Of a stretch of 64,000 nucleotides of DNA, positions 1 to 64,000 are shown in pieces (the stretch's first letter is position 1; the number at the start of each line of letters is the position of its first letter). Source of the stretch: Beroe forskalii (Eukaryota; Ctenophora; Nuda; Beroida; Beroidae); the NCBI GenBank assembly GCA_011033025.1, contig WFMF01000181.1, positions 248,001 through 312,000 of the forward strand, read 5' to 3'. The position numbers and the translations under genes are program-made. Below the pieces are notes generated by a model that saw nothing but the letters and a program-made list of their open reading frames with translations, made no database searches and was not told the origin of the DNA.

Positions 1-384
1 TCGGTGGAGGACATCTGCAAAGCCATGGAGAGGCTAGCTCTCCAGGTGGATATAATCCACCTGGAGCTGGTGGAAGATCTGAAAGCAGGCAATAAGTTCG
101 GCTGTATTGTCTACAAAGAGGGGAGGCAACAAATGAAAGATTGGCGGAAGGTCAAAAAGACCTCCGTCTACTTCCACATAAAGAACAGATCAGCGGAATT
201 CAGCCGCTCCCTAGAGTCATGGTGCGAAATGATGAAGAACGTCATCACCAGCGACAAAGACTTCACCACGAAAGTCGAACTCATCGGCGATGCCGTGGCG
301 GGGCAACTCGCCAAATTATGGTGGTTATTCCACCTTGACCGAGGGGTGGCCGAGAAGGCCCCCCTCGAGGTCAACCGATATTGA
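1..384 (+). CDS. C-terminal part of an unrecognised protein, cut by window edge
   Basis: The reading frame is open from base 1 and ends at TGA 382-384, giving at least 127 residues. The sequence is mixed charged and hydrophobic, with paired lysines and a WWLF stretch near the end, and no signal peptide or membrane helix. I do not recognise the family. Base composition is richer in GC than the AT-rich DNA just downstream, which supports coding. It could be the last exon of a host gene or the tail of a mobile-element protein; nothing visible decides between these. Confidence 0.45.
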   Translation, partial: SVEDICKAMERLALQVDIIHLELVEDLKAGNKFGCIVYKEGRQQMKDWRKVKKTSVYFHIKNRSAEFSRSLESWCEMMKNVITSDKDFTTKVELIGDAVAGQLAKLWWLFHLDRGVAEKAPLEVNRY

Positions 385-1346
385 TGAACAATATGGGAAT
401 TCTAAATTAATTGATTTTTGTTTATAAATTTTATTTTTTGGGGTTTTACATTATATGCATGTATGTAACGTTGAATTATATTTTCAATTTTACCAATCAG
501 TCAAATTTTCGTCTTATGATTCAATTCAATTATTTCAATCGATTATAATGCGACAAGCATTACTTCAAAAGTAGTCTGTCATGTAACACTCGTTACCAAA
601 CTGAACTATCAAACCCGACAAGGATTTGCTAATTGAAAATTTTTCCATTTGTAAAAATTTTCATTAAAATTGGTAGGGGGATCTGTTGTAAACCAGATAA
701 TGGGATCGGGGATCGGGATGCAATAAGTCATCCCATCCACGATCACTACAGCAGGACGGTGAGTTACAATTCTCGCCGTGCGTACAACACTTCATATTTG
801 AACTTCCATTAACTCATCTGCTTGAAATAATTGAGTAATGAGTATTGGAATCCAAAACGGAGTACGTTCCCCGACAGCACCTGAGTTCCAGATAATGGGT
901 TTTAACACTGCGAATAACACTTTTATCTCTAATCTCATTAACCAGCCATAATTTCAGTTTGGGAGCTTGTGCATGACCGGCACGCTAACCCGTGGCATCC
1001 CAGTGACAGCTAACAAGGAGACTTCAGGAACTACCAGTTCCACGGCGAGACGTCAGAGACGGCGAGACGATGTGCGGAACAACACGTGCACGCTGCGTTA
1101 CGAAGCATCTGGGTCCACGGGAGGCTTCCATGAATCACATGATCACCAAAGAGACTAATTATGTTTTTAACAAGTTTTAACGTTGAGATACGTCAGTAAC
1201 GTGCTAATCACAAGATTATATAAGACCGATGATTCGGGTTGTTTTTCAGAATTTTATGACATTATAATATACTAAATATTGCCTACGATATTTCTTGTTT
1301 CACGACTCCCAATTCCTTGAAATTCATATTAACCAGGATTACATCA
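385..1346. other. Spacer with one exon-like GC-rich block
   Basis: Mostly AT-rich sequence with no clear gene. A GC-rich block at 960-1158 follows an acceptor-like TTTCAG (ends 959). One frame is open to TAA at 1156-1158 (63 codons from ATG 973). Another frame of the same block reads like protein (start WELVHD, later NYQFHG) but is broken by an in-frame TAA near 1011. It may be a decayed exon; neither frame is a recognised family. Confidence 0.3.
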
Positions 1347-1370
1347 GAATGACACCATATCCTTTTCTCC

Positions 1371-1820
1371 CTATCCTTTTCCGTTGCTAATCTTCAGTTT
1401 CTGCTTCTCACTATAGTTCTTCCTAGCTCTCTCCCTCATTTTCCTTAATCTTACCTCCCTGTGCTCAGCCGTCTCAGCAGCTCTGCGCTGATGGTCGGCA
1501 GCCTTCAAGCACGCCAAACGACGCTCCCGTGCTGCTTGGGTTTCTGACAGTCGCCTTTGACGAGCGTACACTCGACTCTTGTTTAGTCTCACTTCTCGTT
1601 GCTGAGGAGTTTCAAGTAGAAAGCGTTTTCGGGCGTAATCTCGCATTTTTTCCAGTTTTGCTTCTCGCTTTAGCTCCTCTTCAATTGTCCGTTTTACTGG
1701 TGATCTTGATGAGGGATTATTGTGACTCATTGATAAACAAGGCTGCACTATTTTCTCTTTTTTTGTCTTCGTTATTGTCTCAGCAGTTTCTAAGTATCTC
1801 CCATAGATTTGAGGTTGCAA
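1371..1820 (-). CDS. STPR-repeat putative DNA-binding protein, copy 1
   Basis: The C-terminal half is four tandem 23-residue units, each with basic residues, a tyrosine or aromatic position and an ET-x-x-x-RE-x-R-L type boundary. This matches the STPR domain (score-and-three-amino-acid peptide repeat), known from silkworm FMBP-1 as a sequence-specific DNA-binding domain. The frame has no ATG before residue 31; the best start is ATG at 1730 (protein begins MSHNN), or an upstream exon exists, since an acceptor-like TTAACAG lies before the ORF. A nearly identical paralogue lies at 14848-15297, differing mainly in the N-terminal linker. Role in transcription or transposition is inference; STPR proteins also occur in mobile elements. 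Confidence 0.65.
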   Translation of the reverse strand: MQPQIYGRYLETAETITKTKKEKIVQPCLSMSHNNPSSRSPVKRTIEEELKREAKLEKMRDYARKRFLLETPQQREVRLNKSRVYARQRRLSETQAARERRLACLKAADHQRRAAETAEHREVRLRKMRERARKNYSEKQKLKISNGKG

Positions 1821-2025
1821 ACAGCCAGCACCATTATTAACAGCTGTTAATAAGTAGTTATTATAAGCTTTATTTTAAGTTACTTGATGGTTCTACTTTA
1901 AAGTTTAAGGTTCTAAGTACATTAATTAATAGGGTTAATAAACTGTTAATAAGAAGATAAGAGGGTACTGTAAAATAGATTGTTAGACTTGTTTGCTAAT
2001 AAAAAGCTTAATACAAAAACGAAAT
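1821..2025. other. Spacer, homologous to 15298-15524
   Basis: AT-rich DNA upstream of the STPR ORF, conserved between duplicates with small indels. It would hold the promoter or a 5' exon of that gene; no defined site is seen. Confidence 0.4.
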
Positions 2026-2908
2026 TCCCGCCCTGGCCAGGGCGGTAACCCCCCGCGGTAAAGAAAAACTGGCCAGGGTATATATTAGAGATTTGAGTGT
2101 CACAGGGTGATATAATAATAAGAAGATGTATCATGATAATTGGGAGCAAATTTGGAAAGCCGAGATGTCAAGAACGGGAAATGGTAGAGCCATGATCGAG
2201 GTCAGGTTTTGTTGATCTAAGATGGGAAAATGTTATAGGCTATAAGAGAAGTTCTGGTGACGTCATTTTCACGTCACTATGACGTCATCAACTTAGCGAA
2301 ATTTTAGTGCTTTTTAGCGAAAATAGGCCATTTTCGAGCGCATTTTTCACCAAGAAGGAAGCGAGATAGCTCTCTGATTTTTCAGAATGATTTTTAGAGA
2401 ATTTAAAGAGCTTTCAGAAAATCATATGGATCATTGGGCTATCTCGATTTTTCATCGAGATATACGCGATTTTCTAAGGCACGGTGAAAAATCAATTTCC
2501 AAATTATAGGACAAAACTTTAAACGAGTGAGATGTCAAGAACTGCGACTTATCTTGAGATGATACCGGTCAAAATATGTTGTACTAAGCCAGAATTGTCT
2601 TATAGGCTATATGGAAAGTGGGTTTGAGCCTATTTGGGTGCTATGATGACGTCATCAAAATCGCATAAAACCTCTAAAATAGCCTATTTTGCGATAGAAT
2701 GCTATTTTGCGCTACTTTGGACATCTCTGACTCAAAGATTTTTCATCAGATTATGTTTTACTTTGAACCACCAAAACCGTTGGACGGTTGGTCTAGTAAC
2801 CCCCCGCTGGTTTGGATGTGATCAGCCCATTTTCTCTCTTTCAGGTTCCGTTGTCACATCCAAACCCGCGGGGGGTTACTAGACCAACCGTCCAACGGTT
2901 TTGGTGGT
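2026..2908. mobile_element. Insertion present only in duplication copy 1
   Basis: In copy 2 the flanks are joined directly (ACGAAATATAAACTG near 15517), so these about 880 bp are an insertion here or a deletion there. It starts with the palindrome CGCCCTGGCCAGGGCG and a CCCCCCGCGG run, has two diverged direct copies of a unit of about 370 bp (GAGATGTCAAGAAC at 2162 and 2530, each followed by TGACGTCAT words), and ends in a long hairpin that again holds the CCCCCCGC motif. No protein is coded. A non-autonomous element is the likely reading; no clear target duplication is seen. Confidence 0.55.
2768..2907. repeat. 53-bp-arm hairpin
   Basis: Arms 2768-2820 and 2855-2907 are reverse complements with a single mismatch, with a 34-base loop. 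The arms start CCACCAAAACCGTTGG and reach GGTTTGGATGTG. It closes the 2026-2908 insertion. Confidence 0.9.
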
Positions 2909-3497
2909 ATAAACTGAAAGAGGCCAAGTAAGATCTACTCACCATTATTTTGAACCACATTCTGGTGATGATAGATGACGGGTTCCAAGTAGAGCGACAA
3001 TAAGTTCATGACCTAGAGAACCAGAAATTTGAAACCTTATGAAACTTGAAACCTTCAGATCACAAGACAAGATAAAGTATTCTTATTAATAATCCGTACA
3101 GTAGCTTTACACACACCGTTTTCATCAGATAGTTTCAATTTTGAATCCGTCAGTTTAAAAATGTTTTGCTCAAAATATTTGTGAGTTTTGGATCGTTCAC
3201 ATATTGCGTAATCATCTAGGGGGAGAGGTTGTCTTCAAATGATTACGTTCAGAAAACCGACACAAAAGCAACATTTTCAGCAATTTTTTTCAAAACTTTT
3301 CCTCAATATTTTCATCAAATTTTTACGAAATTGAAACAATCACTGTCCATTTTCTTTATTGTCCACTCAAGAAGGCGGGGATAGGTTAGCCATGACTCTC
3401 CTCAAGAGGGGAGGTGGGCTTTGATAACATTTGATTTCGAGGGGAGGGAGGGGGCTGAAAATGGCAAAGTATTGATTACGTAATATGTGAACAATCC

Positions 3498-3899
3498 CTT
3501 CATGGAAATAAAGGAGGAGTGTCAAAGTCCATTTTGTCTGCGTCGGTCTTAACTTCTCGATTTCCAGGCTGGTTTTCGGGACAAAGTGGACAAGACGGGT
3601 ATGTCCACTTTGTCCGTTTTTAATTTTAAAAGCAGACAACAAGGACGAAATCAAATGACATTTTCATAACTGCTTTTTCTCGTCTGTTTTTTAATTGTCT
3701 TCATGGAAATAAAGGAGGAGTGTCAAAGTCCATTTTGTCTGCGTCGGTCTTAACTTCTCGATTTCCAGGCTGGTTTTCGGGACAAAGTGGACAAGACGGG
3801 TATGTCCACTTTGTCCGTTTTTAATTTTAAAAGCAGACAACAAGGACAAAATCAAATGACATTTTCATAACTGCTTTTTCTCGTCTGTTTTTTAATTGT
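3498..3899. repeat. Two tandem copies of a 201-bp unit
   Basis: 3498-3698 and 3699-3899 are nearly identical (start CTTCATGGAAATAAAGGAGG). Duplication copy 2 has a single equivalent at about 16134-16343, so this doubling came after the segmental duplication. The unit contains an internal palindrome around GACAAAGTGGACAAGACGGG / GTCCACTTTGTC. Confidence 0.9.
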
Positions 3900-4663
3900 C
3901 TTTGATTTCCAGACGACCACACAAAACGGACAGTGACACCTCCAAGCCCTTAATAAGGGAAAAGTTCGTTTCTTTGGTAGTTGCAAATCATTGAATTACC
4001 AATTAAATACTCTTAGATTATAATACTTCAATACTATGGTTAAATTCTAGCTATGACAGTTTTTGAAACGTTCTTAATCAGTTTTTAATGTTTTCACTTA
4101 TCTCTTATCAATGATAGTTATAATACGAATTTTTACTTTATACTCTCCTGCTAAACGAATTTTTAATTTATACTCTCCTGCTAAACGTTTATTAAAACTT
4201 CTGTATCGAACAGTTTTCATTCACTTGAAGGTGCAGCTGTTTCATGAGTTCACAAGGACGTGTGTAACCCTGTTAGCTAAATGTCAATCCTATTTGTTAT
4301 TTAATGATAACAAAGTTTTGTGTTAACTTTCAGCCTTCACAACATAACTTGTATTTAAAATAAAACAAAGTGTTACAATCTATTGTGATAATAACACAAT
4401 TAGCATCCTTTTCATTATCTAAATCAATAGGTATAGAAGATATGATGAGATATTTTCTTCTTTGTACCGAAATTGCTAGAGTCTCGCACCATATTTTGCT
4501 GGACAACAGTCTCGACATAAAATGTTTTTCACTAGATGTTCTTGATAAATTAACAGCAATGATTGCTAATCATGAAACAATTATCATGATTATTTCCTTA
4601 CGAGATTTAAATTATACCTTACGAGATAGATTTGAATGAATGAATAATGATTAATGAGTATAG

Positions 4664-4780
4664 CAATTATTGTGCGAGGGGTAGCCGAGTGCAATAATTT
4701 GTATTGTCGCATGAGGAGCAGGCCGAGTGCAACAATACCAAATTATTGCACGAGGAAAAGTCGAGTGCAATAATTTCATT
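4664..4780. repeat. Three hairpins with GAGGC-x-GCCGAG core
   Basis: Successive imperfect palindromes: AATTATTG...CAATAATT, GTATTGTCGCA...AACAATAC and AAATTATTGCA...TGCAATAATTT. Each has a centre of the CGAGG-n-GCCGAG type. They match the trio at 17191-17302 and belong to a wider hairpin family described under 17191-18742. Confidence 0.8.
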
Positions 4781-5066
4781 AGCATCATGACCATTTAGCA
4801 TGCTCTTAGAGTATTAGCCAATGTGAGGAGTGCACTATTATACGTTTAGAGCATGGCTGGGAATGCGCTTATAGAAGTTATTGCATGTATTGTTAACGTA
4901 TTGTTTGATGGCGTCATATTGAGATTTTGTGGGGGGGACGAAAATTTGGAGTTTTTTTTTCGAAAAATAGCCAAATTTCGTACCTTATGAATATGACTCA
5001 TAGGATATCGAAGTCATCTTGCATTATGATTTACATAACACTATCACTCTACCACAGGGTATAAGC

Positions 5067-8000
5067 ATGATGCAGATGTTGGCTGTATTAGCTTGGGCAC
5101 TGGTGGTTTCAGTGTCGAACTGTGCCTCAGTGAAAGTTGAAGCAAAGAAAACTTATTACCCAGAGAGCTATAAAGGACCTGTAATTGGAATTTTAACTCA
5201 GAAAACATACAAAGAATACAGAGAATTTGGGAACTCCTATATTGCAGCATCATATGTAAAATTCATTGAAATGGCAGGTACATTGAAATAACTGTTACAT
5301 TTACTGCAATATATGCTGCAAAGGGGTAAGGGGGATATGTCCATTGGACAGTGGACATAAGTAGTAAGTGCATCTAAATCTCTCTGGGTAATGGGTATAA
5401 TTAGTATTAATTACAACTACTTTTGAATTATATATCTCTATTTCAGGGGCTCAAGTTGTTCCAATTTTTGATTCATCAGATGCTGACACCCTAAATAGAA
5501 CACTCCATTCAGTAAATGGTGTGCTATTTCCAGGTGGAGCCCAGGTAATGGCTTTATTATGTATCAACTGAAAGATTCAATCAATTGTAACAATTTAAAG
5601 CAATACAAGTCTTTAGATACAAGTCTTGCAAATTAAATATAGCACATAATATATGCAAGGCTTTCAATTATCAGATTGATTGTTGAACTTTATTGCTTAT
5701 AGTTATAGCATTAACCTTGGGGATCCCATAGCAAAACACTTGCATACTGAATATTTGTATATTGAATCAGGGCGCTGGCAAGCGCCCGCAGCGCATTTTG
5801 CACACACCTCTAGGGCATCTGCCCGGGCAGATGCCCTCGGCCCGAAGGGCCGAGGGCAGTAGTGGCCAGCAGTCCCGGCCTGAAGGGCCGGGACCAAGGC
5901 CAGACACCCAAACAAGCCGAAAGTACCAGCATGAAGTGCTTAAAGTGGTAGTGGAATTGTTTACAAGTATTGAAAACTTGTTTGCCAGCGCCCATTATAT
6001 AAAAATACAGTGATTTGCGAAAATCGCGATTTTCGTGTCGTGTTTTCAAGATGTTAATTTCAGTTTTTGATCAAGAAAATTTGCACAGGCTTAGTCCATC
6101 ACATGATAAAGAAAACCTGAAAATTTCATGAAAATCGGCCGTACGGTTTGGCAGGAAAAAATTATTAAAAAAATGCCTAAATCACGGAAATTAGTATTAT
6201 CGTCGTCTCTCTCTCGATACAACGACAGTTTTTATAAATCACTTTATGAGAAAACAAAAACAGATATCGTCATAAGTCCAACGGCATCAGAAACTTTGGC
6301 ATAGGGCACGTGTAGTAGGCTATATGTGAATTTTAATATCAAATTGTATAATTGGATAATTGACCAATTAAACCAATTATCGCCTATATCTCGTCTCAGA
6401 AAGATGGTATCGACTTCATTCTAACGCCATCGTAAACTTTGGCATGAATTGCGTAAAGTGGCTATGTAAAAATTTTCATTGCAAATCAAGCAATTGGATA
6501 GTGGCCAATTAAACCAATTAACGCATATATCTCGTCTCAGGAATATAGTATCGACTTCATTCTAACGCCATCGTAAGCTTTGGCATGAATTGCGTTAAGT
6601 AAGCTCTATAAAAGTTTTCATTGCAAATCGCTTAATTGGTCGTTGGCCAATTAAACCAATTATCGCTTATATTTCGTCTCAGGAAGATGGTATCGACTTC
6701 ATTCTCACGCCATCGTAAACTTTGGCATGAATTGTGTGAAGTGAGCCACATAAAAGTTTTCATTGCAAATCGCTTAATTGGATAGTGGCCCAATTAAACC
6801 AATTATCGCTAATATCTCGCCCCAGGAACATGGTATCGACTTCATTCCAACGCCATAGTTTACTTTGACATAGATTGCGTGTAGTGTGCTATGTAAAAAT
6901 TTTCATTATTCGCTAATTTGATAATTGGCCAATTAAACCAATTATCGCTTATATCCCCTGTTAGAAACATGGTATCGACTTTGATCCAACAGCATCGGAA
7001 ACTTTGACATAAATTGTGTAGTGAGATGTGTAAAAATTTTCGTCTAAAATCGATTAATTTGATAATTGGCCAATTAAACCAATTGTCGCTTATACTTCGT
7101 TTCAGGATTTGTTGAACAAAATTTGTGAACAAAAAGAATGATATGGTATGACAAAAAACAATTGGAAATTTGTAGGTTATAGCGCCCTTGTAAATTTTTA
7201 AAAGAGATATGGGCTTTAATCGCAGCGCTGGCGTGGTGGTAGGCTGTAGTTGCAAGGAATATTTTTAATCCATAGAAATTCAATTGAATTCATTAATAGA
7301 TGAATGAAACTATTGATTTATAGAATTGATTAGCCTATATTCCTTGCACCCAACAGCCAACCACCACGCCAGCGCTGCGATTAAAGCCCATATCACCTCT
7401 TTTAATCGCAAAAATTTACAAGGGCGCTGCGTAACCTACACAATTTCCAATTGTTTTTTGTCATACCATATTTGTATATAATAATAATTGAAATGTATGT
7501 CAAGACATATAATCATACTAGAAACATACTGAACCTGCAAAAATATCAGCACTGATATAATATTTTTAAAGTTTTAACAATTGAATTTATGTCAAATATT
7601 GAATACAATGAATTAATTGATACTGATACCTTGATACATGGCAACATTTTCAGATCATACCAGGATCTCAATACTTCAAAGCTGTTAAATTTATATATGA
7701 ATGGACACTAGACACTAATGGAAATGGAACATATTTTCCACTTTGGGGGACTTGCCTAGGTGATAAACTTCTATAGATAATATTATGATCCTTAGAATTA
7801 GAATTAATTTCAATTTGATTCTTCCAAACAATAGTATGCTTTAATGTTATAAACACAACAGGTACCTGAATAGGTACCTGAATTATTGAACATACAAAGC
7901 AATATTTTCAAATAATGGCACTATCAACAGGATTTGAAGCCATTCTTTATGCAGCAGCAGGAGACAACTTACTCAGGAGTGATGTCATGTTTGAATGCGA

Positions 8001-8814
8001 TGCTCATATGGCTAGTAATCTATCTGTGACAGATGTAAGTTATATATAATTAGCTAATTAAAGATTGAACTTCAACAAAGCAAAATTATGATCATATTAA
8101 TAAGTTGGACCATGACAGCTTGGACATGGACAATTTAAGTAGCACTAAAACATATATAGATGTAATAAAGAAAATTTAATTCTTAACTTTCAATTTTATC
8201 CATCTTTCATGATATTTCAAAATGAAGGTTAATTTCTTTAATTTGGTATGATGATTGCTGTGATTGACTTATTTGCCTTTTATCAGGGTGCCCAGGATTC
8301 TCGATTGTTGAAGAACATAGATAGTAAGTTATATCAGGCAATACAAGTGGAGAAGCTTACATATAATTCACACAACTTTTGTGTAAATAAATCACACTTT
8401 GAGGATAGCAAAGGTTTGCTGCACAATAAATTCAACCTGCTTGCAGTTGCATGGGACAGTAATAGCAAGGAATATGCAGCGCTGGTTGAACACCAAAAGT
8501 ATCCTATTTATGCTTCACAATTTCACCCAGAGAAAAATGCTTTCGAGTGGTCAATATATCTTGACATACCACACACACAAAACGCAATATATTTGACTCA
8601 ATACATTGCAAATTTCTTTGTGGGAGAGGTCAAGAAAAACAACAACCAATACCTGAATTCAGTAGTGTTTTACAAAGATAATATCAACAACTACTCTCCA
8701 GTTTATACTATGATAAAATCCAATACTTCAATTGAATCATGTTACTTTTTTAATGCATTCCGGTCAGATTCAAATGATGACACTGACAAGTATTTCGTGG
8801 ATATAAGATTTTAA
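5067..8814 (+). CDS. GGH: Gamma-glutamyl hydrolase, copy 1 (5 exons)
   Basis: Exons 5067-5277, 5447-5544, 7654-7759, 7931-8034 and 8287-8814 join in phase to 348 residues (human enzyme 318). The protein starts with a hydrophobic signal peptide, as expected for a secreted or lysosomal peptidase that trims poly-gamma-glutamate tails from folates. The class-I glutamine-amidotransferase-like fold is marked by FPGGAQ, by the nucleophile cysteine in FPLWGTCLG (residue 137) and by the catalytic histidine in SQFHPEKNAFEW (residue 253). Start is ATG 5067, the first Met of the signal peptide. Intron 2 carries a 1.7-kb insertion absent from the paralogue. Differs from copy 2 at only three residues (130, 318, 330), so both are probably functional. 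Confidence 0.9.
5770..5894. repeat. Array of four GC-rich perfect hairpins
   Basis: GGGCGCT/AGCGCCC (5770-5787), AGGGCATCTGCC/GGCAGATGCCCT (5812-5837), CCTCGGCCC/GGGCCGAGG (5835-5855) and GTCCCGGCC/GGCCGGGAC (5872-5894). They sit in an otherwise AT-rich intron. Confidence 0.85.
6330..7100. repeat. Tandem repeat, about 141-bp unit, six copies
   Basis: The word CCAATTAAACCAATTA begins at 6364, 6504, 6647, 6790, 6929 and 7070, giving spacings of 139-143. Each unit also carries ATGGTATCGACTTCATTCTAACGCC and a TTTGGCATGAATTG word in diverged form. Divergence between units suggests an old array. Confidence 0.85.
7141..7471. mobile_element. Foldback (long inverted repeat) element
   Basis: Arms 7141-7261 and 7337-7471 are reverse complements with few mismatches (outer end ATATGGTATGACAAAAAACA), separated by a loop of about 75 bases. 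A related terminal sequence, GGTATGACAGAAAACAATTGG, starts at 10709 at another foldback element, so this is a family. Confidence 0.85.
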
Positions 8815-8984
8815 ATCAACTGTGAATTCATCCACATGCCATAGAGATCCTGAAGACAGACTCTTGAAGTCAGATATTTGTGGCCATGTGAAGTAAAATA
8901 CTACTGTATAAAAGATTTTCATTCTGAACCTTGTGCTTTAAGTCAAACAGTGTAGTTTGATCCATGGAATGGAGTTTCAGACCA
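8815..8984. other. 3' flank of GGH copy 1
   Basis: Homologous to 22982-23156. No gene; AATAAA-like poly(A) signals are not clear. Confidence 0.4.
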
Positions 8985-9978
8985 ATTTTTTCCCTCCCCA
9001 TTGGCCATTTTGTGAATACAAAAAGGCAAATGAGAGGGTTGGCAGAGATCGTGGTTTGGGAAGGTTAGGAATAGGATATGTGTATAGCAGGTCCAGTTTT
9101 GCAATACAACTACTGTAATTTCTGGAAAGTGCCCGGATTGCTCCTTTATAATATCAGTCGCGAAAATGTCCCTCCGTCCCTCCGTCTCTCGTCCCTCCGT
9201 CCGTCCCCCCCCCCAAATCACAAAATCTTCAAAATATCGAATTTCATGGAGCTGTCGGTTGTCAAAAGTATAAATCTTATAGGTTGATCTGGCCCATCCG
9301 TGCCGCATGCTCGAACTCCTAAATTATGATAAGTTCTAAATTTAATTAGGCTGTTGAAGAATTCGTGTCTTAAAAAGTTAAAATCTTAGGTGTGAGTTGG
9401 GCGGTGGATTGGAGGAAAAGGCTTCGGTTTTGTACTAGGTTTAGTACCAAACTGCATAACTTTTAGCTTTCTGCTGGATTCGACTAAGTTTGAGGAAGAC
9501 TATTCGCTGTGAAAGACGAATATTGTTTTTTGGAACAAGAGACAGCATTGAAACAAAACAAAAGCACGAAATTTGAAAATCAGATAAAAAGTGATATCAA
9601 CTTAGTATAAACATTCAAGAAAATACATCGCGTGAATAAACGGTGACACAATTTGATGCGAAACGTAATCCAATTCAACAAAATGGCGCGAAATCTACAA
9701 CGAAATGAGTACAACAACGAACGCGCGCGCAAGAATTTTAGAAGAAATGGCACGTGCCAATTTGTGTTGTCGGTGGTCGCGCGCAGCAGCAGCAGCACGC
9801 GCATCGGAACAATATTTATATTTCATACTCTTATTACTTTATAACGACTGCGTTTTGTATCATCTTATTAAGATGCTAAGGCTACATCAAGCACCGCGGG
9901 GGAGGGAAATTAAGCGCCTGCATACGGCCTATACGGGAACAACAATAATTGTGTCGGTGCAGGCGCAATTCTTGTTAT
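8985..9978. mobile_element. Non-autonomous mobile element, about 1 kb
   Basis: Absent at the paralogous site (near 23151, GACCAATTTTGTGTCTG) and related along its length to 45488-47095. It starts TTCCCTCCCC, has a CCCTCCGTCC-rich patch near 9170-9210, a GC-rich CGCGCGC patch near 9720-9800, and a small terminal hairpin GCGCCTGCA (9914-9922) / TGCAGGCGC (9958-9966) just before its 3' end. No transposase or reverse transcriptase is coded. The class is uncertain: the subterminal hairpin recalls Helitrons, but no CTRR end is present. Confidence 0.65.
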
Positions 9979-12098
9979 GTCTGAATTGCCTCATCTTATA
10001 TGATCAGATTGTGGGTACCAATGTGCAACATGAATACCAACCCTGGGTAAGAGTAATTTATGTTCAATCATGGTGTAATGGCTATGAAATATAGTTACTT
10101 GTTTATGGTTTGTTTTATGAACATTTTTTATGAAAATGTTACTTGCTTTATCTAAAGGAATTATATTCTACTTGCTTCTCCTGAACTCAGGAGATACAGG
10201 TTCTACAACATACAAATGTGGATGTGTTAGGGTCTTCAAAACTAATAGTTAATAGAAAGCCAAGTTCTGTAATAAAAGAAGCATGTAGAATACCTGTTGA
10301 ATTTGATTTTTCATGGTTTGTACAAAGGTGTTACCAATGATAAAACACCAATAAAATTGCATAATTGACTTGAATTCAAAATGACTTTACACAGCAAGTT
10401 TTCGAGCTAACATTAGATCATAACTTGTAATCTTCAGAAAGATCATCCTAACATTAAGTCGTCATTTGTATTTTCTGTGGTTTTCAATTGTAAAGATTGA
10501 AGATGAATAAGAGTATTGGGTAATCTTTTCAACTAAATTTCAACTTAATTACTTTTCAACTAATTATCATTCCTGACTTTCACTTGATGGATTTCTCCCA
10601 TCCTTGCGCGCAACACTCGGAGGTTTGGAGGGAAAACGTTGTGTGCGCGGCGGAGGATAGGGTAACATCCTACAAGACTTTCACTTGTTGAGTTTTCTTA
10701 ATTGTAAAGGTATGACAGAAAACAATTGGAAATTGTGTAGGTTTAGCGCTTGCCGCGCCGCGCACTCCGTGCGCGTAACCAGGGTCCTGGTTAGGGCAAC
10801 ATAGTTGTTTGTACGCGCCGTGCGTTTCCCGTTACCACATGTTACGTGTCCCTGTTTGTTTGCGCGCGCGCGCGCACTTTTCTGAAGAGGCGCGCTCCGC
10901 GCGCGCAAAATAAGGCTCCATAACATGGAGTAAGTTTCCCGGCCCTGAGGAACCGCGCCGCGCGAGGCGAACACTGAAGGGTATCATATTTAATATTAGT
11001 GTTTAGCAAAGCTCTCATCTTCACAGCACTAGATGCGCTTTTGCCCTAACCAGGAATTTGCCCTAACCAGGGCCCTGGTTACGCGCACGGAGTGCGCGGC
11101 GCGGCAAGCGCTAAAAAGCGTTTCGCGACACCCCTGGTTAGGGGAAGATGCGCTTAATTATAATTTCCCGACTGACGTCAGACTTTAATGTCATAGTGCA
11201 TCGCCAGAGTGCCAGACGACCAGTTTGATGGGTTTCTCTCATCCCTAGCGCGCAACACTCGGAAGTTTGAATTTGGAGGGTCGTTGTGTGCGCGGCGGAG
11301 GGTAGGGGAACATCCTTCAAACGACCAGTCAACTTCTCGTATATTTGGTAATGATAATATACTGTGATAAATTCAATCAACCAATTGCATCACAACATGA
11401 ATAATAAGCACTATTGTTTAAATGTACCTAAAAACATTGATTTCTTTGATTATTCACAATTGAACAATTGCAATTCTTGGTAAAATTGTTAAAATTTTTC
11501 TCCATAATGATAAAGTTTATACTGCAGCAGCTATTTACAATCAAAACTTGTCGCTAATATATGCATACTTCTGATTCTCAAACTCGTACTCACAACGTAC
11601 GGCCTGTTCTCTTTGCGATCAAATTCAATAATATTAATAATTCTCAATGACTCGATGCAACAGTACCGATAACTGTGTGCCAAGTTCAATGTCTGATCGC
11701 TGGATTAGTAAGTCAGTTGTGGACACTTTTTTACACCACATTTTGCCGGACGCGCTCCTGCTGAAGGCGAAGGGGTCAGACAACGTCTGAAGAGGTACGA
11801 TCACAAACTTTAACTATGACATCAGACATGAACATAGTAACATTCTGAAACGGACCCTTCAATACAACCAAAGTGAGCTCCGACAATATCTCATTCACTG
11901 GTGCCATGGCGCAATTCATTCCGGAATACCAGGTTATTATTTTCTCAACACCATATGTACCACTCTCTCAGTTTCATATAATTTTCCTATGATGCCAGGT
12001 CCTCACAACACCATCGTCCACCTTTCTCTTTCTCCACTTTCCCCATTTACCCATCTCTGTCCCCTCTTCCATTTACCCCTCTGAGACCCCTCTTCCGA
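9979..12098. other. Repeat-rich spacer downstream of DRC3 tail copy A
   Basis: From about 10020 it matches 25175 onward and 28305 onward. It holds a 90-bp direct repeat pair (10588-10678 and 11222-11318, containing GCGCGCAACACTCGGA and GGTAGGG-AACATCC words) that brackets the foldback at 10742-11114. No gene is seen. Confidence 0.55.
10742..11114. mobile_element. GC-rich foldback element
   Basis: Arms 10742-10799 and 11057-11114 are near-perfect reverse complements (TTAGCGCTTGCCGCGCCGCG...TAACCAGGGTCCTGG). The loop contains alternating CG runs (10860-10877) that could form Z-DNA. Not present in duplication copy 2 at this place. Confidence 0.8.
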
Positions 12099-12808
12099 CT
12101 ATCTGTCCAGATTCTCGTACTGTTCCAGCTCATCCCGGATATTCTCCAGGAAGTGGTTAATCTCGGCGACCCTGTGTCGGTTCCTCTGCACCTCCCCCTC
12201 CTGAATCCGGGCGTTGTAGCTCTCCTTAGTGTTAGCTACCCTCGTGATTATCTCGTCCTCCTGGGATGGTGTCACGTGATTTTAAGAAGAGTGGCTGTTA
12301 TAGTGAGCAGAGGAACTCATTCACTACTTTGATAATCGCTAAAAGTAGTAGCACAACATTCAAAAACTACAATAATCGGAAAAATTATATATTTATTATT
12401 TTACAAGCCTCCATAGATGAAAGGAAAACAGTTCCTGCATCTTCGCAGGAGTAACCGGAGTAAACTCATAGTTAGACAGACAATAGTGGATAAATTTTAC
12501 CTTGTTATCAATCCTCTGGTTGTGCAGGTCATGGGATGTGTTCACAGCATTCGTTATCGTATCTTTGTCAACAAACAACTGGATGGATAAATTTAATTTA
12601 TGATTTGCTTGTGTCCATGTTTATTCTAAGATTTAAGTCCACTGAGAATAAAGAATTTTCATTTAGTCAGAACATTTAAGTGAGACAAACAAACCAGTCG
12701 CAAGTCCTCTGGGAGTTCCTCCTCTAGCTCGTTCTTCACGACTTTCTCCATGATAAGAAGAGCGGTTTCTGTGAGCTTATCGTGGTGCATCAACTCCAAC
12801 TCTCTGCA
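12099..12808 (-). pseudogene. DRC3: DRC3 3'-end fragment A (exons 9-11)
   Basis: Minus-strand blocks 12695-12808, 12501-12578 and 12099-12260 correspond exactly in length and splice sites to DRC3 exons 9 (114 bp), 10 (78 bp) and 11 (162 bp, with stop). Homology to the complete gene ends at 12922 inside intron 8, so exons 1-8 and the promoter are missing. Compared with the complete gene I count 13 synonymous and no amino-acid changes over 118 codons. It is structurally a truncated duplicate, yet the exons are not decayed; a chimeric transcript, gene conversion or recent origin could explain that. Confidence 0.8.
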
Positions 12809-12922
12809 CTGAAAAGATGGCATGTCTGGTGATAATGCCGATAAAGAAGATGAATGACAATAGAAATAGCTGACAGACACGGGACACATGAAGAGACAAG
12901 ACGTAGTGAAATAGATAAATGA

Positions 12923-14823
12923 TCATGATGTGCTACATATTTACTCGCGAAGATGACATAACAGTAACACTTACATTTACACACAAGAATTGAGACAGGG
13001 GCAAGTATGAAATTAGACCTTCTTCTAACCTCATTACGAGCTATTAAGCAAACACGCAATTATCACTTCATTAGATCAGAACTGGATGCGGAAGAGAGCT
13101 GCAGCACTTAATTCGATCGCATATTTGCATAAAGGAGGGTAGGAAGGAAAAGATATGTGACATGTCTATATCAAAGTTCAAAGATGATGATAGCGCCATT
13201 GATTATAACGTCAACGTATCTGCCTACTTTTAGTTTTAAACCACGCACCATGAAAACATGTTGAAATAGTTTCATTGTGTGTATCAATTACGAATAACGC
13301 AATTTCATTTCTTTGCTAAATCTGCAATCCACTCTATCGTAATTTTCGTAAAACTGAGAAAGATGTTTCAATTCAAGCTCTCTCTGCCATGTGTAAATGT
13401 AACCCACACGTTGTTTCAACATTAATTATATATTCTAATTAAATTTCAAAAGATTCCTGAAGCGACAATCAACCTGGATATGCGACGATTTTAATCTAGA
13501 ATTCGGATATTCTACGAAAATATCAAACGCGATTATTTTTCTTAAAGACGACGGATTTATTACATCACCAGAGTAAGCGACAATTTATTACATGAGGCGA
13601 CAAATTTGCTCAAGACTTGGACATAGTCCAGAAGGCGATTATTTTTGTTACATGCGACAAATTATGATAATCAAGTACTACTTAGGCGACAAAAAATACA
13701 TTGTAGGCGACAAAAACAAAACTAAATGGTCGCCTACTTAGAAAATTGTCGCAAATGATGTAATTGCTGGCGACAATTTTCAGAAGGAGGCGATAACTGA
13801 TTCCACTGAGGCGATATCAATGCTCTTCATGGCGATGTCGCATTCTGGGTGGGGGCTTATATTGATAACCATAGCAAATTTCTTAATATTAGTATGATTA
13901 AGATCCTAGGACCTAGATAGAAACCCCAAAATGAAACACCTCATAATTCTTATCTCTAAAACAAACGATGAAAATAAGAACTGTCCTAGCGAATTAAGCT
14001 TTTAATCAAGACTAAGTGAGCGGAAATCCGCGTGACAGTAACTGGTGGCCACAAACACTGTCACGATTAGCAGTCAAACCACTGCTCCAGTCTCCTATTT
14101 ACCTACGGCGTTACCATGGTAACATGATATTATTTATTACGCACACGGACAGTCATTACCTATAAGTATGGAGGAGCGGGCTCACACATGATGCGACAGT
14201 GAAATGGGGCAGCTGAGTCCCACTAGTCTCTGTAATCCAGGTATAATTAGCATTTTGAGATGTTAGTATGGTCCATGTAGAGTGGTGGAAGTAAATAAGG
14301 CACGTGTTATTGAAAACTGGCTTACTTCAAGTAAACACAGAGTGAATGGTGAGTTAGGAATTATAACATGAGATATATAATATACATCACAAACAGCACA
14401 TTCAATTTTGAAAATAGCGCTTCATTAATAAAGTTTGGAAAATAGTACATGAAACAAATGAAACAAACTCTACTCAATATCACCAATAAGTTTAATTCGA
14501 GGAGTTAATTAAAGTTAATAAAATTGACAACAGACAAATGAAATATAAGGGAAATAAAAACTAAAAACTTACTATTAAATATAGGTTCCTTGTTTTTGAT
14601 TTCCAACCGTTTATTCAGTTACCTAGTGCAGTGTCGCAGTGATAGCTAAGCACACAATGAAACGTTAAAATAGCAAAGCAATTCAAAGCAGCTTTCACTG
14701 TGATCATTCCCAGACTTTGTTCAGTAGTTCTGGGCCTACAGAGAACGGAGTTAAAATATCTGTTGTTCGTTTCATCTCTCATAAGTTCATCAATTCTACT
14801 TTTCATCACAAATTAACTTGTCT
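12923..14823. other. Spacer between the two segmental copies
   Basis: Not shared with the other copy. No convincing gene; the ORFs here are short and read like chance. It contains the GGCGACAA word cluster. Confidence 0.4.
13461..13850. repeat. Cluster of GCGACAA words in both orientations
   Basis: About a dozen (G)GCGACAA, GCGAT or TTGTCGC words occur within 390 bases, for example GGCGACAAAAAATAC, GGCGACAAAAACAAAAC, TGGTCGCC, AAATTGTCGCAAATG. Spacing is irregular, so it is not a simple tandem repeat. It could be a decayed minisatellite or a protein-binding cluster. Confidence 0.6.
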
Positions 14824-14847
14824 GAATGACACCATATCCTTTTCTCC

Positions 14848-15297
14848 CTATCCTTTTCCGTTGCTAATCTTCAGTTTCTGCTTCTCACTATAGTTCTTCC
14901 TGGCTCTCTCCCTCATTTTCCTTAATCTAACCTCCCTGTGTTCAGCCGTCTCAGCAGCTCTACGCTGATGGTCGGCAGCCTTCAAGCACGCCAAACGACG
15001 TTCCCGTGCTGCTTGGGTTTCTGACAGTCGCCTTTGACGAGCGTACACTCGACTCTTGTTTAGTCTCACTTCTCTTTGCTGAGGAGTTTCAAGTAGAAAG
15101 CGTTTTCTGGCGTAATCTCGCATCTTTTCCAGTTTTGCTTCTCGCTTTAGCTCCTCTTCAATTGTCCGTTTTACTGGTGGTTTTGGTGGGGGATTATTGT
15201 GACTCATTGATAAACAAGGCTGTACTATTTTCTCTTTTTTTGTCTTCGTTATTGTTGCACCAGTTTCTAAGTATCTCCCATAGATTTGAGGTTGCAA
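14848..15297 (-). CDS. STPR-repeat putative DNA-binding protein, copy 2
   Basis: Same organisation as the gene at 1371-1820: a basic N-terminal linker then four 23-residue STPR units. The first in-frame ATG is at 15207 (residue 31 of the open frame). The only clear differences are in the linker (PPKPP instead of SSRSP, and GAT for AET near the open N-terminus), while the repeats are the same. Conservation of the repeats between duplicates argues for function. As for copy 1, sequence-specific DNA binding is inferred from the STPR family. Confidence 0.65.
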   Translation of the reverse strand: MQPQIYGRYLETGATITKTKKEKIVQPCLSMSHNNPPPKPPVKRTIEEELKREAKLEKMRDYARKRFLLETPQQREVRLNKSRVYARQRRLSETQAARERRLACLKAADHQRRAAETAEHREVRLRKMRERARKNYSEKQKLKISNGKG

Positions 15298-17190
15298 ACA
15301 GCCAGCACCATTATTAACAGCTGTTAATAAGTAGTTATTATAAGCTTTATTTTAAGTTACTGGATGGTTAGACTACTTTAAAGTTTAAAGTTCTAAGTAC
15401 CTTAATTAATAGGGTTTTCAATTTTATGCCACTGCATTAAACTGTTAATAAAAGTAAGAGGGTGCTGTAAAATAGATTTTTAGACTTGTTTGCTAATACA
15501 AAGCTAAATATAAAAACGAAATATAAACTGAAAAAGGCCAAGTAAGATCAACTCACCATTATTTTGAACCACATTCTGGTGATGATAGATGACGGGTTCC
15601 AAGTAGAGCGACAATAAGTTCATGACCTAAAGAACCAGAAATTTGAAACCTTATGAAATTTGAAACCTTGAGATCACAAGACAAGATAAAGTATTCTCAA
15701 TAATCCGTAGCTTTACACACACCATTATCATCAGATAGTTTCAATTTTGAGTCCGTCAGTTAAAAAATGTTTTGCTCAAAATATTTGTGAGTTTTGGATC
15801 GCTCACATATTGCGTAACCATTTAGGGGGAGAGGTTGTCTTCAAATGATTACGTTCAGAAAACCGACAAAATGCAACATTTTCAGCAACCTTTCCTAAAT
15901 ATTTTCATCAAATTTTTACGAAATTGAAACAATCAGTAGTATTAAAGAATTTACACTGTCCATTTTCTTTATTGTCTACTCAAGAAGGCGAGGATAGGTT
16001 AGCCATGACTCTCCTCAAGAGGGGAGGTGGGCTTTGATAACGTTTGATTTCGAGGGGAGGGAGGAGGGCTGAAAATGGCCAAGTATTGATTACGAAATAT
16101 GTGAACAAATCAATGCATACCTAAATATCCCCTTCATGGAAATAAAGGGGGAGTGTCAAAGTCCATTTTGTCTGCGTCGGTCACTTGGTCTTTACTTCTT
16201 GATTTCCGGGCTGGTTTTCGGGACAAAAAGACAAAGTGGACAAGACGGGTATGACCACTTTGTCCGTTTTTGCTTTTAAAAGCAGACAACAAGGACGAAA
16301 TCAAATGAAATTTTCATGACTGTTTTTTCTAGTCTGTTTTTTAAATTGTCTTTGATTTCCAGACGACCAGACAAAACGGACAGTGAAACCTCCAATCCCT
16401 TAATAATTAGGGAAAAGTTCGTTTCTTTGGTAGTTTCAAATCATTGAATTGCCAATCAAATACTCAATTATAATACTTCAATACTATGGTTAAATTCTAG
16501 CTATGACAGTTTTTGAAACGTTCTTAATCAGTTTTTAATGTTTTCACTTATCTCTTATCAATGATAGTTATAATACGAATATTTACTTTATACTCTCCTG
16601 CTAAACGAATTTTTGATTTATACTCTCCTGCTAAACGTTTATTAAAACTTCTGTATCGAACAGTTTTCATTCACTTGAAGGTGCAGCTGTTTCACGAGTT
16701 CACAAGGACGTGTATAACCCTGTTAGCTAAATGTCAATCCTATTTGTTAAATGATAACAAAGTTTTGTGTTAACTTTCAGCCTTCACAACATAACTTGTA
16801 TTTAAAAGAAAACAAAGTGTGACAATCTATTGTGATAATAACACAATTAGCATCCTTTTCATTATCTAAATCAATAGGCATAGAAGATATGAGATATTTT
16901 CTTTGTACCGAAATTGCTAGAGTCTTGCACCATATTTTGCTAGACAACAGTCTCGACATAAAAATTTTTTATTTTTATTTTGTTCTTGATAAATTAACAG
17001 CAATGATTGCTAATCATGAAACAATAAGCATGATTATTACCTTACGAGATAAATTATACCTTATGAGATAGATTTGAATGAATGAATAATGGGTATAATT
17101 TTTACAGCACAATTACAATATATACGCTTAGAGCATGGCTTGGAATGTGCTAATATACGCTTAGAGCATGGCTGGGAATGCACTAATAGA
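15298..17190. other. Spacer upstream of the hairpin region, copy 2
   Basis: Homologous to 1821-4660 without the 2026-2908 insertion and with one copy of the 201-bp unit. No gene is seen. Confidence 0.45.
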
Positions 17191-18742
17191 AATTATTGCA
17201 CGAGGCGTAGCCGAGTGCAATAATTTGTATTGTCGCACAAGGAGCAGGCTGAGTGCGACAATACCAAATTATTGCACGAGGCGAAGCCGAGTGCAATAAT
17301 TTTATTAGCGTCATGACCATTTGCCATGCTCTTAGTGTATTAGCCAATGTGAGGAGTGCAATATTACTTATTATTTAACTCACAGCCCGTTCGCCGAGTT
17401 TGAAATCCAGATTACGGAGCGGCCTCGTACTTTTTTCGGATCGTTAAATAATAATGTTACTACACACGGATATCGGTGTGGATTTCCCATATTCCACTCG
17501 GCTTCGCCTCGAGGAATATTCACCAATCCACACCTCAATAGTGTGTAGTAAAATCATATTATTTAACTCACAGCCCGTTCGCCGAGTTTGAAATCCAGTT
17601 TACGGAGCGGAATTGGCACTTTTTTCGGATCGTTAAATAATAATGTTACTACACACGGATATCGGTGTGGATTTCCCATATTCCACTCGGCTTCGCCTCG
17701 AGGAATATTCACCAATCCACACCTCAATAGTGTGTAGTAACATCATATTATTCACCATGTGGTGGGGTTATTCCGGTTGAATAAAAACGTGTTATTTAGA
17801 GTTTTTTGTCGTATTACTCCACCTTTTTTAGTATTATTCACACTTTTACCATGTTATTCCACTCTTACACCGTGTTATTTGCCATTTTTATGATGTTATT
17901 CAACACTTTTGCCAAATTAGTGATACGACAGAACGTCCTTTTCTGCTGGGAGAGCTTACACACTGCTAATTTGCCTGATCAGTAGATAATTGCTCTCCAA
18001 CAAAAAAGTGATACAACGGAACGTCCTTTTCTGCTGTGAACTGTACAGAATGCTAAAAATCTCAGCCTTTTAAAGGCTCAAAGCTTTGTACGTTTGTACA
18101 CTTGGTGAATAATATCGTTACACAACTCATAAGTATGAAGTAACAGCTTGTTTTCAACTCGGGCTACGCCCTCGTTAAAAACAAATCATTATTCAACTCA
18201 GCCTTCGGCTTCGGTGAATAATAAGCGGTTACATGTCGAAGTGGTGACCGTATACCGCAACTTACATGGTCGAGGTGAGAGCCGAGACTGTGTAAGTTGG
18301 ATAATGGACGAGGCGTGCCGAGTCCATTATCAGGTATACGGTCACAGCTGAATCATGGAACCGGATTATACCGACCAGAAATAGCTGGGACCACCGACTA
18401 TTCTCCGACCAAACAACAGTATTTCTTCCCACTCGGGTCTGACGACCCTCGTCCAGTTCAACGCTTAAGTAGATATTTGAGTGCTCCTTTATAAAATCAA
18501 ATTTCAGTTTAAGCTTTTTTGCACTGTAATTCAATGAAGACCGTATAACCAAACTTACACGGTCGCTAAAACAAGCTTGGGAGGGGTATAATGCGATTTA
18601 TGCAACTCGCTTCGCTCGTGGCATAAATCATGTTACTTCACACTTATTCGTTGAGTAACTCTATATTATTGCACGCCTACAAGTACCCTCAAAATTGGCT
18701 AATAGAAATTATTGCACGAGGGGTAGCCGAGTGCAATAAATT
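17191..18742. repeat. Family of hairpins sharing a CGAGGCGAAGCCGAG-type core
   Basis: At least ten palindromes lie here: 17191-17225, 17227-17264, 17266-17302, 17489-17519, 17677-17708, 18149-18184, 18188-18222, 18259-18298, 18300-18331, 18595-18629 and 18706-18742. The loop side is always of the type CGAGG-C-G-x-x-GCCGAG, while the outer stems are unrelated (for example AATTATTGCA, GTATTGTCGCAC, ATATTCC, ATTATTCA, AACTTACA, GGATAATGGA, GATTTATGC). 18259-18331 is further enclosed by a stem GTGACCGTATACC (18244-18256) / GGTATACGGTCAC (18333-18345). Confidence 0.8.
17371..17746. repeat. Two tandem copies of a 188-bp unit
   Basis: 17371-17558 and 17559-17746, starting TTATTTAACTCACAGCCCG. Each unit contains an inverted pair TACTACACAC...GTGTGTAGTA enclosing a CGAGGCGAAGCCGAG hairpin. 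Confidence 0.9.
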
Positions 18743-18829
18743 TATTAGCGTCATGACCATTTAGCATGCTCTTAGTGTATTAGCCAATGTGAGGAGTGCA
18801 CATTGATAGCAGCCAGAATGTAAGGAATT

Positions 18830-20060
18830 TGTGACATTGGCTTATTTATACATCATTTTTTCAAAAAGGTTATAATGCCAATCTTTTCACATAAAAAGTT
18901 AGTTTGGACATCTGTGGTGACCAAAAAACTTTTTTGAACATGATATTACCTTATTTGTGGCAACTGTGAGGTTAAATATGAGGCTGATTTGAGCAAAAAA
19001 TACCTTATTTCACAGCTTTTGGCCATTTAATGCATCAAAGGAGTGTTTTAGTCCTCCAAAAGTATTTTTTTCTTGATCTGGAGGTCAAAATCCACCTTTT
19101 AGGTCAAAATTTAGGAATTTGTGACCTTGCGTTGTCGATTTGAGGCTAACACAAAATCCAATTTTTTGATAAAAACATGGGAAGGAAGACACTTATCCTC
19201 ACCTGAGATCTGCCAACAAATCCTAATGAGTACAATTTTGATTTGAGGTGATCTTAGACAGTTTCAGCTTCATTTTGGTATCAAGAATATGTCTTTACTT
19301 GCTTATGTTGCTGTTTTGAGGCTAAATTTTGTCGCGACATCTCAAAACCTGGATTTTACTGTTTTAGCCACTTCAAACATCAAAGAAGTGTTTGAGTCCT
19401 CCCAAAGTTATCAGTCTCAATCAAAGGTCAAAATATACTTCCTTGGTCAAATTTGGGAGTTTTTGACCTTGCGTTGCCCATTTGAGGCTAAAAAATGGCC
19501 TGAATTTTTGATAAAATCCCCGGGAGGAAGTCACTTAACCTCTCCTGAGAGCCACCAATCCATCCCATTGTGAAAAATTTGGGTTTGAGGTGATCCTAGA
19601 CAGTTTCAGCTTCATTTTGCCATCAAGAATCTGTTTTCATTGGCTTTTGTTGTTGTCTTGAGGCTAAAACTGTGTCGCGACATCTGAAAACCTGGATTTT
19701 ACAGTTTTTAGCCATTTTTAACCTCATGGAGGTGCTTCAGTCCTCTTAAAGAAATGTAATCTTAATCAAGAGGTCAGATTATACTTGGCCTTGGATAAAA
19801 GTTGGGAGTTTTTGACCTTTCGTTGTTCATTTGAGGCAAAAACAAGGCCAAATTTTAAGATGAAATTCCCGGGAGGACATCGCTTAACCTCACCTGAGAG
19901 CCACAAATTCATCCCATTGTGCAAAATTTTGGTTTGAGGGGATCCTTGACAGTTTCAGCTTCATCTTGGTAACAAAAATATGTTTTCATTGGCTTCTATT
20001 GTGGTCTTGAGGCTAAATTTGTGTCGCGACATCCGAAAACCCGGTTTTCGGAAAACGGGC
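18830..20060. repeat. Tandem repeat of about 345 bp
   Basis: The anchor GACAGTTTCAGCTTCAT starts at 19257, 19599 and 19948 (spacing 342 and 349), with a partial diverged unit before. Each unit holds TTTGAGGCTAAA, TGTCGCGACATC, GGTCAAAAT and CCTGAGAGCCACCAAT-like words. Open frames cross it only by chance. Confidence 0.8.
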
Positions 20061-20971
20061 CTAAGATTAACCCCTGAGGGACACCAAAAAAGCAAAAAGA
20101 GGTAGGACCAGTTTAATGCCACCAACTTGTAGCCACCATGGGTACTACAAGTTGGTAAGACAACTTCAGGTCAGGCCCTCTCCTCTGGGAATAATAGGTC
20201 GTCGCCTTTGTACCGCCTCTTTGACCAGACCACGGAAAAAGTAAAGCAGGTAGCCAGGATCTATCCATGTCAACTTGTAGCAGCCATGGGTACTACAGTT
20301 TGGTGTAGGATTGGTTTCTCTTCTGTGTTGGATATTGAGGTTAAGAAGGCCGGTCTACTGGCATTACACCGCCTTCGATAACCTCAACCGGGCCACGAAG
20401 GACTTGACCTTTCCAGTGAAGACTCTTCTTATGTAAGAGGGTCTTCTCGAATTTTGAGATAGGTCCCAAGGCTGTATCTCTTTTAGTTTTTGAGTTATGA
20501 GCTCTTTTGTGAGGGAAAATCGAGTCGCATGTCACAAATCGAAAGCGACTTTTTAAATGGTTTTAACCTCATAAAATCTCAACGCAAGGTCGGATTTTGA
20601 TAATTTTTGTTGCAAATGATAGATATCAATGAGTTCTTTCATATAAGACTGTTTCCAACCATCTGGGATGCCTTTTTCACTGCACAGAAGCCTTTAAATG
20701 TCAAAAATGACCAACTTGCATTCTGGCTGCTATCGATGTGCACTATTATACACTTAGAGCATGGCTGGGAATGCGCTTATAGAAATTATTGCACGTATTG
20801 TTAACGTATTGTATGATGACGTCATATTGAGATTTTGTGGGGGACGAAAATTTGGAGATTTTTTTCGAAAAATAGCCAAATTTCGTACCTTATGAATATG
20901 TATCATAGGATATCAGAGTCATCTTGCATTATGATTTACATAACACTATCACTCTACCACAGGGTATAAGC
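20061..20971. other. Unassigned sequence before GGH copy 2
   Basis: 20061-20737 belongs to the insertion. It has a repeated CAACTTGTAG-(C)CAGCCATGGGTACTAC word (20127 and 20271) and a minus ORF of 64 codons at 20341-20535 that I do not recognise and do not call as a gene. From 20738 it is homologous to 4829-5066. Confidence 0.4.
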
Positions 20972-22981
20972 ATGATGCAGATGTTGGCTGTATTAGCTTG
21001 GGCACTGGTGGTTTCAGTGTCGAACTGTGCCTCAGTGAAAGTTGAAGCAAAGAAAACTTATTACCCAGAGAGCTATAAAGGACCTGTAATTGGAATTTTA
21101 ACTCAGAAAACATACAAAGAATACAGAGAATTTGGGAACTCCTATATTGCAGCATCATATGTAAAATTCATTGAAATGGCAGGTACATTGAACTAACTGT
21201 TACATATACTGCAATATATGTAGTCCATTGGACAGTGGACACACGTAGTAAGTGCATCTAAATCTATCTGGGTAATGGGTATAATTAGTATTAATTACAA
21301 CTACTTTGGAATTATATATCTCTATTTCAGGGGCTCAAGTTGTTCCAATTTTTGATTCATCAGATGCTGACACCCTAAATAGAACACTCCATTCGGTAAA
21401 TGGTGTGCTATTTCCAGGTGGAGCCCAGGTAATGGCTTTATTATGTATCAACTGAAAGATTCAACCAATTGTAACAATTGAAAGCAGTACAAGTCTTTAG
21501 ATACAAGTCTTGCAAATTAAATATAGTACCTATATGGAAAGCTTTCAATTATGAGATTGATTGTTGAACTTGATTGCTTATAGTTATAGCATTGACCTCG
21601 GGGATCCTATAGCAAAATACTTGCATAATGAATAATTGTATACTAAATATTTGTATATACTAATAATTGAAATGTATGCCAAGACATATAATCATACTGA
21701 GCCTAAAAACATACTGAACCTGCAGCACTGAACCTGCAGCACTGATACAATATTTTTAACAATTGAATTTATGTCAAATATTGAATACAATAAATTAATT
21801 GATATTGATGCATGGCAACATTTTCAGATCATACCAGGATCTCAATACTTCAAAGCTGTTAAATTTATATATGAATGGACATTAGACACTAATGGAAACG
21901 GAACATTTTTTCCACTTTGGGGGACTTGCCTAGGTGATAAAGTTCTATTAATAGTTAATATTATGATCCTTAAAATTAGAATTTATTTCAATTTGATTCT
22001 TCCAAACAATAGTATGCTTTAATGTTATAAACACAACAGGTACCTGAATTATTGAACATGCAAAGCAATATTTTCAAATAATGGCACTATCAACAGGATT
22101 TGAAGCCATTCTTTATGCAGCAGCAGGAGACAACTTACTCAGGAGTGATGTCATGTTTGAATGTGATGCACATATGGCTAGTAATCTATCTGTAACAGAT
22201 GTAAGTTATATATAATTAGCAAATTACTGATTGAACTTCAACAAAGCAAAATTATGATCATATTAATAAGTTGGACCATGACAGCTTGGACAATTTAAGA
22301 AGCACTAAAACATATTCGTATAGATGTTATAAAGAAAATTTAATTCTTTATTTTCAATTTTATCCATCTTTCATGATATTTAAAAATGAAGGTTTCTGAT
22401 TTCTTTTATTTGGTATGATGATTGCTGTGATTGACTTATTTGCCTTTTATCAGGGTGCCCAGGATTCTCGATTGTTGAAGAACATAGATAGTAAGTTATA
22501 TCAGGCAATACAAGTGGAGAAGCTTACATATAATTCACACAACTTTTGTGTAAACAAATCGCACTTTGAGGATAGCAAAGGTTTGCTGCACAATAAATTC
22601 AACCTGCTTGCAGTTGCATGGGACAGTAATAGCAAGGAATATGCAGCGCTGGTTGAACACCAAAAGTATCCTATCTATGCTTCACAATTTCATCCAGAGA
22701 AAAATGCTTTCGAGTGGTCAATATATCTTGACATACCACACACACAAAACGCAATATATTTGACTCAATACATTGCAAATTTCTTTGTGGGAGAGGTCAA
22801 GAAAAACAACAACCAATACCTGAATTCAGTAGTGTTTTACAAAGATAATATCAACAACTACTCTCCAGTTTATACTATGATAAAATACAATACTTCAATT
22901 GAATCATGTTACTTTTTTAATACATTCCGGTCAGATTCAAATGATGATACTGACAAGTATTTTGTGGATATAAGATTTTAA
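20972..22981 (+). CDS. GGH: Gamma-glutamyl hydrolase, copy 2 (5 exons)
   Basis: Exons 20972-21182, 21331-21428, 21828-21933, 22097-22200 and 22454-22981 have the same lengths and phases as in copy 1 and give 348 residues. Signal peptide, FPGGAQ, nucleophile cysteine 137 (WGTCLG) and histidine 253 (FHPEK) are intact. Relative to copy 1 the changes are F for Y at 130, Y for S at 318 and T for A at 330, all outside the catalytic motifs. Introns are compact because this copy lacks the 1.7-kb insertion in intron 2. Both genes lie on the plus strand about 16 kb apart, so folate polyglutamate hydrolase dosage is doubled if both are expressed. Confidence 0.9.
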
Positions 22982-23308
22982 ATCAACTGTGAATTCATCC
23001 ACATGCCATAGAGATTCTGAAGACATACTCTTGAAGTCAGATATTTGTGACCATGTGAAGTAAAATACTACTGTATAAAAAATTGTCATTCTGAACCTTG
23101 TGTTTTAAGTCAAACAGTATAGTTTTATGCATGGGATGGAGTTTCAGACCAATTTTGTGTCTGAATTGCCTCATCTGGTACCATCAGATTGTGGGTGCCA
23201 ATGTGTAACAGCTGACGACGATAATCACATGATCTTCGAAAGCTCCTGATTTAAAGTTTATCGTATCATTTAACGTTCTAAACTTGCTCTCTAAGATGAA
23301 TACCCACC
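22982..23308. other. 3' flank of GGH copy 2
   Basis: Matches the flank of copy 1 up to about 23212, then about 85 bases with no counterpart, then the target site TACCCACC at 23301-23308. No gene. Confidence 0.45.
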
Positions 23309-23359
23309 TACGGTGTTCTAAAAGGGCCAAATTGAAAATAGTCATATGATATATATTCT

Positions 23360-24505
23360 CTTTGGGATACAAATACAGTCATCTTTGTACAGTCAAGCCA
23401 CAAAACTTTCCAACAGCTCTTTCCTTAGTCTTTGACAGGATCCAAGTGAGATACCTTTATCAGAGATCTAGGCAGATCCAAACAAATGATAATGAGACAC
23501 CAAAAATGATATGGTGTAATGAAAGCTAACACTGTGGCACACGGACTTGCGACCATGTTGTGGGGTTGAATGCATTTGACGGGCGCCCAACGCTCCCCAA
23601 CCACTAGATGGTGCGTTAGTCTCATAAGCTTCAAGTTCATTCAGGAATTTAAGTTCATCATTAGTCTTTGTCCAGTGTAGGGAATTCAAAGTGCCAACTG
23701 GTCAAACTAGATCAAAAGATCAAGTCAACTGTCACATAAAGTGTTATGAGCACATTTGAAGGCGACTCCGTAGAGACGAAACAACCAGTGAAACAATGTC
23801 TCCATTCTGGGCGACTGTTTCCTTGCAAGCAAGGTATAAACAATTATCTTTGGGATACAAATACAGTCATCTTTGTACAGTCAAGCCACAAAACTTTCCA
23901 ACAGCTCTTTCCTTAGTCTTTGACAGGATCCAAGTGAGATACCTTTATCAGAGATCTAGGCAGATCCAAACAAATGATAATGAGACACCAAAAATGATAT
24001 GGTGTAATGAAAGCTAACACTGTGGCACACGGACTTGCGACCGTGTTGTGGGGTTGAATGCATTTGACGGGCGCCTAACGCTCCCCAACCACTAGATGGT
24101 GCGTTAGTCTCATAAGCTTCAAGTTCATTCAGGAATTTAAGTTCATCATTAGTCTTTGTCCAGTGTAGGGAATTCAAAGCTCCATCTGGTCAAACTAGAT
24201 CAAAGATCAAGTCAACTGTCACATAAAGTGTTATGAGCACATTTGAAGGCGACTCCGTAGAGACGAAACAACCAGTGAAACAATGTCTCCATTCTGGGCG
24301 ACTGTTTCCTTGCAAGCAAGGTATAAACAATTATCTTTGGGATACAAATACAGTCATCTTTGTACAGTCAAGCCACAAAACTTTCCAACAGCTCTTTCCT
24401 TAGTCTTTGACAGGATCCAAGTGAGATACCTTTATCAGAGATCTAGGCAGATCCAAACAAATGATAATGAGACACCAAAAATGATATGGTGTAATGAAAG
24501 CTAAC
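23360..24505. repeat. Tandem repeat, 487/488-bp unit
   Basis: CTTTGGGATACAAATACAG starts at 23360, 23848 and 24335; the third unit stops after about 170 bases. Units are almost identical. Each holds the same pair of small ORFs (73 codons each), which I regard as repeat-borne and not as genes. Confidence 0.9.
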
Positions 24506-24507
24506 AT

Positions 24508-25140
24508 ATGATATATTCGCATATTTGATACTTATTCGATACCTATTTTTCAATTGGCCCTTTTGGAACAGTGCAAGTGTTCCAAAAGGGCCAAATTGGC
24601 CCCTATAGAACAGCCCGTGTTCCAAAAGGGCCAAAGTGGCCCTTTTGGAATAGCTTCGTGTTCCATGAGGGCCATATGTACTCAAACAGACCAAAATGCT
24701 ACTTTTTTCATTTGTTTTTGTTCCTCAAGGATTCTGGCTTTCGAATGTTTACCAAGCACCTAGACAGGCTTTTAGGAAATGGAATGTTAATGCAATGTGA
24801 CAATTTGGCAATTTACCATAATTTCATTCCATGAGAGCAAAGTGTACCAAAAACAACTTTTACACGAACAATGATGCTTTCAAAGCTTGTTGACACGTTC
24901 AACAAAATTGTACATAGTTTTAAATTCTTTCAATCTCAAGAACACCTGAAAACTCAGCATTTTGACCGTTTTTGTGCATTTGGCCCTTTTAGAACACAAA
25001 GCTATTCCAAAAGGGCCACTTTGGCCCTTTTAACACTTTCTTCTATAGGGGCCCTTTTGGCCTTTTGGAAATTGTCTGTTCAAAAGGGCCAATTGAAAAA
25101 TAGGTATCAAATAGGTGTCAGTATGCGAATATACCATATG
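24508..25140. repeat. Inner foldback with GGCCCTTTTGGAAC palindromic words
   Basis: Arms 24508-24572 and 25077-25140 are reverse complements (CATATGATATATTCGCATA outward). TTGGCCCTTTTGGAACA and its complement recur at least eight times near 24557-24680 and 24980-25170 in alternating orientation. Confidence 0.8.
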
Positions 25141-25429
25141 ACTATTTTCAATTTGGCCCTTTTAGAACACCGTACCCACCCTGGGTAAGAATAATATATG
25201 TTCAATCATGGTGTAATGGCTACGAAAAATAATTACTTGTTTTATTATTTGTTTTATGGACATTTTTTATGAACATGTTACTTGCTTTATCTAAAGGAAC
25301 TTTATTGTACCTTGCTTCTCCTGACCTCGGGAGATACAGGTTCTACAAATGTGGATGTGTCTTCAAAACTAAAAGTTTCAGTGAGAAGTAATAAACGGGC
25401 AACGTCAAGAATGCCATGCAGTGGGCTTA

Positions 25430-26260
25430 TTTAAACCCGTATACTAAACACGTATACTTCTGTTCGCATCGCCACAAGGAGCGCTTCCTGTAGGGAATCG
25501 CGTAGCCGCGGCACGTTCGACGGGCGATGTCCGTCCCTTTCTTCTGACTTGTTGTTGGACGCAAAGTGACGTCCAAATGTGGAACGTTGCGCCGCGCGCG
25601 CGAGGGTAGGGTAACATCCTACGAGCATAGGTGTTTGTACGCGCCGCCGCGTTTCCCCTCGCCTGAGGGTCATGTGCACGTACGCGGCCCGGCACGCACG
25701 CCGCGAACGCCGAATCGAACAGGGTATAATTGTCAGGCGTTGCCTGACCCCATGCCGCGCCAGTGCGCCACGACTGATTCGCGCAGTCTGACGAGTACGT
25801 CAGACAAGGGTATACGGTAGGTCTCCATATAAACTAGGAGCCTTCATTATCTATATGACAATGACGTCACTCAATCAAATATAGTTATAACTGGTATTTT
25901 TTCTAGCGCACCATATGCTTTAAGTACTAGGGTTAGGGTCAGGATGAGGGTCAAGATTTGCTAGGGTTAGGTTACGATTAAGGTTAGGGGTTTTGCTTAG
26001 GTGATGGTTACTGGTTAGGTTTAGAATACAGAAAATTGACGTTTAGAGATCTGTGATGTCACCAGAGCTAGCCGTTTATATGGGGAGAGATACCGGTATA
26101 CGTTTAGCAAACCCTCTCATTCCAAAGCGCTGGATGCGCTTAATTATAATTTTCCGAGTGCAACGTCTGACGTCATTGTCATAAATAACGAAGGCTCCCG
26201 TTTACATGGGGAGATCGAACCAAATTTAATTGAATTGCATCGCCAGAGTGCCCAGACGAC
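25430..26260. mobile_element. GC-rich foldback element with TTAGGG-like core, copy B
   Basis: Contains CGCGCGCG runs, GGGTAGGGTAACATCCTACGA, arms with CCATATAAAC-GGAGCCTTCATTATCTATATGACAATGACGTCA in both orientations (near 25830 and 26165), and between them a degenerate GGGTTAGGG run (25927-26030). Related copies at 28560-29400 and 56570-57720. No protein. Confidence 0.7.
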
Positions 26261-27159
26261 AAGACGTTGCCTATGGCCTCCTTCGAGCGCCAGTCAACTT
26301 CTGGTTTATTTGGTAAATATAAAATATTGTTAGATTTAATCAACCAATTGCATTCATGCGACATAAATGATAAGCACTATTGTTTAAATGTACCAAAAAA
26401 CATTGATTTCTTTGTTTATTCACAATTGAAATTCTGGTAAAATTGTTAAAATTTTTCTCCATAATGATAAAGTTTATACTGCAGCAGCTATTTACAATTA
26501 AAACTTGTCGCTAATATATGCATATTTCTGATTCTCAAACTTAAACTCGTGTACGGCCTGTTCTTCTTGCGATCAAATTCAATAATGATTCTCAATGACT
26601 CGATGCAATTGTCTGACGTTGACAGACCCTCTCGAGAATTCGAATCAGCGCCGCGGGTCATACATCGTTCACGTTGATCGTACGACAACGATGCAACAGT
26701 ACCGATAACTGTGTGCCATGGCCAAGTCCAATGTCTGGTATCTGGATTGGTAAGTCAGTTGTGGACACCTTTTTACACCACATTTTGCCGGAAGCGTGCT
26801 CCTGCTGAATGCTAAAGGCGAAGGGGTCATACAACGTCTGACAAGGTACGATCACAAACTTTTACTATGACATCGGACATGAACATAGTAACATTCTGAA
26901 TTGGACCGTTCAATACAACCAAAGTGAGCTCCGCGACAATATCTCATTCACTGGTGCCATGGCGCAATTCATTCCGGAATACCATGTTATTGTTTCTCAA
27001 CACCACATGTACCAATCTCTCAGTCTCATATAATTTTCCTATGATGCCAGGTCCTCAACACCACCATCGCCCCTCTCTCTCTCTCTCTCTCTTTCTCCAC
27101 TTTTCCCATTTACCCTCTCTGACCCCTCTTCCATTACCCCTCTGAGACCCCTCTTCCGA

Positions 27160-27872
27160 CTATCTGTCCAGATTCTCGTACTGTTCCAGCTCATCCCGGA
27201 TATTCTCCAGGAAGTGGTTAATCTCGGCGACCCTGTGTCGGTTCCTCTGCACCTCCCCCTCCTGAATCCGGGCGTTGTAGCTCTCCTTAGTGTTAGCTAC
27301 CCTCGTGATTATCTCGTCCTCCTGGGATGGTGTCACGTGATTCTAAGAAGAGTGGCTGTTACAGTGAGCAGAGGAACTCATTCACTACTTTGATAATCGC
27401 TATAAGTAGTAGCACAATATTCACAACAACAATAATTGGAAAAATTGTATATTTATAGGTATTATTTTAGTATTTTACAAGCCTCCATTCTTTTACATAG
27501 AATAAAGAAAACAGTTCCTGCATCTTCGGAGTAAAAATCATAGACTTTAGACAGACAATAGTGGATGAAATGCTTGTTGTTGTCAACTTGGTTTATTGCA
27601 GGTCATGGGATGTTCACAGCATTCGTTATCGTATCTTTGTCAACAAATAACTGGATGGATAGATTTAATTTATTTGTTTGTGCTCATGTTTTTATAAGAT
27701 TTAAGTCCACTGAGAATAAAGAATCTTCATTCAGCCTGAACATTGAAATAAGACAAACAAACCAGTCGCAAATCCTCGGGGAGTTCCTCTTCAAGTTCGT
27801 TCTTCGACTTTCTCCATGATAAAGAAGAGGTTTCTGTGAGCTTATCGTGGGTGCATCAGCTCTAACTCTGCA
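27160..27872 (-). pseudogene. DRC3: DRC3 3'-end fragment B (decayed exons 9-11)
   Basis: Minus-strand blocks 27763-27872 (exon 9), about 27560-27665 (exon 10) and 27160-27321 (exon 11, 162 bp) match DRC3. Exon 11 is intact and identical to fragment A at all five sites where A differs from the complete gene. Exon 9 has several short indels (length 110 instead of 114), and exon 10 has a 2-bp loss after codons for TNAVN plus further damage, so the frame is broken. The fragment ends at the tandem-duplication junction near 27893. Confidence 0.8.
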
Positions 27873-27892
27873 CTGAAAAGATGGCATGTAAG

Positions 27893-28559
27893 AAAAACCC
27901 TAAAAGGTTTTTAGAAATGGAATGTTAATGCAATGTGACACTTAAGTAATTTACCATAATTTCATTCCATGAGAGCAAAGCAAATAAAACAACTTTTACA
28001 CGAACAATGATGTTAAAGCTTGTTGACACGTTCAACAAAATTGTACATATTTTAAATTTTTCATCTCAAGAACAATTCTGAAAACTCAGCATTTTTGACT
28101 GCTTTTTTGGGTGCATTTGGTCTTTTTGAACATTAAAGATTCCAAAGGGCCACTTTGGCCTCTTTGGAACATTTGGCTGAGTCTTATAGGGCCACTGGCT
28201 CTTTTGGAATATCTTGCATTGTTCCAAAGGGCCAATTGAAAATAGGTATCAAATAGGTGTCAGTATGCCAATATACCATATGACTATTTTCAATTTGCCT
28301 TTAGAACACCGTACTCCAATTCTGGTAAGAATAATATATGTTCAATCATGGTGTAATACATGAAAAATAATTATTGTTTTATTATTTGTTTTATGGACAT
28401 TTTTAAGAACATGTTACTGCTTTATCTAAAGGAACTTTATTGTACCTTGCTTCTCCTGACCTCGGGAGATACAGGTTCTACAAATGTGGATGTGTCTTCA
28501 AAACTAAAAGTTTCCAGTGAGAAGTAATAAACGGGCAACGTCCGTCGAATGCCATGCAG
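27893..28559. mobile_element. Truncated right half of the 23309-25172 transposon
   Basis: Matches 24768-25172 and then the flank, with many one- or two-base losses in homopolymers. It arises from the tandem duplication, not from a new insertion. Confidence 0.75.
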
Positions 28560-29400
28560 TACGGGCTTATTTAAACCCGTATACTAAACACGTATACTTC
28601 TGTTCGCATCGCCACAAGGAGCGCTTCCTGTAGGGAATCGCGTAGCCGCGGCACGTTCGACGGGCGATGTCCGTCCCTTTCTTCTGACTTGTTGTTGGAC
28701 GCAAAGTGACGTCCAAATGTGGAACGTTGCGCCGCGCGCGCGAGGGTAGGGTAACATCCTACGAGCATAGGTGTTTGTACGCGCCGCCGCGCGCTTCCCT
28801 CGCCTGAGGGTGCATGTGCACGCGCACGCGGCCCGGCACGTGCACGCCGCGAACGCCGAATCGAACAGGGGTATAATTGTCAGGCGTTGCCTGACCCCCG
28901 GCGCGCGCCAGTGCGCCACGACTGATCTCGCGCAGTCTGACGAGTACGTCAGACAAGGGTATACGGGTAGGTCTCCCATATAAACGGGAGCCTTCATTAT
29001 CTATATGACAATGACGTCACTCAGAAAAATATAGTTATAACTATATTTTTCTAGCGCACCTAGCGCTTTAAGTACTAGGGTTAGGGTCAGGATGAGGGTC
29101 AAGATTTGCTAGGGTTAGGGTTACGATTAAGGTTAGGGTTTTGCTTAGGGTGATGGTTACTGGTTAGGTTTAGAATACAGAAAAATTGACGTTTAGAGAT
29201 CTGTGACGTCACTCAGAGCCGGGCCGTTTATATGGGAGAGATACCGGTATACGTGTTTAGCAAATCCTCTAATCTCCACAGCGCTGGATGCGCTTAATTA
29301 TAATTTTCCGAGTGCAACGTCTGACGTCATTGTCATAAATAACGAAGGCTCCCGTTTACATGGGAGATCGAACCAAAATTTAATTGGAATTGCATCGCCA
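28560..29400. mobile_element. GC-rich foldback element with TTAGGG-like core, copy C
   Basis: Arms near 28970-29018 and 29317-29369 are reverse complements (TCTCCCATATAAACGGGAGC / GCTCCCGTTTACATGGGAGA). An inner pair includes the TATATGGGAGA at 29231. The centre (29077-29170) has degenerate GGGTTAGGG words. Several ORFs cross it but composition is repeat-like. Confidence 0.7.
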
Positions 29401-30330
29401 GAGTGCCAGACGACAAGACGTTGCCTATGGCCTCCTTCGAGCGCCAGTCAACTTCTGGTTTATTTGGTAAATATAAAATATTGTTAGATTTAATCAACCA
29501 ATTGCATTCATGCGACATAAATGATAAGCACTATTGTTTAAATGTACCTAAAAACATTGATTTCTTTGTTTATTCACAATTGAAATTCTTGGTAAAATTG
29601 TTAAAATTTTTCTCCATAATGATAAAGTTTATACTGCAGCAGCTATTTACAATTAAAACTTGTCGCTAATATATGCATATTTCTGATTCTCAAACTTAAA
29701 CTCGTACTATCACAACGTACGGCCTGTTCTCTTTGCGATCGAATTCAATAATGATTCTCAATGACTCGATGCAATTGTCTGACGTTGACAGACCCTCTCG
29801 AGAATTCGAATCAGCGCCGCGGGTCATACATCGTTCACGTTGATCGTACGACAACGATGCAACAGTACCGATAACTGTGTGCCATGGCCAAGTCCAATGT
29901 CTGGTCTCTCGATTAGTAAGTCAGTTGTGGACACTTTTTATACCACATTTTGCCGGAAGCGTGCTCCTGCTGAAGACGAAGGTCGAAGTGGTCAGACAAC
30001 GTCTGACAAGGTACGATCACAAACTTTTACTATGACATCAGACATGAGACATCAGACAAGAACATTCTGAAACGGACCGTTCAATACAACCAAAGTGAGG
30101 CTCGACAATATCTCATTCACTGGTGCCATGGCGCTATTCATTCCGGAATACCATGTTATTGTTTTCTCAACACCATACGTACCACTCTCTCAGTTTCATA
30201 TAATTTTCCTATGATGGCAGGTCCTCACAACACCATCGCCCACCTCTCTCTCTCTCTCTCTCTTTCTCCACTTTTCCCATTTACCCTCTCTGACCCCTCT
30301 TCCATTACCCCTCTGAGACCCCTCTTCCGA

Positions 30331-33300
30331 CTATCTGTCCAGATTCTCGTACTGCTCCAGCTCATCCCGGATATTCTCCAGGAAGTGGTTGATCTCGGCG
30401 ACCCTGTGTCGGTTCCTCTGCACCTCCCCCTCCTGGATCCGGGCGTTGTAGCTCTCCTTTGTGTTGGCTACCCTCGTGATTATCTCGTCCTCCTGGGATG
30501 GTGTCACGTGATTCTAAGAAGAGTGGCTGTTACAGTGAGCAGAGGAACTCATTCACTACTTTGATAATCGCTATAAGTAGTAGCACAATATTCACAACAA
30601 CAATAATTGGAAAAATTGTATATTTATAGGTATTATTTTAGTATTTTACAAGCCTCCATTCTTTTACATAGAATAAAAGAAAACAGTTCCTGCATCTTCG
30701 GAGTAAAATCATAGACTTTAGACAGACAATAGTGGATGAAATGTACCTTGTTGTCAATCCTCTGGTTGTGCAGGTCATGGGATGTGTTCACAGCATTCGT
30801 TATCGTATCTTTGTCTACAAACAACTGGATGGATAGATTTAATTTATTTGCTTGTGCTCATGTTTTTTATAAGATTTAAGTCCACTGAGAATAAAGAATC
30901 TTCATTCAGCCTGAACATTGAAATAAGACAAACAAACCAGTCGCAAATCCTCTGGGAGTTCCTCTTCAAGTTCGTTCTTCACGACTTTCTCCATGATAAG
31001 AAGAGCGGTTTCTGTGAGCTTATCGTGGTGCATCAGCTCTAACTCTCTGCACTGAAAAGATGGCATGTCTGGTGATAATGCTGATGAAGAAGATGAATGA
31101 CAGTAGAAATAGTTGACAGTCACGGGACACGTGAAGAGAAGACGTGGTGAAATAGATAAATGAGGTTATCCTGATTCCTGTCATACAAGAGCCCGAGGGT
31201 TGGTTAAAATCGGGTTGTAGTCGATTCATGGTCCGCTTTTTCGGGTTATAATTATGGTTGCGTTTTTAATCCTTTGGGGTTAAAAGCGAGTTTTGCAGTC
31301 TAATAATTGGCAGGAAATTCCGGGCTCTTGTTTTTCAGGATACCTGATTTACCAGTAGATCAATTGGTTAAGGCTCAATCAGTCAATTAATGATGAAAAC
31401 CTGAGTAAAATAGTTCTGGACTGTTTCTGTGAAAGTGCCAGACATGTCACTTATCGTACGTTCAAAGTCTTTGTTTACTTCCTGCAAATGAATTGCACTG
31501 AAATGAGCATGTTGAATTCGGAATTGAATATTGGATGACTCCTCATACCGATCATCATCATTGATCATTCATTTGATTTATTTGTTATTTAATTCCGGAT
31601 TTGTTATTTAATTCCGGATTCTTCATACAGATCATCATTGATCATTCATTTGATAACATAATCCGGAAACAAGAAAGTCGCAACACAAAGTATCTTGTTT
31701 TATGTAGGCACAATGCATCTGTACCTCAAGCTGTTCAGCCAGCTGTAGCTCGTAGCCCATCAACGTGTCCCAGACAGTATTCAGCTCCTCCTGAAGCTCA
31801 GATATCTTCTGATCTATCACCCGGGCATCGCTGATCTGACTCATTTCTGTGAGAACCTGTGGAGGCGCAATGTTCTTATTATAAGATCTGTTGTTTGGCA
31901 TTTACATAGGGGTAATGTTCAAATTATGACTTCTCTTGTTTGGAATTTACATAGGCGCAATGTTAAATTATAAGTTCTCTTGTTTTGAATTTACATAGGG
32001 GTATGTCAATGCAATGTGTATTGGGAAATGGTGATATAATATTTCACCTTCTTCTTGTAAGCGAGGAAATCGTTGATAAGATTGACACCCTGTGCCTTGT
32101 CGGCGTCTTTTGCTTTGTTGACAGCAGAGTTGAACAGACTCTTCTCCAAGTCCCTACTTTCGGATTCCTTCAACGCGAAAGCAATGAGTTCATCGCAGAT
32201 CTTGCAGAATTTAGACTTGTACAAGTCGAATGATTCCACCATTTGGGGCAGCTGGTTCAGCTTTGGACCGTCAGCGTCCTCCAAGAATAAGTCGTCGAAT
32301 AGCTGACCGTTGATAAACCCATCCACAAATGCTTCCTGGAATTATACGTATTTTGTTAAGTATAAAAGTACATAACATACTAAAATTAATCAAGCATGAA
32401 ATATCTGTTATAGTAGTACAATATATTAATTGATCGGATTTGGCTTTTTAAAATCCGAGTAAAAAGCAATAGTTCAATATGATTTGTTAACATGTAAAGA
32501 ACCAAACTGACCCGAAGTTGTTTTTCTTGAACCAGTCTCGCCTTTTCTTGCTCTGTTTTCTTTTGCTCATCACGCTCGTTGTGCTCGATGACATCAATAG
32601 CATCTTGGAATTGGGCGATCGCTTCTTCTCTCTGAAAAAACATTATCTACAAAGCAGAACATTACTGTATGGAACATTACTGTGTTACTGCCGTATCTAC
32701 AAACTCTTGAACCAAGAGTTTGTAGATATCTTGACATTGACGTGGAAGGGTTGCTGAATACAGATCCTCAATTCTATGCTAAAGCTCCTGCATAAAATTA
32801 AGCATACAAATCGGACTCTTGTATGCTTTTATGGGGGCTGAAAAGCAAATGACTTACCATCTGGTTACTGACGAGTCGGAAGTCAAGGTACGTAATCGCG
32901 GGGAGGTGCGCCACAACATAGGATTTGTAGCCTCCTTGAGCGAACGGATTCCCGGCAACATTTAAGCACTGCAGCTCCTTGAACTTCCTCAGATACACGA
33001 CCTAGTGTAGCAGTGGAATATTAAACATGCTCTTGTTGATAAGGTCCTAGGTCAACCGTTGCGACCATATTTTATTAAAAGGATCGATTCCCTAACAGAA
33101 CATTCCCGGACAAAACGCCCCCAATCAAAACCTGGCGAAGTGAGTTTTGTCCACTCACCAAACAATCTCCAACTGCCAAAAACTAAAACGACCATCAACA
33201 ATGTATGCTAGGCGCGCGCCGCGCCAAGCGCGGCTATTACTAGTTTTGGCTGCTGAAAAATAGACTTTTCATTTTAATTACGTCGTGTTTCTATGGAAAC

Positions 33301-34658
33301 GAGAAGAACTAATCAGCGATGTTACGGTTTTCGTGCATAGGATATATTACCTACCCTATGCACGGTTGCAACACTTTCGTATTGCATGAGATATTTGATT
33401 TCCGATGTCCCAGGAAAATAAGAATTTGTCCCAATCATTACGAAATCTGAATAGAAAACAAATATTTCTTACATTGTCTATTTGTGAGAGATTGTTGTTG
33501 CCAATGCTGAAAACATGCAGGTTCACAAGTTTGTCCATGTTTTCAAGGACTGTTATCTGATTATTATACAGGGTAAGATCCTTTAACTTTACCAGCTTGT
33601 CCAAGCCTTCAATCTTCTCGATGTTGTTGAATGATAAATCTGAAGAATGGAATTGTCATTGAGTCAGAGAGCGAAGGTTTTCAACAATTACGTGCCACCT
33701 TAGGCCGCCTTAAACCCCTAACCTAAATCCAGAACACATATCTGACACAATAAATTTACTGCTTATGTTTGTATACAGCCAGAATGTATGGAGATGCATT
33801 CAGATAGGTTTGCTCCGATTCAACTATCACAGTAATTGATAAAGTAAAAACGAAAGCTTCACTTTCGCGAATTCTTGCAAAGCATCCGGATTGCAATTCA
33901 ATAACTGCAAATAATCCAGTTACTCAGTAATATTTACTTTGTGATGACATTCATATTTACTATGCGAAAGATAATATGGAAAGTCACGAAAATTTTGCTC
34001 AGTTACTATACCTCCCCGTTTTATTCTTTGAAAATTAATTTAACGTAGACAATTGCATTAAAGCTTTAATAACAGCGCGGTAATTCAATTTGAAATATGA
34101 AAGGAAATGAATAATGAATGCTGAATCAGCTGGATAAAACTTGTCTTTCACATTTTTACGATTTTGAGTTCGTTTCCGAGTTACCTACTCACCTAACCAT
34201 TCCAAGTGAATCAAAGAATCGAGATTTTGTATCTTTTCAATGATGTTATTATCGAGGTTTAGCTTCACCAAGTTTGTGAAGAACCAAACGTTGTCGATCT
34301 TCAGGATATCTGTAACAAAAATAGAGTAGAAATTTAGTGATTACTTTTCAATGAATAGTTCAATAATGTTTTTTGCCTTTTGTATGTTCTTCGTTGATTT
34401 TCTTATATTCGTATCAAAGTAATTATCAAATGTCAGTTCACTACATATCACATCCTTGGAGTGGTTCCCAACTCCACCAAAAGCGACCAAGGACTTACTT
34501 TTGAAATCAAGTCGCAGGCTCTCCACCTCACTAAAGTCTAATCCCTCCTTCTTCGCAATCCGGCCCGCCTCATTTGCCGGCCCCTGCTCCTCAATACATT
34601 GCTTCAGTAGTTCCTCATCGATAACGGTAGGCTCAACGGTGTCATACAATCGATTCAT
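30331..34658 (-). CDS. DRC3: Dynein regulatory complex subunit 3 (11 exons)
   Basis: Exons on the minus strand: 34499-34658, 34193-34309, 33473-33639, 32858-33001, 32512-32631, 32048-32335, 31725-31856, 31401-31481, 30938-31051, 30747-30824, 30331-30492. All join in phase to 520 residues (human 523). The start [13 protein letters not shown] and the block [10 protein letters not shown] match the DRC3/LRRC48 family. N-terminal leucine-rich repeats (residues about 60-200) are followed by long charged coiled coil. The protein belongs to the nexin-dynein regulatory complex that links outer doublets of motile axonemes and controls dynein. The gene is downstream of DNAL1 on the same strand, about 600 bases apart. 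The last three exons were copied twice upstream (12099-12808, 27160-27872). Confidence 0.95.
31164..31346. mobile_element. MITE-like inverted-repeat element in DRC3 intron 8
   Basis: Left end TATCCTGATTCCTGTCATAC then CAAGAGCCCG; right end CGGGCTCTTG then CAGGATA. The terminal repeats are about 25 bp, imperfect, around a 130-base centre. The homology of segmental copy 1 stops exactly at its left end. Confidence 0.6.
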
Positions 34659-35255
34659 TGGTTCATTGGGCTCAAATTTGATTGTAGTTATAAAAACACG
34701 TCGCTAGTCAGAGACCTGCTACATCTGACCAACGATAGAGTTGTAAGTAAATAAGTAAAGTAGTAGGGTAGAAGGGATTAATCTTGTGCAAGAAAAGAAT
34801 TAGTTTAATCAACTAACTCTAAAACTAAAAAACGAAACATATCTAAACTCGAAGTCTTTGTGTAAATACACATATAGTACATTATTACAATTTATATTTA
34901 CAAACACTATTGTACCAATAGATAAAAACTTTTTGCAGCATATTTTTTCTTGCTCGCAAAAAATGTAGGCATTACTGCATGTGCATTCATACACCGATAT
35001 GTATAGCAATGTTGTAATAAGTACGAACCAACTGCACGAACTTATTCGATATGGAAGAGCTTACAAATTTTGAAGTCCACATTTTTGGAACTCCAACATC
35101 TGAAAATTAGAAAGAAAACTTCAAAATTTTATTTAAAATGGTCAAGGATTGAGGGAAAAATCACATAACGACTGTGATGATATTTAGATGAACAGTAATT
35201 ATGCCACCGGAAGACCACAAAAAGTCCGATATAATATCTGAACGTTTCCTCCTCT
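34659..35255. other. Spacer between DRC3 and DNAL1
   Basis: AT-rich. It must hold the DRC3 promoter and the 3' UTR of DNAL1. I see no RFX X-box, TATA box or clear poly(A) signal that I would call. Confidence 0.4.
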
Positions 35256-35828
35256 CTAGCCTTCCTCCTCGTCATCTTGTCTGACGATAGGAATGCCATC
35301 CAACTTCTTCAACTTCATCAGCTTCTTCTCAATCTCACCTCGCCACGTTCCGTCTAAAGAATGCTTCTCCTCGATGGGGTTGTTGACCATGTTCAGATCC
35401 ACCAGACACGGCAACTCCGACAACTTCTGAACTTCGCTCCAATCCTTGACCTGGTTGTTGGACATGAAGAGCACTTGGAGCTTCTTCAGTACTCCGATAC
35501 CTTTCATCTTCTCGATGAGGTTGTAGCTGATCCACAGCTCCTCCAGAGTGTCCCCCACGGGCTCGAGACCACTGAAACTCTTGATGTTGTTCCGGCCCAG
35601 GGAGAGGATCTTCAAAGACTTAAGTCCATTGAGATTCGTGATTTTCTCGATACCGTTGGTAGATAGAGAAAGCTTCTTACAGTTGGTGAGAGTTGAGAGA
35701 GAAGCATCCATCTTCTCGATTGACGGAATTTGACAGATCAGCTTTATTTCTTCGGCTTCAGCAGCCTTTTCTCCGGTTTTGCCCTCCCAGGCCGCCAGGG
35801 CTTCCTTGATCGTGGTTCCCTTAGACAT
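35256..35828 (-). CDS. DNAL1: Axonemal dynein light chain 1
   Basis: A single exon codes 190 residues, the same length as the human protein, starting [15 protein letters not shown]. Leucine-rich repeats cover residues about 45-150, with blocks such as [19 protein letters not shown] and LEELWISYN that are near-identical in DNAL1 of other animals; the acidic tail ends in DDEEEG. DNAL1 (Chlamydomonas LC1) binds the gamma heavy chain of outer-arm dynein at the microtubule-binding stalk and tunes beat. No intron is present, which is unusual next to its many-exon neighbours. It lies between two other cilium-associated genes on the same strand. Confidence 0.97.
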
Positions 35829-36718
35829 TGCTCAGGTGAAGATATTAAGTGACGGTTGGAGCAAAAATTTGAAATGAGAAACTTTAATAAATCGAAATTA
35901 TAACTTCATGAAAAGGAAATAATTAGACATGAATATTGACTCTCATTGAAAACATGCAACACATGAGCTGAAAATAAAAATACGGAAATATGAAACATCG
36001 AAATAAAAATCAATTATCGTATTAATTTGACAAATTTTCAAAATACAATACAGTACCTTAGCTTTTAAGTTAGCTGTTCAACCAATTTAAATGGAAAATA
36101 AAGACTAAAGTGGTACGGCAAAAATTCTGCCATTCATTAATCATTTTGCTCTAAAATCGTAATAATAAAATCCTGCTAAAATCAATTCTTCATAAATGTA
36201 TAAATATTAATGGCTAAATGGAATTAATGGCGTATAGAAATATATCTGAATCTTTTTTAACATAATATTACCAATATCATAGGATTTCCGAATGTGTACC
36301 CAATACCCATGATAGATCGAATATTCGTGAAAAGAATCACCATTCTCTGACCAATGACTATTAGAGCTCACACTGCTATATTGTACCTAGTCATTCAAAC
36401 TTCAACATATTGATTCTTTTATTGCTTTAGTCGAATCGAATGCTCAATTGCTCGAGTTAGGATGTAGTTCGATTTTCCACACGAAAGTAGATGAATAATG
36501 GCATATGGCATGAAAATTTTATTGGGTGAGATGAGCTGCTATTGGCAGATTTATCGAGCTCCCAAAAAACCAATTTCAAGGATATTCCGAGATTTCTTGG
36601 CTGATCCAATTCAACTCTTTAAACATCAAGACGTCGTGTTAATTCGATCGATTTTATTTGGCCCAGTCACACGGGGAAATAGGAGGATAACGAAAATTCC
36701 TGAAATCTGAAAGTGACA
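35829..36718. other. Spacer between DNAL1 and FAM227
   Basis: AT-rich, no repeat or gene recognised. The plus ORF at 36498-36710 shows no family resemblance. Confidence 0.4.
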
Positions 36719-39700
36719 TCACTGCTGCTTTTCTTCGTTTTCGTCTTGCTGCGCTATCAGAGAATCGATGGTGGCTGTAATCTTTGCTGTAGATCCGGTT
36801 GCATTGTGGACCCTGTTGTATGAACATTACGTAATCTGAGAAACTCTCATTTTGGACATATTTTTATTTTCATTTTACTACGTATCTAAAATCTTTTCAG
36901 CATTAGAACGAGAATAATGCAATCTAATTAAAGTTGAATTTCAGCAATTCAATGCTTCGCGTTTCAAATTCTTCCATTCCACAACCTCCCATTCCAATTC
37001 GCAGCTTACCTTTCGTTAACAATCAACTCCGCTAACTTCCCCACGATACTCGGGTTTTCCATCAGCTTCACACTTTTCTGCTGGTACTCGAGTCTCTGGG
37101 CCTGGTTCTCGTTTGTCTTCCGGATGTGGACCCTCCTGCAGCTGTCCCAGTACTTGTTGACGTCCTGTGTCATTGCTTTGACACGTTTCCGGGACTCTGA
37201 TATGAGTTGACGGTACGTTTGTCCGTTGAGCGAGGGGTAGCTTGATATCTCCTGTAAGGTGAATCAATCGGTCTTATTGAAAGTGAAAACTGAAGATCTG
37301 AGACCTGAGAATCGAAAATCTATTTCCTCAGTGCAATTTTGGACCCAGTTACTCAGTTAGGTAGGTAACGTAGTTTTAGCAGTAAGCACTAAGCAATCGC
37401 TACTGATTATTTTCCTCATTTCTCCCTCTTATGTTGTTAGTTTCTTTTATCAGGATACTTAGCTGAGATATATGGGTACATGGATTTAGGATAAATGAGG
37501 GTTTCCTACCTTTCTTGAAATGAGTTTGGACACACCCACATCTTTGGCTAGTTTCTGCTGTCTGAGGCAGTGCTCCACAAGGGGTGAGTGCCCCGAACTG
37601 TCGAACTTGGTGAGTACAAAGTCAGGACCAGGCTCAGCAGGGTGGGACTGAAGAGACACAACACTTAGAGACCGGGGATATCACTGTTTGCAGTTAGATT
37701 TAAGCGTGTATAATCAGACTTATCTGTTTCTGATAAAGATTGAAATGATAATAAGTATTTCTTTACTAAAACAGAAAAACCCACTACTCCACATTAAGCC
37801 CACCATTGTTATACCTAAGTCACTAAGTGGTATTAATTATGATTTCAAAATCGTTGAAATTTTCTGATCATAATTAGTAAGTTAGTACCGATCATCATAA
37901 TTTCATTCGTCATAATAAGAACGCATCATGGACTTCTACCACTGAGGCAATTGGCGCTCACCTCTGTGTCTCTCTTGAGTCCCTTGAGTCGGGGTAGAGT
38001 GTGGGCGTTGTACCGGGTGTTTCTAACAGCGGGACTGTTCCCACGGGCAGTGGGCGACGCACTGCCGTAGATACTCAGGTCTGGGGGAAGGGAACATGGT
38101 GAGACAAAACTCTCACCAGCAGAAATAAATATTAATTTTAATGTGGATGCTGAGAAAGGTGACGCATCCGATGTTGAATACTAGAAACTGAAGAGCATAA
38201 AAGAATGAGTCTATCGAAAGATCGAAGACAAGTAAAATCAGATATCTTATGTTGTCCTGTGTCCATTGTAATAGTAATCTCATGCTATCATGCTATCATG
38301 CAAGCTACAGCAGATGAACAGCAAAGAGTAGTGAACAGCCCCAGCTACAATTCGAGTAATGCAAGCAATCATATAATCATTAGTCATGATGATAGCTCAA
38401 TGCTCATGCGAGACATACTCATATTAACTTATTATAAGATATTACTGAATTGTATTAAAACTGTTCACAGGAAGAATGATAAATTGAGCAGTAATTACAA
38501 TCGACGTTATCAAGTAATCAGGCGTAATTAAGTTATTATTAATTGTAAACAATTGCATGAATGTTCATGTGACCATGCCCATGTTCATAAAGGCCGTTTT
38601 CAAAATCAATTATTCAAACACACAGAGACATGTGTTTAATATCGAATCACTGCAACTTTGTACTGTGTTTTGTAGATTAAAATACCTACACTATCCTTGA
38701 AATATCATATTACGTTTCAATTTCCACGAGGAAATCAGATTCTTGATTCTTCTTCCTACTATAACATCGCTATTTGTAATTTTCAATTTGTTTAGCTTTG
38801 TTACCTCTCTGAACTTTTTAGAAATTTCCGTTGCGCCGTTGTTAAGTCAAACGATATAAATTTAAACCAAAGTCCAAAGTTTTCGCTGATATAAATTCTA
38901 TTACAAATGTCGATTGCTTTACCTTTCAAAAGTTGGCGCCCTAATAAGTTGAAAGTAATACTACCCACTTTTCCGGGACTGCTCGTTGCCCACGTTTTTA
39001 GAAAGGTGGCTGGAGGAGAGGGAAGTGTGGGAGTTCTCCCCGCCCCTGTGGGAGTTCCTGTCGAAGTGTTTGTCTGACTGTCGGTCCAGGGACTTGTCGC
39101 CCGCCACACTCCGCCCGCCCGTCACCGGGAGTTCTTCCCGCCCGACGAGGTGGAGGGGAACACGAGGATGGTGTCTACTGAGGACTTGTCTCCGGCAGCT
39201 GACGGGCACTGGGTGGTCAAGATACTGACCGAGCTAGAATACCTAAGTTAGGGGGTGGTGCAGGTTTGTATGTTTAGGGGCTCGTTAGTATTTTTACTTA
39301 AAAGATGGTTAATTAGCGAGTGATAGCAGCTATTTCAAACTCATATCGGACATGCTAAGAAATCAGAGACATTCCATGAAAATCATGAGGTATGAGCCAA
39401 TTTCATGCAACAAGCTTTGATTGATTGATGGTAGCAGAATCGATTAAGGAGCATTGAATTTTAGAAACAGCTAGCAGTAAAACCGACATACCGGCATACC
39501 TTTGTTTTTCTGATTATTGGCATCCTTGTCAATGCTATCCTTTCTCATGTTGGGCGGTTCCAACTTGTTGTAGTCCCAATGGAGCCAGTGACGTATCATG
39601 GGCTTAGTTCCCGTCATCCAAACGTTGACTGTCTCTAACACTTCGTGCTTGAAAGCAAATAACTTAATAAGTTTGAAAGCGGCAAAAAAGGGTGGGATCG

Positions 39701-40950
39701 TTGCCAAATGTCGAAAATTTAAGTTTAAGAAAATTAAATTGAGCTGAGCCACATCGCGATCGATAAATCAATTGCTAAGCAAATCTTTAATATCCCGTGA
39801 TTCTTTATTGTATTTTTGATTGGCTACACGTAGTATGTATTCTACTATTACACGTATTGACGCAACTAACTTGAAGTCTGTGTCATATCTTCGCCACGAG
39901 ACAGGGAAGGCATGACAGTAAGAGGAGTATATGGCTTGTGCCACTGCGTTAGGGTAATGGAGGAGGAGCTTCTCTCTGTTTCCTAATCTGCGAGAAAACT
40001 TGTCACTGCTCATGTTGTCTATCATTATGTATATAATGGTATTCTTTGCAAGGAAATATTGATCTTACTTTTATATTAGATCGATATTTTATAGAGCACT
40101 GAGATTAATTTTCCTGAGCAGATTCCCCAGAACCTTGCGCTCTGCTGTTTGTAAGTTTGCTCGGTATTCAGTACTTCGGTATTGTAATCTTGTGTTTTCT
40201 GTAGTTTACGTACTTGAAGGTAGCGTTTAGTAGCATGGTGTAGGTACTTGCGACGCGTTGGAATAGTTGTGACGTTTTCTCACGTAGTTCTCTTTCGTAC
40301 ACAAAGTTTGGTGATTCTTGGGGTGGCTTCTGGAATTTGTTGGAATGTTATTGCTAACTTACTTGTTTAATTATAAATTTTAAAAAGGAAGTTTAAGCAC
40401 GTTACAATCATGATTTTTTATCATTTAGATGAAATTAAGATAATTCTTATAAGAACGTTGAAGTTACTATCATTATTACGTTATTCTATTTAGAAAGTAA
40501 GAAGTAATCATTTTAATCAGTTTCGTTTATTTTGGTAGGTAATTCAATGAATCTCACTTGCGGAGGAAGAACCACCAGAAGATATCGTGGACGATGTCCT
40601 GACTTTCCTGGGAGAAGAAAAGCGTGCGCCACTCCCGCATTAAACCTGGCTGTGGATTACGTGGGATGAGACTTATAACTTTATAAGACAGTGAGTAACA
40701 CAGTCTGATTCTTGTCGTTGAAAAAATCGCCTTTTGTCGAGTGTCGACTGATGAACGGTGAACAATCTTTCGCCTAAATTTCACCAACCTTTTCTGTGAT
40801 TTTTATTGCCGATGTGACAATTTTGAGAATAGATAGAGTTTCGATTTTCTGAGGTAAGGGCGATGGAACTTCGGTAAATCCAGGATATTCCTCCATTTCA
40901 ACGAAGATCAGCTTCTTTAGCCCCGTGTCCAGTGGAAAATAATGTGACAT
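36719..40950 (-). CDS. FAM227-family (FWWh domain) protein
   Basis: Blocks on the minus strand: 40789-40950 (ATG 40950), 40558-40649, about 40214-40329, 39871-39987, about 39500-39647, about 38941-39235, 37963-38080, 37510-37647, 37010-37251 and 36719-36812 (TGA). The second block has the family's FWWh signature, DIFWWFFL. Others carry the expected YPNAVAQA-IY, W-x-HWDY and GHSPLVEHCLR segments. FAM227A/B proteins are found in ciliated organisms; their function is poorly known, and a link to motile cilia is an inference from family distribution and from the neighbours DNAL1 and DRC3. Junctions of blocks 2-3 and 4-6 do not all close in phase with GT-AG sites, so exon ends there are approximate. 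A possible extra 5' exon lies at 41472-41625. Confidence 0.75.
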
Positions 40951-41471
40951 ACAGTATCAAAAATTTTACCCTAGAGGACAGGGTAGAAATTTGGTCCAAA
41001 TAAGTTAAATAAGCTTGGCAGTACACAACAGATATTGTTTGTCTAAAAATCTATTGGTTCCATTACGGGATTCAACGATAAGAATATTTGAATGTATTGC
41101 TATGAAAAACGTGACATTTATAGTCTTGAAATAGAATTAAATTTAAAAATCCCAATCCACCACATAATTTTTTGCAAAGGCAATGGCATAGAAAGCTCAA
41201 TCAATGCTGCTATACCAGTTGTTGTTCTCTTCTGCTTTGGCCTTGCTGTGAGCAGGCTGAGGAGCGTAGTCTAGTTTTGGTTCTGTGTGCTGTGATATCA
41301 GTATCTGACACACGTCTCTCATGTTACCTATCTGATACCGGGGTGCAAAACAAGCATATCAGCATATTATCACAACTATGGTTTACGGCGGTTCCATGCA
41401 CAGACTTTGCGAGATTGGAGCAAAAAAGTGTCCTATCACGGCGCTTGAAAAAAATAATTCGAATAACTAAC

Positions 41472-41625
41472 GTGTTGCCTTCGCCTCTTTCCTCTCTTCC
41501 GCTTCTTCCCTTTGGATCTTAGCCAAAACGACGGCTTCCCGGTCATCGTTAACCCAGAGTGGTGCTATCTTGCGTTCCAGAAGATTCCATACCGACGGCT
41601 TGACAACCTCGCGAGCAACATCCAT
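41472..41625 (-). CDS. Possible 5' exon of the FAM227-family gene
   Basis: From ATG 41625 the frame reads 51 codons rich in charged residues (start MDVAREVVKPSVW, later EEAEERKEAKA) and stops at a GTTAGT donor. An acceptor with a pyrimidine tract (CTGTCCTCTAG, minus strand, exon from about 40970) could receive it, but the join runs into stop codons before ATG 40950 in every frame. So it is either a separate small coding exon of another transcript, or a leader exon. Confidence 0.4.
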
Positions 41626-41627
41626 GT

Positions 41628-41696
41628 CACGTGACAGTTCTGATATATGTCACGTGATAATACTGGTACGTCACGTGATACTGATGCGGACACGTG
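41628..41696. promoter_or_regulatory. Four CACGTG E-boxes in 69 bp
   Basis: CACGTG occurs at 41628-41633, 41651-41656, 41672-41677 and 41691-41696, three of them as TCACGTGA. They sit immediately upstream of the minus-strand ATG 41625. CACGTG is the site of bHLH-ZIP factors (USF, MYC/MAX, MITF/TFE types). A promoter role for the FAM227 gene, and possibly for the divergent metalloproteinase, is inferred. Confidence 0.6.
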
Positions 41697-43006
41697 TCAG
41701 CTTGTTTGACTCCATAAAATCCCTAGATGGGGGGTATTGTTAGGCGGTTTTAAAGTTTTCACATAATTACAAAGAAGCTAAAATTGCAAGATTGTTTGAC
41801 TAACAAATTATATAATCATATTTTCAGAGTGTTGAAAAAAATAATTCTCCGTAAAAAGTGGCATTTGATGGTTATATCTCTGACTTGGTAACCCATTCTA
41901 TATCCAATACCAGTGTCGCTTTAATAATCACGACTTTGGTATTGGATAAATGGAGGATTTTTGGTATCCTTTTGAATTAATGAATCAACCTGAGCAGCAC
42001 CAATTATTGATCAACATTGATGCAATTGCTAAATTGGTTATTTGGTTTCGAGAGATGTATCCTTTTGAAAAATACGCTATACAAAAATTAATTAGAAAAT
42101 ACCTACTTGATAAACTTGATTTAAGTATTCGACTTGTATACCAATGACAATTAAGCCAGGACATTATTATACAGGACAAATTACTAAACTAATAGAGCCC
42201 CATGACCTGACCGAGCAATATACATATAGATTTTCACGAAGTTCCAGCTAGGCCCGCACTTATCCTGAAACTCTGAAAGAAGGATCCAAGTGGAGCTGGA
42301 ATCTTATGAAGTGATAAACGCCCAGCATTCTTCCTTCATCTCACGATTGCCAACTTGTGAATTATTCAAGTTCATCTTAAGAACTTAATTTCTTAATCTG
42401 TATTTCTTAATCTATATCTTAATATTCCTAATTCCTGGGAGTAAGCGAGTGCCTCCTGCTGTTACTCCATTAATAAATACTTCTTATCTCTTATTACCAA
42501 AAACTCAGCCGCCAATTACGAACTTCCCTAACATCATGAAGGTTATAGATAACCTACAAATTAACCCACCAATCCACAGGAGGTCCTAAGCGTCTTCCAC
42601 CCACCAAAACATTCCGCAACGATAAGGGTAAGTTGATACCGCTGTTTCCTCGATTGATAGTCATAGGCACTCATTCAACAAAGAGATATATCATCACTTA
42701 ACTTCCTATAGTTAATTTATAAGTATATAAGGTCCATCCCTTTCTGGATGCATGAACTACATGCTAATGCAAGTCTACGAACACAATACTGTAAGAATGA
42801 TGAGATCAGTGTTCTTAAGTGCCGATTTGTAAAATACATTATAATCATAAGTTATTTGCATTTTGTAACCAAAAGATATGGCTGGATCGGACTACAGCAC
42901 TTCTGTACTGTAGTTCGTAGATTAGAATAATGTAACACCTCTATGAGTCTATGGTAAGTGTCTTAGTACCTCTTTAATTTTAGTAATTATAAAAACGTTT
43001 CACCAG
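41697..43006. other. Divergent spacer with two small overlapping ORFs
   Basis: ORFs at 41950-42147 (65 codons, MEDFWYPFEL start) and 42144-42251 (35 codons) overlap by ATGA at 42144-42147, which is unusual in an animal genome. Just upstream, CCAATACC and GGTATTGG (41905 and 41938) form a small inverted repeat. I do not recognise either peptide. The missing 5' exon of the metalloproteinase should also be here or further left; I could not find a signal-peptide exon. Confidence 0.35.
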
Positions 43007-46000
43007 GTATCGGTGTATGGAACAAAACAATCGAAGGTCCGATCGCACTCGAATTTCTAAATGAGGTCGCCCAATCAAAAGACCCATTCGAGAATCCCTT
43101 GGGGTTCTTAACATTTGCAGGTAAGGATCGAGTTGTCGTCCTTAAGTCCTTATTGTCGACAGCGTAGCAGGAGAAATTTAATTGATTTACAGTACGAGGC
43201 GAAGCAAAGCTGAGCCAAGTGCTCTAATCATATTTCTGCGGTGAGTTTGAGCCTCTAAAGTTTAAAGTAAATAGATAAGTAGCCTATTTCACTCAATTTT
43301 CAATGAAAAGATTAAGAGCTGAACGATTGAATTCCATCAACCAAGTGTGGCATCACAGGTTACATCCACTTCTCTGTGGCTGTCAATACAGAGAAGGATG
43401 GGGGGAAGGACCCTCTTCAAGTTAATCAAGAAGATGTCGACGCGTCAATTCAGTCCTTCCAACGCCATAACGGATTTGTAGAGAATGGTAAGTGCGTGCT
43501 CATTGAACAGGGAGTAAAGAATTGAACTTCATTATGAAGTTAAATTAGTACCAGGGTGTTTCTTATTAATTTCTAAACATATATTTTATGATAAAAAAGT
43601 ATGTCATTATTTCATTCTAACTCCGCAGATATGAGATCACTTATTGTGAAATATTATTACCTCATCATTGGATATGTAATGTTTGTTTCCTTCAATAGGT
43701 GAAGTAACGGATGAAATGGTGGAGTTCATGAAGAAAGATAGGTGTGGGAACCCTGACGTGGAATACTCGAGAATAAGTGAGATGGACAGATATGCAGGCC
43801 CGCAGCCAGGATATTTCTGGGTAGGGCTCTTCATAGTGAGCAAGCTACGGCAGGGGTTTGAGCCAGTCCCCGGACTTTTTGAGAAAATTGAGTTTATAGA
43901 TTGTTTTTGGGGTCAAAAAGTATCAAGTTTATTATTCACGCATTCTTTCACGCATTTATTAACTTATTAAAATACATGCACCTATGCCTATGGGATCCAT
44001 ATGGGGAAAGTTTCCGAGGGTGTAGCCGAAGGGATGTATTCCAAACTTATCCCGTCGCAAACGAAACTGCAGTTCGAACTGCCACTGTTAGAGACTTTAA
44101 TATGCATACAAATTGTAAAAAACCAATGCAGAATTTACGAGGTATATAATATGATAATCCATCCCCCGTCAGATACTGCCATGCCATGAATGAGGACGAG
44201 ATTTCAGGAGAGTTCAGTGGAATGGACGTGGACAATGTCTTCGTGAAGAGAGGATCCCGAACTCTAGTACTTCCAGGTTTGCACTAGAACGTGATTTTAT
44301 CTTTTCATGTAATGCGTGACTGTGTATAGTATCCGTGCACATATTGTGACATTCAGAACAAGCAAAGATGTTAGTATGATCGCTGCGCCATGGCTCAATC
44401 ACTAGAGCACTAGTATAGTACAGTAGTATGTTATAGTATTAAAATATTAGAATCCAAAATTGATATTCCTGTTCCAGGAAAAAGCGAAATAGAAGTCGAG
44501 GCAATATCATACTACTGCGAATTGGACATTGAATTTCCAGAGTCTGTGGATGGCCAAAACAATGACCTGAGAATCGCTTTCAATTATGCCAACAACGTGT
44601 CACCTGAGAGTGGCATCCCCCTGGAAATAGTGGCTTTTAGATTGCGAAGTGGTCAGCTTTGTGTGGTATTTGAGAAAAAGATCAGAGGTTGGTTGCTAAG
44701 TTTTAGTTAGTTCCTTAGTTAGTTCCCTAGTCTTATGTTTTCATGAGTTAACTTAAAACGGTGATTCGATTCAATACAAGATACTTATCGAAATCCCAAG
44801 CTAAAATTTCCTTTTTTTCTAGATTTTGAGTCAAAAAATTTCTTAGTCGGTTTCTCAATTCTGCATACAGTACAGCAAATGTTTGTGAATTTTTCCAATA
44901 TAGGAACCTACTCAGTAGATTGTGGTTGGTACATAAAACGATGAAAACTAAGTGAACAGGTGAGGCATTCCAAGGCAGGCTCGGGGCACCAACTATGACC
45001 TGCAACTATACCCCAATCATGAGAATCTTTGAATACTTGAATAGGCACCAGATAGAGACCGGAACAATTTTCAGGGCAACTAAGCAGACTCGTTATTAAA
45101 ATAATAGTAGACCATATCTGATATCAAAATCAGCTCAGTTTTTCACCTATAAAACATATAAATTTGCACCACAATTCCACCTTCCTTAAGGTATAGTCCG
45201 ACGTCAGCGAGGGACCCCTGTATCATGTTACGATATGACAAAGAACGAAAGAATAACCAGACAATTCAAAGTTGGAATAAATGTGTACAAGGGGGAAGAG
45301 GTTGTACCAGGGAGAATTCTGGTAACTGTAAGAGGACAGAAAGTGGCGGAAAATGTTTTCCTTTCACCAATTCAATCATCTGTAAGAAAACAGTTGGTGT
45401 TTTAGGGTTTACTTGTAATAAGTTCCAACTTTCATTTTTCAGTCAAAATAATTACTATATGGTTTAGTACTTGAACAGTTTTATAGTTCTATATTTTTCC
45501 CTCCCCAACGTCTTTTTGTCAAGTACAAAAAGGCATTGAAGAGGCTTAGCTGAGATCGTAGTTGGGAAGGCGGGAAAAAGGATATGTACATATGTGTATA
45601 GCTGGTCAAGATTTGCAATAGAACAACTTAACTTTCTTGAAAGTGCCTGGATTGCTCCTTTATAATATCAGTCGCGAAAATGTCCTTCCGTCCGTCCCCT
45701 GTCACATAAATCTTCCATATCACGAATTTCTAAATCATGGAGCTGTCGGTTGTCAAAAAAAATAAATCTTTTTTTTTTTTTTTTTTTTTTTTTCGAAAAA
45801 CGTGCCACGAAAACCAATGGAGTGGGGCCCATCACCTGTGCCCCGCCCGCGCCCTGCCCTTTGCATGCTAACAACTATCTGGGTATACAAGGCCAGAACG
45901 CGGGCTGGAGGCAGGCACCGGCGCACCACCACACTGCCTTTCGGGGCAGTCTTGGACAAGATAATCCCCAACCTCTGACGGTAGCCACCTTATACGCCCG

Positions 46001-49000
46001 TTCCCGGGCCAAGACTAGTCCTAAACCTAAGGGTGTGGCTACCATCGCTGAGGGTATACCCCTAGGAGATCCAAACATACGGAATCCAAGACTTTGAGGA
46101 TCCTAAGGTAAAAGGTAAAGATTAAGAAGCAGCACACTCACGGAAGGAAAGGAAAAATGGAGGGACCACTGTGAACAAGATAGGATAGGTGAGCAGCACA
46201 TGTCGCTGACGAAGTAAGGAGAATAAGGATAACAAATAGAAAAAATAAATCTTATAATATGTTGACCAGGCCCATCTGTGCCACATGCTCGAACTCTCCT
46301 GAATTATAATGAGAAGTTCTTAATTGAGGGGTTGTTGAAGAATTTTTGTCTCAAATTCTTAGGACTGAGTTGGGCTATGGATTGGGGAAAAAGCATTTGG
46401 TTCTGCACTTAGTACTAAACTATACTATTGAACACTTAATTCGAGAAATAAACATTAAACACCTACGATGTGAAAGTCGAAGATTTCTTTTTGATATGAG
46501 CGACACCACCATCGAGACTTTGAAAAGTAAGAACACTTAAAATCAGATAAAAAGTCAAATCGAATTAGTGAATGACTTAAAGTTCTGATCATACCAATAT
46601 GAGCAGTATCACTAGGATAGTAAATGATCTAACATCTGTGCTAAAATTTCATAAATTCTACATTTCTTGATGATGCTCAAATGATTAGATGATAATGTGC
46701 TTGAGTGATTTGAAGCATGATGAAGCTGCTTCGTAGAGTACAAATACTCAAGAAAATACAGTGCGTGAATAAACGGTGGCACAAACTGATTCATAAACCA
46801 ACTGATTCATAAACCAATCAAACAAAATGGCGCGAAATCTACATCGAACTGCAGTAGACCACCAAATTGGTACGATGTTGTGCACCACAATTTTGGAAGA
46901 CTCAGCACGTGCTAATGTACATTCTTAGTGGTCGGGCGCAACATCGGAACAATTTATTTATAGTTTTACTAGGACTGTGTATTGTATCATGATGTTGAGT
47001 CAACATCAAGCACTGCAGGGGAGGGAAATTAAGCACCGGCATAGTGCATACGGGGAAAAACGGACAAATGATAATTGTGCCGGCAGGTGAAATTCTTTTA
47101 ATTAGTTCTTTTAATTGATGATTCCATTTATGATATATTTTGATGATTTTAAAAATCCAAACCCTCAACAGCATTTTGGGAACTTTGTTTTAAGTTATCT
47201 AACTAAGTTATAAAAAGATAAAAGAACGATGAAATAATGTTATTATAGTGGTCAGGGGCTGTGAATCTCAATTCCCACAGGTTTTGGTGGCTTCTGAAAA
47301 ACAACATCAAAAAATAACCCTTACACGGTTGTGTAAATGGACCGACATATTGAAAGAAAATGCTATGATTTCTAGAAGAAAACGATATATTTCTAGAAGA
47401 AAACGATATATTTCTAGAAAAAAACGATATCTGTCTAGAAGAAAACGATATGAACTATTTCTGAATAGATGGCTCAATGACAAGGAACTCAGATTCAGCT
47501 TTCAGAATTACAGGTCCAATACCATGCAACCTTTCTACAATACCACAAACTGCAAATAATGATACTGTAGTGTTACAATTGGTTTAATGTGAATATCAGA
47601 TTTGCTCCCTCTACAAGTCAAGCAGTCAGAACTGTTACCTAATCGGACATAATCATCACGGATATTACAGTCCTCAGTGAGAATGTGAATTTTAATGTCC
47701 GTGAAAATTATCTCCGTGATACTTATGTCCATGATTATCAGGTCTGGTAAAATAAAGTCCATTATTTCCTACTAAAATTTCTTGGGCACAGACGCAAATT
47801 TTCTGACATCATCTCTTTAAATGCCAATAAGGCACCATCAAGACTGCAAAAATTAAAGTTGCTTCCATATGGCTTTTTGGGTTCTATACATTATAGGGTA
47901 AAATAGTTATTAAAATAAAGGGGACAATTTTTTGACCACGGGAACATTTGGCCAATACCATGCCCATCTGGACTTATTTGAAGGATTACAGCAACAGCCG
48001 AGCCTGTGAGCCATAATTCAGAAAAATACGTCAAAAACTAGGCCATGTCCATATTTTTTATGGGAAAATTTGAAAATTTTTGTCGACAGTATAAAATCCA
48101 ATTTCATATGGAGTACAGTCTAGAACATATCTAGGAGTTCGGGACAATTGGGACAGTGACACCCCCCTATGGATCTTGGGCCTCCTGTAAAGCTTTAAGC
48201 ACAAGGGCAAATTTTCAACGTCATCTTCATTGACAAATATGACACCCAACCAATCGTATTATTAGTAGAAAAAATTTAATTTATAGAAATTGTAACCACT
48301 TTCTCTTTCATAACTTTCATCTATAATGCTTCTGGACCAGGAATAAAGGGAAAAACGGCCAACAGCCAACGGACAATTGGCCGAAATTGACAATTTTTAG
48401 ACCCCTAGGCCCCAAGTATAAAGCCTAAGATGTAAGAGCTGTTATGGCGGTACTCAGTGGCCGATATTTAATGGTGAACTAAAGGCCCAAGGATTAGTTG
48501 GATGCAAAAGCGACATTTTTTTCATGCAAACATGTACGACCAAAATTTGTCGTATGCAGCACCACCACCAATTTCCGATTTAACACAACGCATAAAGGTA
48601 GTTTACACAACTCATACTTTCATACAAAACACGATCTCTGTTAACCTTTTTCGATGTATTTTTGTGAACAAAAACGCGACTGGGAACGGAAAAGATATTG
48701 GTGTTGCCTAGTTTTTGACGTATTTCTCTGAAATTATGGTCTGCCGTTGCTCCAATCATTTAAAAAAAGATCATGAATTGACTCAAAATTTTCCCATGGT
48801 ATAGATGGGCATGGCACTAGCCACAATCTCCCATGGTCAAAAAATTTGCTTCTCGTGAAATTTTGATTATTGACGCCCTTAACTACCCAAAAAAGCATGG
48901 AAAAAATTAAATGACCTTTTGAAGCCAATTCCACTTTTAGCATAACTGACTTAACTATTATACAGCACAACCCTGGGGAAAGAAAACACGAGAAGTGAGG

Positions 49001-52000
49001 TTGTAAAGGCACTAAGACTCTACAGCCAGCAAACTGGTATCAATTTCACGGAGGTATCTTATGATACGAGAGCTGATATTGTTTTTATGTTCATCAAAGG
49101 AAAACATGCTGACAATAAGAACTTTGTTTCAGCAGGTAAATGTTCATGTTTTATTGTTAAGTTGTCAAACTTTAATCAAATTTCAAGTCAAATAACATGA
49201 AAACGAAAATTGGACTCGTTTTCCTCCCCATCATTCACTTCTCAAGGGAAACATATAACGAAGAAATCACGCAGATGAAAAACACTAGCAGCTAATTAAA
49301 GTTTTATATACTGTATGTGCGGCACATTGTTGAGGCACATACTTACTTAGGTTTCATGAGTGCTTATCAGTCCACGAACACAGCACATGTTTTGTTCCTT
49401 CATTATTTCATTGAAATGATCTGAGTTTTGGGGGGAAGCTTTCATTTCATTCCAGGTGAGCTTTCTTCTGAGGTAACCTTAGTAGTATAAATTACATGGT
49501 TTGTACTTATTAAGGTCATCGACTTTCATCGACTTATTAAAGTATTAAGGTCATCGGTAATTAATGAGAGGTTTTGTAACAAGCAACATTTGCAAATATC
49601 GATATTATGCACCGAGCGCCAAGCCCGAGGGCATAATAACACATTAATACCGAGGCCAAACGCCGAGGTTTAAATGGAAGGTTTGCAGTTTTTGCGAGTT
49701 ACAAAACCGAATTATGCAACGACAATACATGTAGGTATATACTTCGGAATTATATTTTGTTTCTCTATAGTAAGGTCACGCTTTGAAAAACACTAGGGCA
49801 TAATGGTTTTATTATCAACTGAAGTTACACTTTTTTGGCACTGTAGTTGCACTTTTTTTAAAGTGTCACTGTTTTAGTGTGCATAATCGGTATAAAAGAG
49901 CACTGCGTAAACCTCCTTAGAAGTTGCATAATTCACTTTCAGCCATTTTAAATACAGATTATCTATGAGAAAGTGCTGATGATTAAAGAAATTGATTCAC
50001 GATCTTGACTGAAAATTTGCTTTTAATTGCCCAAGAGCTGTTTAAAATCTATCAATTTCATGTTTTAATCTTCGCATTTTTTAAATTTTTACAGGATCTC
50101 ACAAAGGTCATGCTTATTCCCCTCTTCATGGTGAGATACATTTTAATGACTACGAGACATATACAATCCAGAAAGAAGTTTTTTCAACAAGCTTGTTTTG
50201 GCTAGCAGCGCATGAAATAGGTAAACAAACTTACAAAATGCCAATTATTTCAACGTCTGATGTATTCTATTTTAAAAAGACCAATTGTATAATGTATATG
50301 ATTATTATAGCATTTATGTTCATGCAATATCCATAAGGTACCTATTCATTGCACATAATTATAAATATAAATGGACATTACAGGGCATGCAATGGGCATC
50401 AAACACTCAAAAACCATGGAAGCTCTGATGGCAGCAGGTTATCCAGGGGATAAAGCTTATGAATTCACCCAACTTCATATTGATGATATAGATGCATTGA
50501 AATATCATTATGGTGCTCGCAAAGGTTTAAGATTTATGATTGTCTATCTGCATACAAAGTGATAATTTGAATATGCCCAATATTATCTATGATATACTTA
50601 GTATGTTCCGTAAATAATTTCACCGCCCTATTTCTGGAAAACTGTTTGAGATAGGAGAATTTTTGTGTGCAACACGTAAATCAGCGGAAAATTTATCTCA
50701 TTACCAGTAAACAGCATAAAAGTTAACAGTTTTGGTTCTAGAAAATTTGGAAAAGTCCGCCACTGTACGTCGTTTTTAAACCTTAATAAACACAAAGCCC
50801 AAAGAATATAAAGCTACATGTGCACTGCACAGTGTGCATGTAGCTTGTCTGACAGAAACCTGTCATACAAGTTCAAATCAGGTTTAGGGACTCAAACCTG
50901 ATTCAAACCTGATTTGAACTTGTGTGATGGGTTTCTGTTCACCAGACTTCAAGAAAATTGATGAATCAGACTGAATGCGAAATAAGGAGTCGGAAACTGA
51001 TGTACAGCGTTTTCTGAGGCAAATTTAAAACTATTGCTTTAATGGGAATTAGAGAAGTCAAAATCATCGAAATATGTTAGTTTGAAAATTGGGTGTCCAT
51101 ACTACATCATGGTGTATTATATTATATTCTATTAATTTAAGTCCATTTCTTCAATTTATTGAAGATTAAAATTATCTATGGAACAGACCAAGTATAATAA
51201 CCAGAATGATTTTGATTGTTAATCATGCATCATTCACCTCACCAACCTGATAGTACTTCACTTTATAACATTCCAAATCATGATACTTATTACTTTCCCA
51301 GCTCTATTTCGTAAACATTATGCTAATATATTCTCATTTACTGCAAAGTTTTTCCCATTTTTTACTCATGCCCATCATCGTGCAGGTGGAGAAGTTAAAG
51401 AAGATAGCAATCTTAAGGAACCAGGGACAGACTACAATCCTAAGCTCCCATTACCTAAACAGTGTATCAATAAAATTGATGCTGCATTGAATATTGGAGG
51501 CATGTTTTAAGCTTATTATTATATTCTTTTCCTCTTGGTCTACAGATACTAGATTCTTGTAATTCCATTATTGCAAAGGAGGTTTGCAATTAGCTTGTTC
51601 AATGAAAAGTATAACATTTAACAAAAACAGGTATATACTACCTCATTTCTGGAATATTACTATGGGAATTGAAGGAGAGTACTGTATCTGGCAACGAGAA
51701 ATATACAGTATCAGAAGGATATCCTAAGCTTGTTACGAATAAATTTAAAAATTCACATGGTAGAGTGACGACAATGTTCAAAAATGCCGCTGATAATACC
51801 ATTTTCATCATTCATGACAAAGATAAGGTTTCTTCGTATAAATTTACTAAGCTTCAAAATGGAATAATTTTTTCACCAAGGGAACATGGTCCAGAAGATG
51901 TCTCATTACAATTTGAAAACGTAAATAAAGAAATCAAAGCTGCCTTTCAACATGGAGATAAAACTATTTTGGTTGCAGAAGACCTGAAAACTTTCTATGA

Positions 52001-55000
52001 GGTTATATTCATATTCTATGTAATTTCTATGATATAATATTTCATAAAAACCTAATTTAACCACAGCAAGAATCACAAAAATTTGACCCTTTTATTTTCC
52101 TTTCTAATTGGTCAACCCTTATAGGAACCAGAGGTCCAAGTTCGGTTTTTGGGTTTTTAATGTTTTGGATAGAGAAGAACACGATCTACCAGTAGGTTTT
52201 TGTCACAGTAATTAAAGGCAAACTAGTGGTTTGAAAAATTCATAACTTCTGCTAGGAACAATATTTTTGGTAGAAAAACCTACTGGTAGCTGGCGTTCTC
52301 CTCTATCAGAAACAACAAAAAACAGGAAATCAGCCTCAGACCCCATAGCCCTATTAAAGGTGCATGGTGTTATTTTCATGAAAAATGAAAATATTTGCTT
52401 AATATTTTTAAAATGCTCCTTCTAGCATTACAATAACTCTTGGTAAGTGGTGTGGGCATGTAATTTCCATGTATTCTTCTTAACTTGCATCATTCTTAAA
52501 TAGTTCATAACTACCTATTTCAGATTGAATGGGAGGTAGGCAAAAGACGGATTGAGAACATAGTCCCAAAATCAACAGTAAATGAAATTATTGGAAGGGA
52601 AATGAGAGATTTCAATGCAGCTATGACTGACAAGAGTGGAAAGTTGCTATTATTCAAAAAAAAAGAAGTAGGTAACAAGTTATCTAGTAATCTATTTACT
52701 CACATGTATAATAACAAACTTAATCAGTTGGTAATTGGTTTGACTGATGAAAGCATAAGGCCTGTGAATGAATTATGTCAATAGTTGTATGGTACAAAGT
52801 AAAGGATTGTTCACATAATATTATGTAATCAATTTCTGGCCATTGTTAACTCCCTCCCCCCCCCCCCATACCTAATCAAATTTCATCAAAGTCCAAACCC
52901 CCCTCTTGAGGAGAATATTATGTAATCATGGCTACCCCACCAACTTGAGTATACAATGAAGAAAATGGACGGTGTAAATACTCAAATATTGATTAAGTTT
53001 CAAGTTTGGGAAATTTTGATGAAAATATTGACGAAAGTTTTGAAAAATTTTGCTGAAAAATGTTGCCTTTGAGTAAGTTTTCAACAAATTTGGCCAAAAT
53101 ATCATGAAATCACGGCAAAAGCTATGTTGAAAATTAGATTAACACCCCAAAAGCTGCAATGGGTATTGGACTCATGATGCCTGCACACCACTCATTTTGG
53201 TGCGACAAACTTAGATCTGGTTGTTCTTGCATAGTATTTCTCGAAAGGAATCATGTTCTCAAGGAATCAAGGAATCAATTTAGTGACCATCCATGAAGGT
53301 CCTCCACAAAGAGGGAGGAAGGGGAGGTCTGGCCGATGCAGACATTGTGGACATAGGGGGTTTTTAGGTTTTTGACTTAGATTTTCGACAATAATTTAAA
53401 TAATAAAGTTGATTTTGCCACCATAAGATTTTGAATGGAAATGTGGATGTCCAAAGGGGGAGGGGGTATTTTAGGCTGCAGACATTTGCGGACAAGGGGG
53501 GAGGGAGGAGTCTAAAGTAGGGGTCTAAAAATCCAGAGTTAGAGAAAAGTCTTGCAGATCGATGTGTTTCAAAGGATTGTTTCCATAATTGTTCATATAC
53601 AGATATTTTGATTACCTAATTAACCACTGAGCCTCCTCCTCCTCATCCTCCCCCCCCCTCTATCAAACATTATCATTTGAAAACCTTCCTATCCCTCGCC
53701 ATTATCATGTAATATGTAAAAAATCTCTTGGTGTATTAATATTTCCTTTGGCATCCTTATAAACTGCACTGATAATGTATGTGCTTCAGATATGCATATC
53801 ATTAGAAAGTTTCAAAATCCTTAATCAAATATAATTTTTAACTTAGAATGTCTGACTTGTATTCCTACTTTTGGGTGATTTTTTTGTTTTATTATTTTGT
53901 TTGAAAATATAGTAGGTCAAATTGTTTTTCAAATTGTTTTTCAAGAGGGATGCCATCTGCCCATATATTATATAACCACCTTATCATCCCCAAACCCACC
54001 TGATTTAGCCTCCAACCCACCCTAAACCACCAAACCCACCTGAAGTCACCCAAAACCACCTGAACCCAATTGAAACCACCAAAACCCACCCTGAAATCAC
54101 CAAAACCACCTGGTCCAAAACTCATACTTCAAAGTATAAACCAGGTAAACCCTCCCAAATGGGTAGGTTCACCTGGTTATGCCTGTTTTGGGTGGGTTCA
54201 GGTGGTTCCCACCAGCCCCAACCCTGACCAAGCCAAACAAGGAATTTTGGCTGGTTTGAGCAAAGTTTTCTGCTTGTTTTGGGATGGGTTTAGTCTTAGT
54301 AAAAACGGCCACGGTCGGATTAATCAACCTGGCCGGTGGCAGCCATGCAGAGTATAGAGACTTGAGACTTCCCTATACACTAGGCCAAGGGTATAAACTC
54401 CAGGGGTGTTTTGAGGCCACCTGACTGCCAGGTTATATCCTGGGTTGAGAGCGGAATCTAGTCTTGGACCACATAGGCCTTGGATTCCACTAGCGCGGGT
54501 GACTTCAAACGGACTGCAAAGCAAGTTGAGGCTTGCCTGCAGATTAATAGGTCAGCTATCAGCCAAATGTGGCTATGTACCACCTCCATCTGACTAATGA
54601 TACACGAGATGGTCTGCAACAGTAGTCTGAAAACATAGAGTCTCTTCTGCTTTGACTGCACAAGGATGCAGCTTCAGCCAGGTACAAAAGGGCATAAACC
54701 CAGCCCAAAGAGTTAGTGGCTCTTTGGAGACCAAATAAGAGGTAGGTAGTAGTGTGTATTTTGGGACGTTACATTTGGTTTTTTATCAGGATTTTATCTC
54801 CTTGGAGATATGAGCTCTGTAAATTGTGGGATTTTATTAAAGCAGGCAGATTTTGTGAAGAATTTTGTTATTTTGTGCAGGGTTGTTGAGAGTGGCTGCT
54901 AAGAGTTAATAGATGTCTTCTAGTTTACTTTTATGGTCTTGGAAGTGGTAAATTCTCTGTAGGGAGAAGGCTGGACAGTCTTCTAGAATGTGCAATGCTG

Positions 55001-55895
55001 TCTCATCTGGGCAGAACTCAGGGTTAATTCCACGATTTTATAAGTCACGGTATTCACAAAGAGGATCGAGTGCTATATTTAGTCTGTGTAGGTGACTATT
55101 GAGGTTATTGTGTCCAGTAATTATTTTGAGATGAGTGAGTGAAATGAATAAGCCAGAAAAGAAATGAGTTGACCCCCCTGCTCAGAACCTGATCAGGAGG
55201 GTCTACCTGGGGTGCTCTGCCAGGTAAACACTGTGTATTAGCCTGCCTCGACAACATATGAATGGCAGTTACTGCCACTCACCGCGGGGAGGGACCCATA
55301 CTGTCTTGGACTCGCCATCTTCACTGGGTTATGAGACTAGGGGTGAAGCCGCAGCTTCAAGGGTGTGAGATCAGTATGGGGCACTGGGTCTTACGGATGC
55401 TGTGACTAGACTATGGCACCCCAGTTACACAGTGCAGGGAAATTGTGCAAAGAACCTTCAGCATGCAACAATGCAATGCACCCTGGAAAAGCACCCAGAT
55501 GTGCGGTGCAATATGCCACGCCCCAACAGGCCAAATACAACAGGGTAACACTACTCACAAGTCAAATCGAAAATTTTTAACATCTTAAGATAAAAGACAT
55601 TGAAAACAAAAGTGTGGGTTCAGGTGGGTTTGGATGGTTTTGGGTGGTTTCAGGTGGGTTTGTCAAATTCCTCTAGGCAGCCCTTTTTGAGCATGGTAAA
55701 TTAGAGGACCAAATGTCTCTTCTTAGGAACATGTCTATTCCAAGAGCATGGTAATATATAATATACTTCTATATAACACATTCTCTCTTTCAGGAAGTGT
55801 TCATTGAAGAAATGTTTCCCAACAAAATGTCCATTGATACAACTGAAAAAGAAATTATAACAGAGTTATTTTTGGGCATTGATCAATGGTGTTGA
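43007..55895 (+). CDS. Matrix metalloproteinase with extra domain and tandem furin sites (5' incomplete)
   Basis: Blocks: 43007-43120, 43359-43487, 43699-43820, (one unresolved near 44000-44150), 44173-44276, 44478-44687, 45191-45381, 47281-47513, 48966-49135, 50095-50220, 50384-50512 or 50524, 51386-51499, 51631-52001, 52524-52667, 55794-55895. Phases close except around the unresolved block. The propeptide ends in a cysteine switch DRCGNPDV (usual PRCGxPD). Then come about 200 residues with several cysteines of no recognised family, four tandem RRKR-type furin sites, and the catalytic domain starting RWLNDKELRFSFQNY. Zinc ligands are HEIGHAMGIKH with an ALM Met-turn. A hemopexin domain opens with a Cys and closes at the terminal WC. 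Likely a secreted, furin-activated matrix protease. The 51499/51500 junction is a GC-AG intron. Confidence 0.85.
45488..47095. mobile_element. Second copy of the 8985-9978 element, in metalloproteinase intron
   Basis: Shares CCTTTATAATATCAGTCGCGAAAATGTCC, the CATGCTCGAACTC word and the ATGGCGCGAAATCTAC word in the same order. It is interrupted by the SINE-like insertion at 45771-46239. It ends at a hairpin CCGGCA (47036-47041) / TGCCGG (47078-47083) just before the homology ends. Confidence 0.75.
45771..46239 (-). mobile_element. SINE-like retroelement with poly(A) tail and 14-bp target duplication
   Basis: AAAAAATAAATCTT flanks it at 45757-45770 and 46240-46253, and a run of about 25 T follows the left copy, i.e. 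a poly(A) tail on the minus strand. The related element at 8985-9978 has the empty site (AAAGTATAAATCTTATAG near 9266). The body of about 470 bp is GC-rich, unlike the surroundings. Short ORFs inside are not a known reverse transcriptase. It could be a SINE or a 5'-truncated LINE tail. Confidence 0.75.
47368..47451 (+). repeat. 4 x 21-bp coding repeat (furin-site expansion)
   Basis: Units 47368-47388, 47389-47409, 47410-47430 and 47431-47451 each encode a seven-residue I/L-S-R-R/K-K-R-Y block in frame within the metalloproteinase exon, placing four R-x-K-R consensus cleavage sites end to end before the catalytic domain. Confidence 0.9.
47870..48900. mobile_element. Inverted-repeat element in metalloproteinase intron
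   Basis: Left arm 47875-47973 (GGCTTTTTGGG...TTTTTTGACCACGGG...CCATGCCCATCT) and right arm 48803-48900 are diverged reverse complements. The interior has a diverged direct repeat (GCAAATTTTC-x-ACGTCATC near 47790 and 48207). No ORF of note. Confidence 0.6.
49136..50094. other. Intron with nested palindromes
   Basis: At 49570-49708 an outer stem GGTTTTGTAAC / GTTACAAAACC encloses a hairpin TATTATGC (49603-49610) / GCATAATA (49631-49638) with a CCGAGCGCC-GCCCGAG core, and a further ACCGAGG...CCGAGGT one. The core is of the same type as at 17191-18742. Confidence 0.65.
50861..50942. repeat. Hairpin with arms of about 35 bp
   Basis: GACAGAAACCTGTCATACAA... at 50861-50895 pairs imperfectly with 50907-50942 (...TTGTGTGATGGGTTTCTGTTC). 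It lies in the intron after the zinc-site exon. Confidence 0.75.
53960..54240. repeat. AACCCACCTGAA-type minisatellite
   Basis: Irregular repeats of ACCCACCTGA, ACCACCAAAACC and their kin; from about 54150 the strand sense flips (GGGTGGGTTCAGGTGG). The same sequence in G-rich sense recurs at 55612-55665, so these may mark the ends of one repeat element. Confidence 0.7.
54906..55126 (-). pseudogene. Non-LTR retrotransposon remnant, ORF2 C-terminal zinc motif
   Basis: The minus strand reads ITGHNNLNSHLHRLN, then one TAA, then FCPDETALHILEDCPAF in the same frame to a stop at 54906. The H-x-x-L-N-x-H-L-x-R and C...DET-x-x-H-x-x-x-x-C pattern is the known tail of many animal non-LTR elements after the reverse transcriptase or RNase H domain. 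Only this tail is visible, and it holds a stop codon, so it is inactive. Confidence 0.75.
55612..55665. repeat. TTCAGGTGGGTTTGG minisatellite
   Basis: Reverse-sense partner of the 53960-54240 array. Confidence 0.7.
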
Positions 55896-56569
55896 TAGAA
55901 AATGTAACGAATTTAAATCAGATATCTTGATCAAATCTTAAAGAAATCTTTCTTCAAGACATCAATCTGCAAGATATCTTGATGTTATATAAACACTCAA
56001 AAATATCAAAATCAGTATAAAACTTTTTCCGTATGAAGCAAAAGTTTTTATTGACATGGCAATAATCATTACAACATGCTGGAAAATATATGAGAATTAT
56101 TTTGTCTTGCAGCAAATTAAAGAGAATAGTGGTATTAAGGGGGGGGGTTCCAAGATCAAAACAAGATTTGACAACCTTTGACTTGCCAGGCTGTCTGCCC
56201 CATATTTTTTGCAAGACCTTTGACGGCTGAAGCATGTTGAAATTATGCCCTTATTGTAGTATTGTAAGATGCCAACATGCCATCATTACAGTTATATATG
56301 CTGAACTGAACCTAGTAATTGACTGATCTCTGATTGTTTGAGTAAACTTTTGTCCAGTATTTATGAAGATGATTCTAATTCGAGATGATTTTCTCCTCGA
56401 GATGATTTTTTGGTGATTTTTAGATGATTTTTAAAATGATTTTTTGAGCCGATTTTTTTCGAAGTTTTGAGATTATTTTTTGAGTTTAATTCGTTGAAAT
56501 GATTTTTCGCGGAGTGTTTTCACGTGCAGTTCGACGGACGTTTCCCGTTTATTTTTTGACTGGATGGCT
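55896..56569. other. 3' flank of the metalloproteinase and GATGATTTTT-rich tract
   Basis: No gene. 56360-56515 is a low-complexity series of GATGATTTTT-like words. Confidence 0.5.
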
Positions 56570-57720
56570 ATCATGGGCGAGAGTGCAAAGTGACGTCCAA
56601 ATGTGGAACGTTACGCCGCGCGCGTCGCGTGGGTAGGGTTAGGGTTACATCCTACGACAAGACTTCTTAAGCCCGCATAGGTGTGTGTAAGCGCGCGGCG
56701 CTTCCCTACGCGACGATAACAGGGATATACGTGTTTAGCAAGGGCTTAGGAAACGTGTTTAGCAACCTGTCTGCGTTGCGCGCTTCCTCAGGGATCAAGC
56801 GCGCGCGGCGCGTACACACACGTCACACACGTATGCGGCCGCGGGTTGCTAAACACGTATATCCCTGTCTGCGTTGCGCGGCGCGCTTCCCGTAGGGAAG
56901 CGCCGCGCGCGTACACACACCTATGCGGGCTTAGGAAGGCCGCGGGCTTAGGAAGAGCCACACCAGGATATATGGTATGTCTCCCATATAAACGGCTCTG
57001 AGTGACGTCACAGATCTAAACGTCAATTTTTTTTGTATCCTAAACCTAACCATTGCCCTAACCGGAACCTTAATCCTTATCCTAAACCTAACAAATCCTG
57101 ACCCTAACCAGAACCCTAACCTTACTGCTTATCGACGGGCGATGTCCGTCCCTTTCTTCTGACTTGTTGGCGCAAAGTGACGTCCAAATGTGGAACGTTG
57201 CGCCGCGCGCGCGAGGGTAGGGTAACATCCTACGATACTGCTTAAAGCGCTAGATGCGCTTGTCAGGCGTTGCCTGACCCCCTCGCGCGCGCGCCACGGC
57301 TCGCAGAATAATGGGTCTGACGACGTCAGACAAAGATGCGCTTTTAATAATATTTTTCTGAGTGACGTCATTGTCATAGATAATGAAGGCTCCCGTTTAA
57401 CTTTATATGGGAGACTGACCGGATATATGTTGCCTTGTCAGGCGTTGCCTGACCCCCTCGCGCGCGCGCCACGACTCGCAGAATAAAATTTGAAATAATG
57501 GGTCTGACGACGTCAGACAAATGTTGCCCTAACCAGCGCCCTATTCTGCGAGCCGTCGATCACTCGTTCCTCCTCAGAATTTAGCCGTAGGCCGCGCGCT
57601 TGCTAAGCACGTATACCATTGTTTGCGTTGCCCGCTTTCTCAGTAGGGAAGCCGCACGGCGCGCGCTTCCCCGCTTAGAAATTGGAAAGCGCTGGGCACA
57701 CCCATGCGGACTTAGTTCTA
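56570..57720. mobile_element. GC-rich foldback element with CCCTAA-like core, third locus
   Basis: Related to 25430-26260 and 28560-29400 (GACGTCCAAATGTGGAACGTT, GGGTAGGGTAACATCCTACGA, TGTCAGGCGTTGCCTGACC). Inverted arms at 56671-56708 and 56893-56931 (GCCCGCATAGGTGTGTGTAA). A degenerate CCCTAA run lies at 57045-57125, opposite in sense to the other loci. The unit around TGTCAGGCGTTGCCTGACCC occurs twice (57260 and 57436). Confidence 0.7.
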
Positions 57721-57857
57721 CTTTATGTTTTAAATGTTTTTCAAATTGAAATTTAAAAAGGATCATTATCAGGTTCATGAAAATGAAATTAAACGATGCG
57801 ATTACACTTTACAAATCATTATCAAAACTTTCAAAGTTTCTATTCCGACCACATTGA

Positions 57858-59787
57858 TTAAATCCTGCCACTTCCTGAGGTAGAGGAATATCCTCCACTA
57901 ATGAGATGGTATTCTCTGAGAAGCCTGAGTCGCTCTCGCCCGCTATTCCTGCTCCTCTTCACATAACTCGAAGCTTCGAACCACGCCTGTTTCAGGGCTC
58001 CCCGCACCATCTTGCTCTGCACGATGATAATCGAGTTCGAGAGATTGAGGAAGATGTTGGCCACTTCGTCGAACATCAGGTCAAACTCGCAGAACTTCAC
58101 ATTGCTCCTCCAGTCCTTAGTCACGAGCACGTAGCCGCACAGGTTGATCATATCGTTGATACCTACCACGAAATCCAGCCCGAAACCAATAACGTAGACA
58201 AACCCGAAGGCGTAGAGCACTCGTAACCCATTATCCACGTTCTCCATGATCTGCTGATTCCTCTCCTCCTCCGCAAGATCTGCTCCAGCATCTGCTGCTG
58301 TGGGAACCACCAGGCGGGAGACCTGGTGCCGGGTCTGGTAGATGATAAGCACGAGGTAGGTCATGATCAGGACAGTGGGGGTGAGGTTGAGGACGTTCAG
58401 CAGGTTGTTGAGGATAGCTCCGGTCAGGGTATCCGTTAGGTAGTCCAGCGGTGCACCGGCTGAAACGTGAGTATCAATTTGTATTTGTACGTTACCAAGT
58501 TGAAGTATTCGCACTACCATTGGCATCTTTTACTTTAGCAACACACTTTCGATTACATATAGTTATACACAATACAGATCCCAGATCATGTTAATTGTTA
58601 ACGTTAAGTTGGAATATTCCCAGTCCAAATAACAAATAAACACGAGAAGATAATGACAAAAAGAGTTGATTCATTCTATTTAATACTAATAGCAGAGCAC
58701 ATTTCATATTTTCACCATTTCAGCTTGACTAACGAGTAAGGAGGTAGTAAAGGACTGCAACGAGAGCAGACCAGATCCAGATTAGGACGATCATCAGTCT
58801 GGTTTGAGGAACTGAGTAGCCCGCGAGGCCCTTCACTAGACGGTACCTGCTCAGCATTAGCAGAAGAACGGACATTTGCCAACTCAGCCTGAGGAAGAAA
58901 TGGGTAAGAGTAATACAATGTGCGCGGTCACTTGTCTGGGTGAAATCAGAATTTGCATCAGGATAATCGTGAAACGGTGCCAGGGTCATCCTTGAGTGGT
59001 GTCAGGATAGTCCTGAAAAATGGTGTCACGTCAATCGTAAAGTGGTGTCAGGGAAATCGAAAAATGGTGTCAGGGTGATCCTACAATGGTGTCAAGGAAA
59101 TCGTAAAGTGCTTTCAGGGTAATCGTAAAATGGTGTCAAGGCAATCGTAAAATGGTGTCAGGGCAATTGTAAAATGGTGTCAAGGAAATCGTACAGTGGT
59201 GTCAGAGTAATCGTAAAATGGTGTCAGGGTGAATTGGTGTCAAGGTAATATTAATTTTAAAATTGTGTGAGGGTGAATTGATGGTAAGGTGAAGTAATGT
59301 AAGGGTGATGTGATAATGCCAAGTTTGAATTGTAAATGTATTAGTAATAAATAGCTGTTAAATTCAGGTATAACTAAAAGGTGATGCCAGAAACCAATAC
59401 CATGCAGTACTTTTGAAGCATCAGAAATTGAATAAATCAACCCCACAGAAGCTCATAAACAAACCTGAAAATGAGCACGAAGATCGCGACATCCTGGTAC
59501 ATGTCAAAGCTGGTATCCACCGGCAGCAAGGCGATGACGAGGCCGCATGTAGCCATGAAACTATCCGTTATGGTCACGTTAAAGTAGAGCAGCAGAACGT
59601 TGACGCGATGAAACCCCGCTTGTTTGAGTGCCACGAGGATAATGACAGCCAGGACTAGCGTGGCGGAGGACAGGATGAGGGCTGGGATGAGGAGTTTCTC
59701 CTTCAAGTCTCCGAAAAGGGAGGAGGAGGAGGAGACGTTGGAGAAGAGATAGCAGGTGGAATTAACTCGTGGGCTGTTGAGCAGCAT
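57858..59787 (-). CDS. Seven-transmembrane receptor, rhodopsin-like (3 exons)
   Basis: Exons 59465-59787, 58734-58888 and 57858-58459 join in phase to 359 residues. Seven hydrophobic segments can be seen: TM1 (LIPALILSSATLVLAVIILV), TM2 (VLLLYFNVTITDSF), TM3 ending in LSRYRLV, which sits where class A receptors have DRY, TM4 (LMIVLIWIWSALVAVL), TM5 (TPTVLIMTYLVLIIY), TM6 (VLYAFGFVYVIGFGL) and TM7 (VANIFLNLSNSIIIVQ). The N-terminus has NST and NVS sequons. The TM7 NPxxY motif is replaced. Ligand cannot be told; a divergent, lineage-specific class A receptor is the likely reading. Intron 1 contains a minisatellite. Confidence 0.7.
58966..59260. repeat. Minisatellite of about 22 bp in receptor intron 1
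   Basis: About 13 units of GGTGTCAGGGTAATCGTAAAAT with point changes; later units are shorter. Confidence 0.9.
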
Positions 59788-61678
59788 CTTGTACAGAGCA
59801 TAGGAATGGTTGATCAGCGAGGGATTTTCTGGTTAGTTTAGCTTCTCTGATTCCTAAAAATGACCAGATGCGACAGAAGAAAGGCAATATGCTGATACGT
59901 TTTTAAGATACCAGCTTATCTAGAAAAGCCATGAATGCAGTATCAGCTTCCCTATGAGCTCACGGTAGAATTTCAACAAATATCTGTCCTTGGTCATTGG
60001 CCGCACCAGAAGCTGACGTTGGTAACTACTCATCCCCAAGTTTTGTGAATTCCATCATTCTCGCGGAGTCAATCACATTTCACTTCCCAGAGCTTCGATC
60101 AGGTGGTAAGTTGGTGTCATGTTCAGGGATAAAACATGTGATGTCTTGACTTCTTGAGCATCGCATGTTGCTGGAAATAGGGAAGTAATAAAGTAATGAT
60201 TGATTGAAAACGCTCTGCAGTAGGCGTTGGCATATGCCTCAATAGAAAATAGAAAATATTCAATGAACAATGAACATATTATATCAAAAGTCTGTTCATA
60301 GCTCAATTCGAAAACTACCAAAAATAATGATAAAAACCTAAAGCTGACAATGACGTGTTCGGTAAGATGTTACTGACATAATAAGATTAATACGACGATT
60401 TGCTATTAAGGAAAATGCAGCTCTAAAATTCGAAGAAAAGACGACAGTGGTGGAAAAACAATGGATCCTTTTTAGAAGTTGGAATAAACATATTCGGTGA
60501 ACCAGATTATCGAAATAGCGTTGAGATGATAGATTTTTAAACTTTTTCAAGAATTACGTCTGAGTTCGTACTCAAACGACAGAAATTATTGCTTCATCAG
60601 TATTTACTTAATATGTTATCCATAGGTCAAAAGGCCAAACTATTCCACAACATAGTCAGTTCCAGTTTTGGAATTCTTGAAAATAAGTTGTTATCATTAC
60701 CTACCCACAAAATTTCCACATAATGATAATTTTACAAATTGTTATTTCTTCAACGTATTCGAATGGATGCCTAGAAATCTGATAGTGTTAGGTACTATTT
60801 CACTATTTTACTATGCTTTGATTAGTTGATTTAATTCCATTCAAAGAAGTGAATGGAATTGTGTATATTGCTCTGGGTACACCTGGCATCATATACAAAA
60901 GTGCACATAAGCACATTGCTCCATGATTTTATCGTTTGATTTTTCATTCGCCTTAGTTTATTAGCTGAATTTCGTGAGTTCCTCTACCTATCACCTAACT
61001 GACACAAAGGCTTTTCTATAATTATTATTTAAAGAATTAAGTACTTGGGCTTTTGAACTTGAAATCCCCTCGACTTAAACTAATCTTGCTCATTCGCTCA
61101 AATTATCCAATATTTTTAAAAATCCCAAAAATACAAAGTCCATCTCTCGTAATGTCAGTGTTGACGTTTACCTCCTGAGTCTCTATCAGTCACATTCCAT
61201 GCGGCTATAACAGCCGTACACGGGAGTCTATACAGTGCGCCTAAACAGTGCGTTAAGGCTACTTGTCATTGTATAAAATGCATTTCAGGTACTGTTATAG
61301 AGCTGTACATCACTATTTTCAAAGCTGCGCTGCGCCCATACTCCTTTGATAAATATTAAATCGCAGTAAGTCCATTAACTTTGTGCAGGCTGGCAGTTCT
61401 ACTGAACTGTAAAACCGTTTCTGAAGTCCTACTTCAATGCTAGGACTTCACCAGTCCATGAACGAATGTTTCAATTGAATCTGTGGTAGGAAAAGTGCAG
61501 GAAATTACAAGTGCATTGTACTCGTTTGACATTCAGCATGGAGCTTTACAGTTTGATTTTTGTGGAATCTTAATAGCACATTTGGCATTATTTGAAACTT
61601 TGAAATATCCATCCTCTAACTTTGTAAAACACAAACACATGAACAAACTCTTCCCTTTCTCAGGAAGAGCAGAGGAAA
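59788..61678. other. Spacer between receptor and glucosyltransferase
   Basis: AT-rich, no repeat or gene recognised. The plus ORF at 61483-61827 overlaps the next gene's start in another frame and is taken as chance. Confidence 0.45.
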
Positions 61679-63127
61679 ATGCACTTGACTACCACCCACC
61701 CCCTGCTATACACCCTCCTCCTGGTTATTTCAACAGGTACCTCCTCCTCCTCCACCTCCATCCCACCTGCTCAACTTACCATCGTTATCCGCAACTCTCT
61801 CAACACCCTCAGCATAGCCCGTGCTGAGGAGCTGAGGGCAGGTATTCTGAGGGAGGCAGAGCAGCTCAGTAATGGACATGGTATTGATGTTCTGATGTTG
61901 CATGAGCAGTGGGCTCCAAAGCATTCCTGGACAGTGCTACCGATGTTTGAGTACCTGCTTAACACGTACCAAGACACAGGGGTGAAATGGCTGTTTTTCT
62001 GTGAAGACAACACTGAAGTCAGCTTAAAAGGACTTCTGAGTGTTCTAGAGGGGTTTGAAAGCAGTGAGAGACTCTTTCTTGGGCATGCCCTGCATGACGA
62101 CGAACCGTCCATAATCCATCATTTCAAGTTCCTATCTAACCCATCGCAGTTCAAATACCCAGATTTTGACGCCGGATGGGCGATCAGCATGGAACTTTTA
62201 AAACATTCTGTGGCAGGGCTAAGCACGAAATTACCAACCGGATCATTTACCATTGATGTTCAGCATGAAGTTGCCATGTTTTACTACGATGATGGTATTC
62301 TCCTGACGAACGTCCCTCAGTTTTGTGTCAATAAACCGCTGGGTGAGGACGAATGTGTCTCAACAGTGCGGTACACTGAACCTGACTGTGGCTCGGTTGA
62401 CGCAGAGGATATCTTGGTTTCAGTAAAAACATGCCACAAATTCCACGGTACCCGTATTCCGGTGTTTAAAGCCACAAGTGCCCGTAACGTGAAGCACATC
62501 AGGTACTGGAGTGACGTTGTGGACGCGGCCATACCGACGCAGTATGCCGGCGTACCGAATACCGAGTCCGGGCACTGTGCCAAACTCCAGCGGATAATCG
62601 AGATATTCGGAACTGAGGAGGAGTGGAAGGGAAAGAAGTGGCTGGTGATAGTGGATGATGATACGATCATGAACTTCGCCCGGTTACAGCGACTGCTAGC
62701 GTGTTACGACCCAGGAGAAGGAATACTGCTGGGAGAGAGGTACGGGTTTGGAGTGGGGTATCAGGGCACGGGTGGGTATTCCTACCCCACCGGGGGGTCC
62801 GGGATGATTCTCAGTCGGGATGCGGTGAAAGGTGTGCTAAGATGTCGTTGTTCGGGACCGGAAGCTCCAGATGACATGTTTCTGGGAGGTTGTTTTGAGT
62901 ATAAGGCAAGGATCCCCATGATCCCGTCCAAATCCCTCCACCAAACGTATCCTTCGCAGTACAGCCAGGAAATGCTATCTCACCGCTATTTGGTGTCATT
63001 CCATAAACACAACCGGCAGGATCCGATGGAAATATTCAGAAATTATTTGGGAGGGGAGAGTGAAACCGTTGATAGTAACGATGAAGATATTGGTGAAGAA
63101 AACTGTGATTTAAAACAGGAATTGTAA
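61679..63127 (+). CDS. B3GLCT: Beta-1,3-glucosyltransferase, B3GLCT-like
   Basis: One exon codes 482 residues (human B3GLCT 498). A signal peptide (LLYTLLLVIST) is followed by an N-terminal pseudo-glycosyltransferase half and a C-terminal GT31 domain with the metal-binding DDD at about residues 325-327 (VIVDDDTIMN), GGSGMILSRDAV and the EAPDDMFLGGC block typical of fringe-like enzymes. The protein ends KQEL, an ER-retention signal like the REEL of the human enzyme. It adds glucose to O-fucose on thrombospondin type 1 repeats after POFUT2. Start ATG 61679 places the signal peptide at the N-terminus. The lack of introns may be ancestral loss or retroposition; no poly(A) trace is seen after it. 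Confidence 0.93.
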   Translation: MHLTTTHPLLYTLLLVISTGTSSSSTSIPPAQLTIVIRNSLNTLSIARAEELRAGILREAEQLSNGHGIDVLMLHEQWAPKHSWTVLPMFEYLLNTYQDTGVKWLFFCEDNTEVSLKGLLSVLEGFESSERLFLGHALHDDEPSIIHHFKFLSNPSQFKYPDFDAGWAISMELLKHSVAGLSTKLPTGSFTIDVQHEVAMFYYDDGILLTNVPQFCVNKPLGEDECVSTVRYTEPDCGSVDAEDILVSVKTCHKFHGTRIPVFKATSARNVKHIRYWSDVVDAAIPTQYAGVPNTESGHCAKLQRIIEIFGTEEEWKGKKWLVIVDDDTIMNFARLQRLLACYDPGEGILLGERYGFGVGYQGTGGYSYPTGGSGMILSRDAVKGVLRCRCSGPEAPDDMFLGGCFEYKARIPMIPSKSLHQTYPSQYSQEMLSHRYLVSFHKHNRQDPMEIFRNYLGGESETVDSNDEDIGEENCDLKQEL

Positions 63128-64000
63128 CTCGTATTGGCTGTTTTATAATCGTGAAGATTTTCCAAGTAGTCCATTTTCTGAGTACTAAATAGAATAATAA
63201 AGTAAATAGCATAAGTACCTAATAAGTTCCATAATGTCAATCGTAGATAGAGAAATTTTAGGGTACGATGGCTTTGAATTCTTTACAATCTTTGTAAGGC
63301 AAATGACGCATTTGACTCTGTTGGCAAAGATGATATTTGAGCACTCTCAAGTTATTAATAATATCATGAATTAAATGCAAATCAAGGGGGCTTAATTTCA
63401 GTATCACAGCATCAGAAAATGTATCAGTATCCTAGCTGATAACGTATTATCTTCTTAGGTCAATGGTCAAATAGAAATAAATAAATAAAATAAAATAAAT
63501 AAATAAAATAAATAATCATTTTATTATAGATTACAATCAAAGTTTCATATCGCTCTTCCTCTAGAAAATAAAAATAGAGATCAATTTGAAAATGTTCTTA
63601 CAAAGTTAAGGACTTAAAGATTAAAAGACAAGTTAGAGGCACTTTGTAAGAAGACGAAGAAGGTGCGAAGTTAGCTGACTGGGGGGAAGCAATAGCTCTA
63701 CGAGCTAGCAAACGCTTACACCAGTATAATAAGGACAATAAGTGCAGAGATTCCAAAGTGATTTTAATTTTATGCAATAAATAGATAATGAACAATGGTG
63801 CAATTGTATAATTCATTCAATGAATAACTTAGTTACGGCCCATTACAATCAATAGATCGATTTAAAAAAGCATCGTTCTTAGCAGTGAAGCGCGTTGAAT
63901 AATGAATTGTAAAAGATAAAAGCATTTTGAGCGAAATGCTTGAGATTCACAGATAAAGAGCTTAGAACTAGAGGAAGTGGAAGTTTTGAAACAGGGTTTT
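63128..64000. other. Downstream spacer with AAATA microsatellite
   Basis: AATAAATAAAATAAAATAAA-type tract at about 63474-63514. An AATAATAAA at 63191-63199 could be the poly(A) signal of the glucosyltransferase. No gene seen to the window end. Confidence 0.45.

Follow-up and report, generated by a model that had tools for sequence, protein, structure and literature searches.

The locus studied here raises the question of whether a matrix metalloproteinase (MMP) can carry a large extra block between the cysteine switch of its propeptide and its catalytic domain, and how far such an arrangement departs from known MMPs. It lies in a 64,000-nucleotide stretch of the genome of the comb jelly Beroe forskalii (contig WFMF01000181.1, positions 248,001 to 312,000; hereafter the window), for which an original prediction from the letters alone had proposed a possibly new MMP architecture.

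Results

The window gene is a furin-type MMP, with ten exon pieces that join in frame (Table 1). Pfam Peptidase_M10 (cut-off 24 bits) matched one window exon at 29.2 bits and the genes C275, C803, C658 and C718 at 109.6, 95.7, 93.4 and 71.3 bits, respectively, and the zinc site HEXGHXXGXXH and Met turn (HEIGHAMGIKHSKTMEALMAAGY) span exons 50095-50220 and 50384-50524, the zinc site reading HEIGHAMGIKH. The predicted switch is present, slightly upstream of the 43765-43790 first proposed. PG_binding_1 reached 16.1 bits, below its cut-off of 23, in the scan of L018. A hemopexin domain is a feature of most MMPs; Pfam returned no match in window positions 51615-52037 or in L021 positions 1251-1805, and tblastn between these two regions gave E 0.001. 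Rfam gave no match in the window or in the mitochondrial contig.

Table 1. Features of the MMP gene in the window.
Feature	Positions	Strand	Evidence
Prodomain exon (IGVWNKTIEGPIALEFLNEVAQSKDPFENPLGFLTFA)	43007..43120	+	AG/GT and frame; resembles L018 (YSVVWTPTFDGSIAYDVLMSAP...SSVLGF) by eye, unscored; true 5' gene end not found
Prodomain exon (YIHFSVAVNTEKD...SFQRHNGFVEN)	43359..43487	+	tblastn of L018, L019 and L020 proteins, E 0.005, 0.0003 and 0.0008; AG/GT and frame
Left part of exon 3, including the cysteine switch DRCGNPDV (43737-43760)	43699..43792	+	tblastn E 4.8e-5 (L018), 4.4e-6 (L019 switch region)
Insertion within exon 3: interspersed repeat ~43795-43954, second short repeat ~44042-44102; then second CAGATA copy 44170-44175	43793..44169	+	Repeat matches; paralogues continuous at site
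Exon 3, right part, start of extra block (CHAMNEDEISG...TLVLP)	44176..44276	+	Frame and GT donor; outside scored profile alignment
Extra-block exon (KSEIEVEAISYYCELDIEF...FEKKIR)	44478..44687	+	tblastn alignments to L018, L021; profile match
Extra-block exon (IVRRQRG...FKVGINVYKGEE...SPIQSS)	45191..45381	+	tblastn alignments; profile match
Exon holding the end of the block (ITLTRLCKW), the array of furin motifs and the start of the catalytic domain (ELFLNRWLNDKELRFSFQNY)	47281..47513	+	Profile match; motif positions, frame
Tandem repeat with a 21-bp unit in 4.6 copies; RRKR/RKKR motifs start at 47374, 47395, 47416, 47437	47354..47451	+	Tandem Repeats Finder
Catalytic domain exon (TTLGKENTRSEVVKAL...KNFVSA)	48966..49135	+	Pfam Peptidase_M10, above cut-off; tblastn
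Catalytic domain exon (SHKGHAYSPLHGEIHFND...AAHEI)	50095..50220	+	tblastn E 3.8e-11 to L021
Catalytic domain exon (GHAMGIKHSKTMEALMAAGY...)	50384..50524	+	tblastn
C-terminal exons (QCINKIDAAL ... NELCQ stop); internal splice sites provisional; hemopexin-like by eye	51386..52784	+	tblastn to L021 C-terminal frame, E 0.001, 0.07

The architecture is real: a large block does separate the cysteine switch from the catalytic domain. The four exons proposed to encode it (44173-44276, 44478-44687, 45191-45381 and 47281-47513) were borne out, as were the roughly 200 added residues with several cysteines, five in the window copy. From switch aspartate to catalytic tryptophan the window protein has 242 residues, C803 223 and C658 217 (three of the five block-bearing genes measured); in five MMPs that lack the block the distance is 26-61. 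The furin-motif array, absent from the original prediction, likely marks the end of the propeptide; ahead of the catalytic domain RX[KR]R occurs four times in the window gene, once in C803 and twice in C658, and C275 and C718 have HHRKRR and YHRKKR, respectively, as basic motifs.

The block in paralogous genes

The block recurs at the equivalent place in C803, C275, C718 and C658, and in these four genes, as in the window gene, the switch is followed by the block, then by the basic cleavage motif and then by the zinc site. A gene-model artefact, in which non-coding DNA or exons belonging to a different gene were stitched between the pro and catalytic exons, might be suspected for the window copy, which is spread over several exons with a first junction that lacks a normal donor, but both C803 (768 codons) and C658 (614 codons) run from the switch through the block and furin motif into the catalytic domain in a single open frame. 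This unbroken frame rules the artefact out for these two genes, and we therefore reject it as an explanation of the architecture, for which it is highly improbable.

On the evidence of sequence comparison, the block is homologous in the five paralogues. A profile built from the other four copies matched the window block at 35.2 bits, compared with a top score of 6.8 among 1000 shuffles, and left the first ~50 residues of that block unmatched. The first and last cysteines (C11 and C199 in the numbering of the C803 row) are invariant across all five alignment rows, and FK...V and R[LI]CK motifs are kept in every copy. One frame break lies inside the block in each of C275 and C718, due to either assembly error or decay. 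In a tree of 11 catalytic domains, in which four of eight inner branches are unresolved and L006 forms a long branch, the five block-bearing genes make up one branch (support 98/99), and on the tree of the genome's MMPs the block fits having been gained once.

A probable insertion in exon 3

The original prediction had the exons closing in phase; they do join in frame, but the first proposed junction (43790-44172) was not borne out. No GT donor was found at the left flank, and two CAGATA copies (43787-43792 and 44170-44175) enclose 377 bp of repeat-bearing DNA. When the insertion was used as query, 40 of 133 candidates were scored, and among the 41 matches listed, one of which is the insertion itself, 37 lie within the first ~165 bases of this query (71-86%) and three in the second short repeat; repeat boundaries were drawn from 13 copies (11 of one repeat and two of the other). 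Because all four paralogues code uninterruptedly through this site, and the flanks joined at CAGATA translate in frame as ...SEMDRYCHAM..., an insertion appears to have entered the exon, and an ordinary intron at 43790-44172 was rejected.

It is possible, if rather doubtful, that the gene copy in the window is in decay, broken by this insertion, and that the paralogues are the working genes. Besides the CAGATA-bounded insertion and the flank without a proper donor, read-through from the switch reaches a stop at 43968-43970, and the insertion need not be recent, since its repeat is 71-86% like the other copies. Against decay, the remaining exon pieces across 43007-50524 keep frame and AG/GT sites, with switch, furin motifs and zinc site intact, and two GT donors that lie within the repeat (43855 and 43891) are in frame and could serve acceptor 44172; two further in-frame donors (43723 and 43741) would lose the switch.

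Relation to known domains and known MMPs

Scans of all five block members against Pfam and NCBIfam gave no family over cut-off, and no profile match to a known MMP insert was found in either collection. Ribosomal L27 appeared below cut-off in one member of five (Pfam E 0.0034, 17 bits against a cut-off of 20.5; NCBIfam E 0.08) and was rejected as a known domain of the block. In the PDB, the profile search gave no match at E up to 10 and the sequence search no relative, the single-sequence matches at E 0.11-0.8 being judged chance. In a search for relatives, a pattern matched 40 stretches in bacterial and archaeal contigs and 64 in viral contigs, none of them confirmed. By eye the block looks like a beta-sandwich, with a galectin- or LamG-like look that is a visual impression only. 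A different unclassified domain lies upstream of C803, C718 and C658 and, in L003 and L004, at the C-terminal side; it has no PDB profile match, and the block is not seen to be a copy of it (hhalign probability 0.2%).

The best PDB sequence matches of L018 were proMMP-9, stromelysin-2 (MMP-10) and stromelysin-1 (MMP-3), which have in common with it the switch PRCGV.D, an HE.GHALGL.HS catalytic domain and the Met turn. ProMMP-9 aligns with L018 through PRCGVSDVEY (10.7 bits, weak alone) and resumes at the tryptophan, with 8 residues between the aligned parts in MMP-9 and 219 in L018. The gelatinases MMP2 and MMP9 likewise bear an added domain, but their fibronectin II insert lies inside the catalytic domain in the account given in passages of PMC8467561, whereas the block lies outside it; fibronectin II repeats had no Pfam match in L018, and no extra residues were seen in the joined catalytic exons of the window gene. 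Echinoderm furin-activatable MMPs resemble the genes studied here in their many lineage-specific copies and the furin motif before the catalytic domain, but the same passages give them the standard domain structure and mention no such block. A close precedent is MMP21 (XMMP), also a furin-type MMP, marked by a unique cysteine in its catalytic domain. Passages describing it in PMC2656525 place an insertion of 20-44 residues at the equivalent position, between PRCGXPD and RXKR, compared with ~200 residues and conserved cysteines here. The place of the insertion is thus already known; what is new is how large it is and what it conserves. The contrast with MMP21 originally drawn was therefore overstated as to position, and the proposal of an undescribed MMP architecture stands for the large, conserved, unclassified block (four paralogues, low dN/dS, a one-branch tree) rather than for where it sits. 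Our literature search returned no paper joining Beroe, metalloproteinase and ctenophore, nor one on this architecture, most subscription journals lying beyond its reach.

Discussion

The shared position with the MMP21 insertion (as those passages of PMC2656525 give it), the lack of a Pfam family over cut-off or a PDB profile match, and the low identity of the window and C658 blocks to C803 (23% each) would suit a linker that has no function or is under weak constraint, an extreme version of the MMP21-type spacer that separates the switch from the furin site. We consider this improbable: dN/dS in the C part of the block is 0.08-0.10 (three pairs), similar to the 0.06-0.12 of the catalytic domain (four comparisons), with the C275 and C718 copies included and synonymous sites saturated in the N part, and both the invariant cysteines and motifs and a profile match far above shuffles speak against it. 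The block appears to have been kept by selection.

We favour, at a probability of about 0.7, a furin-type MMP whose propeptide holds, between the switch and the furin site, a cysteine-bounded block of ~200 residues that would serve the zymogen as an accessory module. The cysteine switch would keep the enzyme latent, and a proprotein convertase would cleave after RX[KR]R, taking off prodomain and block together; until then the block may shield the cleft, aid folding, or anchor the enzyme, still latent, to the matrix or the cell surface. More tentatively, the block could be an undescribed and possibly ctenophore-specific folded domain, serving as a second lock or as a zymogen tether and freed as a separate protein on furin cleavage, in which case a module not known from other animals would determine where these MMPs act and how they are kept latent.

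In MMP-9, as in other known proMMPs, switch and catalytic domain are only a few residues apart, whereas here ~200 conserved residues separate them in five genes. These genes offer a natural test of how much fits between switch and cleavage site without loss of latency, and suggest that comb jellies strongly diversified the architecture of their MMPs.

Results

Architecture of the block-bearing metalloproteinases

Ten joined exon pieces of the window metalloproteinase gene form one open frame across 43007-50524, with AG and GT present at all junctions, the sole exception being the insertion in exon 3 (43699-44276). The in-phase joining originally described for the exons between switch and catalytic domain stands. 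The pieces encode a prodomain with the cysteine switch DRCGNPDV, then the block, an extra segment of about 200 residues, then four furin motifs and a catalytic domain, which carries HEIGHAMGIKH and a Met turn. At its C-terminal end the gene is similar to the paralogue on contig C658 (E 0.001), and a Pfam scan of 51615-52037 within it gave no match; neither a signal peptide nor the true 5′ end of the gene was found.

Coordinates of the metalloproteinase gene, its repeats and the second conserved domain
Feature	Position	Strand	Remarks
Matrix metalloproteinase gene	window 43007 (or further 5′) to stop at 52784	+	about a dozen exons
21-bp tandem repeat	window 47354-47451	+	four successive furin motifs (RRKR/RKKR) encoded
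Repeat-bearing insertion in exon 3	window, between CAGATA copies 43787-43792 and 44170-44175		377 bp
Second-domain copies, L018 (C803)	7718-8266 and 8441-8896	minus	tandem; upstream copy with stop
Second-domain copy, L020 (C718)	1100-1564		
Second-domain copy, L021 (C658)	about 4454-4792	minus	

The window corresponds to C227:248001-312000 of a genome assembly of 216 Mb and 1134 contigs, in which a search for M10 domains gave 22 matches, merged to 19 loci. The block was detected at five of these: the window gene and its paralogues on C803, C275, C718 and C658. One open frame, of 768 codons in C803 and 614 in C658, runs from the switch through block and furin motif to the catalytic domain. From the switch Asp to the catalytic Trp there are 242 residues in the window gene, 223 in C803 and 217 in C658; the distance is 26-61 residues in five other metalloproteinases (L001, L002, L004, L005 and L006), and tblastn with the C803, C658 and window sequences (E up to 0.1) did not detect the block in loci L022-L028. 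Built from the blocks of the four paralogues, a profile matched the window block at 35.2 bits (E 4.6e-10), in an alignment that starts near residue 50 and leaves the part coded by 44176-44276 outside the match, and the best of 1000 shuffles scored 6.8 bits against this profile. The extra block is not chance, and the large segment predicted between switch and catalytic domain is borne out by its length and by its presence in four paralogues.

Profile searches gave no match to a known MMP insert; from Pfam and NCBIfam, the sole hit was to ribosomal L27, for one member of the five and below the Pfam cut-off. None of the PDB sequences matched the block profile at E up to 10, PDB searches with single sequences listed ten entries (E 0.11 to 0.8), and scans of bacterial/archaeal and viral contigs gave no confirmed relative. 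Genome-wide protein searches produced no block match outside metalloproteinase loci except rows on C792 and C175, which we took as chance (E above 0.02). The alternating hydrophobic pattern, judged by eye, suggests a possible beta-sandwich.

Insertion in exon 3

The genome holds at least 41 matches to the insertion, one of them itself, with at least 37 within its first ∼165 bases (71-86% identity) and at least 3 within a second short repeat, all lower bounds from scoring 40 of 133 candidates; the 13 copies fetched comprised 11 with the first repeat and 2 with the short one. Coding is uninterrupted at this site in all four paralogues, and joining the flanks at CAGATA restores the reading frame. 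GT donors in frame with an acceptor at 44172 occur within the repeat (43855 and 43891) and further upstream (43723 and 43741), where their use would remove the switch. The repeat may be spliced around in the window transcript, or the insertion may have damaged this copy; as an observation in its own right, such an insertion in a coding exon is a possible new intron or broken allele. The block finding is independent of its fate.

Constraint and origin

Three pairs among C803, C275 and C718 gave a dN/dS of 0.08-0.10 for the C part of the block (57 codons), and four comparisons among the same genes gave 0.06-0.12 for two catalytic segments. Because C275 and C718 carry frame breaks within the block (L019 4251-4275 and L020 4357-4465), reflecting either assembly error or decay, these estimates may combine former with current constraint. 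For the N part, C803 and C275 differ with a pN of 0.21 over 123 codons, synonymous sites being saturated. A tree of 11 catalytic domains, built without the block and with four of eight inner branches unresolved and L006 as a long branch, placed the five block genes on one side of a branch with support 98/99. The simplest reading is that the block was gained once and then duplicated.

Other domains and genes

A second conserved domain is C-terminal in metalloproteinases L003 and L004 and also occurs in frames upstream of three block-bearing genes, a link that rests on alignment A5 at 19-20% identity; it had no PDB profile match, and no Pfam match in the copies scanned. L004 also has an Ephrin_rec_like match (Pfam), and L002 combines in one frame an EGF domain (just below cut-off), two sushi repeats and a weak hemopexin match (Pfam), an unusual mix. 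By eye, L006 appears CUB-bearing and L025 C-type-lectin-like.

Elsewhere in the window, a tandem duplication lies in pieces at 1344-31163 (81-99% identity) and includes the duplicated frames 8242/22400 and 1371/14848, whose first copies, the ones scanned, matched GATase and STPRs respectively. A single frame of 494 codons at 61643-63127 encodes a Fringe-like glycosyltransferase (Pfam E 5.8e-54), and the minus strand carries, at 35256-35831, a frame of leucine-rich repeats that presumably resembles axonemal dynein light chain 1.

Contig C1134, with 13,339 bp and a GC content of 17.5%, is mitochondrial. Its COX1 has five in-frame TGA codons and seven AGR codons, five of which we take to be at conserved Arg places; ARAGORN (bacterial code) found no tRNA on the contig, and two long unassigned frames follow a putative ND5 (by eye). 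PMC6991124 describes three Beroe forskalii mitogenomes of 13,357, 13,339 and 13,338 bp, averaging 17.3% GC, which use the Coelenterate code without deviation; tRNAscan-SE detected no tRNA in them, and ND5 is followed by two large unidentified frames.

Discussion

Alignment of proMMP-9 to C803 covers two parts, one running through the switch (10.7 bits, a weak score by itself) and one starting at the catalytic tryptophan; they are separated by 8 residues in MMP-9 versus 219 in C803. According to PMC2656525, MMP21 has an insertion of 20-44 residues at the position of the block. The contrast with MMP21 originally drawn thus survives for size but not for position, and the block's place and principle were already known, but not its size, conserved cysteines or sequence. 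No metalloproteinase of this architecture appeared among the papers that our literature searches listed. In Mnemiopsis, several MMP transcripts are reported to be regulated during regeneration (PMC10876535), in passages that give no details of domains.

The cysteine switch would keep the enzyme latent, and cleavage after RX[KR]R would release prodomain and block together; lying between switch and furin motif, the block falls in the portion removed by furin-type activation as outlined in PMC2656525. Shielding, a folding aid and tethering are roles that the block might have. The C part of the block is under constraint comparable in strength to that on the catalytic domain, and for this reason we consider an accessory module of the zymogen the most likely reading.
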